Source of the DNA: Neoarius graeffei
Taxonomy: Eukaryota > Chordata > Actinopteri > Siluriformes > Ariidae
Assembly: GCF_027579695.1 (NCBI RefSeq)
Contig: NC_083572.1
Span: 11,690,915-11,754,914 of the forward strand
Length of the DNA stretch: 64,000 bases
Direction of reading: 5' to 3'
Shown: piece by piece, positions 1 through 64,000 of the stretch
How the letters are laid out: every line of letters starts with the position of its first letter
How positions within the stretch are numbered: the first letter of the stretch is position 1
Notes under the pieces: model-generated
What the model saw: the letters and a program-made list of their open reading frames with translations, nothing else
Database searches by the model: none
Told to the model about the DNA's origin: nothing
Program-made: the position numbers and the translations under genes

Positions 1-79
1 CAGCCGACAGGCAATGAGCTTATCCCATCATGTGTTGTCCGTCGTCTGTCGCCTGGCCGGCATCGTCCACATTTCATGA

Positions 80-455
80 AAATTGCTTCTTCTCTCTCGA
101 TTCTTCATGGATTTTTATTCTTTTTGGCAGGAAGGTAGGTCTGCCTGGGGTGCATATGGCTTCTACCCAAATTTGCATAATTGCAATTAATAATGAAGAT
201 ATGGAGTAATTAGGCCCTAACGAGCAGTTTCCACACAAATCACTGCTTCTCCCTCAATTCTTCACCGATTTTGATTCTTTCTGACATGAAGGTAGGGGTA
301 CCTAGGGTGCATATAACTTGTACCCAGTTTTGCTTAATTACAATTATGAATGAAGTTCTGGGCTAATTAATCCTTAATGAGCAGTTCAACAAAAAATGCT
401 TCTTCTCAGTCAGTTCCTTGCCGTTTTGGATTCTTTCTGGCAAATAGGGTGTATA
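80..455. repeat. Diverged tandem repeat, unit about 156 bp
   Basis: Two and a half diverged copies of one unit begin near 80, 236 and 392. Each carries a TTCTTC-rich start, a GATTCTTTCTG-like block and a GGGTGCATAT block. The third copy is cut off where the Tc1 element begins at 458. Nothing coding is seen in it. Confidence 0.6.
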
Positions 456-457
456 TA

Positions 458-2062
458 CAACCCCGATTCCAAAAAAGTTGGGACAAAATACAAATTGTAA
501 ATAAAAACGGAATGCAATAATTTACAAATCTCAAAAACTGATATTGTATTCACAATAGAACATAGACAACATATCAAATGTCGAAAGTGAGACATTTTGA
601 AATTTCATGCCAAATATTGGCTCATTTGAAATTTCATGACAGCAACACATCTCAAAAAAGTTGGGACAGGGGCAATAAGAGGCTGGAAAAGTTAAAGGTA
701 CAAAAAAGGAACAGCTGGAGGACCAAATTGCAACTCATTGGGTTAATTGGCAATAGGTCATTAACATGACTGGGTATAAAAAGAGCATCTTGGAGTGGCA
801 GCGGCTCTCAGAAGTAAAGATGGGAAGAGGATCACCAATCCCCCGAATTCTGCACCGACAAATAGTGGAGCAATATCAGAAAGGAGTTCGACAGTGTAAA
901 ATTGCAAAGGGTTTGAACATATCATCATCTACAGTGCATAATATCATCAAAAGATTCAGAGAATCTGGAAGAATCTCTGTGCGTAAGGGTCAAGGCCGGA
1001 AAACCATACTGGGTGCCCGTGATCTTCGGGCCCTTAGATGGCACTGCATCACATACAGGCATGCTTCTGTATTGGAAATCACAAAATGGGCTCAGGAATA
1101 TTTCCAGAGAACATTATCTGTGAACACAATTCACCGTGCCATCCGCCGTTGCCAGCTAAAACTCTATAGTTCAAAGAAGAAGACGTATCTAAACACAATC
1201 CAGAAGTGCAGACGTCTTCTCTGGGCCAAGGCTCATTTAAAATGGACGGTGGCAAAGTGGAAAACTGTTCTGTGGTCAGACAAATCAAAATTTGAAGTTC
1301 TTTATGGAAATCAGGGACGCTGTGTCATTCGGACTAAAGAGGAGAAGGACGACCCAAGTTGTTATCAGCGCTCAGTTCAGAAGCCTGCATCTCTGAAGGT
1401 ATGGGGTTGCATTAGTGCGTGTGGCATGGGCAGCTTACGCATCTGGAAAGACACCATCAATGCTGAAAGGTATATCCAGGTTCTAGAGCAACATATGCTC
1501 CCATCCAGACGACGTCTCTTTCAGGGAAGACCTTGCATTTTCCAACATGACAATGCCAAACCACATACTGCACCAATTACAGCATCATGGCTGTGTAGAA
1601 GAAGGGTCCGGGTACTGAACTGGCCAGCCTGCAGTCCAGATCTTTCACCCATAGAAAACATTTGGCGCATCATAAAACGGAAGATACGACAAAAAAGACC
1701 TAAGACAGTTGAGCAACTAGAATCCTACATTAGACAAGAATGGGTTAACATTCCTATCCCTAAACTTGAGCAACTTGTCTCCTCAGTCCCCAGACGTTTA
1801 CAGACTGTTGTAAAGAGAAAAGGGGATGTCTCACAGTGGGAAACATGGCCTTGTCCCAACTTTTTTGAGATGTGTTGTTGTCATGAAATTTAAAATCACC
1901 TAATTTTTCTCTTTAAATGATACATTTTCTCAGTTTAAACATTTGATATGTCATCTATGTTCTATTCTGAATAAAATATGGAATTTTGAAACTTCAACAT
2001 CATTGCATTCCATTTTTATTTACAATTTGTACTTTGTCCCAACTTTTTTGGAATCAGGGTTG
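458..2062 (+). mobile_element. Tc1-type DNA transposon, complete, with TA target duplication
   Basis: The element is flanked by TA at 456-457 and 2063-2064. Its left end CAACCCCGATTCCAAAAAAG is matched inverted at the right end. The motif CAAAAAAGTTGGGAC occurs at the outer end and again about 190 bp inside, near 653, and both are mirrored on the right near 1853 and 2036. This is the IR/DR layout of Sleeping Beauty-like Tc1 elements. The length of about 1.6 kb is normal for Tc1, and nothing is inserted in it. Confidence 0.93.
766..1893 (+). CDS. Tc1/mariner transposase, uninterrupted reading frame
   Basis: This nuclear cut-and-paste transposase would bind the TIRs of its own element and insert at TA. 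The N-terminal third has paired-like helix-turn-helix segments (a [16 protein letters not shown] region, then [12 protein letters not shown]). The catalytic domain carries the DDE triad: WSDKSKF, then FQHDNAKPH, then [10 protein letters not shown]. There are 34 residues between the second D and the E, so it is DD34E. The frame opens at 766, but the ATG at 820 (MGRGSP, 357 residues) matches the usual N-terminus of the family and may be the true start. The C-terminal stretch after KRKGD runs into the inner repeat of the right TIR. No stop or frameshift is seen, unlike the other three Tc1 copies here. Activity is unknown. Confidence 0.9.
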
Positions 2063-2288
2063 TAGCTTCTATATATAGCTTGTATATAGTGTATATAGCT
2101 TGCAACATTTATTGCACAAGGTGGTCCACTTTAGATCATTCCTTCTGGACTAGACGGGGCCGGAGTGAGCTACACTGTCATTGACAGTCTCGTTATGAAT
2201 TGCTTTGGATAAGCAAGATGCAAAACACCGGGGTTGCAAGGTTTCACATTGTGTTGCATACTTTTAAACCAAACTACACAAAAACTGG

Positions 2289-2668
2289 AGCAGCACGGTA
2301 GTGTAGTGATTAGCACTGTCGCCTCACAGCAAGAAGGTCCTGGGTTCGAGCCAAGTGGCCGGCGAGGGCCTTTCTGTGTGGAGTTTGCATGTTCTCCCCG
2401 TGTCTGCATGAGTTTCCTCTGGGTGCTCTGGTTTCCCCCACAGTCCAAAGACATGCAGGTTAGGTTAACTGATGACTCTAAATTAACCGTAGGTGTGAAT
2501 GTGAGTGTGAATGGTTGTTTGTCTCTATGTGTCAGCCCTGTGATGACCTGGTGACTTGTCCAGGGTGTACCCCGCCTCTCGCCCATAGTCAGCTGGGATA
2601 GGCTCCAGCTTGCCTGTGACCCTGTAGAACAGGATAAGCGGCTACAGATAATGGATGGATGGATGGAT
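2289..2668 (+). mobile_element. tRNA-derived SINE (V-SINE type), ATGG-tailed
   Basis: The head has pol III A-box-like (GTGTAGTGATTAGCACTG) and B-box (GGTTCGAGCC) sequences. The central part (GTGTGGAGTTTGCATGTTC and CCAAAGACATGCAGGTTA) matches the core shared by V-SINEs. The tail is ATGGATGG repeats rather than the ATGAG repeats of most copies here. A 12-bp target duplication ACACAAAAACTG lies at 2277-2288 and 2669-2680. Confidence 0.9.
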
Positions 2669-2680
2669 ACACAAAAACTG

Positions 2681-3542
2681 CTGTCATTTGGCCTGGATAC
2701 AAAGACCATGCACATGATGGGTAAAACCACCTTCATAACATAACAAAGCAGAATATGAAAACCTGTATCCCTGTTTTCTTGATATGTCAAGAATTTCTTG
2801 CTCATCAGTGATTTCAATTTTTAAATTGAATTCTTTTTTCATTCATTTAGTGTGTAATAACATAGGACCATTGTCATGCCCAATGTAACACAACGGCTCC
2901 TTCAATAAGGTTCTGTAAATATGATGCTCATTGTCGTCGGCTGTTCATCGCTAGCAATGATGACTGCTTCATTAGGATGCACAGAAAAGCAGATGGGCTG
3001 CGAGGCCTTCTTTCTCCTTTCCTTATGAAGTGCCTTGCACAGTACGGATGTCGTGCCCCCATCGTGTTGTTTCTCTGGACCGCCAGACCTGATGTCAAGT
3101 GGTGCACAAAAGTGCCACAGATCTGACGGGTATGGAAGTTGCCCCACAGTGACAACTGACTTGCCAAGTGATGCCATCCATTGGCCATTTGAGTGGCTCT
3201 TCCGCATGCCAACTGGTGGTGTGCCATTGACCTTGTTGGGTTCATCTGCCACGCTGCACCGAAACGCACCCTGCTGCCAGCATCTCATTGGTGATGTACT
3301 ATTTAACCCATAGCTGGAACCCAGGCAGGTGCTACCACTCTGGGTCAGAGCGGACCTGGGAGCAATGGTGATTAAGGGGTAACTCCACTTTCCCCAATAC
3401 TCAAGTCCTCCCGGACCTAAGACTCACCACCGGTTGCAGTTTAAAGTCATAGCCAGGACTAAGAATGACAGTATAATGCATTATGGATAGAAATAGAGAA
3501 TAGAATAGGATGCAAATGAGCCTTCGACACCCATGACCCTGT
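2681..3542. other. Unassigned stretch, no supported gene
   Basis: Overlapping open frames of about 100-130 codons occur on both strands around 2900-3300. None has a motif I recognise, and their overlap suggests a decayed repeat rather than a gene. A CTCCCGGACCTAAGACTCACC-like segment near 3410 also looks repeat-derived. Confidence 0.4.
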
Positions 3543-3863
3543 CGCCAGTTCACCAGGTTGTCCTTCCTTGGACCACTTTTGGTAGGCACTAACCACTGCA
3601 TACCAGGAACACCTCACAAGATGTGCCATTTTGGAGATGCTCAGACCCAGTCATCTAGCAATCACAATTTGGCCCTTGTCAAAGTCACTCAGATCCTTAC
3701 GCTTGCCTATTTTTCCTGCTTTCAACACATCAACTTCAAGAACTGATTGTTCCCGTCTTGCTGCATAATATATTCCACCCCTTGACAGGTGCGAATGTAA
3801 TGAAATAATCAGTGTTATTCACTTCACCTGTCAGTGGCCATAATGTTATAGCTGATCAGTGTG
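3543..3863. repeat. Unclassified interspersed repeat
   Basis: The stretch from CCAGTTCACCAGGTTG to GGCCATAATGTTATAGCTGA resembles a repeat common in teleost genomes, recalled by eye. I cannot name its class. It codes for nothing recognisable. Confidence 0.4.
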
Positions 3864-4371
3864 TATAATTAACAGTTATTCCACAAAATCAAGTCGTACT
3901 TGAGCTGATAGCTGATGAAGCACGTTGCGCCGAGTTGGCTATAAGCCACGTACAAAGAAACTGAGTGAAATAACTGTTTTATTCTATCCACATTCCTGAT
4001 CAAGTTCCATTACCCATTCTATTTCTTGATAAACTTCGGAACTAATCAGAACTAGAAATGAAATGAGAAAAACCTCGTTATAACTTCATAGTATCGGAAG
4101 ATAATTGGCAGATAAAAAGACAAACAAAATTCACTTTGTGGTTCACCAAGGTTACTGATCCGATATCAAGTAAGTGGTGTTTATTTTCAGAAAATTTACC
4201 TTTGATTATCACAGCTTTTGTTCGGTTCTTCTGAAAGGTCAAATGAAAGGTTTTATAAGGCTGTTGGGTTTTTTTTTTAGCTTTTTGGCAGATATTTAGG
4301 CTAAGAATTCCAGCCATTCAACAAGAGTTGGAATGAGTACTTATGTTTTTCAATTAATAATTTTTTTAAAT
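3864..4371. other. AT-rich filler, nothing recognised
   Basis: I see no coding motif, RNA gene or terminal repeat in this stretch. Confidence 0.4.
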
Positions 4372-4386
4372 AAATTTCTGACATAG

Positions 4387-4761
4387 GGCAGCACAGTGGT
4401 GTAGTGGTTAGTGCTGTCGCCTCACAGCAAGAAGGTCCAGGTTCAAGCCCCATGGCCAGCGAGGGCCTTTCTGTGAAGAGTTTGCATGTTCTCCCCGTGT
4501 CCGCATGGGTTTCCTCCGGGCGCTCCGGTTTCCCCCACAGTCCAAAGACATGCAGGTTAGGTTAACTGGTGACTCTAAATTGACCGTAGGTGTGAATGTG
4601 AGTGTGAATGGTTGTCTGTGTCTATGTGTCAGCCCTGTGATGACCTGGCGACTTGTCCAGGGTGTACCCCGCCTTTTGCCCGTAGTCAGCTGGGATAGGC
4701 TCCAGCTTGCCTGCGACCCTGTAGAAGGATAAAGCGGCTAGAGATAATGAGATGAGATGAG
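4387..4761 (+). mobile_element. tRNA-derived SINE, first of a tandem pair
   Basis: This is a full-length copy, from the GGCAGCACAGTGGTGTAG head to the GAGATGAGATGAG tail. The target duplication AAATTTCTGACATAG lies at 4372-4386 and 4762-4776. A second SINE starts directly after the right-hand duplication. Confidence 0.92.
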
Positions 4762-4776
4762 AAATTTCTGACATAG

Positions 4777-5150
4777 GGCGGCACGGTGGTGTCATGGTTA
4801 GCACTGTCGCCTCACAGCAAGAAGGTCCGGGTTCGAGCCCCGTGGCCGGCGAGGGCCTTTCTGTGTGGAGTTTGCATGTTCTCCCCGTGTCCGCGTGGGT
4901 TTCCTCCGGGTGCTCCAGTTTCCCCCACAGTCCAAAGACATGCAGGTTAGGTTAACTGGTGACTCTAAATTGACCGTAGGTGTGAATGTGAGTGTGAATG
5001 GTTGTCTGTGTCTATGTGTCAGCCCTGTGATGACCTGGTGACTTGTCCAGGGTGTACCCTGCCTTTCGCCCGTAGTCAGCTGGGATAGGCTCCAGCTTGC
5101 CTGCGACCCTGTAGAACAGGATAAAGCGGCTAGAGATAATGAGATGAGAT
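4777..5150 (+). mobile_element. tRNA-derived SINE, second of a tandem pair
   Basis: This is a full-length copy that begins immediately after the 3' target duplication of the first SINE. No matching duplication follows its tail (AAAGTTCACAGC follows). It therefore arose by recombination, or by insertion whose duplication has been lost. Confidence 0.92.
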
Positions 5151-5242
5151 AAAGTTCACAGCACTGTATTTTGAACAAAACCCTGATGCTGCTCACAGCT
5201 TGATGATATGCTTGTAAGAGATGAGGTGAGTATAATTGATAA

Positions 5243-5335
5243 CATGTATATATGCTATATTTACTGTATGGACATTGTATCAGAAAACAATTTTATTTAT
5301 AAGCAGTAGCCACGTGTACCCATAGGGTACCTATT
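5243..5335. repeat. Short repeat, inverted copy at 11178-11280
   Basis: About 90 bp containing GCTATATTTACTGTATGGAC and CCCATAGGGTACC recurs in inverted orientation near 11178-11280, about 5.9 kb away. The class is unknown. Confidence 0.6.
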
Positions 5336-6065
5336 TTGTTTTTCTCTACTCAGGGTATATGAGCTGAGTAGCCAATCAGAGCGCACAAGTGCTCATATCC
5401 AGTGAATGTGGATAGAATATTTTAGATATAAAGTGTAACTGTCCTTTCAATAATTAAAAAAAGGAGTTGTTGGCAAATTATGAAAAAGCTGCCAAAAAGA
5501 TAGAAAATCAGATTTGGCCCAGGACTGTGTTTTTCTGTCGATATCAACTCCATTTCAATTTTAAGAAACTACCACCCATGAATTTCACCAAATAGCATGG
5601 AAATGATTATATTCATTTGTAAAAGCCGATTATCGATGCTTTTCGCACAGTCAGTCTGCCTGAACACGTCCACAACCTTGTGACAGTGAATGTCTTTGAT
5701 CAAGTTGCTGGGGAGCTACATATTTTCACAAAATGAACATTAGGCTGATTTATTCAGCTTGTAATCAGATACAGGCTGGCAAAATGTCAGTGATGCTCCT
5801 GTGCTGCAGGCAGAATGAAATCTTGAAATGCAGTTTTCCCCCTTTTCTTTTAGGCAGGTTTTAAAATGTGTATCTCGAGACGGTTTGTGTGCAGATGGCA
5901 AGTGAAACTAGCTGCCCTACATATTCAAATGCGCACTACACCAATATGAGGGTGAGCTGACTATTTTTGACCCTCTCTTGAAGCACATGACCGATATGCT
6001 GTCATTTGGCCCAGATGTATATCATTTGAATGGAATAGATTTCACCTCCCAATATGTCAATTCAT
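5336..6065. other. No gene seen
   Basis: AT-rich sequence with no recognisable exon, RNA gene or terminal repeat. Confidence 0.4.
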
Positions 6066-6076
6066 TCCTGAAACAT

Positions 6077-6459
6077 TTCATCTCATCTCATCTCATTATC
6101 TCTAGCCGCTTTATCCTGTTCTACAGGGTCGCAGGCAAGCTGGAGCCTATCCCAGCTGACTACGGGCGAAAGGCGGGGTACACCCTGGACAAGTCGCCAG
6201 GTCATCACAGGGCTGACACATAGACACAGACAACCATTCACACTCACATTCACACCTACGGTCAATTTAGAGTCACCAGTTAACCTAACCTGCATGTCTT
6301 TGGACTGTGAGGGAAACCAGAGCACCCGGAGGAAACCCACGCGGACACGGGGAGAACATGCAAACTCCGCACAGAAAGGCCCTCGCCGGCCACGGGGCTC
6401 GAACCCGGACCTTCTTGCTGTGAGGCGACAGCGCTAACCACTACACCACCGTGCCGCCC
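6077..6459 (-). mobile_element. tRNA-derived SINE, full length
   Basis: The tail (CATCTCATCTCATC) is at the left and the tRNA-like head at the right. The target duplication TCCTGAAACAT at 6066-6076 matches TCCTGTAACAT at 6460-6470 with one mismatch. Confidence 0.92.
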
Positions 6460-6718
6460 TCCTGTAACATCACGGGCGATTGCTCTAAGACAACGAGGGA
6501 GGCTCATCCTCCTCTAAAAATGACGAACATCGTGTAGGATGAATTGCGCTAGGCTTATGTTATAGCCGACCTTATAACATTGCTATTTCAGATCCAGAAT
6601 CATAGAAATATATGTGCTCAACCCAACTACAGTGTGAAATCATTCCGTTATAACTTTCCCCAGTTCGCCTAATGTGTGCGTGAGTTTTTCCCCCTCGTGA
6701 CAGCGCGATGCAGCGCAG

Positions 6719-6932
6719 CCTCAGTGGACTTCAATGGCATTTGGGAGCTATGCGCTTTTCAAGATCAAAATGCAAGACGATTATTGGACAAATACTGCGA
6801 AAACGCCCGCCCACCGGACTCCCAGCCTCAGTGGACTTCAATGGCATTTGGGAGCTATGCGCTTTTCAATATCAAAATGAAAGACTGTTATTGGACAAAT
6901 ACTGCGAAAACGCCCGCCCATGGACTCCGAGC
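6719..6932 (+). repeat. Tandem duplication, 107-bp unit
   Basis: CCTCAGTGGACTTCAATGGC starts at 6719 and again at 6826, and each copy runs to a GAAAACGCCCGCCCA block. The copies are nearly identical, so the duplication is fairly recent. It lies in the leader of the hAT-like element. Confidence 0.85.
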
Positions 6933-7292
6933 CTCACAGTGGGAGGGACATGGCAGTTTCCGTGAGGAGACTGGTGATTGGTGAAAGCGGCCGGATATTT
7001 TTCTTTGATTGACAGCTCGTTTCAAATATAGGCAGGCAGCGGTGAATTTCAGTTCAGTCCCATGCGGATTCGCAAGTGCTGTGGTGTATTGTAAGAGATC
7101 AGCTTACATTTCGATTTCATTCATTACATACGGTTTCTACCAGCTTTTTTAGTTTGTATATATTTTCATTGTAAATAAAGTGTAAATATAGTGTTGTCAA
7201 GTTTGCTATCTTAGTTCCAGAAATTTCGTTTATTTGAGTGACTGAACTTGAACTTGAGGGGGCTAGTCAGCTAGCAAGAAAGCTGCGCACGG

Positions 7293-7496
7293 ATGCCAAG
7301 CATTGCTGATTTAATTTTGGCGAAGCCATTTGCCAGTCTTCCTTTCGAGGAAAAAATTAAAATTAAAGAGCAGGGTAGACCAACGCCTCAAATTGACTTG
7401 GTGAAAAAGGTAGGGAATAATACTCGTTCCTTTCAGCTCTCCTGGTACGAGAAAGTGAATTGGCTAACAGCAAGTGACCCACATCAACAACAGTAA
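7293..7496 (+). pseudogene. hAT transposase N-terminal fragment, TTF/ZMYM-like
   Basis: The 67-residue frame begins MPSIADLILAKPF and contains GRPTPQIDLVKK followed by RSFQLSWYEKVNWLT. That order resembles the start of TTF-type zinc-finger hAT transposases (the ZMYM1-like group), where the SWYEKVNWL block precedes the zinc ligands. The frame stops at TAA right after DPHQQQ, before any cysteine ligand. It is a truncated remnant or the end of a first exon; no clear GT donor is seen at the stop. Confidence 0.45.
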
Positions 7497-8790
7497 ATAG
7501 GCTACTTTAGTAATATGTCATGGATGAACCAAAAATATAGAATCTATTTAAAAGGTTTATGCTGAGTATATTATATTGGAATATATATTTTTCTGGATAT
7601 GAATTAAACACAGCTACAATTTGGAAAACATTTTTAAACAAAAACACAGCCGAGAACATTTCACACTACAGACCTGGATTAAAAGTGAAGGGTTATCAAA
7701 ATTGTCAATAAAACATTCCTCAGTCAAAATAAGTAAAATATAAGGAAAGTGTCATTGAATGAAATGTGTGGCACCCAGCTCTATGTTTGGCTCCCCAAGG
7801 TCAGTGCTTGTGCCTATTCCAGAACACTCTGCTGTTACTGCTGAGGTTCCTGACAAAGAGCTGCTTTCAATAATGATCAATTTTTAAACAACATGCCACA
7901 ATTTTAAAAAATAAAATGTTAAAATATACCTCTCCCCCCCAACACCACCATCATGTATATTGGACAGTAGGCTAATGGGCCAAAAGAACCTGTTATTTCA
8001 CAGTTTGTGACGCTGCCAACAATCAGCCAGATCAGAGGCAAGAGTATGGGCAAAATTGATGTGTTTTTTCTTTTAAAATCTGAAAATATCGTAAACGACC
8101 AGCCTCCCCTGTTTGAAAGACTACCAGCCGCCTCTGTGTAAAATGTGTGACTTTTTTTTTTAAGAAAAAAGAGCGAATGTGAATAATGCAAAAGGACTAA
8201 AGATAAGATCTTCTGCTCGATGCATTATGACTTCTCACCACTGTTGGTTTCAGTCAAGGAGAGTGTGCATGCTGCTCTGTGCATGTTTGAGAAGAGAGTT
8301 TGAGTGAATGACTCTCTCTAGTGGCAGCACATGACATTAAAACTTCTCTGCTGTTTCGATGAGATGTAAAACATTTATGCAAACTGTTCCCTTTACACAA
8401 ATAAAAAAAACATCTGCAGCAGAGCCTGGAGCTATTACACTCCGTCAGAAGCTCTAAAATATTCAAATATTAAATTATCCTGTATTCCTAGTGGACCAAC
8501 AAGAAGTTATTCGATTCAAACTGTAATTATATGGAGGAAACATTCATTAGGAATGGATCTATTTTGAGATTAACCTCAGAGATTGAACATTGTTAGCAAT
8601 TTTATGTCGCCGCTTTACCTGGTCAGAGTCACGGTGGAAATGGAGCTTGTTTTAATATGTTATTGGTTCTATACTAACACCTCACTCACAGGGACTTGTG
8701 TGCACAGAAAATGTATATTCTCCGGTGGACATTTCACTATATTACATGTAACTGTAAATGGATAAAAAAAAGTACAATGTATTGAAATTA
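7497..8790. other. No gene seen (1.3 kb)
   Basis: AT-rich sequence. The open frames on the minus strand near 7919-8466 have no recognisable motif. It may be the continuation of the hAT element or unrelated filler. Confidence 0.4.
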
Positions 8791-8792
8791 TA

Positions 8793-10422
8793 CAGTTAGG
8801 TCCATAAATATTTGGACAGGGACAACATTTTTCTAATTTTGGTTCTGTACATTACCACAATGAATTTTGAACAAAACAATTCAGATGCAGTTGAAGTTCA
8901 GATTTTCAGCTTTAATTCAGTGGGTTGAACAAAATGATTGCATAAAAATGTGAGGAACTAAAGCATTTTTTAAACACAATCCCTTCATTTCAGGGGCTCA
9001 AAAGTAATTGGACAAATTAAATAATTGTAAATAAAATGTTCATTTCTAATACTTGGTTGAAAACCCTTTGTTGGCAATGACTGCCTGAAGTCTTGAACTC
9101 ATGGACATCACCAGACGCTGTGTTTCCTCCTTTTTAATGCTCTGCCAGGCCTTTACTGCAGCGGTTTTCAGTTGCTGTTTGTTTGTGGGCCTTTCTGTCT
9201 GAAGTTTAGTCTTTAACAAGTGAAATGCATGCTCAATTGGGTTGAGATCAGGTGACTGACTTGGCCATTCAAGAATATTCCACTTCTTTGCTTTAATAAA
9301 CTCCTGGGTTGCTTTGGCTTTATGTTTTGGGTCATTGTCCATCTGTATTATGAAACGCCAACCAATCAGTTTAGCTGCATTTGAGCACACAGTATGTCTC
9401 TGAATACCTCAGAATTCATCCGGCTGCTTCTGTCCTGTGTCACATCATCAATAAACACTAGTGACCCAGTGCCACTGGCAGCCATGCATGCCCGAGCCAT
9501 CACACTGCCTCCGCCGTGTTTTACAGATGATGTGGTATGCTTTGGATCATGAGCTGTACCACGCCTTCGCCATACTTTTTTATTTCCATCATTCTGGTAG
9601 AGGTTGATCTTGGTTTCATCTGTCCAAAGAATGTTCTTCCAGAACTGTGCTGGCTTTTTTTAGATGTTTTTTAGCAAAGTCCAATCTAGCCTTTTTATTC
9701 TTGAGGCTTATGAGTGGCTTGCACCATGCAGTGAACCCTCTGTATTTACTTTCACACAGTCTTCTCTTTATGGTAGATTTGGATATTGATATGCCTACCT
9801 CCTGGAGAGTGTTGTTCACTTGGTTGGCTGTTGTGAAGGGGTTTCTCTTCACCATGAAAATTATTCTGTGATCATCCACCACTGTTGTCTTCTGTGGGCG
9901 TCCAGGTCTTTTTGCATTGATGAGTTCACCAGTGCCTTTCTTTCTTTCTTTCTCAGGATGTACCAAACTGTAGATTTTGCCACTCCTAATATTGTAGCAA
10001 TTTCTCAGATGGGTTTTTTTCTGTTTTCGCAGCTTAAGGATGGCTTGTTTCACCTGCATGGAGAGCTCCTTTGACCGCATGTTTTCTTCACAGCAAAATC
10101 TTCCAAATGCAAGCACCACACCTCAAATCAACTCCAGGCCTTTTATCTGCTTAATTGAGAATGACATAACAAAGGAATTGCCCACACCTGCCCATGAAAT
10201 AGCCTTTGAGTCAATTGTCCCTTTAAAAACAGGGTGGCACATGTTAAGGAGCTGAAACTCCTAAACCCTTCATCCAATTTTAATGTGGATACGCTCAAAT
10301 GAAAGCTGAAAGTCTGGACTTTATGTCCATGTCCATTATATAACTATAACTTGAATATGTTTCAGTAAACAGGTAAAAAAACAAAACTTGTGTCAGTGTC
10401 CAAATATATATGGACCTAACTT
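8793..10422 (-). mobile_element. Tc1-type transposon, decayed, minus strand
   Basis: TA lies at 8791-8792 and 10423-10424. The left end CAGTTAGGTCCATAAATATT pairs with the inverted right end near 10395-10420. The length is about 1.63 kb. The transposase frame is broken, so the copy is non-autonomous. Confidence 0.92.
9046..10080 (-). pseudogene. Tc1 transposase, frameshifted
   Basis: The N-terminal part from MRSKELSMQVKQAILK (start at 10080) has the DNA-binding segments, including KRPGRPQKTTVVDD and KSTIKRRLCE. It runs to about 9616. The region 9400-9610 holds the first catalytic stretch (TDETKIN and KHGGGS blocks) in other frames. The C-terminal part 9390-9046 keeps MDNDPKHKAKA and [11 protein letters not shown], with the second D and the E. 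At least two frame changes separate these blocks. Confidence 0.88.
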
Positions 10423-10432
10423 TAATGCTGTA

Positions 10433-10560
10433 CATTACATTACAGGCCTTTAGCAGACGCTCTTATCCAAAGCGACCTACAACATACCCAGAGCAGCCTG
10501 GGAAGCAGTTGGGGTTCAGCCATTCCTAAGAATCGAACCGGCAACCTTTTGGTCCCAAAG
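10433..10560. repeat. Short teleost repeat fragment
   Basis: AGGCCTTTAGCAGACGCTCT and the following CCAAAGCGACCTACAAC resemble a dispersed fish repeat seen in many species (recalled, not searched). It is followed by an unrelated segment up to the next SINE. Confidence 0.4.
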
Positions 10561-10640
10561 CTGCTTCAACCAAAAATGGCTTAAAAATAATGAAATGAAA
10601 TGAATGAACATTTAAAAAATACAGTAAACAGCAGTAAGCC

Positions 10641-11014
10641 AGGCACGGTGGTGTAGTGGTTAGCGCTGTCGCCTCACAGCAAGAAGGTCTGGGTTCAAGC
10701 CCCGTGGCCGACGAGAGCCTTTCTGTGCGGAGTTTGCATGTTCTCCCCGTGTCCGCGTGGGTTTCCTCCGGGTGCTCCGGTTTCCCCCACAGTCCAAAGA
10801 CATGCAGGTTAGGTTAACTGGTGACTCTAAATTGACCGTAGGTGTGAATATGAGTGTGAATGGTTGTCTGTGTCTATGTGTCAGCCCTGTGATGACCTGG
10901 CGACTTGTCCAGGGTGTACCCCGCCTTTCGCCCGTAGTCAGCTGGGATAGGCTCCAGCTTGCCTGCGACCCTGTAGAACAGGATAAAATGGCTAGAGATA
11001 ATGAGATGAGATGA
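10641..11014 (+). mobile_element. tRNA-derived SINE, full length
   Basis: The head is AGGCACGGTGGTGTAGTGG, the tail GATGAGATGAG. The target duplication GCAGTAAGCC lies at 10631-10640 and again directly after the tail. Confidence 0.92.
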
Positions 11015-11177
11015 GCAGTAAGCCATAATAAATGAAACAAAGTCAATATTTGGTGTGAGACGATCCTTTGCTTTAAAAAAAATAAAAAAAAGTCGTCTCA
11101 TGTACAACAAGTGTTGCCAGGTAAAACAAACCTCGCCTAGTAGCACTTATGATGAATATGAAGATATCGCAAAAAAA

Positions 11178-11280
11178 AAGGTACCCTATGGGTACATGTG
11201 GCTATTGCTTATAAATAAAATAGTTTTCTGATCCCATGTCCATACAGTAAATATAGCATATATATTTACTCTATGAAGCA
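11178..11280. repeat. Inverted partner of the repeat at 5243-5335
   Basis: It carries GGTACCCTATGGGTACATGT and ATACAGTAAATATAGC, the reverse complement of the left copy with several mismatches. Confidence 0.6.
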
Positions 11281-12224
11281 GTAGCCACAAAAGTGAAGCA
11301 TAATCCAAATGTGAACAATTTAAAAATCACAGAAGTAAAATATACCAAGTGTCTGTACTTTATATTATTCTACTCTTACCTCTTACAGTTTTCGAAACTG
11401 AAACCTCCGAACCGAGGCTGACATACACATGTTGTTGCCATGACCGAAACTCTTATTTCATGGAAATGGCCTGGCGCTAGAGCTCAGTGGAACGCACTTT
11501 CCCTCTGTAATAAGCATAAACATGTCTGAAAGCGATTTCTTTAGTCTAGTCCATTTATTTTGAATGGTGAACCAAATTGTATACACTCACCGGCCATTTT
11601 AAACAGAACACGTGTATGCATATGCACAGTGCACGATGATTACATTCTTACAGCACGATGACATAGTGGTTAGTGCCTCTATATGAGGCAGTAGACACAA
11701 CAAAAATTATCTTGACCTTTTTGGTGACCTTGACCGGATGACCCTCAAAATGTTGGAGGTTCTATTTGAGATCAATGCCCATCTATCCTGAAAGTTTCAT
11801 GAAGATTGAGCCAGATGTTTTCCTGTAATATCGTTAACAAAAAACAAAGAAACCCGACCAAAAACAATACCCCACCCCCTGGTGGACTCCGTCCCGGGCG
11901 AGATAATGAGCCGTAGGTTTTACTGAACATCTTGCAGAACCAGCCACAGTTCTTCTGGACACTTTGTCACACTTGCATCTTCGTTTTGCACCAAAACCCA
12001 GTGGCCTTCATTATGCTTTCTTTTTTAATCTGAAAAGCGCTCTCTTATGTAATATGCTGCTCAGAGACAAACATTCTTTTTTCTTTAACATTGGAATTTT
12101 GTGCTGGAAAACAAACGTTTGGAACTCTAAAATGTTTTTGCAATGACTCAATGTAGAAGTCGTAAAATAGAAATCTAGAAAAGTTTGTATGAAAAAAGGG
12201 GGCCTTTTGCACAGTACTCTGTGT
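11281..12224. repeat. Unclassified repeat-like stretch, no gene
   Basis: The part 11690-11830 (TTGGTGACCTTGACCGGATG, then AAGTTTCATGAAGATTGAGC) and 11940-12130 look like old dispersed repeats. No coding motif is supported. Confidence 0.35.
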
Positions 12225-12232
12225 GTACGGGT

Positions 12233-13396
12233 TAGGGTGACCAGACGTCCCAGTTTTACCGGGACAGTCCTGATTTGGGGTTGTGTGTCCCAAGTCCCGA
12301 CAAAAGTCTGTTGGGACACGGATATGTCCCGGTTTTCGCCACTTGCGACGTTTGCGAATGAGCAGCGTGGGAATCATTAGCGGAGAAATGTCTGCATTTA
12401 CTATTTTGATGAATTGACAGGAATCGCAAACTTTCCTGGTTACTGCCCCCTGGCCCTGTGGCATGGGTGTTTATTTAGCCACATTATTCCAGACAACAGA
12501 ACGTGTTGCCATGCAACAATAAAATAAACATTAACTGGCGCGAATGTTCTTTGTCTAGCAGCTAGCAGCAGTAATGCCGCAGCAATTATGCCGAAAAGAA
12601 AATGTACCTTTTCCAAAGATTTACAGGGCACCTACCCCTTCCTCCGAGAGGTGCAGAACAATGCGCACGAAGCCTACTGCACACACTGTAAGTGTTTTGT
12701 TCTTGTACTGAGTTGGGTAGCCTATGCTGCAAATGCTGTGCGCTCCTGTGGGGGCTTTCCTCAGGCTGTCGCCCCTCTCCTCCTTTACTGCTGTTTTGTT
12801 TGAGTGTATATTCTCAAATCACTTGTCTCTTTTTTGTTTCTGTTTAACATACCATTCTGACAGTTTGGCCATATTGCTGTGTTGAACAGCTTGTTGCACC
12901 TTCCATTAAAGTGTTCACTTTTGTACACATCTTCTTGCTTTATTCATTCAGTTGTGGGGAATGGTTAGTAAGGTTGATTCTGACCTAGGCTATGTTGAGG
13001 TCACATATCTACTTTTTAAGTTCATGCTATAGTGCATACAATTTTAGAGATATAGCCTACATGTGCATATGCATTCTTCTTGGTGTTCTCACAAACAGGT
13101 GAAATAAATCAGTTTAAATTTGGCCTATGGACATAGCCTGGCCTATTCTCAGCCATTACAAAATCTGTTGTCTGACCATAATTTAACTGATCTGTATACC
13201 ACTATGCTACTAGATAACGAAACGCCTGTTTGTTTTATTTCATGTGAGATGTTGATAAATGTGAGCTTCAACAAAATGATAAGAGCACCTCTCTGAGTGT
13301 CATGTTTACGTAAAAAAAAAAAAAAGGCGTGCGTGCACAAGCATGGTCGCACGCAAAAGTGTCCCAGTTTCAGACTAGGGAAATCTGGTCACCCTA
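12233..13396 (+). mobile_element. hAT-type element, copy A (TAGGGTGACCAGA ends)
   Basis: The TIRs TAGGGTGACCAGA and TCTGGTCACCCTA are flanked by 8-bp target duplications GTACGGGT (12225-12232) and GTATGGGT (13397-13404), with one mismatch. Copy B in the opposite orientation is at 60208-61916. An 8-bp duplication and a TAG start fit hAT. The copy keeps only a first-exon fragment. Confidence 0.82.
12588..12687 (+). pseudogene. hAT transposase first-exon remnant, BED-type start
   Basis: The frame begins MPKRKCTFSKDLQGTYPFL and reaches YCTHC just before GTAAGT at 12688-12693, a consensus splice donor. MPKRKC starts followed by a CxxC pair are typical of hAT proteins with a BED-like finger. The exon is conserved in copy B (61561-61462, minus). 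The remaining exons are not found in either copy. Confidence 0.6.
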
Positions 13397-13404
13397 GTAT
13401 GGGT

Positions 13405-13753
13405 CATTCTAGAATTCGGGGTACATTTCGCATGTCCAACATAAACCTTTTGTTATTTTCCACAAAAGAAATCTTTATTGAACCAGTTTTGAACAATCAT
13501 GCAAATTATGACAAACTTTCACCAATAGTGATGCTTGATGTACATTTTAGACCCAATTTATCCATAAACATTAAATGACTCCCACCCCTCCCCCCACATT
13601 ATTGGCTGTCTTCGACTCCGGATTCATCCATTCAACTTCAATAAACATGAAGTGATTCAGTCTAACAATCTGTTTTTTGGGGGGTTATTTTATTAACTGT
13701 TATAAAATCAATTGCATTGGAAGTTTATTTTCTATATTATGTGAAATTTCAGT

Positions 13754-13804
<51 letters not shown>

Positions 13805-14939
13805 TATCCATTCCAATGTTCTTTTACAATACACATGACACGTGCACCGAAAGATGTCACTTCCTCTGCCAGGAAACTTCAGAAAGGAAGTGAGGTATGT
13901 TATGTTTCTTTTCTCATTAATTTGAACAAAATGCTGTGGATACACCAACAGTCGATTAATTATTCATCAAATCTGTTATTGTCATATTGGAGTGAATCTC
14001 TCACTCATTTAAAAAAAAAAACAATAATACAGTTAAAATCCATAAAATTATGTTTTTATACACGCCGTGTGGCAGCTAATTTGAAGTTAGCATGTGGAGC
14101 TACAACACAAAATGGTGGAAAATATCAACTCTGTTATCAGATCCGTTAAAGCTAGACGGCCTTTCGATTTCATAAAATCGGTGAAATTAAGTTCCCTCTG
14201 AAATTTGGTCACTGTGATATATGCTTATTTCTGCAATGTCTAAAAAAATATATATCAGGCCATTCTGTGGCTGGGAAGTTATTTAATTTGAGGGGATTCC
14301 CAAGCAAATAATGTGCATGAAATCGCTCGTTTCGCACAATCAAGCAGACAGAGGAAGTCCGTGTGTGTGCGCATGCGCAGATTTACCTTTGAGCGTGCAC
14401 TGACAGTTCCATCATTCTGTCGCTAAACGAATAGCTGATCACACCGAGGTGCTCGCTGACCGCCGATATTTATTAGTTTGGTCCTGCGTTTCCTTTCCTT
14501 CGCAACATACCGTCTTTTCTTCTCGTTACAGTAGTCGGTCTTTCACGTTTCATTCGCGTCCTCCATTTTCCTCTCCTGTTTTAAATTTGTATCCCACAAT
14601 GCCTTGCGCGAACGGGGAAAGCCTACCACGTGATGCATGATGTAGTATCTTGAATTGCGTCAGGGTGAAACAGGAAAAAATAGTGGAGAATTTAAGGCCA
14701 CATGGCTCTAAATTCATTAATTGTTCTTTTTTTTTTTAAACTAATAAAATTGGAAGTTTATGATTCGAATTCAGTAGCTTTCAGTCCACTAAACAAAAAT
14801 AATTGGGTGTCGGGGAAAATTATTTTTATGACCTACGCTTGAAAAATCTGAAAAGCAGTCTACCTTTAATGGATTGCCCAGTTTAAGGATAACAGAGTTG
14901 ACGATGAACAGAGTCAACACTTGAAATGTACCCGCAATT
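13405..14939. other. No gene seen; contains a TA microsatellite
   Basis: AT-rich filler. A (TA)n tract occupies 13759-13801. The short open frames here have no recognisable motif. Confidence 0.45.
13759..13801. repeat. (TA)n microsatellite
   Basis: About 21 uninterrupted TA units. Confidence 0.97.
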
Positions 14940-15385
14940 ATAGAACGGACCATTATATTATACTCGCAGGTTACCTGGCGTTGCCAGGGTTTTGTAAAAT
15001 TTGACTCCCATGTCAAATTTGGCAAGGATCCTTCGAGAAATGATGTTAACCCAAGACAAACAAAAAAACAAACATCCACCACCCAAGGGCCCAAATATGT
15101 AATTTTTAAATTCTGCCAAATTGTGGTGATCTCCTGCACCTTCATGCCAAGTTTTGTAAAGATCCGTTGAGAGTTTGTGTTGATAAATGTAACACAAAGG
15201 GCATTGAGGGAGCGGTGGGTGGATGTTGTGCCTCCCAGGGACCTCCCTAGGGCCCATACATGAATTTTGCTTATATCTCCAAAATTACAGTTCATCCCCA
15301 GACCTACTTGCCAAATTTGGTGAAAATCTGCCAAGAAATGGTGACATTAGCAAACAAACAAACTTTGCTGCTTATTATATAGGTA
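14940..15385. repeat. Unclassified repeat with internal similarity
   Basis: Three blocks near 15000, 15140 and 15300 repeat the theme CCAAATTTGG...AAGATCC/AATCTGCC...GTTAACC, and two of them lead into AACAAACAAAC-like runs. The minus-strand frames through it look like read-through of the repeat rather than a gene. Confidence 0.45.
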
Positions 15386-15573
15386 AGTTGGCAAATTCAA
15401 TGATAAGATGAATAAAACACTTCCGGACATACGGTTCAAGGAAAATAATCAACTTTGGGGTGGCAACAGTAACAGCTTCACGTTGGGCTGCATCATTAAG
15501 CCAGTCACTGATTATTTTCCTGTCATTTCCTTTATACAGACAATATTTGACGTCACTATACCAGACACAAAAT

Positions 15574-15930
15574 CTCATCTCATTATCTCTAGCCGCTTTA
15601 TCCTGTTCTACAGGGTCGCAGGCAAGCTGGAGCCTATCCCTACGGGCGAAAGGCGGGGTACACCCTGGACAAGTCGCCAGGTCATCACAGGGCTGACACA
15701 GACAACCATTCACACTCACATTCACACCTACGGTCAATTTAGAGTCACCAGTTAACCTAACCTGCATGTCTTTGGACTGTGGGGGAAACCGGAGCACCCG
15801 GAGGAAACCCATGCGGACACGGGGAGAACATGCAAACTCCACACAGAAGGGCCCTCGCCGGCCACGGGGCTCGAACCCGGACCTTCTTGCTGTGAGGCGA
15901 CAGCGGTAACCACTACACCACCGTGCCGCC
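15574..15930 (-). mobile_element. tRNA-derived SINE with small internal deletions
   Basis: Complete at both ends, with target duplication GACACAAAAT at 15564-15573 and 15931-15940. It lacks the AGCTGAC block and part of the TAGACACAG block seen in other copies. Confidence 0.92.
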
Positions 15931-16513
15931 GACACAAAATGCATTATTTTCAAAAAATTAGCATTACCTATTATAGTAACAGTTGCTTCGGGTATAGGCT
16001 GAATGCTTGCATCACTCTTTAGCACATCCAAATATTTTATTTCAAAACAAAACCTTTTCCACTCTAGTTTTTAATTTGCCAGTCCTGTCCTAAAATACAT
16101 TTTACTTTTAAAAAATTGTTAATTTTACGTTTCCTGGTTAAGCGGGTGAATGTTGCTCATGCACTCTCAATATCTGGAACTTTAATTCATCGCTTGCAAC
16201 ATAGTTCATGTGTTTTTTCACTTGCAAGGCTTTCAATACAAATTCTTTGAAAATTATTACATCGACTGGATTGAATAATTTGTTTTTATCAACATTCGAG
16301 ATGCACGATCGCTTCCTGTGTATCAAATTAGACTCATCAGCACTCAAGATTGTGCGGGAGCAGATTTGTGTTCTAACTTGCGAAAACCTTTTGGACATAT
16401 CATAAATATGAGAGTTCATCTTTTGTATGTAAATTAAGTTGTTACAGAATATTGTATATATTATTCAACAGTAGTTGAGAAAAGCAATAACAGCAAGCGG
16501 CATCTTCGTCTTT

Positions 16514-16519
16514 TTTATT
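16514..16519 (-). promoter_or_regulatory. cuta: Candidate cuta polyadenylation signal
   Basis: TTTATT on the plus strand gives AATAAA on the coding strand, about 200 bp downstream of the cuta stop codon. It is the first such signal noticed in a plausible position. Confidence 0.5.
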
Positions 16520-16720
16520 AAAGTGAAACTCAAGTTATTTCAAGTCAAAGCTGCACATTATTGGTGCTGCTGGTTGTTCTGCTCACATTTTTATATCAAA
16601 AAATAATAATAATAAAAATATGGAGATTGATTCTTCCTTCATGAACACACAGAAATAAGAAGCATTTTTTTCCAGGATCTTGTGGAGAATTTCTTTCATC
16701 CTGTCTGTGATTTTGCTCGT

Positions 16721-16820
16721 TTATTCAGGCACAATGTCTCCAATCCACTTCAGGTAGGGAGGGTTCCCCTGATCGATGGGCAAACTAATGACCTCGGCCA
16801 CTTCGTACGGATGATTGGAC
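16721..16820 (-). CDS. cuta: cuta exon 6 (last coding exon, stop TAA)
   Basis: The acceptor TTTTCTGCTGCAG precedes the exon. It encodes [19 protein letters not shown], then [13 protein letters not shown] and TAA. The HPYEVAEVI block is the strongest CutA signature. Confidence 0.95.
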
Positions 16821-19800
16821 CTGCAGCAGAAAATCATATGGGTGATCATCCGAGTCATTCATCGCATGTGATGCCTTACCTGTCCCTGAAGAAAACAATC
16901 CCATACGAACACTCAAGCATCGTTTCAGACTGTTTTCAGATGTTATTTCTGTTTACGTATTAAAACAAATAAATTGCTAATATAACTTTGTATCTGCATG
17001 TTTTTCTCTCTCCCATGACAATATATTTAAAAAGAAAATCAGCACTTTAGCCTGATCTAATTAAGACCTCTAACAGATTCAAAATATTCTGAATTTTTAC
17101 TTTTTTTTTTTTTATTTTCATAACATACATTTTAATAGTTTTGATGATCAAATGTCCTCAGTGTCTGTTGATATCAGTAAAAAAAAAAAGGCGTGGCCTC
17201 TATAGACCCCTTTCACTGGCGTCACCCGAAACCGGAAGCAAACAGACCCTGCGCCATTTTGGAAGACCAACAAACTCGTGATTAGGGGAAAATAACAGCA
17301 GCGGTATGTGAACTCACGAGAATAAAGTGGAGTGGCAAACGACTTAAACAAACAAATCTGAGCTGTTTTATTTATGATTTATTGGCCCAACAGTAGACTT
17401 GAAAGAAACCTGTGTGAGACTTGGCAAAAAACTGTGGATATAATGGATAAGTCCGTGCATGATCTGTGAACACTTTGAGGTAAGCAAACGCAAGAAATTC
17501 AGATTTAAAACATGCTAAAGTGGCCCCAAGTTGATAACTGTATGAGGAGCAAGCCTCCCAGACTTCTCATCTCATCTCATTATCTCTAGCCGCTTTATCC
17601 TTCTACAGGGTCGCAGGCAAGCTGGAGCCTATCCCAGCTGACTACGGGCGAAAGGCGGGGTACACCCTGGACAAGTCGCCAGGTCATCACAGGGCTGACA
17701 CATAGACACAGACAACCATTCACACTCACATTCACACCTACGCTCAATTTAGAGTCACCAGTTAACCTAACCTGCATGTCTTTGGACTGTGGGGGAAACC
17801 GGAGCACCCGGAGGAAACCCACGCGGACACGGGGAGAACATGCAAACTCCACACAGAAACCCAGACTTCTACAATTTAATAATAATAATATAGGATGGTT
17901 TGGGGCTTGCTCGCTGCTGCCAGGTTGGTTGTTGAGTAGCCTGACTTTTTTTTTTTTCTTGCGTGTGGTATCATTGTTGACGTGAGGTTGTTTTTTGAAC
18001 ATGCCAATGCGGACACGATTTCCCCTGATGAGTTATGACTTCAGACGCGATGCGTGTGTGGAGGTGTGGAGTCCGCGTGATATGTGCGCAAGATAGGCTT
18101 CTCATGTGTTTGGAGATCCGCGCTCCGAGACAAGCGCAAGCACCCCCCAAGGGAAAAAAAAGGGACCCCCCGAAAATATCAGCATAGTTCGAACACTGAG
18201 TGTAGGCACTGGGTGTAAACAACAAATAGTTTACAATGTCTGGGTAGCAAACAGATGGCAGAATTGGTGTCCGGTCCTCCTTATGTTTCCATTCTGCCTT
18301 GCTGCGAGTCTTATCATATGGGTCAAACCCATCAATCACAGCCAGTTTCTCCACATACCGTGCCCTTTCTGCAGCTGGTAATGTACTCACATAACCAGAA
18401 TTATCATCCATCGTGTCACTTTACTCTCGCTCGTACTTTGTTTTATATTGTGAGTGCATGTACTTGGTCTTCCAATATGGCGCCTAACAAAATCTCGCGG
18501 CGCGGTGATGTCATGTGAAAGGGGCCTATACCTTTCAGTCCTGGTAAAAGAGGCGTGGCCTCTGCGTGTCAGTCAGTGTCCGTGAAGGAGGCGTGGCCTC
18601 TGTGTGTCAGAGAAGGAGTGGTCTCTGTGTGCCAGTCAAGGAGGTGTGGTCTCTGTGTGTCAGTAGACATCGAATTGGTCCTCGGTGCCCCCCAGAAAAA
18701 AATAAAATAAAATAAATAAATAAAAACCCACCCCAGACTGGGCCCCCTCCCCTTTTTTTTGCCCAGGAGTGAACAATGCCTCCTTCACTGACGCTGACTG
18801 ACACACAGAGACCACGCCTCCTTCACTGACTGTGAAGGAAAAAAAGTTTAATTAATAATAATAATAATAATAATAATAACTGAATAATTTATGTGACATT
18901 ATATTCAGAAAGTCTGAAATTTTTCTTACAATTGAAGACGCTCCTGGATGCAAAAACTGAAAACCACTGCACTGACTGTAATATCAAAACAGTAATATTT
19001 ATCTTATTAAATCTACGTATGTGTTTGATGATTTTGGCTTACCGAACATATTCAGCGAGGGCAGAGATCTTTGTCGTCCTCGTCTTAATCATCTACCAAA
19101 GACATTTTGAAAAGTATACATCTATCAGACGACGGTGTGGCTTTCTTTTACCTGAAAATGGATTCGAGATTGAATTGAACTCACCAGCAGCACTTCACTG
19201 TCCTCTTCGATCTTTCCTTGCCATTCATATCTGTAGAGACAGAACACACGAGTCCATGAAACTCAGACGCAACCCAAAGCCCAGTGGGCAGAAGTGAGAA
19301 GTGTGTAGCGGTAGAAGTCTCTGTTCATTACACTCGATACAGAAGAGACACAGGAGGGTGGAGAAGCACTGATGTGTAAAAGTGGACTGTAATTTCGGGG
19401 ACGGTTACTCACACTGATGTGATTTTGGGCACGATGTTCACGCAGGCTGCCAGTTTCTTCTCCACTATCCCTCTGCAACACGAATAAACAAGTATATATT
19501 TCACTGAAATTCGAGTTAAAGGACATGGGACATGAAACAAATGTACGCTATATCAGTTTCTTTCCATTAAAAATATGAAATAATTGCATCAACAAATACA
19601 AAATTATCTATTAAATTCAGCAAAATCGTTATATTCGTGATGATTATATGGCATTTCTGCTCGAGCTCCGATATGCATATTTTACAACCGGAAGAGCCGC
19701 TGTCACGTGATCATACGCCACAAAAACTTTCGGGTACAGCACAAGCGGGTAGATGAATATGGAGAAGTGTGAATCGTGATGATGACGAATGTGACAAAAT

Positions 19801-22800
19801 AGTTTTTGTGTCTTGGATGACAAGAAAATTGTTTCGTTTTTAGAGTGTTTAACGTACATTGAACATCATGGTGTATTGCGACCTCCCAGTCAGTCAGACG
19901 CGCTGTCACTCCTGTTAGCAATGTAGCTAGGCTCAGCATGGCCAATGGTATTTTTTGGGGCTGTAGTTAGATGCGACCAAACTCTTCCACGTTTTTCCTG
20001 TTTACATAGGTTTATATGACCAGTGACTAGTGCTGTCAAAAATGTCGCGTTATTAACGCGTTAACTTGACTCAATTTTAACGGCGATAATTTTTTTTTAT
20101 CGCGAGATTAACGCTCTGTGACATGATGCCACGCCCCGCACAGCCAGAGTCCTCTGCCCTCCCCCGAAGAGCCACGGTGCTCGGCTTAAGTTTCGTTTTC
20201 CCCATCGGCGGCTCCAGCCCCACTTTGCAGTGGCTGTGACAAGACGTGTTATGCTCTGTTATGTTATGTTATCATTTTGCCAATAGAGTGCTTCGAGATC
20301 AGTGCGAACCCGGCGGCGGCCATATTGGAAGTCAAACGTCGCTGTGTCAGTGCATTGTTGTTGCTCAGCGAAGCAAAATGCCGAATACGTGCGTCATTGT
20401 TGGCTGTAGTAGCCGGGGGGAAAAGGGTGGCAAAAGCTTCCACAGACTCCCTAAAGTCGTGACAAACCCGGGAATTGCAGCACAGGAGAAAAGCGAGCGG
20501 AGGAGACGACAGTGGCTGGCTGCCATTAACCGATCAAATTTAGGACTAGACTGTATCCGGATTTGTTCTGATCACTTTGTGACAGGTAGGTTAAATTGTC
20601 TTGAATTTCATAGTTACTAAAATAAATGTGATACAAACTATTATATTTTCTATGTACTTTCAGCAATGATTAATGGATATATTTGTCACATTAGGTAGCT
20701 TATGTCTACTGCAGTGCATTGTTGCATCAAATGGCATTTAAGATCTAGGCCTAGTAATGTTTATGTACACATGCTGTCAGTACAAGTTACATACTAGGCC
20801 TACATTTTATTCACTGACTAAAATAATTGATAATTATGCGGCAACAAGCTGGGGTCAGCTTTCCATTCCTTCTCACTAATGCCGCTTTTCCACTACAAAC
20901 GCGGCTGAGTTGGGCTGAGCCGTGCCGTGCTGAGTCGAGCTGAGCGGGGCTGTTGGAGTTGCATTTCGACTACAACCGCGCTGAACCGTGCTGGCTGGAA
21001 GTGGGTGGACACATTGGGTGGAGTTAGCGAAAGTGGGTGGACGTCACGTGATGTCGTTAAGCAGCGCAAACAGTGACATCAGTGAGCTTTTAAGCGGTAG
21101 TCTCACGACCCGAATAGTAAACAATAAACATGGAGGACATGGAGTCGTTAGTGTTGCTGGTCTTGGTGCTGTGGCTTGTTGTCACCGACAACGCCAACAG
21201 ATACTGGCAAGAGCGTATAGATGAGGCGAGGCGCATAAGGCTTCATAATTCTCGTAATTATTCTTCTTCCGGGTTTACGGTGTTTACAGATCCCAGCGTG
21301 CTCACGGGGCGTGTGGGCACGTGAGGACACTCCTCCTCACCAATCAGTGCACAGGGGAGTGTCTGCTCACGCCCCCAGCCTCACTCGGCTCGGTTTGGCT
21401 CGCTTCAGCCCCACTCCAAAACCGTGCGAGTTCTATTTCGTTTCTACTGACCGCCAGAGGCGGTGCTTTCAGCACATGGATATCCATCACACGAACGTGC
21501 AGGTCGAGTAATAGTAACAACAAAGTCACGTGTGACCTGGGTGACGTCACCCCGTGACCCCGGCATAAAAGACCGGTAAACCCAGGAAGTGACCTCTTAC
21601 ATCTTCTCGCGTTTGCAGGTTGCGAGTTGGGTTGAAATTTGGACAAAGCGCTGTGGTAGTTTCGTTACCCGTAGGGTTGGGGCTGTGCTTATGCACCCTC
21701 CAAGAAACTGCGCTAAGTCCACCAACTCTTGTCGTTATATTCGTATTGATTTATTACTCCGTAAGCTGAGCGCTCTCGCTCGGTGGAGTTAGCTGATTAG
21801 CCCCCCGGGGCGGTGTCCTCACCGCTGGAGGCCGGCTTGTTTTCGCTTCAGGTAAGCGGGTTTCATTTATTTAAATTAAAGCGGCGTTCCTCTCGCCGCT
21901 GTTTATCAGTTCTGCGGCGCTCGGCGCCTATCCTTGTTAATATTATTAACCACCTTGTTTCGTGTAGCCTCGCCACCGGCCTGTTCACAGGCCGGCTGTC
22001 TTGTGTGTTGTATTCGTATTGATTTATTACTCCGTTAAGCTGAGCGCTCTCGCTCGGTGGAGTTAGCTGATTAGTCCTCCGGGGCGGTGTCCTCACCGCT
22101 GGAGGCCGGCTTGTCTTCATTCAGGTAAGCGGTTTTCATTCATTTAATTTAAAGCGGTGTTTCTCGCCGCTGTTTATCAGTTCTGTGGCGCACTGCGCCT
22201 ATCTTTGTTAATATTATTAACCGCCTTATTTTGTGTAGCCTTGTCTCCGGCCTGCTCACAGGCCGGCGGTCTTGTGTTGTATTGTTTGTTACTCCGTTAA
22301 GCTGAGCGCTCTCGCTCGGTGGAGTTAGCTGATTAGTCCTCCGGGGCGGTGTCCTCACCGCTGGAGGCCGGCTTGTCCTCATTCAGGTAAGCGGTTTTCA
22401 TTTATTTAATTTAAAGCGGTGTTCCTCGCTGCTGTTTATCAGTTCTGTGGCGCACTGCGCCTATCTTTGTTAATATTATTAACCGCCTTATTTTGTGTAG
22501 CCTTGTCTCCGGCCTGCTCACAGGCCGGCGGTCTTGTGTGTTGTATTCGTATTGTTACTCCGTTAAGCTGAGCGCTCTCGCTCGGTGGAGTTAGCTGACT
22601 AGCCCTCCAGGGCGGTGTCCTCGCCGCTGGAGGCTGGCTTGTTGTCGCCCAGGTAAGCGGGTTTCATTCATCTAAATTAAAACGGTGTTTCTCGCCGCTG
22701 CTTATCAGTGCTGTGGCGCACGGCGCCTATCCTTGTTAATATTTCCGACCACGGGTGTGTTCGCCCGGTCGTTTTTCATTACCGCCTGATTGTTTATTTT

Positions 22801-25800
22801 GGGCTGCTTACTTGGGGTGTTCTCGCCCTATTTTTTAAGTTCCCTTCTGCCAGCCAGGCGTCATGGACCTCTTCTCTCGCTGCGCTGCATGTGCCTGAGC
22901 GTGGCTGCGCGGACCGCCAGGCTGGCTCGGCTGGATTCTCCGTCTGACATCCCCCGGGCCTCGGGGGGACAGGACACGGTGTCGGCTGCAGCAGCGGGGC
23001 CCAGCAAGCGCCGTGGGTTCCCCCACACGTCTTCGCTTTTAGGCGAAAAAGAAGCGCTCGGGCGATTTGGCTCAGAAGGTGGAGGCGATGTCCACCGAGC
23101 TGGAGGAGATGAAGGCCCTGCTGGCGAATCTTCAGCCTCCGCCACAGGGGGCAGTGTTCCCGCTGCAGGGCCCTGGCGGCAATGCAGGACACCCCTACCT
23201 ATGGCCTCCTGCAGATGCCCAACATTGAGAAGCGGCTTTCATTCATTTAAATTAAAGCGGTGTTTCTCGCCGCTGTTTATCAGTTCTGTGGCGCACAGTG
23301 CCTATCCTTGTTAATATTATCAACCGCTTGTTTTGTGTAGCCTTGTCTCCGGCCTGCTCACGGGCCGGCTGTCTTGTGTGTTATATTCGTATTGTTTGTT
23401 ACTCCGTTAAGCTGAGTGCTCTCGCTCGGTGGAGTTAACTGACTAGCCCTCCGAGGCGTGTCCTCGCTGCTGGAGGCCGGTTTGTTGTCGCTCAGGTAAG
23501 CGGTCTTCATTCATTTAAATTAAAGCGGTGTTTCTCGCCGCTGTTTATCAGTTCTGTAGCGCACGGCGCCATCCTTGTTAATATTCCCGACCACGGGTGT
23601 GTTCGCCCGGTCGTTTATTTTTTATTTCCGCCTGATAGTTTATTTTGGGCTACTTACTTGGAGCGTTCTCGCCCTATTTAAGTTCCCTTCTGCCAGCCAG
23701 GTGTCATGGACCCCCAGACGCTGGAGGGGACGAGCGCGGCATCACGGGAGCTGTGTGACGCGGCTCCAGGCCTTTGCCTACTCGTCGCGGGAACTGGGCC
23801 GGCTGATGTCGTATCTCACCCTCGGCCGCCAGCAGATATGGCGGGCACAGTCCCCTCTGGCCGAGCCTGACCGGCGTGTGCTGCACTCTCTCCCTGTTGT
23901 CCCCGGGGAGCTGTTTGGCGAAGCCACTCAGCAAGCCCTGGATCGGAGTGCCCAGGTCATCTAGGCGTAACAGCAGTTCGCTGGCCCCCGCCAGGCCCAC
24001 CACCATGGCAATGCTGCCCAGTCCTTCAGGGGGCCCACACCGACTCTGTCTCGGCCACGCACCCGCCAGGAGACCAGACGGGTTGATGACTTTCGCCACC
24101 CCACCACCTCCCGGACCCGCGGTGCTGCCCCCTACACCCAGTCCACTCCTCGTCGCCCCCATGGTGACCGACGGGGGCGCTCTGGACGGCGCTGACATCA
24201 GCGCGCCGGCGGTCGGCCGCTTTTCCAGCGAACAGCTCCAAAGCTGGAGAGCGTTGACCCCTGGGTGCTGGTGACCCTCACCGAGGGTTACCGCATCCAG
24301 TTCTGCCGCCGTCCACCACGTTTCATGGGGTCAAACACCACCGTGAGCCATCCGGGGAAGTCCCTCGTCCCCCGGCAGGAAATCGCCACCCTCCTGGAGA
24401 AAGGAGCAGTCTCTCCCGTCGACAGGCAGAGACAGCAAGGTGGGTTCTACTCCAGGTATTTTCTGGTTCCGAAGGACGGCGGTATCCGCCCAATCCTCGA
24501 CCTGAGGTCCCTCAATTCCCACTTGAGGACCATGAGATTCCGCATGCTGCGTACAGTGGATGTCTTACACCACATTCAGGCGGGCGACTGGTTTGTCACC
24601 TTCGACCTGAAAGACGCCTACTTCCATGCTCCCATTGTGCCACACCACAGGCAGTTCCTGCGGTTTGCCTTCGAGGGCCAGGCTTCGAGTTCAATGTTCT
24701 GCCCTTTGGGATATCGCTGGCACCCCGTGTGTTCACCGGATGTGCGGCAGCGGCATCGGCACTACTTCAGGCAAGGGGTTTACGTGTCCTGCCCTACCTG
24801 GACGACTGGCTTGTCTGTTCACGGTCAGCAGCTCAGGCCCGCACCAACATCGCGACTGTGCTCTCGCATGTCGTAGAGCTGGGGCTCAGGGTGAATTACA
24901 AGAAGAGCTCGCTGGTGCCCAGCCGGGAGACGACTTTCTTGGGCATGCACCTGGATTCGAGGTCGTTGATGGTAACTCCCTCCCAGACCAGAATCCACAA
25001 CATCCGCCTACTGCTTGGCCGCTTCGGACGGGGTAGGTCACTCGCCCTGAAGACCTTTCAGCGCCTGCTGGGCATGCTTACGGCAGCCTCCTCTCTGGTC
25101 CCGCTGGGACTTCTGGACTTATGCCGCTTCAGAGGTGGTTCAACGGTCTCCACCTCCACCCGGTGCTGCACGGGCGCAGCACATCAACGTGCTGGAGCTA
25201 CGGGCTGTGTTCCTCGGCCTACAGCACTTCCTCCTAGGCCTGACCGGCAGACACGTTCTGGTGCGGACGGACAACGCTACGGTAGTGTACTACATCAACC
25301 ACCAGGGAGGCACAAAGTCCCTCCAGTGCTTGGAAGTGGCTGGCCAACTTCTGCGGTGGGCCCATCGACATCTCTTGAGCCTGTGTGCCATGTACTTGCC
25401 AGGCACTGCCAACAGGGCAGCAGATCTGCTGTCCCGCCAGGACCCCGATCCCGGGGAATAGAGACTCAACCCAGCGGTGGTTCTCGCCATCTGGGAACGT
25501 TTTGGCAGGGCAGAGGTGGACCTCTTTGCCTGCCAGGAGTCGACACACTGCCCTCTGTGGTTCAGCCTCCACGGCCCCAGTCCCCTGGGCCAGGATGCGC
25601 TGGCGCATGCTTGGCCGAGGCAACTGCTGTATGCCTCCCCCCCTCTGCTGCTGATCGTGCCAACCCTACACAGGGTTGCGATGGACCACCACGGGCTGCT
25701 GCTTGTCGCCCCCCCCGGTGGCCGGGCAGAGTGTGGTTCCCAAGTTGCTGCAACTTCTGAACGGCGACCCCTGGTGCCTGCCAGTGAGGACTGACCTGCT

Positions 25801-28800
25801 ATCACAGCTGGGAGGGCAGATCTGGCACCCGGATCCAGCCCGTCTGCAGCTCTGGGTATGGCCGCTGAAGGGCCGGACCCCCTGCGAGGTCCTTGTGAGC
25901 CGGCAGTGGTCAATACCATTGCAAGCTCTCGGGCACCCCCCACCAATGCCCTCTATGCCAACAGATGGAGGCTTTTCTCCAACTGGTGCTTAACTCGGGG
26001 GGAGGAGCCTACATGCTGCCCCCTGCCGACCATTTGACTGTTCCGCCAGTCTCTGCTTTGATAAGGGTCTTACCCCTGCCACCATCAAGGTCTATGCAGC
26101 TACCATCTCTGCTCAGCATGCCAGATTTGGGGGAAGGGCCGTGGGGTCCCACGCCTTGGTGGCACGTTTCTTGAAGGGTGCTCTCCGGTTGAGACCCCCC
26201 CGACGGAGCCGGGTACCCACATGGGACCCTCATTGGTGCTGCAGGCTCTCTGCGACGCACCGTTCTGAGCCCCTGCTCACGGCAGACATTTCATGGCTCT
26301 TCCTGAAGACTGCTTTTCTTCTGGCCATTACATCGACGAGGCGCGTCGGGGAACTACACGCGCTGTCAGTCAGTGGGGAGTGCCTGCAGTGGCACTCCGG
26401 CGACGGTGGGGTCACCCTGTGGCCTAAACCCCTCTTTCCTCCCGAAGACCCTCTCTGCTACCTTCGTCAACCAGCCCCTTAGCCTTGCGGCGTTCGAGGC
26501 GGGCCATGGTGAGAGGTCGGAACTTTTGTGCCCAGTTCGCGCCCTCAGGGTGTACGTGTCGCGTACAGAGGGCTCCCGTAGGAGTGACGCCCTGTTTCTG
26601 TGCCACACAGGACCGCCGAGGGGTCTGGCGCTCTCTAAGCAGAGGCTATCCAAGTGGATAGTCGAGGCCATATTACATGCCTACAGGCACAGTGGCTTCC
26701 CGATTCCTCCGGCTGCCAGGGCGCACTCTGCACGGGGCGTGGTAGCCTCATGGGCATCACTGAAGGGCGTGCCCCTTTCAGACATATGCAGCGCAGCCTC
26801 CTGGGCTTCCAGCTGCACCTTCACCAGGTTTTACCGTCTTAATGTCGTCCCACATAATCCTGTGGCGACGGCTGTCATTCCAGGCCCGTCGCAGCAGCAC
26901 TGGGTACGGGTAGGCACTCCTCATGACCTGGTTGGTATTAGTCATCCATGTGCTGAAAGCACCGCCTCTGGCGGTCAGTAGAAACGAAATAGAACGAGGG
27001 TTATGTATATAACCGCGGTTCTATGAGTTTCGGATGACCGCCAGAGCTTGGCAGTCACTCGGAGTGTACACGAGAAGATTTGCCAAGAGGTCACTTCCTG
27101 GGTTTACCGGTCTTTTATGCCGGGGTCACGGGGTGACGTCACCCAGGTCACACGTGACTTTGTTGTTACTATTACTCGACCTGCACGTTCGTGTGATGGA
27201 TATCCATGTGCTGAAAGCACCGCCTCTGGCGGTCATCCGAAACTCATAGAACCGCGGTTATATACATAACCCTCGTTTTAGGGGCTAAGCAGGGCTGAAG
27301 CGAGCTGAGTCGTGCTGTTTTTTGGTAGTCGAAACGCGAGCCGTGTCGGGCTGAAGTGAGCTGAAAAAGGGTAGTGGAAAAGGGCCATAACAGTGTATGG
27401 ATCTACATTCCCAATGAAACGTACCTTCTCAGCATAACGCTCCCGTGCCTGCTTATCCAAACTTTCACAGTAGTGCTCCATCACTTCAGATGTCTAAATT
27501 CTTAAAAAAATCAAAGCTTCTAAGCCCTCTAACGCGGAAACGAATCGGTGAATGTTTACTCTAGGACGTGTACTCTATGCGCGCTCTGGAGCGAGTGACT
27601 TCCAAGATGGCCGCGCCGACCGCATGGTTACTATTTTTAGCATCATCTCGGAGCACTCTATATTTTAGAGACCCCCCAACATTTCCCAAATCATGTTTTC
27701 AAGGGATCTCATGTCTGTTTCAGGGGATCTCGGATCCCCCGAGTACCCCCGTAGTTCGAACGGTGAGCAAGCCCATTCACTTTTTATGCTAAGAGAATTA
27801 CAATGGTTTTTCATGTGACAAAAATGTGCGATTAAATTGCGATTAATCGCGAGTTAACTATGACAGTCGCGACATTAATCGCGATTAAATATTTTAATCG
27901 CTTGACAGCACTACCAGTGACATGAAACAAAGTTCAGTTACACAAATTGAAACGTGGCGATTTTCTATGCTATGGAAAGTCCGCACTATAATGACAGGCG
28001 TACTAACACCTTCTGCGCGCTTCGACAGCGCATTGATACCTTCACTCGGAGTTGTACCATTATTTTTTAGACAGGGCGGACGGACCAGGGCATTCGCTCG
28101 CCTGGCCGTGCCCGACGAGGAGCGCTCTCGGCCGGCTTGGGAGGCAGACGGCAGCCCCTCCTGGAAGTGTGGTTTTACCATGGGCCTCATGCGGTAAGGA
28201 TTAGTATTATAATTTTGGGTGTATCAATTATTGATTATCATAATTCTGACTCGTTACGCCATTTTGAATGTTTTCATCTCGGACTCTGGAAGCATTGTAT
28301 CTCAATCAATCAATCTCGAAAAATATCAGAAAAAAAAAAAAAAAAAAACTAGCTTGCAACGGACTTTAGCTAGATCTATGATGAACTTTCAATGTATGAT
28401 ACAAAAATAATACTTCTTTCAACAGATCGTTAGCCTTTGAGCAGAATTGTTTTTAACTTACCAGGAAGTGTTATCGAGCTGACCGCTTTCAGTTTCATGG
28501 GGACTGAATGAACTCTCACTCTCAGAATCATCTGACCCGTCAGAGTAAAGACAAGATCCATGTTCATGTGAATTTCCAGCTATCGGTTCGAATTGATAGG
28601 GTCTAACTTCACATCTCTGTGAAACATCGGGAATGTCACTGTCGATGGTGTCCATTTCGGTAACCTGTTTACATTAGATACCCAAGCGCTGGCTCCTTGG
28701 AAAGTTTTTGTGACGTCACGGGTCACGTGACCGCTTAGCTAATTAACGAATCATTGTTTTACGCTGATGTATAAAAAAGTTGAATAATGTGATTTTCACA

Positions 28801-31800
28801 TTTTTGACGCCCTGCAGTGATTTAGATGGCATTTCTTATGTCCTTTATACATAATTATAGCCCATGTCCCATATCCTTTAAATATATCATTTACAGATAC
28901 AGTGGGTACGGAAAGTATTCAGACCCCTTTAAATTTTTCACTCTTTCATTGCAGCCATTTGCTAAAATCAAAAAAGTTCATTTTATTTCTCATTAATGTA
29001 CACTCAGCACCCCATCTTGACAGAAAAAAACAAATGTAGAAATTTTTGCAAATTTATTAAAAAAGAAAAACTGAAATAATCACATGGTCATAAGTATTCA
29101 GACCCTTTGCTCAGTATTGAGTAGAACCCTTTCGAGCTCGTACAGCCATGAGTCTTCTTGGGAATGATGCAACAAGTTTTTCACACCTGGATTTGGGGAT
29201 CCTCTGCCATTCTTCCTTGCAGATCCTCTCCAGTTCCGTCAGGTTGGATGGTGAACGTTGGTGGACAGCCATTTTCAGGTCTCTCCAGAGATGCTCAATT
29301 GGGTTTAGGTCAGGGCTCTGGCTGGGCCAATCAAGAATGGTCACAGAGTTGTTCCGAAGCCACTCCTTTGTTATCTTAGCTGTGTACTTGGGGTCATTGT
29401 CTTGTTGGAAGGTCAACCTTCGGCCCAGTCTGAGGTCCTGAGCACTCTGGAAGAGGTTTTCTTCCAGGATATCTCTGTACTTGGCCGCATTCGTCTTTCC
29501 TTCAATTGCAACCAGTCGTCCTGTCCCTGCAGCTGAAAAACACCCCCATAGCATGATGCTGCCACCACCATGTTTCACTGTTGGGATTGTATTGGGCAGG
29601 TGATGAGCAGTGCCTGGTTTTCTCCACACATACCGCTTAGAATTAACGCCAAGAAGTTCAGTCTTCGTCTCATCAGACCAGAGAATCTTATTTCTCATAG
29701 TCTGGGAGTCCTTCATGTGTTTTTTGGCAAACTCTATGCGGGCTTTCATATGTCTTGCACTGAGGAGAGGCTTCCGTCGGGCCACTCTGCCATAAAGCCC
29801 CGACTGGTGGAGGGCTGCAGTGATCGTTGACTTTGTGGAACTTTCTCCCATCTCCCTACTGCATCTCTGGAGCTCAGCCACAGTGAGTTCTTCTTTACCA
29901 CTCTCACCAAGGGTCTTCTCCCACGATTGCTCAGTTTGGCTGGACGGCCAGGTCTAGGAAGAGTTCTGGTCGTCCCAAACTTCTTCCATTTAAGGATTAT
30001 GGAGGCCACTGTGCTCTTAGGAACCTTGAGTGCTGCAGAAATTCTTTTGTAACCTTGGCCAGATCTGTGCCTTGCCACAATTCTGTCTCTGAGCTCCTTG
30101 GGCAGTTCCTTCGACCTCATGATTCTCATTTGCTCTGACATGCACTATGAGCTGTAAGGTCTTAGACTACGTTCAGACTGCACCCTGAAACGACCCATAT
30201 CCGATTTTTTTGCCCATATGCGACCTGTATCCGATTTGTTATTGACAATCTGAACGACACAGATCCGATTTTTTTCACATGCGACCCAGGCCGCTTGGAT
30301 ATGTGGTCCTAATTCTGATGCATATCCGTTATTTTCACATGCGACTGCAGTCTGACCGGACAGGTCGCATTCATGCGACCTACACGTCATCAACAAGAGG
30401 CAAACGTCACTATTCTGCGTTGGCTAATCCCGCCTCTTTGGTGGAAAACAACAACATTTGTACAGTTTTCAGAATTGAAATAGACTTTTATAGAATTGAT
30501 CAAGCTAATGGTGGATTTGGTCGGGACCTGGGTGTTAAACCATCCTGTATTACAAGATAAGATTGTTCTGGAAATTTCCAGTAATTTAACACCTTTGGTC
30601 TCATTAGTCTGCTGCCCACATTAATCAGATTATTGTGCGAGTTCCGCCGCCGCCACAAAAACCACATCGCCAGGTCTCGCCTCATCTCCATGCTTTACTT
30701 GCAAACATGAGTGCGCTTTTTTTTTTTTTGTTTATGTATTACGTAGATGTGCTTATTACGTGTCAATTTGCGCATGCGGGACACTTTGGGGTCGTTTTCC
30801 GTTCATATTGGAGATCGCATAAAAGCAGGGCTTTGAACCGGTTCAAGGAACGAAAACAAAAACCAGGAACTTTTTCTATTTCACATGGAACAGAAACGAA
30901 ACCAGAAACTTTATTTTTTATGTTCCGGAACAGAAACGCTTTTTAAAAATAATGGTAACCGGTTAATACCGGTTTTTATTTCGTTCCTCAAAGTTTCCGT
31001 AGCCTACAAATAAAGTCATTCTTCTCCTGCGCAAGTTTCTATGACCCGCTGGGGTTCACTTCCTGTGTGACGTTCGCTGACTGAATGGAGAGAGCGGGAG
31101 GGTGGACTACTATCACGTCTCCACGTCTTGAATAAGAGGTAAATATTGCAGTCTATCGTTATTCAAAAACGTCAATTTCAAACACGATATCAATATATTT
31201 GTCCACGTTAATGAGAGGCTCGCGAACATTAAATGACGTTAACCTCTGTTAGGGCCTGACTAGCCTTTGGTATGCATAGGGCCTGACTAGCCTTTGGTAA
31301 CACACTAAACGAATTCTCTTTCATTTTTGGCACTTTTTCTGTTTGTGTAGATGGGAAGACATACTGAGAATCCAAATCGCCAACATTTGAAATAATAATT
31401 GTTTTGAATTATTTCTTGTCTTATTTAATGAAGGTTGTAATAGAATTAGCCTACATTTGGCTTAAGCTGGATGAGACAGAGACATAATTTTATAGCCATT
31501 TGTTAAACAGCTGACAGGGAGCGTAATTAACCGTTCCGGGAACGAAATTTTTTTGTTCTAACCGGTTCGGGAACGTCTATTTAATGGTGGAACCCAAAAC
31601 CGGAAACGTTAAAATTCCGTTTCTGTTCGGAACGAACCAATAGGAAAAAAATTCTGGTTCAAAGCCCTGCATACAAGTCTCATACAATTGGTAATGTGAA
31701 CGGCTTAACAAAAAAATCGGATTTCACAAATAATCAGATATGGGTCGTTTCAGGTTGCAGTCTGAACGTAGTGTTATATAGACAGGTGTGTGCCTTTCCT

Positions 31801-34800
31801 AATCAAGTCCAATCAGTTTAATTAAACACAGCTGGACTCCAATGAAGGAGTCGAACCATCTCAAGGAGGATCAGAAGAAATGGACAGCATGCGAGTTAAA
31901 TATGAGTGTCACAGCAAAGGGCCTGAATACTTATGACCATGTGATTTCAGTTTTTCTTTTTTAATGAATTTGCAAAAATTTCTACATTTGTTTTTTTCTG
32001 TCAAGATGGGGTGCTGAGTGTACATTAATGAGAAATAAAATGAACTTTTTTGATTTTAGCAAATGGCTGCAATGAAACAGAGTGAAAAATTTAAAGGGGT
32101 CTGAATACTTTCCGTACCCACTGTATCACGTGCTCACCTTAAACCTCTAAAGCATGGATAATCGTGTACGTGTACTGGGGGTTGTTTTACCTGGCCAGGT
32201 CTTTGGCCACGGTGTCATTGGGGCAGGTGACGAAGGCTGCAGAGTGAGTCCCGGATGAATACGCTTCAGTCGCCATGGAGAACGCACGCAATCCCACAGT
32301 CCTCAGCAGCGGGAGCATCAACACACTCAGGAACGCTGTCTAAGGACACCACAACAATTCTGATTTTTCACAAGCTCCAATTAATGCTTCTTTCACACAA
32401 TCTTGAAGAAAAACAGTTTAGTCTATCAGCGCTGAATTGCAAAAGGAGACTGTCATTTATTTTTTTTAAACCGTGGATTCTATTTCCTGTCTCGGCCCAA
32501 GTAGGTAATTAAATTTGTCGGTTAATAAAGTGCTGCATCAGCTCAATGGCACGGTACACACTGCAGAACCGAGTGCTTTTTGACAGATGGGGTGTGTCGA
32601 ATGGCCTAGAACACGTAGCACCAAAGAAACCTAATCGACTTAACATTTTTTAAATAAAACAAAACAGTAAGCAAAAATAAAAAATCTGCAGGACCACACA
32701 TCCCCAACTGATCTATCAGAATGTGCATTTCTGAGCTGATAAAGAAATGATGAGAAAGCCTTCCCAAGCTACTTCGAGTGCTCGTTAAAGTCATACGGTT
32801 CATCTTTTATGAAACTGAGCTCATGTTAGTGCAGCTGCCTTGGTTTCTGCCAAGACTTCAGTCACTCACACTGGCTCACTAGTTATAATCGTAGGACAAC
32901 GAGCAAGCTTCGACATCAAAATGCCAGAAAAACATAAAAAAACCTCCCCACTGAAGGTCTCTTCGAACAGTTACACACCAAGGTGAAGCTTTGCTCCAGA
33001 ACCATCAAGAGCTTCTGGTGTGCGTTGGAAAATACATACATAGATACATGTGTGCATGTTCAACACTGTCAATCACTGCATTGACTACGTCCTTATAATT
33101 ATCTTCAAATAACTCCTGTAAAAAGGAGAGATACTGCAGTCAACTGAACCTAAAAATGAACAGTTCCCGAAAACCTGTCTGGTTTTAACATAAAATGTGT
33201 TTGGCTGCTTCTTTGTTTGCGAATTTGAATAGGTAGGCTGATAAAGAAAAAAAAAAAAAAAAAAGTGCTGCAGCCAGCCACTAGAGGGCATCAGAGACAC
33301 AAACTCGTCCAATCATTGCTTTGACCGCATTTGATGGTCTGGAGCAGGGGTCACCAAACTTTTTTTCTCTGGGGGCCACATTTGCCCCTTTTCCACCAAA
33401 TCAGTTCCAGGGCTGGTTCGGGGCCAGTGCTTAGTTTGGAACCGGGTTTTCTGTTTCCACTGACAAATAACTGGCTCTGGGGCCAGAAAAACCTAGTCTG
33501 GCTAACGCGACTGCAAAGCTCTCTGAGCTATTGGTCTGGCCAAGATATTAAGCCCAACCGTTTCCCAGAGCCCATGGTTGACCCGCCTCCCTGAAATGCC
33601 TCAGTTTGCTACTGGTCGAAGCCAGAAAAGGCTGTGATGAAGCTTAAACCAATCACATCACTCTTTCCTCTGACGTATGTGACGCGACGGGGCTAACTGG
33701 TAGATTAAACTCTTACCGAAGCCAGTCGGGAGCAAGGCGAAAACGTCCTTCCTTTCAATAAATACCTCCAGGGCTGCTCTTTGCTCCGTTTTCAATGAGA
33801 ACCTGCTCCATGTTCGTAATGTTTCTAGTGAGTTTCTAGCTTCCGGCATAGATTCTGTAAACAATCTATGGCTTCCGGTCGCAGTTCTACTACGTCACTG
33901 CCTTGAACACGCCTCTACCCAGGGCCGTTGGAGATGCTCAAAGTTGATTGGTTCCCGATTTTTCGGGAGCTTGGAAGAGCTGTAGATAGCTTGCCTGGCC
34001 AGACAGGCCCTCATGTTGCGTCACGCTTAGGATGGGCAGGCCCAGGCTAAGAAAAACCGGTTCCAGGCTAGCACCAACTCTCTGCTGGGCCAGAGGAAAG
34101 AACCGCTTACATCGGGGGGGGGCGGAGTTGTTAAGACCAACAACAATAGCAAGACCGTGAAAGGTCGCCATTTTTAAGCGACAAGAAGCAGCAGCTGTAC
34201 AAACGCGAAGTCATCCATTATTGTTGTTGTTGCTGCTTCTTCTCCGTGTTGTTGTTGCTTCGATGTTCGCGCCAAGGTTTATGCAAACGCAGCGACGTAA
34301 CTGACGTATACAGCGACGTAACTGACGTGGCTCCCCTTAGCACCCCAAGCTATGGAACAGCAAACTGGTTCTCAGCTGGCTCACAAGTTGAACGAGTTGT
34401 GAACCAGCACCAGCCCCGAACCAGCCCTGGAACTGATTTGGTGGAAAAGGGGTAATTGTCGTTCCTGACTGTGATGGGGGGCCGGGGTCGGGTCAGCTAT
34501 ATAACATAGAATTGTATGACCCAGACAAATATGACCACCAGCAGGCCTCATTGTGTAGTAGAGATTACTAGCCTGGCACAGCCATCCCCACTACTATATC
34601 CCCCACTACTACATCAACACTTGATTCCTGGCACACATTTTGTTTATCTTTACTAGTGGTTTGCAAAAGTAGTAATCGAGTCTTCACACTTTGTTTTAAT
34701 TTGAAATACCACAGATATTCCATTTATTTATTTTCTAATAAAAATAACATCAAAAGCTGTCAAGGTAAGAAACATCTGCCTAGTTGAGGTGATTGACACT

Positions 34801-36132
34801 GGCAAAGGTGAGTGGAAAATTATAAATTGTAGGTAGGCCTGTTGAGATTATAAATAATTGTATGCAGCACTTAATAAAGGTCAAGTAAATAGGCCTATAA
34901 AATAAATACATTTTAAAAAACAGTGAAATTATAATATGAGCAATAGAGCAATAGATCACAGCAGTTGTGCTGTGTCCTGCACGTCATTGCTCTCATCCAT
35001 GGCCAAAGCAAAAAAATCCAATTCTGACGCTTTCTCATTCAGCTGGTCATACATGTTGTCCCTCAAATCTTCGGTTCGCCTGGTCATAGTAGGTGCGGAG
35101 AGACTCACCGCATTGAGCGCATCCTTCTTGTCGGGACACACCTCCTCGGCCACAGCAAGCATGCATACTTTAACAAAGTCCCCATCAGTAAACGGCTTTC
35201 CATGGGTAGCTAGTAGGTGAGCTACCTTATAGCGAGCTCAGACAGCAGCCTGGTTGATCTGGGTTTGGCGAAGGAATACATTCTGTTGTTCAGCCAGTCC
35301 GCATTTCATCCTCCGAATCCTGTCTTCTCTTGTTTGCCCTCGCAAACTAGCATACTCTTTGTGGCGGGTTTCGGAGTGACGATGCAGATTATATTCTTTG
35401 AAAACCGACACGCTTTCTTTACATGCAAGACAAACTGCACGGTCCTTACACTGAACGAAATAATCAGTGGTCCACTGTTCTTTAAAAACTCTGCACTCTC
35501 TGTCAGCTTTTCGCTGACCGCTAGCCATTTTGCTGTCCTGAACACTGACAGTTCTCTGCGCGTGCGCTGCCTGTCACTGCTTGATCGCGAGCATATGACG
35601 AAAATTCAGAAAATATGAATAGTTCATTTTATAACTAAATATCAATTTTAATTGATAAAAATCAACAAAATACAAGATGCAGACATGTTATTTGCCAAAA
35701 AGCAATTAAAAAAAAAAAAAAAAAAAAAAGGCCATGACCACTTTTGGGGATTGCCTCATAGGGCCGGTTCAAGTGGTGGGGGGCAGAGGGGCTGGGGGGC
35801 CGGTCAAAGAGGGGTGGCGGGCCGGAGTCAGCCCGCAGGCCGTAGTTTGATGACCCCTGGTCTGGACTATTTTAGGCTTCACTCATATGTCCCAGCTCTG
35901 CTAGAAACCATGGGTACTTGCATAGATGGGGATAAATAGCAAGAAAATGAACGAGTTCCAACACTGTACTGACATTTTAAACCATTTTGTCATTCTATTT
36001 TAATTGAGGCGATCATCTCCCTGTAGATTTATAACTGAAGAACACACTCACCACACAGAAAGCTCTTAAGAGTCTTCCTTGCACTGTCTCTGCAGATGGC
36101 AGTCCAAACTGCATTGCCTGTACGAGTAACAT
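16721..36132 (-). CDS. cuta: CutA divalent cation tolerance homologue, six coding exons
   Basis: Coding exons on the minus strand are 36132-36052, 32339-32191, 19472-19413, 19230-19185, 19092-19043 and 16820-16721. Every junction has GT donor and AG acceptor and the phases (0, 2, 2, 0, 2) agree, giving about 161 residues; vertebrate CUTA proteins are about 155-180. An N-terminal hydrophobic segment spans the exon 1-2 junction (RAFCV, then [17 protein letters not shown]). The conserved CutA core follows: [52 protein letters not shown], then [14 protein letters not shown]. CutA proteins form trimers linked to copper/divalent cation tolerance, and mammalian CUTA is linked to acetylcholinesterase anchoring; the role here is inferred from family only. 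The start ATG at 36132 is the least certain part; 36114 is an alternative. No stop or frameshift is seen. Introns are 3.7 kb, 12.7 kb, 182 bp, 92 bp and 2.2 kb, and the long ones are full of transposons. Confidence 0.9.
17568..17859 (-). mobile_element. 5'-truncated tRNA-derived SINE
   Basis: The tail and core are present but the tRNA-like head is missing. The target duplication CCCAGACTTCT at 17557-17567 and 17860-17870 shows that the truncation happened at insertion. It lies inside the ISL2EU-like element. Confidence 0.9.
18198..18411 (-). pseudogene. ISL2EU-type partner protein, N-terminal fragment
   Basis: The frame begins [19 protein letters not shown] and continues with [15 protein letters not shown] and [15 protein letters not shown]. 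The order RYxxKL...DPY...EW...LP...Y recurs in the fragment at 27484/20879 and, more loosely, in the one at 38043. I associate this N-terminus with the YqaJ-nuclease partner protein of ISL2EU-type transposons. That link rests on memory of the family. The frame degenerates after SAYT. Confidence 0.5.
18546..18835. repeat. Minisatellite with direct and inverted copies
   Basis: About four direct copies of a unit near AAGGAGGCGTGGCCTCTGTG lie between 18546 and 18670. Inverted copies (CACAGAGACCACGCCTCC) lie at 18795-18835. A further copy of GGCGTGGCCTCT lies at 17190, just outside the ISL2EU-like insertion, so that element probably landed in the array. Confidence 0.7.
18850..18880. repeat. (AAT)n microsatellite
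   Basis: About nine AAT units in cuta intron 5. Confidence 0.9.
19043..19092 (-). CDS. cuta: cuta exon 5
   Basis: Acceptor TTTGGTAG, donor GTAAGC. Encodes [16 protein letters not shown] plus the first two bases of an Arg codon completed in exon 6. Confidence 0.93.
19185..19230 (-). CDS. cuta: cuta exon 4
   Basis: Acceptor TGTCTCTACAG, donor GTGAGT. Encodes [15 protein letters not shown] after completing a Val codon. The 92-bp intron to exon 5 shows the original compact layout. Confidence 0.95.
19413..19472 (-). CDS. cuta: cuta exon 3
   Basis: Acceptor TTCGTGTTGCAG, donor GTGAGT. Encodes [19 protein letters not shown], a conserved CutA stretch, with split Arg and Val codons at its ends. Confidence 0.95.
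20378..20585 (+). pseudogene. THAP-domain exon of a transposase, remnant
   Basis: The frame from the ATG at 20378 begins [20 protein letters not shown] and has [12 protein letters not shown] near its end. The C2CH spacing (two Cys near the N-terminus, then CxxxCSxHF) is a THAP zinc finger. GTAGGT at 20586 follows GTGACAG and could be a donor. THAP fingers bind the transposon ends in P, Kolobok and some ISL2EU elements. No downstream catalytic exon is found in this copy. Confidence 0.75.
21130..21243 (+). other. Short conserved frame within the Harbinger-like MITE
   Basis: The frame starts [20 protein letters not shown] and is followed by [18 protein letters not shown]. It is present in both MITE copies (second at 44905) and identical up to ARRIRL, after which the copies differ. 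It may be a relic of the autonomous parent protein. I do not recognise a family. Confidence 0.35.
21433..21620 (+). repeat. DIRS left inverted terminal repeat
   Basis: From about 21449 (TGACCGCCAGAGGCGGTGC) it matches the reverse complement of 27060-27235. The outermost 16 bases differ from the right end, as in DIRS elements whose ends are copied from the internal complementary region. Confidence 0.88.
21754..23690 (+). repeat. DIRS leader tandem repeats, unit about 265 bp, plus a larger duplication
   Basis: ACTCCGTTAAGCTGAG-like unit starts occur near 21756, 22029, 22291, 22557 and 23401. Each unit contains CTCGCTCGGTGGAGTTA, a GGAGGCCGG block and CAGGTAAG. The stretch 22557-22875, including an ATGGACC start, is repeated at 23401-23715. 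The larger duplication is about 840 bp and gives two gag starts. Confidence 0.88.
22863..23226 (+). pseudogene. DIRS gag-like remnant, first copy
   Basis: The frame begins [11 protein letters not shown] and hits a stop at once. A later in-frame stretch [20 protein letters not shown] and its continuation [15 protein letters not shown] resemble the basic and coiled-coil part of fish DIRS Gag. The sequence then runs back into leader repeat at about 23227, so this copy is detached from the pol region. Confidence 0.6.
23706..24260 (+). pseudogene. DIRS gag-like remnant, second copy
   Basis: It starts ATGGACC as the first copy does and changes frame within about 60 bp. It contains [20 protein letters not shown] and [19 protein letters not shown], features I associate with fish DIRS Gag. 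A TAG follows SAQVI, and further stops precede the reverse transcriptase. Confidence 0.6.
24265..25461 (+). pseudogene. DIRS reverse transcriptase and RNase H, frameshifted
   Basis: The first frame (24265-24690) has [19 protein letters not shown] and [16 protein letters not shown] small indel near 24690 moves the reading to the next frame, which carries the catalytic YLDDWLV at about 24794 and [10 protein letters not shown] further shift near 25130 leads to RNase [31 protein letters not shown], and [13 protein letters not shown] ending at 25461. LDD in place of YMDD/YADD is usual for DIRS. The enzyme would copy the element RNA; this copy cannot make it. Confidence 0.9.
25462..26260 (+). pseudogene. 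DIRS linker between RNase H and recombinase, decayed
   Basis: Blocks in several frames, such as [31 protein letters not shown] and [17 protein letters not shown], are of the kind found between RNase H and recombinase in fish DIRS. Stops and indels break it repeatedly. Confidence 0.7.
26261..26860 (+). pseudogene. DIRS tyrosine recombinase, frameshifted
   Basis: The enzyme would insert the circular DNA copy. The first catalytic Arg lies in [12 protein letters not shown] (about 26330). The frame then shifts, and the second part carries [20 protein letters not shown], the HxxR motif as [12 protein letters not shown] (about 26720), [10 protein letters not shown], and the nucleophile Tyr in FTRFYRLNV (about 26825). 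All expected catalytic residues can be found, but in at least two frames. Confidence 0.88.
26943..27050 (+). repeat. DIRS internal complementary region
   Basis: 26943-26992 is the reverse complement of the left end. 26993-26995 is AAC. 26996-27050 is the reverse complement of the right end. It thus records the end-to-end junction of a circular intermediate with a single GTT/AAC between the ends. Confidence 0.9.
27051..27274 (+). repeat. DIRS right inverted terminal repeat
   Basis: It mirrors the left repeat from CACTTCCTGGGTTTACCGG to CTCTGGCGGTCA, then adds about 45 unique bases ending TATACATAACCCTC at the junction with GTT. Confidence 0.88.
27391..27484 (-). pseudogene. ISL2EU-type partner protein N-terminus, split by the MITE
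   Basis: The frame begins [20 protein letters not shown] and runs through NVDPYTV to the MITE junction at 27390. It continues in the same frame on the far side of the insertion (20879 downward) as [16 protein letters not shown]. The order RYxxK...DPY...EW...LP matches the fragment at 18198-18411, so the MITE interrupted a coding frame. Confidence 0.55.
28462..28655 (-). pseudogene. First-exon-like acidic fragment of a transposon protein
   Basis: It begins [20 protein letters not shown], continues QFEPIAGNS and a Ser/Asp/Glu-rich stretch, and ends at a GTAAGT donor at 28461. RPYxFEP followed by an acidic Ser-rich region resembles teleost transposon proteins that carry a P2X7-intracellular-like zinc domain. 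That part is absent here. The assignment is tentative. Confidence 0.35.
29111..30120 (-). pseudogene. Tc1 transposase with one main frameshift
   Basis: The N-terminal frame from [20 protein letters not shown] (30120) has the helix-turn-helix ([20 protein letters not shown]) and the GRPAKLS hook. A shift near 29880 moves to the second frame, which runs to 29111. That frame has [23 protein letters not shown] and [11 protein letters not shown], so the DD34E residues are all present. The second frame is otherwise open for 256 codons. Confidence 0.9.
30165..31773. mobile_element. Harbinger-like MITE (TACGTTCAGACTGCA ends) inside the Tc1
   Basis: The TIRs GACTACGTTCAGACTGCA and TGCAGTCTGAACGTAGTG are flanked by TTA at 30162-30164 and 31774-31776. 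A CCTGAAACGACCCATATC block follows inside both ends. Without the inner insertion it is about 760 bp. No protein is recognised. Confidence 0.75.
30826..31669. mobile_element. hAT-type MITE (CAGGGCTTTGAACC ends), innermost
   Basis: The ends CAGGGCTTTGAACCGGTTC and GAATTTTTTTCC... mirror each other over the terminal CAGGGCTTTGAACC. The 8-bp target duplication is CATAAAAG (30818-30825) and CATACAAG (31670-31677). The interior repeats GGAACGAAA/TTTCGTTCC motifs. Non-coding. Confidence 0.85.
32191..32339 (-). CDS. cuta: cuta exon 2
   Basis: Acceptor GTGGTGTCCTTAG, donor GTAAAA. Encodes [32 protein letters not shown] and [17 protein letters not shown] plus two bases of an Arg codon. A downstream ATG in RAFSMAT could give a shorter soluble form; that is inference. 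Confidence 0.93.
32340..33336. other. cuta intron 1, 3' part, no feature
   Basis: No exon, RNA gene or clear repeat apart from an A-rich run near 33250. Confidence 0.5.
33494..34049. mobile_element. MITE with 9-bp target duplication (TAGTCTGG ends), member 1
   Basis: A perfect 9-bp duplication AGAAAAACC lies at 33485-33493 and 34050-34058. The ends are TAGTCTGG and CCAGGCTA. Nine-base duplications suggest a Mutator-like origin. A second member is at 42046-42555. It holds the helicase-like fragment at 33658-33864. Confidence 0.72.
33658..33864 (-). pseudogene. RecQ-like helicase fragment inside a MITE
   Basis: The frame has [20 protein letters not shown] followed by [19 protein letters not shown]. 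GxxxxGKS-type LPTGFGKS is a Walker A loop, and the preceding Q-containing motif is in the place of motif 0 of RecQ-like helicases. Nothing after motif I is present, so it can have no helicase activity. It is probably a captured or ancestral piece of the autonomous element. Confidence 0.6.
34950..35528 (-). pseudogene. hAT (Charlie-type) transposase, N-terminal part with a stop
   Basis: The frame starts [23 protein letters not shown] finger follows ([13 protein letters not shown], then HRHSETRH). An in-frame TGA after INQAAV separates it from [20 protein letters not shown] in the same frame, probably one decayed CGA codon. The frame continues through [15 protein letters not shown] and is lost. 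The catalytic C-terminal part is deleted. It resembles the GTF2IRD2/ZBED-related hAT proteins. Confidence 0.78.
36052..36132 (-). CDS. cuta: cuta exon 1, coding part (proposed)
   Basis: The frame [20 protein letters not shown], then LLRAFCV, ends in phase 0 at a GTGAGT donor (36051-36046). It joins exon 2 so that the hydrophobic run [15 protein letters not shown] is continuous. The start may be the ATG at 36132 or 36114. The frame stays open upstream to 36279. Confidence 0.68.
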
Positions 36133-36297
36133 GCGGGTGTGAGCCAAACATGGACGATACACAACAGCCCTGTCTAATGATTCTCCACTGGCTGGAAGTA
36201 ACGTGCTCGCTGCGAGAACTGCTTTTGATACAACCTGCAGTTGCAAACACATCAAGTGCTTCACGACTCGACTCCTCATACTTATTGAGGTATTTCA

Positions 36298-36352
36298 CCT
36301 GACGTCACAGGGTCACGTGACGCCCCGGTGTCCGCCATTTTGAAGGTCAAGC
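36298..36352. promoter_or_regulatory. Candidate factor-binding sites in the transposon end upstream of cuta
   Basis: TGACGTCA (CRE-like palindrome) at 36301, GGTCACGTGAC (E-box) near 36311 and CCGCCATTTTG (YY1-like) near 36332 lie within 55 bp, about 170-220 bp upstream of the proposed cuta start. Motifs are seen; promoter function is inference. Confidence 0.35.
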
Positions 36353-36486
36353 TAGCTATTGTCAACAACATAGTAGCGAGCATGTTACTGTAGCGATGTT
36401 TACGTTCAGTCATTTGGATGACTGTTAAAACCTTTCAGTCTCAAGTTTTTCCTTTACTGTATTTACTAGTTTACTGTAATTATGAT

Positions 36487-36528
36487 CCGGCAGCTATTTA
36501 CACCGGATCCAGTGTAAATAGCTGCCGG
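36487..36528. repeat. 42-bp near-perfect palindrome, left cap of the array
   Basis: CCGGCAGCTATTTACACCGG is followed by its near-exact reverse complement with one mismatched pair. It sits between the left arm and the first array unit. Confidence 0.95.
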
Positions 36529-37251
36529 AGCACGCTCCGGCTTGCTCCCCCTCAAATTAAGCAGCACGCTCCGGCTTGCTCCCCCTCAAATTAAGCAGCA
36601 CGCTCCGGCTTGCTCCCCCTCAAATTAAGCAGCACGCTCCGGCTTGCTCCCCCTCAAATTAAGCAGCGCGCTCCGGCTTGCTCCCCCTCAAATTAAGCAG
36701 CGCGCTCCGGCTTGCTCCCCCTCAAATTAAGCAGCGCGCTCCGGCTTGCTCCCCCTCAAATTAAGCAGCGCGCTCCGGCTTGCTCCCCCTCAAATTAAGC
36801 AGCGCGCTCCGGCTTGCTCCCCCTCAAATTAAGCAGCGCGCTCCGGCTTGCTCCCCCTCAAATTAAGCAGCGCGCTCCGGCTTGCTCCCCCTCAAATTAA
36901 GCAGCGCGCTCCGGCTTGCTCCCCCTCAAATTAAGCAGCGCGCTCCGGCCGAGGTTCCGGAGCACGCTCCGGCTTGCTCCCCCTCAAATTAAGCAGCACG
37001 CTCCGGCTTGCTCCCGGAGTGCTCCGGCCGAGGTTCCGGAGCGCGATCCGGCTTGCTCCCCCTCAAATTAAGCAGCACGCTCCGGCTTGCTCCCGGAGTG
37101 CTCCGGCCGAGGTTCCGGAGTGCACTCCGGCTTGCTCCCCCTCAAATTAAGCAGCGCGCTCCAGGAGCAAGCCGGAGTGCGCTGCTTAATTTGAGGGGGA
37201 GCAAGCCGGAGTGCGCTGCTTAATTTGAGGGGGAGCAAGCCGGAGCGCGCT
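36529..37251. repeat. 34-bp-unit minisatellite
   Basis: The unit is CACGCTCCGGCTTGCTCCCC followed by CTCAAATTAAGCAG. About a dozen near-identical direct copies run from 36530 to 36950. Variant units with CGGAGTGCTCCGGCCGAGGTT inserts follow, then two to three units in inverted orientation (37160-37245). There are no unique spacers, so it is not a CRISPR. Confidence 0.96.
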
Positions 37252-37293
37252 CCGGCAGCTATTTACACCGGATCCGGTGTAAATAGCTGCCGG
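37252..37293. repeat. 42-bp perfect palindrome, right cap of the array
   Basis: CCGGCAGCTATTTACACCGGA plus its exact reverse complement. It is the same sequence as the left cap. Confidence 0.97.
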
Positions 37294-37620
37294 ATCATAA
37301 TTACAGTAAACTAGTAAATACAGTAAAGGAAAAACTTGAGACTGAAAGGTTTTAACAGTCATCCAAATGACTGAACGTAAACATTGCTACAGTAACATAC
37401 TAGCTACTATGTTGTTGACATTAGCTAGTGCTAACAGCTAGCTGCTAGTACACTGCTACAACACAGACACCAACCCTAATAATACAGTTCTTGGTCATTG
37501 CCTGGTAACAGCAAATTTATAATGGGCCATGGCTCAACAGACTAAGAAGTTATTTCAATGACATTTAATAACATTTTGTTTATCCTGAGGACCGAAAGTA
37601 AATGAAAATGTGAACAAACC

Positions 37621-38043
37621 TTAGCTGTAATAAGATGGCGACCACCGACCTCCAGGGACGACCCACTGGTGTAGGCATGTTACCCAGCCTGACACAAAAT
37701 ATTTGTAGGCATCCGAACTCTTATACGCTTTCAGATCAATACCTGTGTATGGCGATGGGTTTTTAACGACATAGGTATACAGATCATGTGGGCCGAAGTC
37801 AGGTAAAGACGAGGGCTTCGTGTACTTCCGTACGTCAGTGAACAATCCTGGTGGAAGCAGGTAAACGTCGTTCTCTAAGCCTGCTAACCTCAATTTTTGC
37901 AAATACCTCTCCCTCTGCTCGCCCTGTAAATGCCCTACGTCGCTGGATAGTGAAGGTGTTTTCTGCATCTCGCTCCTTTTTCTTTTATGTTTTTCGTTTG
38001 TCGCCTTCCTCGCATTCAAACTGATTCGAGCCGTGACATCCAA
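37621..38043 (-). pseudogene. ISL2EU-type partner protein, N-terminal fragment
   Basis: 140 codons. A basic stretch (ARKATNEKHKRKRSEMQK) is followed by GEQRERYLQKLRLAGLENDV, LLPPGLF, YTKPSSLPDFGPHDLYTYVV and GIDLKAYKSSDAYKYFVSGW. The SGWV...W block resembles the start of the SWIM/YqaJ-type proteins carried by ISL2EU transposons (from memory). Copy 2 keeps only the part to LLPPGLFTD (63265-63480). The nuclease domain is absent in both. Confidence 0.5.
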
Positions 38044-38097
38044 AACGGCAGCCTAACGATGCATCACATGACTTGGTCACGTGGGTGAAAAACCTCA

Positions 38098-38625
38098 ATA
38101 GCTTTCAGCTGAATATATGAATAATAAAATGGTGTCTTAAAGGGTTGAGGATGGATGGAATGGGACACATCATATTCACACACTCATTCACACCGAGGAC
38201 CACTCTCGAGTCATCAGTCCACCCACGTCTGGCATGTTTTTGAGAGGCTGGAGGAAACTAGAGAACCCAGAGGAAACCCACATGTTTTGAGTTTCATATT
38301 CAATAACATTATTATCTGATGTCTGAAAAATTGCACTAGCTTGTGATAAGAATTCAAGTGTTACACAACTTGTAAAACTTTGCAACTTTTAAAAATCAGT
38401 TCGTAACACAGCTGAAAGCAGGAATAAATAGATCCTTTAACACTTTATGCATTCTCTGTTATCTTGCTGATTTGTATACAGGAATATGTGGGAGTATTAC
38501 ACACATACAGGACAGTGGATTAATAACACAAGAAACAATCCTGGTGCAGAATAACTGATTACAGACTTTGCAATTATATATGGGTCTGTCTCAGAAACTG
38601 GGTACTGTGGGAGTACCCCACTAAA
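38098..38625. repeat. Old SINE-core-like fragment and filler
   Basis: 38170-38285 (CACTCATTCACACCGAGG, GAACCCAGAGGAAACCCACA) looks like a strongly diverged minus-strand V-SINE core. The rest shows nothing. Confidence 0.45.
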
Positions 38626-38630
38626 TATAC

Positions 38631-39292
38631 CAGGCTTTCGTCTAAACGGGGGAACAGGGGCGCTGCGCCCTCTTACTCTCGGCGTGCGCCCCCTTACCGA
38701 CTCCGTGAAAACATCCCAGCAACACTACGTGACAATGTGTCTGATCATCAAATACGTTATAATTGCTCCAAAAATATTCCAATCATAGTAGATACACCGC
38801 CAGACGGTGCAAAAACAATCCGAATTGGCGGTTTCCAGACTGAGGCGCCATGTTGTTTAGTTGTTTACTTGTCGCGGCTGCTCTCGCGAGATTTGACATG
38901 GGTTACATACAAGGTCAGCTGACTTGTAGAGCGAGATTTCTCGAGACTGAATGACCTTTCACCCACCGGCACGGGAGCTTTTGACAGAAGTAGTTCGCGA
39001 GTTGTTTTTGTTGACACTTGGGCATTTAAAGATGTCATCCTGCGGCACGAAGCGGAAGAAAGCCAAAGACTGTCCGGGGCAGAAGAAGATTACTTCTTTC
39101 TTTTTCAATGTTGACAGACAATTTGTTACAATTTCCCTCTCAGATAGCCTCAGAATGTCCCATTGGAGCATTTTTCAAAGGCTTTGCACGGCGGCGGGGG
39201 GGGGGGGGGCAACCGGCACCATCTCTTCCCCCCCGCTTCGCTCCCTCGCCATGGTGAGCGCCCTCATACTAAATTTTCTAGAAAAAGCCCTG
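38631..39292 (+). mobile_element. hAT-like element with a short first exon
   Basis: The ends CAGGCTTTCGTCTA and TAGAAAAAGCCCTG are imperfect inverted repeats. TATAC flanks both sides (38626-38630 and 39293-39297). Only five bases of the flank match, so the hAT label is tentative. It has GCGCCC-rich subterminal sequence at both ends. Confidence 0.5.
39032..39105 (+). pseudogene. hAT first-exon fragment with PIP-box-like motif
   Basis: From the ATG at 39032 the frame reads MSSCGTKRKKAKDCPGQKKI then TSFFF. QKKITSFF fits the PCNA-interacting consensus QxxhxxFF. Such basic-then-QxxI/L starts occur on TTF/ZMYM-type hAT proteins. No catalytic domain follows. Confidence 0.4.
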
Positions 39293-39297
39293 TATAC

Positions 39298-40398
39298 TGA
39301 CAGTCAATAAACTATACGGTTTTGAATGGTGATGTTGGTTTTAATTTGAAATAAAATGAGGAAAGAAATAATACAGATAAAACTAAATCTTTGATGTGAA
39401 TATTCAGAATTTGGCAAAAATTCTGCAAATTTGTGGAAAAATGGCAGCTTGATCTGGGACATGATAAATGGTCGACTACATCACATTCCTTTAAAAAGGT
39501 TGTAGTCCACTGAAAAGTCTACAGTTATCACTAAATTGTATTTTAAGTTGTAACTTTATACACCTAAGGATTGGTGCGCTCACAGAATAATCATAACCGT
39601 AATAAAACACCATGCAAAATATTTGATCACCGCTGTAACTCCATTTTCCGCAAAACCAATACGATCGTGTGATTTGATCTAAACGGAAAGCTTCAGGGTC
39701 AAGGTCACTACCTCACCAAAAGTAGTAACTTAAAATCGCTACCCCATATAAAAATTTAGTTATAAATCTGCGATTTTGTTTTTTAAAACGAAAGCTGAAA
39801 GTTAGGTATAGAATATGTTTCTTATAGAATATGTTACGATGGTAGCTGGTCTTGTATGAATTTCTGAGCTATAAAATGAGTTGTGGTCTATTTTTTACCG
39901 TAGCGTGTTATGTGTGCGGGGAAGGACACACATTAACAATGTGCATGTGTAGAATGGAATTTTCCACTCCAACAGTTAGAAGTTGATCGTGCTTCCGTTT
40001 GCGGTCTTTCTGTTACGCGGGTGATCTGTTCGGACGTTATCGCTGAAAAGGTGAGTTTTGACAGTTTTATTTTGTTTTAGTCTTGCAGTATAAGGCAATA
40101 GAATGTTTATTTTTCATCTTGCTTTCATGTTTCATAGTGTTTGCGTATTTTTGGCCAGTATTTTGCGACCATGGTCAATTTAGATCGAACTTTTGATAGA
40201 ATCTACGGCCAGTCATTTTGCCACGCCCCCACCCGGTGCGGTAGTGATGTCCCGTTACTCGCGCGCCGCAGCAGAGACCCGCGCGACCTTCAGCCGGTAC
40301 AGTCGCTGTTCTTTTACCACCGCAGTTATTCTCATCTTTCCAGTGTGTTCATTTTTCCATTGCGTCCTATTTTGCCATATCAAATACCCAAAATGTAT
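39298..40398. other. No gene seen
   Basis: AT-rich filler. A GAAAAGGTGAGT at 40046 could be a splice donor of an untranslated exon, but nothing else supports that. The frame MVNLDRTFDRIYGQ near 40171 has no recognised family. Confidence 0.4.
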
Positions 40399-40412
40399 CA
40401 TATTATTCATAT

Positions 40413-41430
40413 CATCTCCAGCTGCTTTATCCTGTTCTACAGGGTCGCTGGAGCCTATCCCAGCTGACTACGGGCGAAAGGCGGGGTACACCCTGGACAA
40501 GTCGCCAGGTCATCACAGGGCTGACACATAGGTGGGGTTTACATTAGACCGTATCAGCGGATCATCAGATTAACGTTTTTAAAACGATTAGCGTGCACAC
40601 AGCAACGCCAATACACGGATACGCTCGGCTCCGCAGGCATCCTGCGCTCCAAATCACTCCGCCCTGAACAGCGAGTGCCCTCTGGAGGGTGCGCACTCCG
40701 GCCCTGCGCAGCTCACAGAGTGCGCGAGTGAAGTGCACGAGCAGTGATTTGGGACTGAGCCGCTGTGTGTGTGATCTCAGTGCATGTCGGGCATGCGCGT
40801 CACTTACCACTTGCAAGTGGAAGGATGGCAAGCCTAAAGACAATCATAACTACACAATGGGCAGTATTTGCATCAGTATTTGCAGTATTTTCATACTTTT
40901 ATACTCTAATGAAAGGTGATACAAGGCGGAAGTCCGCGCCGTTTTTCAGCAGTCGCGTCACATGACCAACGCCAGCGAATCAGGAAGGTGGATGTCACAG
41001 TGACGTTGTCCAATGACGACGCCAGCTAGAGCTCAGCACAGCGTATCCGAGTATTCTCAATGTTTACACAGCACCGGACCAGACACGATCTGGATTGAAT
41101 ACGTGGACCCTGGCGGATTCCCATTTCCCGGCGTTTTAATGTCAACGGACAGTGCATCCGCGAAGAAAACGAGACAGATACGGTCTAATGTAAACTTGGA
41201 CATAGACAACCATTCACATTCACACCTACGGTCAATTTAGAGTCACCAGTTAACCTAACCTGCATGTCTTTGGACTGTGGGGGAAACCGGAGCACCCAGA
41301 GGAAACCCACGCGGACACGGGGAGAACATGCAAACTCCACACAGAAAGGCCCTCGCCGGCCACGGGGCTCGAACCCGGACCTTCTTGCTGTGAGGCCACA
41401 GCGCCAACCACTACACCACCTTGCCGCCCC
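40413..41430 (-). mobile_element. tRNA-derived SINE split by a MITE
   Basis: SINE parts lie at 40413-40531 and 41200-41430. The 14-bp target duplication CATATTATTCATAT lies at 40399-40412 and 41431-41444. The MITE at 40532-41199 interrupts it at GACACATAG. Confidence 0.93.
40532..41199. mobile_element. MITE with TTTACATTAGACCGTATC ends, copy 1
   Basis: The ends GTGGGGTTTACATTAGACCG and CGGTCTAATGTAAACTTGG are inverted repeats. ACATAG flanks both sides (40526-40531 and 41200-41205). Because it splits a SINE, both boundaries can be checked against intact SINEs. Superfamily unknown. Copy 2 is at 56225-56935. Confidence 0.88.
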
Positions 41431-41444
41431 CATATTATTCATAT

Positions 41445-42036
41445 TTAAGTGAATAATCCATTCAGTCATCATAACTTGGCATTTTTAACCCAAGCAATCA
41501 AAAAGAGGAAATTTATTCAATATGTTCACCCATCTGTGAAAATTCAAGTTGGCTTTAATTCTTCATGATGTAGTTATTTTATATGTAAATCAATTTTACA
41601 AAAGCATTTGAACTGTAATCAAAAAAAACATTTCCACAGTGGAGGCCAGATAAAGCAAGATGACAAAAGAAACATTGAGTGTTAGGTAAATGCAAAAAAA
41701 AAAAAAAAAAGAAAAAAAGTAAAATTAGAAAATTTATTTTTTGACCATTATGTCCCAAATGAGAGACCAGTTTCTGAGATGGACCCATGATCAAAGAGCA
41801 CAACTGAGATGGAATAAAAAATGGAAGTTTATTTTTAAAGACTTCTCAATTCTCAACATGTTTTCCCAATATAGACAGGGTTTTCATTAGTATGTGAAAT
41901 AACAGATGAAACGTGAAAAGTAAGAGATTAGGCCGGGGCTCATGGGGGCCTAATCTAAAACGAATTTCGCAATTTCTAAAAGCCAATCGTTAGCTCTCCA
42001 TGGCCCATCTGAAATAGAAATTCAACAGTCATTCCT
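41445..42036. other. No gene seen; A-rich run at 41694-41710
   Basis: No coding or structural feature is supported. Confidence 0.45.
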
Positions 42037-42045
42037 GGGTCTCAT

Positions 42046-42555
42046 TAGTCTGGTTAACACCAGACCATATCACAAGTGAAATATGGTCTGGAATCCGCCT
42101 ATTGAATTTCTCGTAGGGGAGGTGTGGTTTACGATTGTCAATGGCCGTTTATTGGACGTTGCGAATGTCTATCATTTGGCGTATACGTAGCCCATGGCCA
42201 ATCATGGCAGTTGTACCCGGTGACGTAGTTAGAGCGACGAAGAGAAGGAAAGAGAAAGAGAAGGCAAAACAAAAATAGGAAAACAATGGCACCGAACGAT
42301 TACTGCCGTTTGTGCAAGACAAAGCTTGATCGAAAGTTTGGTTCGTATCGCTCGCCGCCATGTTAAATGTGATCCGTAAACAGTCCCAAATAAACTACAA
42401 GCTTCCGTTTGTCGAGTAGTACACGTCACCGTCTTTCCACCCCTCCCCACTCTCTGATTGGCTCCCTAACTCAGGCGAGCCTTTAGACCATAGTTTCCAT
42501 GCTGTCTTTTCAGATCGGAACGATTGTGCAAAGCAGCATGGGATTTCCCAGGCTA
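42046..42555. mobile_element. MITE with 9-bp target duplication (TAGTCTGG ends), member 2
   Basis: A perfect 9-bp duplication GGGTCTCAT lies at 42037-42045 and 42556-42564. The ends TAGTCTGG and CCAGGCTA match member 1 at 33494. On the plus strand an ATG near 42285 opens MAPNDYCRLCKTKLDRKFG, a short zinc-ligand-like start that stops after 26 codons. Confidence 0.75.
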
Positions 42556-42716
42556 GGGTCTCATGGCAATTACAGTTCGCATGCCACAAAGCCCAATCAA
42601 GATTTGGGTAATCGGAACACAACACCAACGCTTGCAGAACGAAGAAATTGAATGTATAACGACAAACGTGCAAGATAGCAATAACTTTTAAAATGTAAAC
42701 CGGGAGAGGTTCTCCA

Positions 42717-43023
42717 TCCATCCACCCATTATCTGTCGCCGCTTATCCTGTCCTACAGAGTCGCAGGCAATTGCAGCCTGTCCCAGCTGACTATGGGCGT
42801 ACACCCTGGACAAGTCGCCAGGTTATCGCAGGGCTGACACATTCACACCTACGGTCAATTTAGAGCCGCCAATTAACCGAACCTGCATGTCTTTGGACTG
42901 TGGGGGAAACTGGAGCACCCGGAGGAAACATGCAAACTCCACACAGAAGGGCCCTCGCCGGACTCGAACCCGCAACCTTCTTGCTGTGAGGTGATAGCGC
43001 TAACCACTACGCCACCATGCCGC
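42717..43023 (-). mobile_element. Old, diverged tRNA-derived SINE with ATCC tail
   Basis: All blocks are recognisable (GTCGCAGGCAA, CCTGCATGTCTTTGGACTG, CGGACTCGAACCC), with several deletions. The tail is CCATCCATCCACC, as in the ATGG-tailed copy at 2289. This suggests a second, older subfamily. Confidence 0.85.
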
Positions 43024-43172
43024 AGGTGGCGGCTCGTCCCCCTGAAGCTGACAGACTTTGGGCTTTTTTGACAGTGAAACTGGCCAGGAAATGCTAAATC
43101 ATTGTTAATCATTTTACAAAAACATGAACACGTTCTTACTGTACATATATCATTTTTATCGTCAGACTTATT

Positions 43173-44450
43173 CAGGGGTGTAGTGGGCGTGGTACGCGGG
43201 GGTACGCCGTCCACCCACTTCTCCCGAGGTGAGATTCAAAAAAAAAAACCTGTCATTCAATGGCCTGAGTTTATACGCTCTACAGTAAGTGACACGTGCC
43301 TTTGTGCTCATCATCAATGCCCCCAATCGAACGTTACGTAAAACGTAGCGACGCAAAGTAGAATACATTCTAAACGCAGCCGTTATACGGATTTTATTTT
43401 TTCACTTTCGAGGCAGCACGATCTGTCGGTTTAATGCTTTATGATCTTTGAAGTTCTAATGCGATTTTTGCTCAGTATAGGCCTATGATTTTGAATAGCC
43501 TAATAATAACAGTAGGGTCTCTCTCTCTCTGTGTGCGATTTCCGGGCGTTCATGGTAGCAGCACCGAGAGGGCAACAGAACTGATATAATCGCCTGCCTG
43601 GTCATCCTTACACGGATAATTTCACCACATACTGTATTATATATATATGATTTGAAATTCATAATCTTTGTGGCCGTCCTGTTTAGTGTTTTGTTGTACA
43701 TCCAAAAATATGAAATGACAATAAATTTAAAGAAATACTCAAGTCTTTAAGAAGGAGTGCATGGTAGGGCTTAACCCAATGGCTGCATGTCATGTATTTT
43801 GTATACGCAGGTGCCTCAATCGCGCCAGACTAAATGCTTGACTTATTCGATTGGTGCCTTTTATAATAAATTTCAGCCCATTGCTGGTTTGTATGCGATG
43901 TGAGTGAGTGACGTGACTTTTTTTGAACTTCTGGACACATGCTGTAGCTGTTGCCACGGCAGTAAGTAGGCTAGTAAAAATATCGAATTCCGAATGCAGC
44001 TCGGCTCAAATGAACATGAATCGAACATGAACAAAGGTGTTTGTGTATCATAATTTCCAATATTTTGGCTTCACGCCTGATAGTCCATGTTAAACCTATG
44101 CAAGGTTTATGTTGAGTTCCAACAGCAGAGTGGTGCTGTCTACGACCATGCATTCGGAAGGAGAAGGAGAATTTGTTCCTCTTTAGCTATTTCAGCATAT
44201 TTATTGGAGACAAAATAAACCGCGGCTTTTCGCCATAACAGTTGGGCTGTACTGACAAACACGAATGAAAATTGCACACAAAAATGTCTGAAAAAAAAAG
44301 TGTCTTCTTGTGCCCTCTTGTGTTGTTAAAAGAACGTAACATTTATACAAATCATTCAGACCAAACAAAGGCTACCGCTTCTGACATATCAAATCGATGA
44401 CGTCACGAATCGCGTACCCCCACTTTAAAAAAATCTCCACTACACCACTG
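43173..44450. mobile_element. hAT-type element (CAGGGGTGTAGTGG ends)
   Basis: The ends CAGGGGTGTAGTGG and CCACTACACCACTG are inverted repeats. The 8-bp duplications are GACTTATT (43165-43172) and GATTTATT (44451-44458). Matching GGGGTACGC / GCGTACCCCC blocks lie inside. No transposase remnant is recognised. Confidence 0.82.
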
Positions 44451-44654
44451 GATTTATTTGACATCAGTTCAAACTGATGCGCAGCCCTGAATTAATTATT
44501 TCTGTGTGTGAAAAATAAATGAACTTCCATGCATAAACAAAATACCCAATTCGAATAAATGCATACATTTTTTACAATAATTAAATGTTAATTGGGTGAA
44601 ACCACTCCAATCCATGCACGTGCTGGTGCGCGTGCCCGAGACTGGCACGACAAA

Positions 44655-45330
44655 TGCCGCTTTTCCACTACAAACGCGGCTGAGTCGGGCTGAGCCGTGC
44701 CGTGCTGAGTCGGGCTGAGCGGGGCTGTTGGAGTTGCATTTCAACTACAACCGCGCTGAACCGTGCTGGCTGGAAGTGGGTGGACACACTGGGTGGAGTT
44801 AGCGAAAGTGGGTGGATGTCAGGTGATGTTGTTAAGCAGCGCAAACAGTGACATCAGTGAGCTTTTAAGCGGTAGTCTCACGACCCGAATAGTAAACAAT
44901 AAACATGGAGGACATGGAGTCGTTAGTGTTGCTGGTCTTGGTGCTGTGGCTTGTTGTCACCGACAACGCCAACAGATACTGGCAAGAGCGTATAGATGAG
45001 GCGAGGCGCATAAGGCTTCAGAAATTCTCGTAATTCTTCTTCTTCCGAGTTTACAGTGTTTACAGATCCCAGCGTGCTCGCAGGGCGTGTGTGGGCATGT
45101 GAGGACACTCCTCCTCACCAATCAGTGCACAGGGGAGTGTCTGCTCACGCCCCCAGCCTCACTCGGCATGGCTTGGCTCGCTTCAGCCCCACTCCAAAAC
45201 GGTGCGAGTTTTAGGGGCTAAGCAGGGCTGAAGCGAGCTGAGTCGTGCTGGTTTTTGGTAGTCGAAATGCGAGCCGTGTCGGGCTGAAGTGAGCTGAAGC
45301 GAGCTGAAAAAGGGTAGTGGAAAAGGGCCA
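44655..45330. mobile_element. Harbinger-like MITE (GCTTTTCCACTAC ends), empty-site copy
   Basis: Its 676 bp match 20880-21432 plus 27275-27387 closely, without the DIRS insertion. AAA flanks it (44652-44654 and 45331-45333). The uninterrupted target reads GCGAGTTTTAGG near 45207. Confidence 0.85.
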
Positions 45331-45333
45331 AAA

Positions 45334-46543
45334 GCCACCTTGGCCCCCGTAGCTCGGGCCCTTTGACCCCGGAACCCCTGCAGTAAACGAACACTGAAGC
45401 AGCGGGAACATGCAGTTCTCACCTGCACAAATCACAGATACGTAAAATAAAAGACCTGAACTTCACTTGTGTGTGCTGTTAGATGATTACTGTCACTGTG
45501 TGGTCAGAAAAGACGACAGATAAGCGTAACCGTTGCACAATAACCTGCGTGTGCACAACAAAGTGATTTAGCTGCTGGCTAGTGATTTTGGCCATTTCAG
45601 GAAGCAGTACGCATTTGTTTAATGGTCTTCTGTGTGTTAAATAGTTACAGAATTATAATAAAGCGAATACTTTACGATATTTTTTTTTTAGTGTATACTG
45701 ATTAAATTACTTTTTTTTTTTTTTTTTTTGGCCAAGTGAAGGTTGTCGGGCCACTTTAGCGCCCATGAAGAACACTGCTGGGCATTTTCCGCGAGACTTA
45801 ACAGTTTTTTCTGCGAAACCGAACTCGAACAGCGTTCACTTTCGTTTTCTCGCGGTCGCCATCACGCAATACCATACAGGATATGGTCGCCATCTTACCA
45901 TGTGAGAACCACGTGATATGCTATAATTTAAAACGCGCTAAATGATTGGACGATATAAGAAGGATTAGCCAATCACACGGACCCAGCTTCAGCAACCAAA
46001 CGGCGCGTAAATAACGGTGTTCCTTACCAAATGAGTTCGAATTACCTGAAAATTGCATTTGGCCGAAAAACAACCGATTCAGACATCATTACAACCGATT
46101 ATTTCGATCAGCAATCGGTTACTAATGAAAACCCGATAGATAACAAAATACCACTAATAAAGATAAACATGTGTTCTATTAGGCTTTTCGACTATATTTT
46201 AATCCTTTACTCAAAGTTTCCGAATAATTTTGAGCATAACTGTATAAATTTTCTGTCTAACATCATGGGCATACAAACTGCTTCCTCTTACCTCTTCCAA
46301 CGGGCTCGTTGTGCCTTACTTCTTCCTCTTTAGGGTTTTATGGCGGTTGGCAACCAACTTAAAGGAGCATTACTGCCACCAACTGGGCTGGAGTGTATGG
46401 AATCAATTTTGTGCCAAAATGTTCATAGAATACTTTTGAAATATCAAATAAAAATACAAAATAAGAAAAAAAGTAAAATGTTCATACAATACTTTTGAAA
46501 TATCAAACAAAAACGACAAATCAAAATACAAAAAAGAAAAAAA
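45334..46543. other. No gene supported
   Basis: There is a poly(T) run near 45713 and repeated ATACTTTTGAAATATCAAA near 46430 and 46490. The frame 46031-46333 has no recognised motif. Confidence 0.4.
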
Positions 46544-46580
46544 GTCAATTTTTTTAGACTGGCAAACAAGTTTAGTTTAG

Positions 46581-46611
<31 letters not shown>

Positions 46612-46890
46612 TGGCCATAAACGTACAATAAAAAAACGGTACAGGTGTGGCAGGGATGACACAAAAAAGCATAAAAACTTGTTTCCATTGTGGTCCCTTA
46701 TCACAGACAAAAAAATAGCTACACACAATTAAAAAATAACAAAATAAAAATAATTTGACAATACTGTATAACTGAATATCATGGGGAAGCATAGCAAAAA
46801 TGTAAAAACTAATACCATAACAAATAATACTGAACAATATTGATAATGTTAATAATAATAGAAAAACAAAAAAAGCAAGAGAAAAAACAC

Positions 46891-46891
<1 letters not shown>

Positions 46892-46946
<55 letters not shown>
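46892..46946. repeat. (AAT)n microsatellite
   Basis: About 18 AAT units in the 3' untranslated part of the LINE fragment. Confidence 0.95.
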
Positions 46947-46947
<1 letters not shown>

Positions 46948-46963
46948 TTAAAGAATAAAGAAA

Positions 46964-47693
46964 CTAAAAATACACATAATCTGCTGCTTCCTCATCAAAT
47001 AGAATGTTAAAAAAGTGCTGTTTTACCTTCTTCTTGAACAGGGGAACATTTTCTACTGATTTTATTTCTGAAGGTAGTTCATTCCAAATTTTGGTTGCAG
47101 TGTACAGAAAAGAAGTTTTTCCAAAAGGACCACACAGGGGGAGCTGAAGAGAAGAGTGACTGGATCTTGTACTATAGTTATGGATAACATTTTGAATTGC
47201 AGAAGACAAGTATTGAGGCGCTGAGGAATTTTGAATTTTGAACATCATATGGGCTTTGAGTTGTTTGGATCTAAAATCAACTGGCAACATACCGACCCGT
47301 CTAAATTCATCAGCTCCTATGTGTGTTCTGAACGGTGCATTCAAAATAAACCTGATGATTTTATTCTGTGCACACTGGAGCCGTGACTTGCTCCTTTTAG
47401 TTGTGCCAGAATACCATGCTGTGCTGGCGTAGTCGTAGTGACTTTGTAGTAGGCCTGAAGTAAGAAGTGTCTGGACTCAGGTTGCCAGCCTGTCTATACA
47501 GAAACTTTAGTTTGGCATTAGATCTGCTGACTATTTTGTCCACAATGCCATCTCCATTTAGGGATTGGTCTAAAGTTAGACCTAAGTACTTCATTTCAGA
47601 AGCACTGGATAAAATATTGCCAGCACATTGCACCTGAATGGTTTTAATATTGCATAGCCTCTTTTTTGAAGCAAAGAGGATGGACACTGTCTT
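46964..47693 (-). pseudogene. LINE ORF2 C-terminal fragment
   Basis: The first part (47687-47397) has SSASEMKYLGLTLDQSLNGD and KLKFLYRQAGNLSPDT, the thumb region after the RT palm. A frame change near 47390 leads to RTHIGADEFRRVGMLPVDFR and TATKIWNELPSEIKSVENV. FLYTATKIWNxLP is a typical LINE RT C-terminal signature. The catalytic YADD part is missing through 5' truncation. Confidence 0.75.
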
Positions 47694-47995
47694 GCAACAA
47701 ATTATTCATGTAATCGTGCAAAATATCAGTCTATTACTCTTCAGAAACCTTTTATTTTTGTTCCGCGTCTTTCTCAGTTTTGTTTGACGTAATTTATTTT
47801 GGTTGCGATTCCAGCTTTCTCGTTTGCGCTCCCTGACTTTTTGCTTGCAGTTTTGGCACAAAATTCACGTGTGGGCGGGCTGTCCAGGAATGCATTCCCA
47901 TTGGCTAACTTGTGTTTGACTGACAGCTACGCTCAGCCATTCCCTACTCGGATTCTGGCGGACTGTTTGACAAGTGACCGATCCACTTTTGAATC

Positions 47996-48360
47996 TCATC
48001 TCATCTCATCTCATCTCATTATCTGTAGCCGCTTTATCCTTCTACAGGGTCGCAGGCTGACTACGGGTGAAAGGCGGGGTACACCCTGGACAAGTCACCA
48101 GGTCATCACAGGGCTGACACATAGACACAGACAACCATTCACACTCACATTCACACCTACGGTCAATTTAGAGTCACCAGTTAACCTAACCTGCATGACT
48201 TTGGACTGTGGGGGAAACCGGCGCACCCGGAGGAAACCCACGCGGACACGGGGAGAACATGCAAACTCCGCACAGAAAGGCCCTCGCCGGCCACAGGGCT
48301 CGAACCCAGGACCTTCTTGCTGTGAGGCGACAGCGCTAACCACTACACCACCGTGCCGCC
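47996..48360 (-). mobile_element. tRNA-derived SINE in the fold-back spacer
   Basis: 13-bp target duplication CCACTTTTGAATC at 47983-47995 and 48361-48373. A small deletion removes GCAAGCTGGAGCCTATCCCA. Confidence 0.93.
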
Positions 48361-48766
48361 CCACTTTTGAATCGGTTAATTAATTCAATATCATAGTCGC
48401 CACTGAAGTCCACTCGATCCTTGTTTACCGTCAATGGATCGGTCACTCGTCAAACAGTCCGCCAAAATCCGAGTAGGGAATGGCTGAGCGTAGCTGTCAG
48501 TCAAACACAAGTTAGCCAATGGGAATGCATTCCTGGACAGCCCACCCACACGTGAAGTTTGTGCCAAAACTGCAAGCAAAAAGTCAGGGAGCGCAAACGA
48601 GAAAGCTGGAATCGCAACCAAAATAAATTACGTCAAACAAAACTGAGAAAGACGCGGAACAAAAATAAAAGGTTTCTGAAGAGTAATAGACTGATATTTT
48701 TGCACGATTACACGAATAATTTGTTTGCCAGTCTAAAAAAACTGACTTTTTTTTTCTAGCCAAGTT

Positions 48767-48795
48767 TATTTGAGAAACCTGAGAACAAAATGATA
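48767..48795 (-). pseudogene. LINE ORF2, last codons
   Basis: YHFVLRFLK then stop, in frame with the 50410-50538 segment across the Tc1 insertion. Confidence 0.6.
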
Positions 48796-48797
48796 TA

Positions 48798-50407
48798 CAG
48801 GTCCTTCTCAAAAAATTAGCATATTGTGATAAAGTTCATTATTTTCCATAATGTAATGATAAAAATTAAACTTTCATATATTTTAGATTCATTGCACACC
48901 AACTGAAATATTTCAGGTCTTTTATTGTTTTAATACTGATTATTTTGGCATACAGCTCATGAAAACCCAAAATTCCTATCTCAAAAAATTAGCATATCAT
49001 GAAAAGGTACTCTAAACGAGCTATTAACCTAATCATCTGAATCAACGACTTAACTCTAAACACCTGCAAAAGATTCCTGAGGCTTTTAAAAACTCCCAGT
49101 CTGGTTCATTACTCAAAACCACAATCATGGGTAAGACTGCCGACCTGACTGCTGTCCAGAAGGTCATCATTGACACCCTCAAGCAAGAGGGTAAGACACA
49201 AAGAAATCTCTGAGCGAATAGGCTGTTCCCAGAGTGCTGTATCAAGACACCTCAGTGGGACGTCTGTGGGAAGGAAGAAGTGTGGCAGAAAACGCTGCAC
49301 AACCAGAAGAGGTGACCGGACCCTGAGGAAGATTGTGGAGAATGGCCGATTCCAGACCTTGGGGGACCTGTGGAAGCAGTGGACTGAGTCTGGAGTAGAA
49401 ACATCCAGAGCCACCGTGCACAGGCGTGTGCAGGAAATGGGCTACAGGTGCCGCATTCCCCAGGTCAAGCCACTTTTGAACCAGAAACAGCGGCAGAAGC
49501 GCCTGACCTGGGCTACAGAGAAGCAGCACTGGACTGTTGCTTAGTGGTCCAAAGTACTTTTTTCGGATGAAAGCAAATTTTGCATGTCATTCGGAAATCA
49601 AGGTGCCAGAGGCTGGAGGAAGACTGGGGAGAAGGAAATGCCAAAATGCCTGAAGTCCAATGTCAAGTACCCACAGTCAGTGATGGTCTGGGGTGCCATG
49701 TCAGCTGCTGGTGTTGGTCCACTGTGTTTTATCAAAGGCAGGGTCAATGCAGCTAGCTATCAGGAGATTTTGGAGCACTTCATGCTTCCATCTGCTGAAA
49801 AGCTTTATGGAGATGAAGATTTCATTTTTCAGCACGACCTGGCACCTGCTCACAGTGCCAAAACCACTGGTAAATGGTTTACTGACCATGGTATTACTGT
49901 GCTCAATTGGCCTGCCAACTCTCCTGACCTCAACCCCATAGAGAATCTGTGGGGTATTGTGAAGAGGAAGTTGAGAGACACCAGACCCAACACTGTGGAT
50001 GAGCTTAAGGCCGCTATCGAAGCATCCTGGGCCTCCATAACACCTCAGCAGTGCCACAGGCTGATCGCCTCCATGCCACGTCGCATTGAAGCAGTCATTT
50101 CTGCCAAAGGATTCCCGACCAAGTATTGAGTGCATAACTGAACATAATTATTTGAAGGTTGACTTTTTTTGTATTAAAAACACTTTTTTTTTATTGGTCA
50201 GATGAAATATGCTAATTTTTTGAGATAGGGATTTTTGGTTTTCCTTTACTTTTTTGCCAAAATCATCAATATTAAAACAATAAAAGGCTTGAACTACTTC
50301 AGTTGTGTGTAATGAATCTAAAATATATTAAAGTCTAATGTTTTATGAGTACATTACAGAAAATAATGAACTTTATCACAATATGCTAATTTTTTGAGAA
50401 GGACCTG
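48798..50407 (+). mobile_element. Tc1-type transposon inside the LINE
   Basis: TA lies at 48796-48797 and 50408-50409. The end CAGGTCCTTCTCAAAAAATT is mirrored at the right. CTCAAAAAATTAGCATAT recurs about 180 bp inside (48980), giving an IR/DR layout. Length 1610 bp. Confidence 0.94.
49127..50129 (+). pseudogene. Tc1 transposase, one frameshift and one stop
   Basis: It starts MGKTADLTAVQKVIIDTLKQ at 49127. A small deletion at about 49197 (AAGACACAAAGAAATC) shifts the frame, which continues EISERIGCSQSAVSRHLSG. A TAG at 49542-49544, probably a decayed CAG before WSKVLFSDESKF, is the only other break. The triad is FSDESKF, FQHDLAPAH and [11 protein letters not shown] with 34 residues between the second D and E. 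The frame then runs to TAA/TGA at 50129. This is a recently inactivated copy. Confidence 0.93.
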
Positions 50408-50409
50408 TA

Positions 50410-50538
50410 CATGGCTAGATGCCTTACCCAAGATGCCAGGTAGATTAAAACTGCTGTGTCTCACTGTGCTTAATGACTGACAAAGGTTTCTTCTTTCTTC
50501 CTCATACTGTTTGCAGTGAAATAAAACATGCTCAACTG
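50410..50538 (-). pseudogene. LINE ORF2, C-terminal zinc-knuckle part
   Basis: It continues CDYCSQLE from the main segment as TVEHVLFHCKQYEEERR, completing a CxxC...HxxxxC knuckle, then SFNLPGILGKASSHV. It lies between the hAT and Tc1 insertions. Confidence 0.82.
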
Positions 50539-51109
50539 TTTCCAGCCAGGGGCGGATCTAGAAAAATATTTATGGAGTGGCAAGAGGGGGGCAGGAATTT
50601 TTGAGGGGTGGCAACGTATTACAGACATGTATATATACTGAATTTAATCACAGTTATCACAGTTTGATGACAAATAGTATGTAAACACTACAAAAGGGCA
50701 CAGGCTGCCATTTACAAACTCATACAGACAAACTTAATCTCATGCTTTTATTGTTCACGAAGAACACACATTCTCAGATGAGGTCTATACCATTTCTGGA
50801 CAGTTTTATACTGTATATGCAAAAGAACAGACACTAAAAAACAACAACAATAACAACACTGCTTCAAGTTCAGCATGATTTAACCCATTTACACCAGTGT
50901 CACATTTTATAGTTTTTTTTTTCTCACGCTTTGTAAAGGCTCATCAGTGAGCATAACATGAACTTGTCATGCCTACAACAGCTGAATGCGGCGATTTCCA
51001 TGTTGCTCAGCAAAACGCTTCACATTACATGTATAGTTAGCTAAATAACGTTCTCCAACCTTATTTTTATCCTCTCAAAATCAGCATCGCAACTATGCTA
51101 GCACTGTTC

Positions 51110-51485
51110 TCATCTCATCTCATTATCTCTAGCCGCTTTATCCTTCTACAGGGTCGCAGGCAAGCTGGAGCCTATCCCAGCTGACTACGGGCGAAAGGCG
51201 GGGTACACCCTGGACAAGTCGCCAGGTCATCACAGGGCTGACACATAGACACAGACAACCATTCACACTCACATTCACACCTACGGTCAATTTAGAGTCA
51301 CCAGTTAACCTAACCTGCATGTCTTTGGACTGTGGGGGAAACCGGAGCACCCGGAGGAAACCCACGCGGACACGGGGAGAACATGCAAACTCCACACAGA
51401 AAGGCCCTCGCCGGCCCCGGGGCTCGAACCCAGGACCTTCTTGCTGTGAGGCAACAGCGCTAACCACTACACCACCGTGCCGCCC
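51110..51485 (-). mobile_element. tRNA-derived SINE, first of a tandem pair
   Basis: Flanked by GCTAGCACTGTTC at 51097-51109 and 51486-51498. It carries the private variant GAGGCAACAG in place of GAGGCGACAG. Confidence 0.95.
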
Positions 51486-51498
51486 GCTAGCACTGTTC

Positions 51499-51877
51499 AT
51501 CTCATCTCATCTCATTATCTCTAGCCGCTTTATCCTTCTACAGGGTCGCAGGCAAGCTGGAGCCTATCCCAGCTGACTACGGGCGAAAGGCGGGGTACAC
51601 CCTGGACAAGTCGCCAGGTCATCACAGGGCTGACACATAGACACAGACAACCATTCACACTCACATTCACACCTACGGTCAATTTAGAGTCACCAGTTAA
51701 CCTAACCTGCATGTCTTTGGACTGTGGGGGAAACCGGAGCACCCGGAGGAAACCCACGCGGACATGGGGAGAACATGCAAACTCCGCACAGAAAGGCCCT
51801 CGCCGGCCCCGGGGCTCGAACCCAGGACCTTCTTGCTGTGAGGCAACAGCGCTAACCACTACACCACCGTGCCGCCC
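51499..51877 (-). mobile_element. tRNA-derived SINE, second of a tandem pair
   Basis: Flanked by GCTAGCACTGTTC at 51486-51498 and 51878-51890. It shares GAGGCAACAG and the CGGCCCCGGGGCTCG variant with the first copy, so the pair is a duplication of about 390 bp including the target repeat. Confidence 0.95.
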
Positions 51878-52208
51878 GCTAGCACTGTTCATTCATTATA
51901 ATTTCATTTCTTGATAGATAGTTAATCAGCTTTTACCCCTTTCCTCCTGTGTCTCCTTTCCTCGCGACTCCTGGCTCCCTCGCTTCGCGCCTCTCAATTT
52001 TCCAAAACAACCAATCTCTGGCATTATCTCGTGCTGCATTCGCCGCAGTCGGACATTGGAAATTCGCGCACGTAAATGTCAAATTGGCCGTAATTTTTCT
52101 TTGAATTCGTCGCTGCCAACTGGGGTGGCAGCTGGGGTGGCAAGGCTTTTTTTTAGGGTGGCATTTGCCACCCTATGCCACCCTGGTAGATCCACCCATG
52201 TTTCCAGC

Positions 52209-53932
52209 TGGCTACAGTAATCACAGTTTCCTGTGTGATGTTTACCCATTATTTTTAGTGTACTGTTAAGCCCTGTGTGACCAATTCTTAAACGGGTTAT
52301 CATGCTCTCATCTTTCCTACTTCTGCCTTCCATCCTTCCTTTGTCCACCAGTTTTTGGATGTTGTACAGATGTCTGCCCTTTCCATTATCATCCCAGTAT
52401 TCCTGCCAGATTGATTTGGCATGATTCTTTATAAGGACCTTAGCCTCCGCCTTACTCACAGGGATTAGTAAATCTACCTCTTCATGCTTGAGTGTTTGTT
52501 TGGCTAACTTGTCCACCTGCTCATTACCCTCAACACCAGCATGTGCCGGTACCCAAAGAAAATGAATTACTATTCCTACTGCTTCTAGATGGAATAATGT
52601 ACTGTATACTTCATTGATGAGGTCGCCCCTGAATGATCTACCTGACTGTATGCTTTGTAGAGCTGAATAACTATCTGAGATGATGACAGTATTGTGAATT
52701 TTGTTTTCTTTTATCCATTCCAGGGCCAACCAGATCACTACGAACTCTGTAGTGTAAACAGATAAGTTGCCATCTATTCTTTTCAAAATGCTCACATCAT
52801 TTGCTGGAATGTGTACTGCTGAACCAGCACACTCTCTTTCTGGATCTTTTGATCCATCTGTGAATATGAATGTATGGCATGGAAAATGTAACTCTACATA
52901 ATTCTGCACTATGGCTTCTACTGTCACCTCTTTTGGTTTCTTTTGAATTTCTAAGTGAATGGCCAGGTCTACAGAAGGTAATGGGAAAAACCATGGCTGA
53001 ATAGAGGATAAAGGTACAACAGGACTGTACTGCAACTGATGTAGCCCTAAACTCTCTCCTTTAGCATCACCTATCCACCCAAAGCTTCTAAAGTTGGACT
53101 TGTTATGCTCCCAACAGTCATTTAAAATATTTTTGGCTGGATGATCAGCATATTGCCCTCTAAGGTTAACCCAGTATGTCAACATCAGTTGTATTCTTCT
53201 AATCCTTAGCGGCATCTCACCCATTTCCACCTGCATTGCAGGTATAGGGGATGTTTTAAAGGATCCACTACAGATCCTCAAAGCCTGAGCTTGCAGTACA
53301 TCTAAGACCTTTATGTTAGATTCAGCTGAAGACATATATGCTATGCAGCCATAATCAAAGACAGACCTCATAAGTGCCCAGTATACGTTAAGCAAAGCTG
53401 CTCCGCTGGCTCCCCAGGACTGTCCTGATAAACAGCGAAGGATGTTAATAACCTTTTTACACTTGTTTCCTACCTTACTCGTGTGTACTTTCCATGTTAA
53501 CTTTTCGTCAAACCATACCCCAAGAAATCGGATAGCTTTGTCTTGCTCAAGAGGATGTTCATAAAGTTTTAAAGAAAAAGGAGTGATTTTGCACCTTCTT
53601 GAAAAACATATTACTTGAGTCTTTGACACTGATAGCCTAAAACCCCATTCATTTGCCCACTTTTCCACTTTCTTTATTGCTGCTTGCATTTTTGTTTTGA
53701 CATGTGAAATATTACGTCCTCTGACCCATAATGCTCCATCATCTGCATATAAGGACTTGCCTATACCTTGCTCTATGTTTAAAAAGATGTCATTAATCAT
53801 GCTATTAAACAATAATGGGCTAAACACACTACCTTGCGGTGTACCATTCTCCACTGTATATATTTCAGAATACTCTGTACCTACTTTTACCTGTATCTTC
53901 CTGTCAAATAGAAAGTCCAAAATCCAGTTGTA
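52209..53932 (-). pseudogene. LINE ORF2 main segment: RT palm, thumb and RNase H
   Basis: Long open frame on the minus strand. The RT motifs are NGTPQGSVFSPLLFN and the catalytic SLYADDGALWV, then the thumb FLGVWFDEKLTWKVH. RNase H follows: FIFTDGSKDPERECAGSAV, ISDSYSALQSIQSG and LWVPAHAGVEGNEQVDKLAK. A knuckle start (TGNCDYCSQLE) ends the segment where the hAT inserted. There are no stops within about 570 codons, so this LINE copy was in good condition when it was interrupted. Endonuclease and ORF1 are missing. Confidence 0.9.
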
Positions 53933-54955
53933 CACTCTAAAAAATAAATGAACTTATTTACGCAAAAAAATTGTGGCAACAATTTCCACGTAATTTTCTT
54001 ATGTAAATCTTACGTTTGTTTTCCAAATATCCTTTACTATAATATTTTATGTAAAGCTTACGAATGTTTTTTACATACATTTTTCTAGCTTTCTGAATGT
54101 TAATGAATCCTTTAAAATTATGTTTTTTCTACTAATCTTTCCCTGTTCTCAAACCTAACATGCTTCAAATATTTTCAACATGAATTTATAATAACAATAC
54201 AGTAATGTAATAACATGACACGATGATTCGGTGACAGCTCTTGCTCTTTGGCTTCAATTCTCTCGATTCAGTCAGAGAACTTGAGTGCTGGGCCTAACGT
54301 TAGCTCATGCCAAATGCGCATGTCTACTCATCTCATCTCATTATCTCTAGCCGCTTTATCCTTCTACAGGGTCGCAGGCAAGCTGGAGCCTATCCCAGCT
54401 GACTACGGGCGAAAGGCGGGGTACACCCTGGACAAGTCGCCAGGTCATCACAGGGCTGACACATAGACACAGACAACCATTCACACTCACATTCACACCT
54501 ACGGTCAATTTAGAGTCACCAGTTAACCTAACCTGCATGTCTTTAGACTGTGGGGAAAACCGGAGCACCCGGAGGAAACCCACGCGGACACGGGGAGAAC
54601 ATGCAAACTCCACACAGAAAGGCCCTCGCCGGCCCCGGGGCTCGAACCCAGGACCTTCTTGCTGTGAGGCGACAGCGCTAACCACTACACCACCGTGCCG
54701 CCCCGCATGTCTACTGATTACATATAAATTTAGGATACATTTCACCGGATACTTAACATTCTGCATATAACTTGCAAGGAATTTAACGATAAATAACGTG
54801 TGTCATTCCAAGTATGTTTTACATAATAAAATTAGGCAACTGAGTGTAGTTTATGTAATATTATAGTGAAGCTGACAGAATGTTGTAATTTTATGTATAC
54901 TATACACATTTAACTATAGCTTATTTACAACACCCCAAAGTCATTTTTTACAGTG
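53933..54955. mobile_element. CACTA (EnSpm)-like MITE inside the LINE
   Basis: The ends CACTCTAAAAAAT and ATTTTTTACAGTG are imperfect inverted repeats starting CACT. TA flanks both sides (53931-53932 and 54956-54957). Removing it restores reading through GGKVYNW in the LINE frame. About 650 bp without its SINE. It has repeated TTACGTAAAT-like words inside. Confidence 0.6.
54329..54704 (-). mobile_element. tRNA-derived SINE inside the CACTA-like MITE
   Basis: 11-bp target duplication GCATGTCTACT at 54318-54328 and 54705-54715. Full length. Confidence 0.95.
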
Positions 54956-54957
54956 TA

Positions 54958-55237
54958 TACCTTACCACCTATTCCCATGGACTCTAACTTAATTAGCAGA
55001 CCCTCCTTCCAGAGCATGTCATAGGCTTTTTCTATGTCAAAGAATACTGCTATTACTATCTCCTTATTGGTCTGAGCCTTCCTAATGTCAGACTCTAAAC
55101 ACAGGACTGAATCCATTGTGTTACGGCCTTTACGGAAACCACTCTGATAGGGAGAGAAGAGTCCTTTACTTTCCATATGGTAGGTTATTCTTTGTGACTA
55201 TCCTCTCCATAACTTTGCCCAGTTGCCCAGAGAGGGA
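54958..55237 (-). pseudogene. LINE ORF2, RT fingers segment
   Basis: It encodes GQLGKVMERIV, then after a small frame change MESKGLFSPYQSGFRKGRNT and AVFFDIEKAYDMLWKEGLL, the FDxxKAYD palm motif A. It is in frame with the 53932 segment. The 5' end is lost at about 55237. Confidence 0.85.
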
Positions 55238-55614
55238 AGAGTAAGCAGGGTCGTAACTACCATTGAGGACACCGAGGTCATGTCCTCGGCATTTTTTTCC
55301 CACGGTATTTTTTTTTCACTCAGAAATGTGAAATTAATATATGATGAAAATCGTTCTGACTTTGATCGGTGGAAAATTCTAAATTCAGCTTGCATCCCCC
55401 TGTTCTCATTTGTTTGTCTAAAAATAAAGTCCACATAATCATTTTTAAACGAAGCTGAAATATCCGACATTGGAAACATTTCATATTAGGCAGCCTCGCG
55501 ATAGTCAGCTAAGCACCACGGGATATACAAGAGTTGAGAAGTGTTCTCATCAAGGTCCGACTCCGCAGCCAGTCAGTTTGTCAATTCGTCGTGGAATCTG
55601 AAAATTGACATAAG

Positions 55615-55746
55615 ATGAAGAATTCTACTACACTAAAACAAACCAAACTCAGCTTTGGAAAGTCAACAAGTGAGAGAAAAAGAAAGAGGGAAGAAGGGGA
55701 GTTAATTTTGCCAGTCACTGACAGTTATGTGCCGGAATGCTTATGA
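55615..55746 (+). pseudogene. hAT first-exon fragment, PIP-box-like start
   Basis: 43 codons: MKNSTTLKQTKLSFGKSTSE then RKRKREEGELILPV, then a stop. QTKLSF after a short leader and before a basic stretch is the arrangement seen on TTF/ZMYM-type hAT proteins. The remaining protein is missing. Confidence 0.4.
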
Positions 55747-56224
55747 TCATTAACAGTGCAATTTTAATTAGCATTTCGAGCAACAACACTCGAAGCCGCT
55801 TAGCTAGATAGGATTTTCGTTTTCCAGGCGGCACAAACTCTTTTATTCTCTCTCTCGATGTGATTTGGTGCGTTTCAGATCAGAAAAGGCTGGACAGTCG
55901 TGACCTGTTGTTTATGAAGTTATTGGTGCTGACGAGACTTGAGCTATTTTGCTAACTTACCAGACTATAGGCTAACGTGAACCCAAGACACTATTGTTTT
56001 GATCATTGGTTGTATTTTCGAACGGAAATGAAAACGGGTAGCAAACTTATTATGTTCACATTTTATTTACAACATGATGTACCACCTCAGACTGCTTTCT
56101 GTCAATCATGAGCAGCCCAGCCGCGTTCACAGCTCCTCCTCCAATCACCAGCTGGAGATGAGCCTCCTCTCGGGAAGTCTTGTCCCGCCCCTCTTATTGA
56201 CTCCCATCTCCCGTGAGGCTCAGG

Positions 56225-56935
56225 CCAAGTTTACATTAGACCGTATCTGTCTCATTTTCTTTGCGGATGCACTGTCCGTTTACATTAAAACGCCTGGAAA
56301 CGCCGGGAAACGGGAATCCGCCAGGGTCCACGTATTCAATCCAGATCGTGTCTGGTCCGGTGCTGTGTAAACATTGAGAATACGCGGATACGCTGTGCTG
56401 AGCTCTAGCTGGCGTCGTCATTGGACAACGTCACTGTGACATCCACCTTCCTGATTCACTGGCGTTGGTCATGTGACGAGACTGCTGAAAAACGGCGCGG
56501 ACTTCCGCCTTGTATCACCTTTCATTAAAGAGTATAAAAGTATGAAAATACTGCAAATACTGATGCAAATACTGCCCATTGTGTAGTTATGATTGTCTTT
56601 AGGCTTGCCATCCTTCCACTTGCAAGTGGTAAGTGACGCGCATGTCCGACATGCACTGAGATCACACACACAGCGGCTCAGTCCCGAATCACTGCTCGTG
56701 CACTCCACTCGCGCGCTCTGTGAGCTGCGCAGGGCCGGAGTGCGCACCCTCCAGAGGGCACTCGCTGTTCAGGGCGGAGTGATTTGGAGCGCAGGATGCC
56801 TGCGGAGCCGAGCGTATCCGTGTATTGGCGTTGCTGTGTGCACGCGAATCGTGTATTGGCGTTGCTGTGTGCACGCTAATCGTTTTAAAAACGTTAATCT
56901 GATGATCCGCTGATACGGTCTAATGTAAACCCCAC
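56225..56935. mobile_element. MITE with TTTACATTAGACCGTATC ends, copy 2 (inverted)
   Basis: It matches 40532-41199 in reverse orientation. The flanks CTCAGG and CTCAGT agree in five of six bases. It is longer because CGTGTATTGGCGTTGCTGTG and neighbours are duplicated at about 56816-56880. Confidence 0.87.
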
Positions 56936-57057
56936 CTCAGTCTCCGAATGTGGCGTAGTCAGTTTTGTCCAATAACCGTCTAGTATTTTGCTATTGAAAA
57001 GGGCATATATTTTTTAAAAAGCAATTGAAGTCCATTCAGGCTCGGCTAGATTGCGTT

Positions 57058-57215
57058 GTCACTCTCACTCACTCACTCACTCACTCACTCACTCACTCAA
57101 ACTCTCACTCACTCACTCTCACATACTCTCACTCCCACACACTCTCTCTCTCTCACTCACTCACTCACTCACCCACACTCACTCACTCACGCGCACGCAC
57201 ACACACACACACACA
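57058..57215. repeat. (CACT)n/(CA)n compound microsatellite
   Basis: CACT units with CTCTC variants followed by a CA run. The long frames through it (THSLTHS) are read-through of the repeat. Confidence 0.95.
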
Positions 57216-57419
57216 AAATACTTTTGTGATCGTGCAGTTTTGAAATTGTTCAAATAAACATGTTCACCTACATGTTCATCTTGTTGGGCTTGTGATTTTG
57301 ACTCGTTTCCAAAATGTATGTAAAGTCACCATATTAGGACATTTTTTTTGGCAAATAAGATGTATCGCAATGTTTGACCTCGGTATTTGAAAAATCCTGG
57401 TTACGGCCCTGAGAGTAAG

Positions 57420-57732
57420 TGCCCATTTTCAGTGAAAAATATACATTTATGTTCATGCTGGCCAAACAAATTTGAAGTCAGTATAATTTTAACTGTTACA
57501 AGTGATAATATTTGAAGTTATTTTGAACATATATCATACCATTAATTTATAGGATTTTTTCAAAGTCCGATGTCCATTGCAATGGACATCAGGAGTTGGC
57601 CGAGTTTAGCCAACACTCACATGTTTAGTGTCAGTATATAAAGAAACAAAACACCTGTAAGCTTTTCATAGGTAAATTAGGGTGTCACAGTTTATTTATT
57701 CATGATTATAAAATTTTAAATATCTATATATA
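57420..57732. other. Short palindrome and filler
   Basis: GATGTCCATTGCAATGGACATC is split by its own centre at about 57568-57589, a 22-bp perfect palindrome. It may belong to the end of the piggyBac-like element, but no TTAA pair was established. Confidence 0.4.
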
Positions 57733-57743
57733 TATTTTGTACA

Positions 57744-58120
57744 GGCGGCACGGTGGTGTAGTGGTTAGCGCTGTCGCCTCACAGCAAGAAGGTCCTGGGT
57801 TCGAGCCCCGGGGCCGGCGAGGGCCTTTCTGTGTGGAGTTTGCATGTTCTCCCCGTGTCCGCGTGGGTTTCCTCCGGGTGCTCCGGTTTCCCCCACAGTC
57901 CAAAGACATGCAGGTTAGGTTAACTGGTGACTCTAAATTGACCGTAGGTGTGAATGTGAGTGTGAATGGTTGTCTGTGTCTATGTGTCAGCCCTGTGATG
58001 ACCTGGCGACTTGTCCAGGGTGTACCCCGCCTTTCGCCCGTAGTCAGCTGGGATAGGCTCCAGTTTGCCTGCGACCCTGTAGAAGGATAAAGCGGCTAGA
58101 GATAATGAGATGAGATGAGA
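57744..58120 (+). mobile_element. tRNA-derived SINE, full length
   Basis: 11-bp target duplication TATTTTGTACA at 57733-57743 and 58121-58131. Head and tail are complete. Confidence 0.95.
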
Positions 58121-58146
58121 TATTTTGTACATAATGTTCTTGTAGA

Positions 58147-59233
58147 GTATAAAGTCGAAGACTTCCTTGAATGTCTTGTGAATGGAGAGTTATCTGAACT
58201 TGACTCCTTGAATTCAGGAAATGAGGAGGATGAAACCAGGATTGAAATAGGTGGTAAGTTTAGAAATTAGAAAATTTTAATTCTTAGTATGTGGGGTTTT
58301 TTTTAAATCAATTTAATGTCTGATACGCAAGATATAAATGGAGTGCGGAGTGAGAATACATAAAATGAGTTAAAATGTGATTGTTTTGTTATTAGATTTA
58401 GAGAGGGACAGTGGAGAGGTTACATGCATGCCAGAAGAACTTGATGTGGCAGATGAGATTGAGATTGAGGAGACAGGCAGTGTAGTAACAGAGAAGGACA
58501 GGAGGAAGACAGAGGAGGACAGGAGGAGATGACAGTAACCGGGAAGGAAGAAATCAAGTGGCGTCACAGGCCGTGCACTACAGTCATGGACACTTCCTTT
58601 GAGAGTCCTCCAATTCATGAGGATCATCCCATGAGACCCTATGAATACTTCAAACAGTATATACCAGATGAGATCTTCAATTTGATGGCTGACAACACAA
58701 ATGTTTATGCCATGCAAAATGGCACACTAAGTTTCAAACCGACAAGTTCAGGAGAGATCAGAACCCTAATTTTGACCTAAGAAATTCGGTCAAAAAAGTG
58801 GACCCTGAGAATGATTACACATGCTTTTGACATGGTTGTGGTCAGTAGTTGGCTGGAGTACAGGCTGGATGCCAAGAGGGCCAATATCCAGACCAAAGAC
58901 ATCCAGGATCTCCTCCACTTCAAGATGAATGTGGCCCAGTGTCTGGTGAGAGTCCATAAAACAGTGGCAGCAAAACGTGGAAGACCCAGTATGTCTCCAG
59001 AACCGTGTGTCCCCCACAGACCAGTTCAGAGACCAGTTCAGGATGTAAGGCCTATACCTGAAGTGCAGTATGACATGGTTGACCACATGCCAAATTATGA
59101 TGAGAAGAAAGAGGCTACCAGATGCAAGATGCCATACTGTACAGGAAAAACACACGTCTTCTGTGACAAGTGCAACATCCACTTGTGCTTTGTGCCACAC
59201 CGAAACTGCTTCAAGGCTGCTCATCGAAAATGA
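58147..59233 (+). pseudogene. piggyBac-like transposase remnant, catalytic core deleted
   Basis: A first piece (58147-58253) reads EYKVEDFLECLVNGELSELD and ends at GGTAAGT. TTGTTATTAG before 58395 looks like the acceptor of the next exon, which reads DLERDSGEVTCMPEELDVAD and is acidic. After stops the frame resumes as RPYEYFKQYIPDEIFNLMAD (N-terminal domain) at about 58640. It then jumps near 58790 to the C-terminal end: VSSWLEYRLDAKR, a linker, and a cysteine-rich tail RCKMPYCTGKTHVFCDKCNI followed by HLCFVPHRNCF. The tail is the piggyBac C-terminal zinc domain. The DDD core between them is missing. Confidence 0.8.
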
Positions 59234-59239
59234 AGATAC

Positions 59240-60199
59240 ATGAAAACATCCACAAGCTAATGTCGTCTTAAGTTCAAGTTCCAGTTCCATTCCAAGTAAA
59301 TGTGTTATCAGTTCATTAGCCTACTGTATGGTTATGTGTTGGAAGTACTGAAGGAAAGGATTTTTTCAGGTAATCTTAACTACAGTCATACATCTATTGT
59401 GTTCATGTGCATGGTCAGATTGCCTCATTTCTTCCTCTTCTTGCAGGCTCCTGTTCCCTATCCACACTGTGATACACCTATCAAATTCATGTACATGTTC
59501 AGTACACAGACTGTACACATACTCAAAGCCATGCAAACATCAAGTTCCAGATGTTTAGGTCATACCTGATTTGATGCCCGGGGTGTTTTGTTGATATGGT
59601 GCGAGGCTAGACCCACTCGTAGGCAAAAATATTTTTGGCCGCTAGGCGGGTGGGTCTAGTTTACTAGGCTACACCTCCACTTGTTTTTTACACCTTTATC
59701 GATGGCAGACACATCAGTGCCTTCTTTCATGTAAAGCGCATCCATGCTGCCGAAACCGAAAGCAGAATGACATGCTCCTTTTTGCTCGACGTCAATATAG
59801 AAAAAAGTTTGGATCTTCGCTTAAATTAAAATTAAAATTTGACCTTACTTTGTGTTGAATACGACTTCAAAAACAATTCAAGATTTTATTAAGAGAAATA
59901 TTGTGGCCAACACGAGTGTTAAGTTACCTAAAAGATCGCGTGAAGTTGGCTGCTATCTACTTTGCGTTCGTTCTCATTTTCCTCCATCATTCCATCGGCC
60001 AGAAACAGATGTTTTGACGTAATTTAACTTAGTAGGCTATGATTATTATTTAACCGTAGTCTTCTAGACATTTTGACTGTTTGGGGCATTGAACGCTGGT
60101 GTATGATTTTCAGGGAATAAAGTTTAGCGCATGTCGGAACATCATTGCGCTCGCAGCCTCCAACTCCTCAAACGTCCTTTAAATTGTGATATAACGTTG
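59240..60199. other. No gene seen; hairpin at 59605-59662
   Basis: CTAGACCCAC near 59608 and GTGGGTCTAG near 59651 form an inverted repeat around a short loop and look like the end of some MITE. No partner end was found. Confidence 0.4.
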
Positions 60200-60767
60200 G
60201 CTATAAGTAGGGTGACCAGATTTCCCTAGTCTGAAACCGGGACACTTTTGCGCGCGACCATGCTCGTGCACGCACACCTTTTTTTTTTTTTACGTAAACG
60301 TGACACTCCGAGAGGTGCTCTTATCATTTTGTTGAAGCTCACATTTATCAACATCTCACATGAAATAAAACAAACAGGCATTTTGTTATCTAGTAGCATA
60401 GTGGTATACAGATCAGTTAAATTATGGTCAGACAACAGATTTTGTAATGGCTGAGAATAGGCCAGGCTATGTCCATAGGCCAAATTTAAACTGATTTATT
60501 TCACCTGTTTGTGAGAACACCAAGAAGAATGCATATGCACATGTAGGCTATATCTCTAAAATTGTATGCACTATAGCATGAACTTAAAAAGTAGATATGT
60601 GACCTCAACATAGCCTAGGTCAGAATCAACCTTACTAACCATTCCCCACAACTGAATGAATAAAGCAAGAAGATGTGTACAAAAGTGAACACTTTAATGG
60701 AAGGTGCAACAAGCTGTTCAACACAGCAATATGGCCAAACTGTCAGAATGGTATGTTAAACAGAATC

Positions 60768-61305
60768 CTTTTTTTTATTCACCTTGTTATCCCGAGATAA
60801 CGACATAATTAATTCAGGATCTCGAGAAAACAACACAACTAATTCGAGATCTCGAGAAAACAAAACCGTTATTCCGAGATCTCGAGAAAACAAAACAATT
60901 ATTTCATGATCTCGAGTAAACAGCTGAGAAATGGTTCATTCAGGTGCACCAAGAGACTTGTGATATGCTGACTTTGGGGCTATTTCTCATTCTGTATAGA
61001 CGCAACTTTGGTCATTAGAATGTCTGGAATAATCGATCACCTAATAAGGCAATATTTTGATCAGGGGTTGACACAGGGAGAGATTGCATTAAGTCTTGTA
61101 ATAAGGGATAATTTCAAAATTAGTCCGCGGCACCTCCGCAGAAGACTGGCCCGGCTTCGTCTCTACCGACGGAGATACAGTGATCCAGCTGAGATCATGA
61201 AATAATTGTTTTGTTTTCTCGAGATCTCGAATTAGTTGTGTTGTTTTCTCGAGATCCTGAATTAATTATGTCGTTATCTCGGGATAACAAGGTGAATAAA
61301 AAAAG
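60768..61305 (+). mobile_element. Short transposon with about 100-bp near-perfect TIRs
   Basis: The left end TTATTCACCTTGTTATCCCG and onward is mirrored almost exactly at the right through GATAACAAGGTGAATAA. The TIRs contain three CTCGAGAAAACAA-type repeats. Copy A of the host hAT lacks it, so the boundaries are confirmed to within a few bases. No clear target duplication is seen. It encodes only the short frame at 61020. Confidence 0.8.
61008..61205 (+). CDS. Short helix-turn-helix-like frame in the long-TIR element
   Basis: 65 codons, MVIRMSGIIDHLIRQYFDQG then LTQGEIALSLVIRDNFKISP and RHLRRRLARLRLYRRRYSDP. The two helix-rich halves and the basic C-terminus look like an N-terminal DNA-binding part. 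It resembles the start of teleost proteins whose next domain is an integrase-type core (Ginger/KRBA2-like), by memory only. It stops inside the right TIR, so it is a deleted derivative. Confidence 0.4.
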   Translation: MVIRMSGIIDHLIRQYFDQGLTQGEIALSLVIRDNFKISPRHLRRRLARLRLYRRRYSDPAEIMK

Positions 61306-61461
61306 ATTATATGAAGGGCCTCTCGCGGCTTCCGTAAATATACACTCAAACAAAACAGCAGTAAAGGAGGAGAGGGGCGACAGCCCGAGGAAAGCCCCCA
61401 CAGGAGCACACAGCATTTGCAGCATAGGCTACCCGACTCAGTACAAGAACAAAACACTTAC

Positions 61462-61561
61462 AGTGTGTGCAGTAGGCTTCGTGCGCATTGTTCTGCACCT
61501 CTCGGAGGAAGGGGTAGGTGCCCTGTAAATCTTTGGAAAAGGTACATTTTCTTTTCGGCAT
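61462..61561 (-). pseudogene. hAT first-exon remnant, BED-type start, copy B
   Basis: The exon is nearly identical to 12588-12687 and ends at the same GTAAGT donor. Its conservation reflects recent spread of the two elements rather than a shown function. Confidence 0.6.
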
Positions 61562-61924
61562 AATTGCTGCGGCATTACTGCTGCTAGCTGCTAGACAAAG
61601 AACATTCGCTCCAGTTAATGTTTATTTTATTGTTGCATGGCAACCCGTTCTGTTGTCTGGAATAATGTGTCTAAATAAACACCCATGCCACAGGGCCAGG
61701 GGGCAGTAACCAGGAAAGTTTGCGATTCCTGTCAATTCATCAAAATAGTAAATGCAGACATTTCTCCGCTAATGATTCCCACGCTGCTCAGTCGCAAACG
61801 TCGCGAGTGGCGAAAACCAGGACATATCCGTGTCCCGACAGACTTTTGTCGGGACTCGGGACACACAACCCCAAATCGGGACTGTCCCGGTAAAACCGGG
61901 ACGTCTGGTCACTCTAGCTATAAG

Positions 61925-62465
61925 GCACGGTTCTAACATACCTTACACATTGGCCTAACGAAAATAATAATTGTCTGCTGATTTGTTAGCTATAAATTTA
62001 GGTCTAATTACTTCTGACAGTCTGCAAGCATTGCACCGTCGGGTCTTCAAGTCTGGCTGAAGCAGAGGAGCGGGCTTTCCGGGGTTTATTTTTTCAGTTT
62101 TTTTTTAACATGCTCCATTTCTATATGTCCAGGTTTGAACTAAGTCATTTTGGCAAGATTTAATTTAATACAAAACAGAAATGGTCAGACACAAGCACAC
62201 CAAGCACATGGGAATGTATTTTGCCAATTTTGACAGCGCATGTTTTTTTAATGCCGCACCGTAGACAGCGAACGTTTAAACATGATCAAACATAGGAAAT
62301 GAACGACACAAAGCATGGCTCAAAAACAAAAAAGTTAAATAAACCCTGCTGATAGTTGATGGTGTTGCAACACATCAGTGTTATAACCCAATCTCTACCC
62401 AACCACCCGTCATTTTAATTCTTTTTGTAGAGGCTCGTTCGTAGTGAGACCTTGAGGAAAGTGCT
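61925..62465. other. No gene seen
   Basis: AT-rich filler without recognisable motif. Confidence 0.45.
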
Positions 62466-62658
62466 ATTGAGGTATTTCACCTGACGTCACAGGGTCACGT
62501 GACGCCCCGGTGTCCGCCATTTTGGACGGCAAGCTAGCTAATGTCAACATCATAGTACCTAGTATGTTGCTGTAGCAACGTTTACATTCAGTCATTTGGA
62601 TGACTGTTAAAACCTTTCAGTCTCAAGTTTTTCCTTTACTGTATTTACTAGTTTACTG

Positions 62659-63128
62659 AGCCAGCCAGCCCCGGAGCGCTAGCTAGCGCCGGCCAGCCCC
62701 GGAGCGCTAGCTAGCGCCGGCCAGCCCCGGAGCGCTAGCTAGCCCCGGCCAGCCCCGGAGCGCTAGCTAGCGCCGGCCAGCCCCGGAGCGCTAGCTAGCG
62801 CCGGCCAGCCCCGGAGCGCTAGCTAGCCCCGGCCAGCCCCGGAGCGCTAGCTAGCCCCGGCCAGCCCCGGAGCGCTAGCCAGCCCCGGCCAGCCCCGGAG
62901 TGCTAGCCAGCGCTAGCCAGCTCCAGAGCGCTAGCTAGCCCCGGCCAGCCCAGGAGCGCTAGCTAGCCCCGGCCAGCCCCGGAGTGCTAGCCAGCCCCGG
63001 AGCGCTAGCCAGCGCTAGCCAGCTCCGGAGCGCTAGCTAGCCTCGGCCAGCCCCGGAGCGCTAGCTAGCCCCGGCCAGCCCCGGAGCGCTAGCTAGCTAG
63101 CCCGCCCTGGCCAGCCCCGGAGCGTGCT
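62659..63128. repeat. 28-bp-unit minisatellite
   Basis: The unit is CCCCGGAGCGCTAGCTAGCG followed by CCGGCCAG, about 16 copies, with C/G variants and some units shortened to GCGCTAGCCAG. It is rich in GCTAGC and AGCGCT palindromes. There is no similarity to the 34-bp unit of copy 1. Confidence 0.96.
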
Positions 63129-63264
63129 CAGTAAACTAGTAAATACAGTAAAGGAAAAACTTATAACGGGCCATGTCTCAACAGACTAAGAAGTTATTTC
63201 AATGACATTTAATAACATTTTGTTTATCCTGAGGACCGAAAGTAAATGAAAATGTGAACAAATC

Positions 63265-63480
63265 TTAGCTGTCAGTGAACAATCCTGGTGGAAGCAGGTA
63301 AACGTCGTTCTCTAAGCCTGCTAACCTCAATTTTTGCAAATACCTCTCCCTCTGCTCACCCTGTAAATGCCCTACGTTGCTGGATAGTGAAGGTGTTTTC
63401 TGCATCTCGCTCCTTTTTCTTTTATGTTTTTCGTTTGTCGCCTTCCTCGCATTCAAACTGATTCGAGCCGTGCCGTCCAA
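63265..63480 (-). pseudogene. ISL2EU-type partner protein fragment, copy 2
   Basis: It matches copy 1 from ARISLNARKATNEKHKRKRS to LLPPGLFTD, then ends where copy 1 continues. About 290 bp are deleted relative to copy 1. Confidence 0.55.
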
Positions 63481-63746
63481 AATGGCAGCATCACATGACT
63501 TGGTCACGTGAGTGAAATACCTCAATAGAGTCTCTGACCCAAAGTAACTGTTTCCACTCTCAATGTCCATGTGCCTTGTAATAAATCCACTTGAAACGTC
63601 TTGAAAGTTGAACTTTAATCCTCGTTTTAACAATTACAAAGGTTCTAAGATGCAGAGAGTCAGGTAAGAAAAACTGTTCGCTTCCACGGCTTCTCGAGAT
63701 CTACCCTGAGAAGCGCGAGACCGTTCTTATGTCGCTGAATGAATTC

Positions 63747-63845
63747 TAATTCTAATTCTTGAGAAGCGTGAGACAGTTCTAATTCTTCACATATGAATTC
63801 TAATTCTAATTCTAATGCTTCTAATTCTAATTCTAATTCTTCTAA
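63747..63845. repeat. (AATTCT)n repeat, interrupted
   Basis: Hexanucleotide runs of ATTCTA broken by a GAGAAGCGTGAGAC block that occurs twice (near 63709 and 63762). Confidence 0.85.
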
Positions 63846-64000
63846 CCTTGCCACATGTTATTCATCATTTTAATCATGAAATAAATTACTTATATGAAAT
63901 TACACACTCAAATGAAATTATTTATACCTTTTAACATAAATTGTAATTCATGTCTATATGAATTCAACTTTGGCTGCTACACTTTTTTTTTTAAGATATT

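Follow-up and report, generated by a model that had tools for sequence, protein, structure and literature searches.

Several, probably related, minisatellite arrays at the apex of one palindromic transposon family in Neoarius graeffei

The window analysed here is a whole stretch of 64,000 nucleotides of Neoarius graeffei DNA (assembly GCF_027579695.1, contig NC_083572.1, positions 11,690,915 to 11,754,914 of the forward strand), and it holds two copies of one palindromic, non-autonomous transposon family, each with a minisatellite at the apex between its stems. We use T1 to T3 for end families and A to E for apex types, labels coined in this analysis. Copy 1 is a complete element with a type A apex that runs from TGAGG to CCTCA (36286..38097, plus strand) and has the same ends as copy 2; the AT on its left (36284..36285) and right (38098..38099) is read directly from the sequence, with the duplication type, and with it the limit of the element, taken from 16 empty sites of a sister insertion. 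The left subterminal arm, which terminates in the stem TTTACTGTATTTACTAGTTTACTG (36352..36476, plus strand), agrees with the reverse complement of the right arm (37304..37428, minus strand) at 121 of 125 positions. Between the arms lie a 52-bp self-palindromic block that reaches from stem to array and is found in types A and A' (36477..36528, plus strand), a 34-bp minisatellite with some longer variants whose orientation flips near 37162 (36529..37251, plus strand), and the same block inverted (37252..37303, minus strand). The inverted repeat extends past the stem into the array, the inner arms matching at 134 of 140 positions. To the right follows a coding remnant, an N-terminal exon probably of a YqaJ-type gene (37648..38052, minus strand).

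Copy 2 is likewise a complete element, with the ends of copy 1, limits taken from the AT duplication of those empty sites and a type B apex (62468..63524, plus strand). It consists of a left arm with stem (62534..62658, plus strand), a 28-bp minisatellite in a single orientation with the right edge CCGGAGCGTGCT (62659..63128, plus strand), a perfect 34-bp right stem after which the remaining right arm is missing (63129..63162, minus strand), and a shorter coding remnant (63271..63490, minus strand). Its apex measures 470 bp between the stems, against 827 bp in copy 1, where the array changes to inverted orientation close to the right end. At 60770-61304 of the window there is another element, apparently unrelated, whose 114-bp inverted arms (96%) stand 307 nt apart and are built of approximately 30-bp tandem units (ATCTCGAGAAAACAAAACAATTAATTCAGG).

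The two copies align colinearly through the left end, left arm and stem and, past the apex, through the right stem, an intermediate segment and the right end, with copy 2 lacking most of the right arm and another ~205 bp. Their opening 24 bases are identical (two matches, where shuffling expects none), the left arm of copy 2 matches the left and right arms of copy 1 at 116 and 120 of 125 positions, respectively, and the right 268 alignment columns, coding remnant included, are 93.7% identical. These values bear out the earlier note, which had described ends, subterminal arms and a coding remnant common to both copies, and its unit counts of about 20 for the partly inverted 34-bp array and about 16 for the 28-bp array are correct. 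Long inverted repeats make up much of copy 1, as in foldback elements (arms of 125 bp, or 265 bp including array units), and do not do so in copy 2, with its 34-bp stems, or in the one-arm T3 type. The two stems of copy 2 are identical, and as single-stranded DNA this region folds better than every one of 20 shuffles (z −19). We reject the view of copy 2 as a lone chimera, since a common subfamily, B, found at 17 of 75 sampled places, has the same short right half and the same type of array.

With respect to the genome as a whole, we searched the window's own assembly (2.34 Gb, 38 contigs) and found 4,864 exact matches to the 24-bp stem end (2483 + 2381), with 0 for the reversed-pattern control. 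The sample was drawn from the first 100 of these matches, each of which lies on contig C1; with six chosen loci added, it gave 80 non-redundant places, 46 of them with two stems. The 75-place census is this sample after merging, minus five loci (L091, L092, L094, L095 and L096) picked for their likeness to copy 1; these were retained in the counts of 46 apices, edge motifs and unit distances, and orientation, and three of them enter the correlation of body and apex in 33 elements and two the arm-divergence and exact-motif reversal set. Among the first hits (L001-L008), L001 is copy 1, six were re-read at greater length as L091-L096, and L007 (type A, apex 371 bp) was omitted. Arm and stem are common to three end families, namely T1 (TTGAGGTATTTCACC), to which the window copies belong, T2 (GAGGATTTCGACGTGACGT) and T3 (AGACCCTTTTCAGTCACGTGAC), and T3-type loci have one stem each, save L066 with two.

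The target site can be read from one insertion found at three loci (L046/L049/L053). Its two flanks, joined into a pattern with 22 fixed bases, match 16 empty sites (0 in the control) of the form AAATTATTTCT-AT-TTGGCAGCCAG, with a single AT where the occupied sites have AT on both sides. AT flanks both sides in 37 of 39 elements, scored by eye and including two insertions present three times each. TA, which stands on both sides in 22 of the 39, was rejected as the target duplication because the empty sites show AT. The T1 element therefore spans TGAGG...CCTCA, which agrees with the limits first proposed for copy 2 (62468-63524) and moves the start of copy 1 ten bases outward, from 36296 to 36286. 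A genome search for an empty site of a second insertion, present at L084, L086 and L089, gave 0 matches.

In ISL2EU elements, the target duplication is AT, the TIR usually starts with GG, the transposase has DDE, HTH and THAP domains, and a second ORF carries a YqaJ exonuclease domain, according to the parts of the source available (PMC4482050). We observe the same 2-bp AT duplication here, and two T3-type loci tested contain a THAP domain (PF05485; E 7.5e-10 and 2.4e-6). A THAP exon string and a coding-remnant string are both present in 24 of 25 T3-type loci, L009 having neither in the stretch read. The ends are TGAGG in T1 and, if parsed alike, AGAGG in T2 and AGACC in T3. Since arm-sharing relatives carry a THAP domain, the family is ISL2EU-like, and since its terminal bases are not GG, and its transposase is known here from the THAP part alone, we use that term rather than file it as a member. 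The copies read are non-autonomous and, with TIRs, a target duplication and a variable internal array, correspond to tandem-repeat-carrying MITEs. Helentron and HINE elements are rolling-circle elements without a TIR-type target duplication, and the AT duplication with empty sites places the family outside them. The element end with stem had no match in viral contigs, and the arm had none in the genome contigs collection.

Of 21,341 candidate matches to the copy 1 coding remnant, 150 were scored, and its residues to about position 135 recur in the 149 others besides the remnant itself. In L102, a frame containing a YqaJ domain (E 2e-17) has, upstream on the same strand, a second frame to which the remnant shows 35% identity (E 1e-12). 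We infer that the two frames belong to one gene, and by this similarity the remnant is probably an exon of a YqaJ-type gene, although it stops short of any YqaJ domain itself; a Pfam search with it gave no match, nor did the protein match viral contigs. At 769-3248 of L102, a T1 element lies between the two frames of the apparent YqaJ-type gene and so seems to have inserted into a gene of this kind; a frame within that element is, as we take it from its motif, similar to reverse transcriptase.

We observe several apex types at one position. At the 75 places, T1 ends enclose apices of type A (17), B (17), C (4), D (1) and E (1), with one unassigned; T2 ends enclose C in all 8 cases and T3 ends A' in all 25, and one C apex has no recognised ends. 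Unit lengths are 34 bp with a 79-bp composite in A, 22-42 bp in B, 25 or 29 bp in C and 30 bp in E. Four disjoint apex edges, counted genome-wide by exact match only, occur 4275, 2956, 813 and 528 times. Sixteen apices of ≤30 bp lie between exact 15-bp stems genome-wide; they are short GC-rich units, single B, C and D units included, and 15 have the form AGC...GCT and one AGT...GCT. Tabulating the apices, as the earlier note had proposed, thus returned the different arrays at one position and none of the empty apices, whether at the 75 sampled places, among the 46 two-stem apices or among these 16 shortest ones.

The arrays of the two window copies had been described as bearing no resemblance to each other, which does not hold. 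A 12-bp edge, AGCACGCTCCGG, opens the array of copy 1 (36529-36540), and its reverse complement closes that of copy 2 at the stem (63117-63128); random 12-mers of like composition gave a full-length match in 0 of 20,000 trials, with three reaching 11. The units of the two copies also have the 9-mer CCGGAGCGC in common (P 0.008 to 0.04, depending on the kind of shuffle), and bridging forms exist. The seed-like apex D (AGCTAGCGCGCTCCGGGGCAGGCTGGCT) has 23 matches to B and 25 to C, and the first unit of E has 25 matches to C, each reached in 0 of 2000 shuffles, with direct alignment of B and E poor (84/2000). A aligns with B and with D (0/2000 in both cases), mainly via AGCGCGCTCC, weakly with C (5/2000), and at chance level with E (334/2000). 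Furthermore, once 1 of 96 apex sides is dropped, 73 of the remaining 95 carry the edge motif AGC(TAGC/GAGC)GCGCTC with at most one mismatch, and the 22 without it include 16 left edges of B and two sides of L066. Judged by alignment, B links to D, D to C and C to E in a single chain, which A joins mainly through the 12-bp edge. The arrays of copies 1 and 2 are thus probably cousins; A, which does not align with E and aligns weakly with C, could have a separate origin.

Array type is inherited along with the element body. Among 33 T1 elements with both ends and stems, apex word distance follows body distance (Mantel r 0.71, 0 of 5000 permutations), and within A or within B array composition shows no correlation with body divergence (r −0.05 and 0.04). 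In addition, there are mosaics: L030 has a C apex on a body that is A-like by distance, L037 and L051 have a C apex with A-like spacing, L014 has T2-like spacing inside T1 ends, and L068 consists of two right halves, head to head. Their make-up suggests exchange via the common arms.

Array length varies within a type and at a single insertion. Among the matches listed, 56 pairs of B edges on two contigs enclose 52-2696 bp, with 50 distinct lengths, and 15 of 38 AGCTAGC-edged paired apices fall at length 13 mod 30, a whole-unit ladder of which four apices were read (L097-L100), all of them 30-bp type E; these paired lengths were drawn from the first 100 listed places of the edges counted 2956, 813 and 528 times. 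Apex length is 416, 219 and 610 bp, with a single array type, at L084, L086 and L089, which are one insertion copied with its flanks (96-99% identical), and the duplicated insertion at L046, L049 and L053 is nearly constant (58, 54 and 58 bp); all these sizes come from one assembly, which can mis-size arrays. In 14 B copies, mean unit distance is 0.147 within and 0.246 between copies (0 of 1000 permutations), with copy-specific units clear in 5 copies and, in the other 9, a smaller distance to the units of some other copy than among the copy's own units, so that greater likeness of B units within than between copies is partly shown.

With respect to orientation, both directions occur in 15 of 20 A arrays, 6 of 10 C arrays and 0 of 18 B arrays (L010 and L068, among the 18, are not true B). 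By exact motif, a single reversal is found in all 17 arrays examined from the 21 with both orientations; with one mismatch allowed, 19 of 48 arrays reverse once and 4, copy 1 among them, reverse two to four times, which we tentatively put down to near-match noise. A single reversal fits the two arms of one palindrome, and the lack of inverted units in B speaks against fold-back switching there.

We consider it more probable than not that an inherited seed was expanded locally, with occasional exchange of apices, rather than arrays being captured recurrently. The family would have inherited a short, partly self-complementary, GC-rich seed between its stem ends (AGC...GCT, core GCGCTC), which would have been amplified in tandem in different subfamilies into the related minisatellites A, B, C and E. 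The arrays would then travel with the element and add or drop units in place, and apices would now and then be swapped among subfamilies with the same arms, presumably by ectopic recombination via those arms. One-unit forms would be ancestral, and slippage or template switching at the hairpin-prone apex may have added units, hairpin slippage being a plausible cause. It is chiefly the 12-bp edge that ties type A to the seed, and the one-unit apices could be collapsed arrays rather than seeds.

Ordinary minisatellite turnover, in which any GC-rich array varies in this manner by unequal exchange and the hairpin is irrelevant, is a possibility to be taken seriously, short of an even chance. The whole-unit ladder, the uniform orientation of B arrays and the change of array length in place are all consistent with it, but by itself it leaves unexplained why expansion started repeatedly at the apex in several subfamilies, and also why units in A and C change orientation once.

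Seed expansion does not explain one further observation in the arms. Across 107 arms of the three end families, a 43-bp stretch of the inner arm beyond the search pattern has 0.43% divergence, roughly a tenth of the 4.8% in the outer 33 bp; possible causes are constraint and repair of the region around the apex from other copies. The two arms of one copy differ by 0.042 (outer) and 0.008 (inner), close to the 0.046 and 0.009 found between copies (29 elements, 131 sampled pairs). We therefore reject a recent homogenisation between the arms of single copies, and the values suggest that the palindrome is older than the spread of the family. We tentatively entertain the reading that the apex is a standing generator of minisatellites, at which a hairpin-forming, GC-rich seed is expanded again and again and where other copies serve, via the common arms, to repair apices that have broken. 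If so, the inner arm would be kept uniform across three end families, and each new array would be spread.

Unlikely, in our view, is independent capture of the kind put forward for certain HINE elements, in which unrelated minisatellites would have entered the apex in separate events. The chance-level alignment of A with E and the additional 52-bp palindromic block on each side of type A point that way, as does the precedent of Cg_HINE group 2, in which, as far as the source was available, related flanks enclose unrelated repeats; against this, A and B have the same edge motif at the same place, one-unit forms and the D bridge exist, and no apex was empty among the 46 two-stem or the 16 shortest exact-stem ones. 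The earlier proposal that the element creates or captures arrays at its apex accordingly stands as to different arrays at one position and length change at one insertion, and is not supported as to arrays that are captured or unrelated, given their common edge motifs, bridging and one-unit forms and a type inherited with the body. We regard as very improbable a nested insertion, by which the type A apex would be a further small element, ending in 52-bp palindromes and bringing its own array, that inserted into the apex of an older copy: TAATTATGATCC...GGATCATAATTA is symmetric about the A array, and the block is one-sided in five of the six T3-type loci shown (on both sides in L066), but the AGC[AG]CGCTCCGG edge within the block is that of block-less copies, and a target duplication is indistinguishable within a palindrome. 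We likewise give little credence to the analogy with Galileo and Tetris by which units (core GCGCTCCGG) would be kept and multiplied as putative THAP transposase targets, which the THAP exon in arm-sharing relatives and a proposal in the available part of the Tetris paper favour, since unit sequences differ widely among types and one-unit copies exist.

The local expansion of an inherited seed, our preferred reading, has to be set beside known systems. The earlier note knew of no named description of arrays of this kind, which was too strong, since arrays within MITEs, HINEs and foldback elements are published, Cg_HINE group 2 included. Arrays in MITEs and related elements, with stem-and-loop models, are reviewed in the portions available of PMC12628747 and PMC9659126. 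According to these, the Xenopus Xmix/Xstir and miDNA4 MITEs (Hikosaka and Kawahara 2004; Scalvenzi and Pollet 2014) are likewise non-autonomous inverted-repeat elements with an internal array of variable copy number, but there the array derives from internal element sequence or one captured repeat, whereas here several related arrays occupy one apex. As described in the excerpts of PMC7492417, the Helentron derivatives Cg_HINE, Pearl and DINE-1 also have central tandem repeats and related flanks with different repeats, for which modular exchange was proposed; they are rolling-circle elements, unlike the present family with its TIRs, AT duplication and THAP-bearing relatives. Drosophila Tetris and Galileo foldback elements have long inverted arms, internal tandem repeats and, in Galileo, a THAP transposase, but their repeats lie inside the TIRs and their target duplications are of 7-10 bp, while here the array is at the apex (PMC4079207 and PMC4168063, in the sections available). 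The Porphyromonas gingivalis BrickBuilt is likewise a minisatellite-bearing MITE, but bacterial and with one 23-bp unit type (available part of PMC4596501). Similar in target site, as set out above, is the ISL2EU group of the PHIS superfamily, which in the sections available resembles the present family in AT duplication, in the THAP domain of arm-sharing relatives, probably in a YqaJ-type second gene and in occurrence in teleosts (PMC4482050, PMC9179366) and differs in its usual GG ends, in place of TG or AG (PMC4482050); the main text of PMC4482050 does not contain the word "tandem", nor that of PMC9179366 "minisatellite" or "tandem repeat". In the open-licence literature, we found no description of the present family or of one-unit apex forms. 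What is new is the presence of several related arrays at one apex, together with one-unit forms, minisatellites in MITEs and foldback elements being known already.

Minisatellite origins are seldom visible, because the pre-array state is lost. With thousands of copies, one position, one-unit and bridging forms and length variants at the same site, the present family displays array growth, loss and exchange in one genome, so that hairpin-driven slippage, unequal exchange and capture could become separable, given long reads and sister species; this significance falls if array sizes are assembly errors or the one-unit forms are collapsed arrays. Elsewhere in the window, a tandem repeat of 262 bp x 3.7 copies with 91% matches lies at 21754-22743, and 4372-5150 and 51097-51896 are each a tandem duplication, with unit lengths of 390 and 392 bp.
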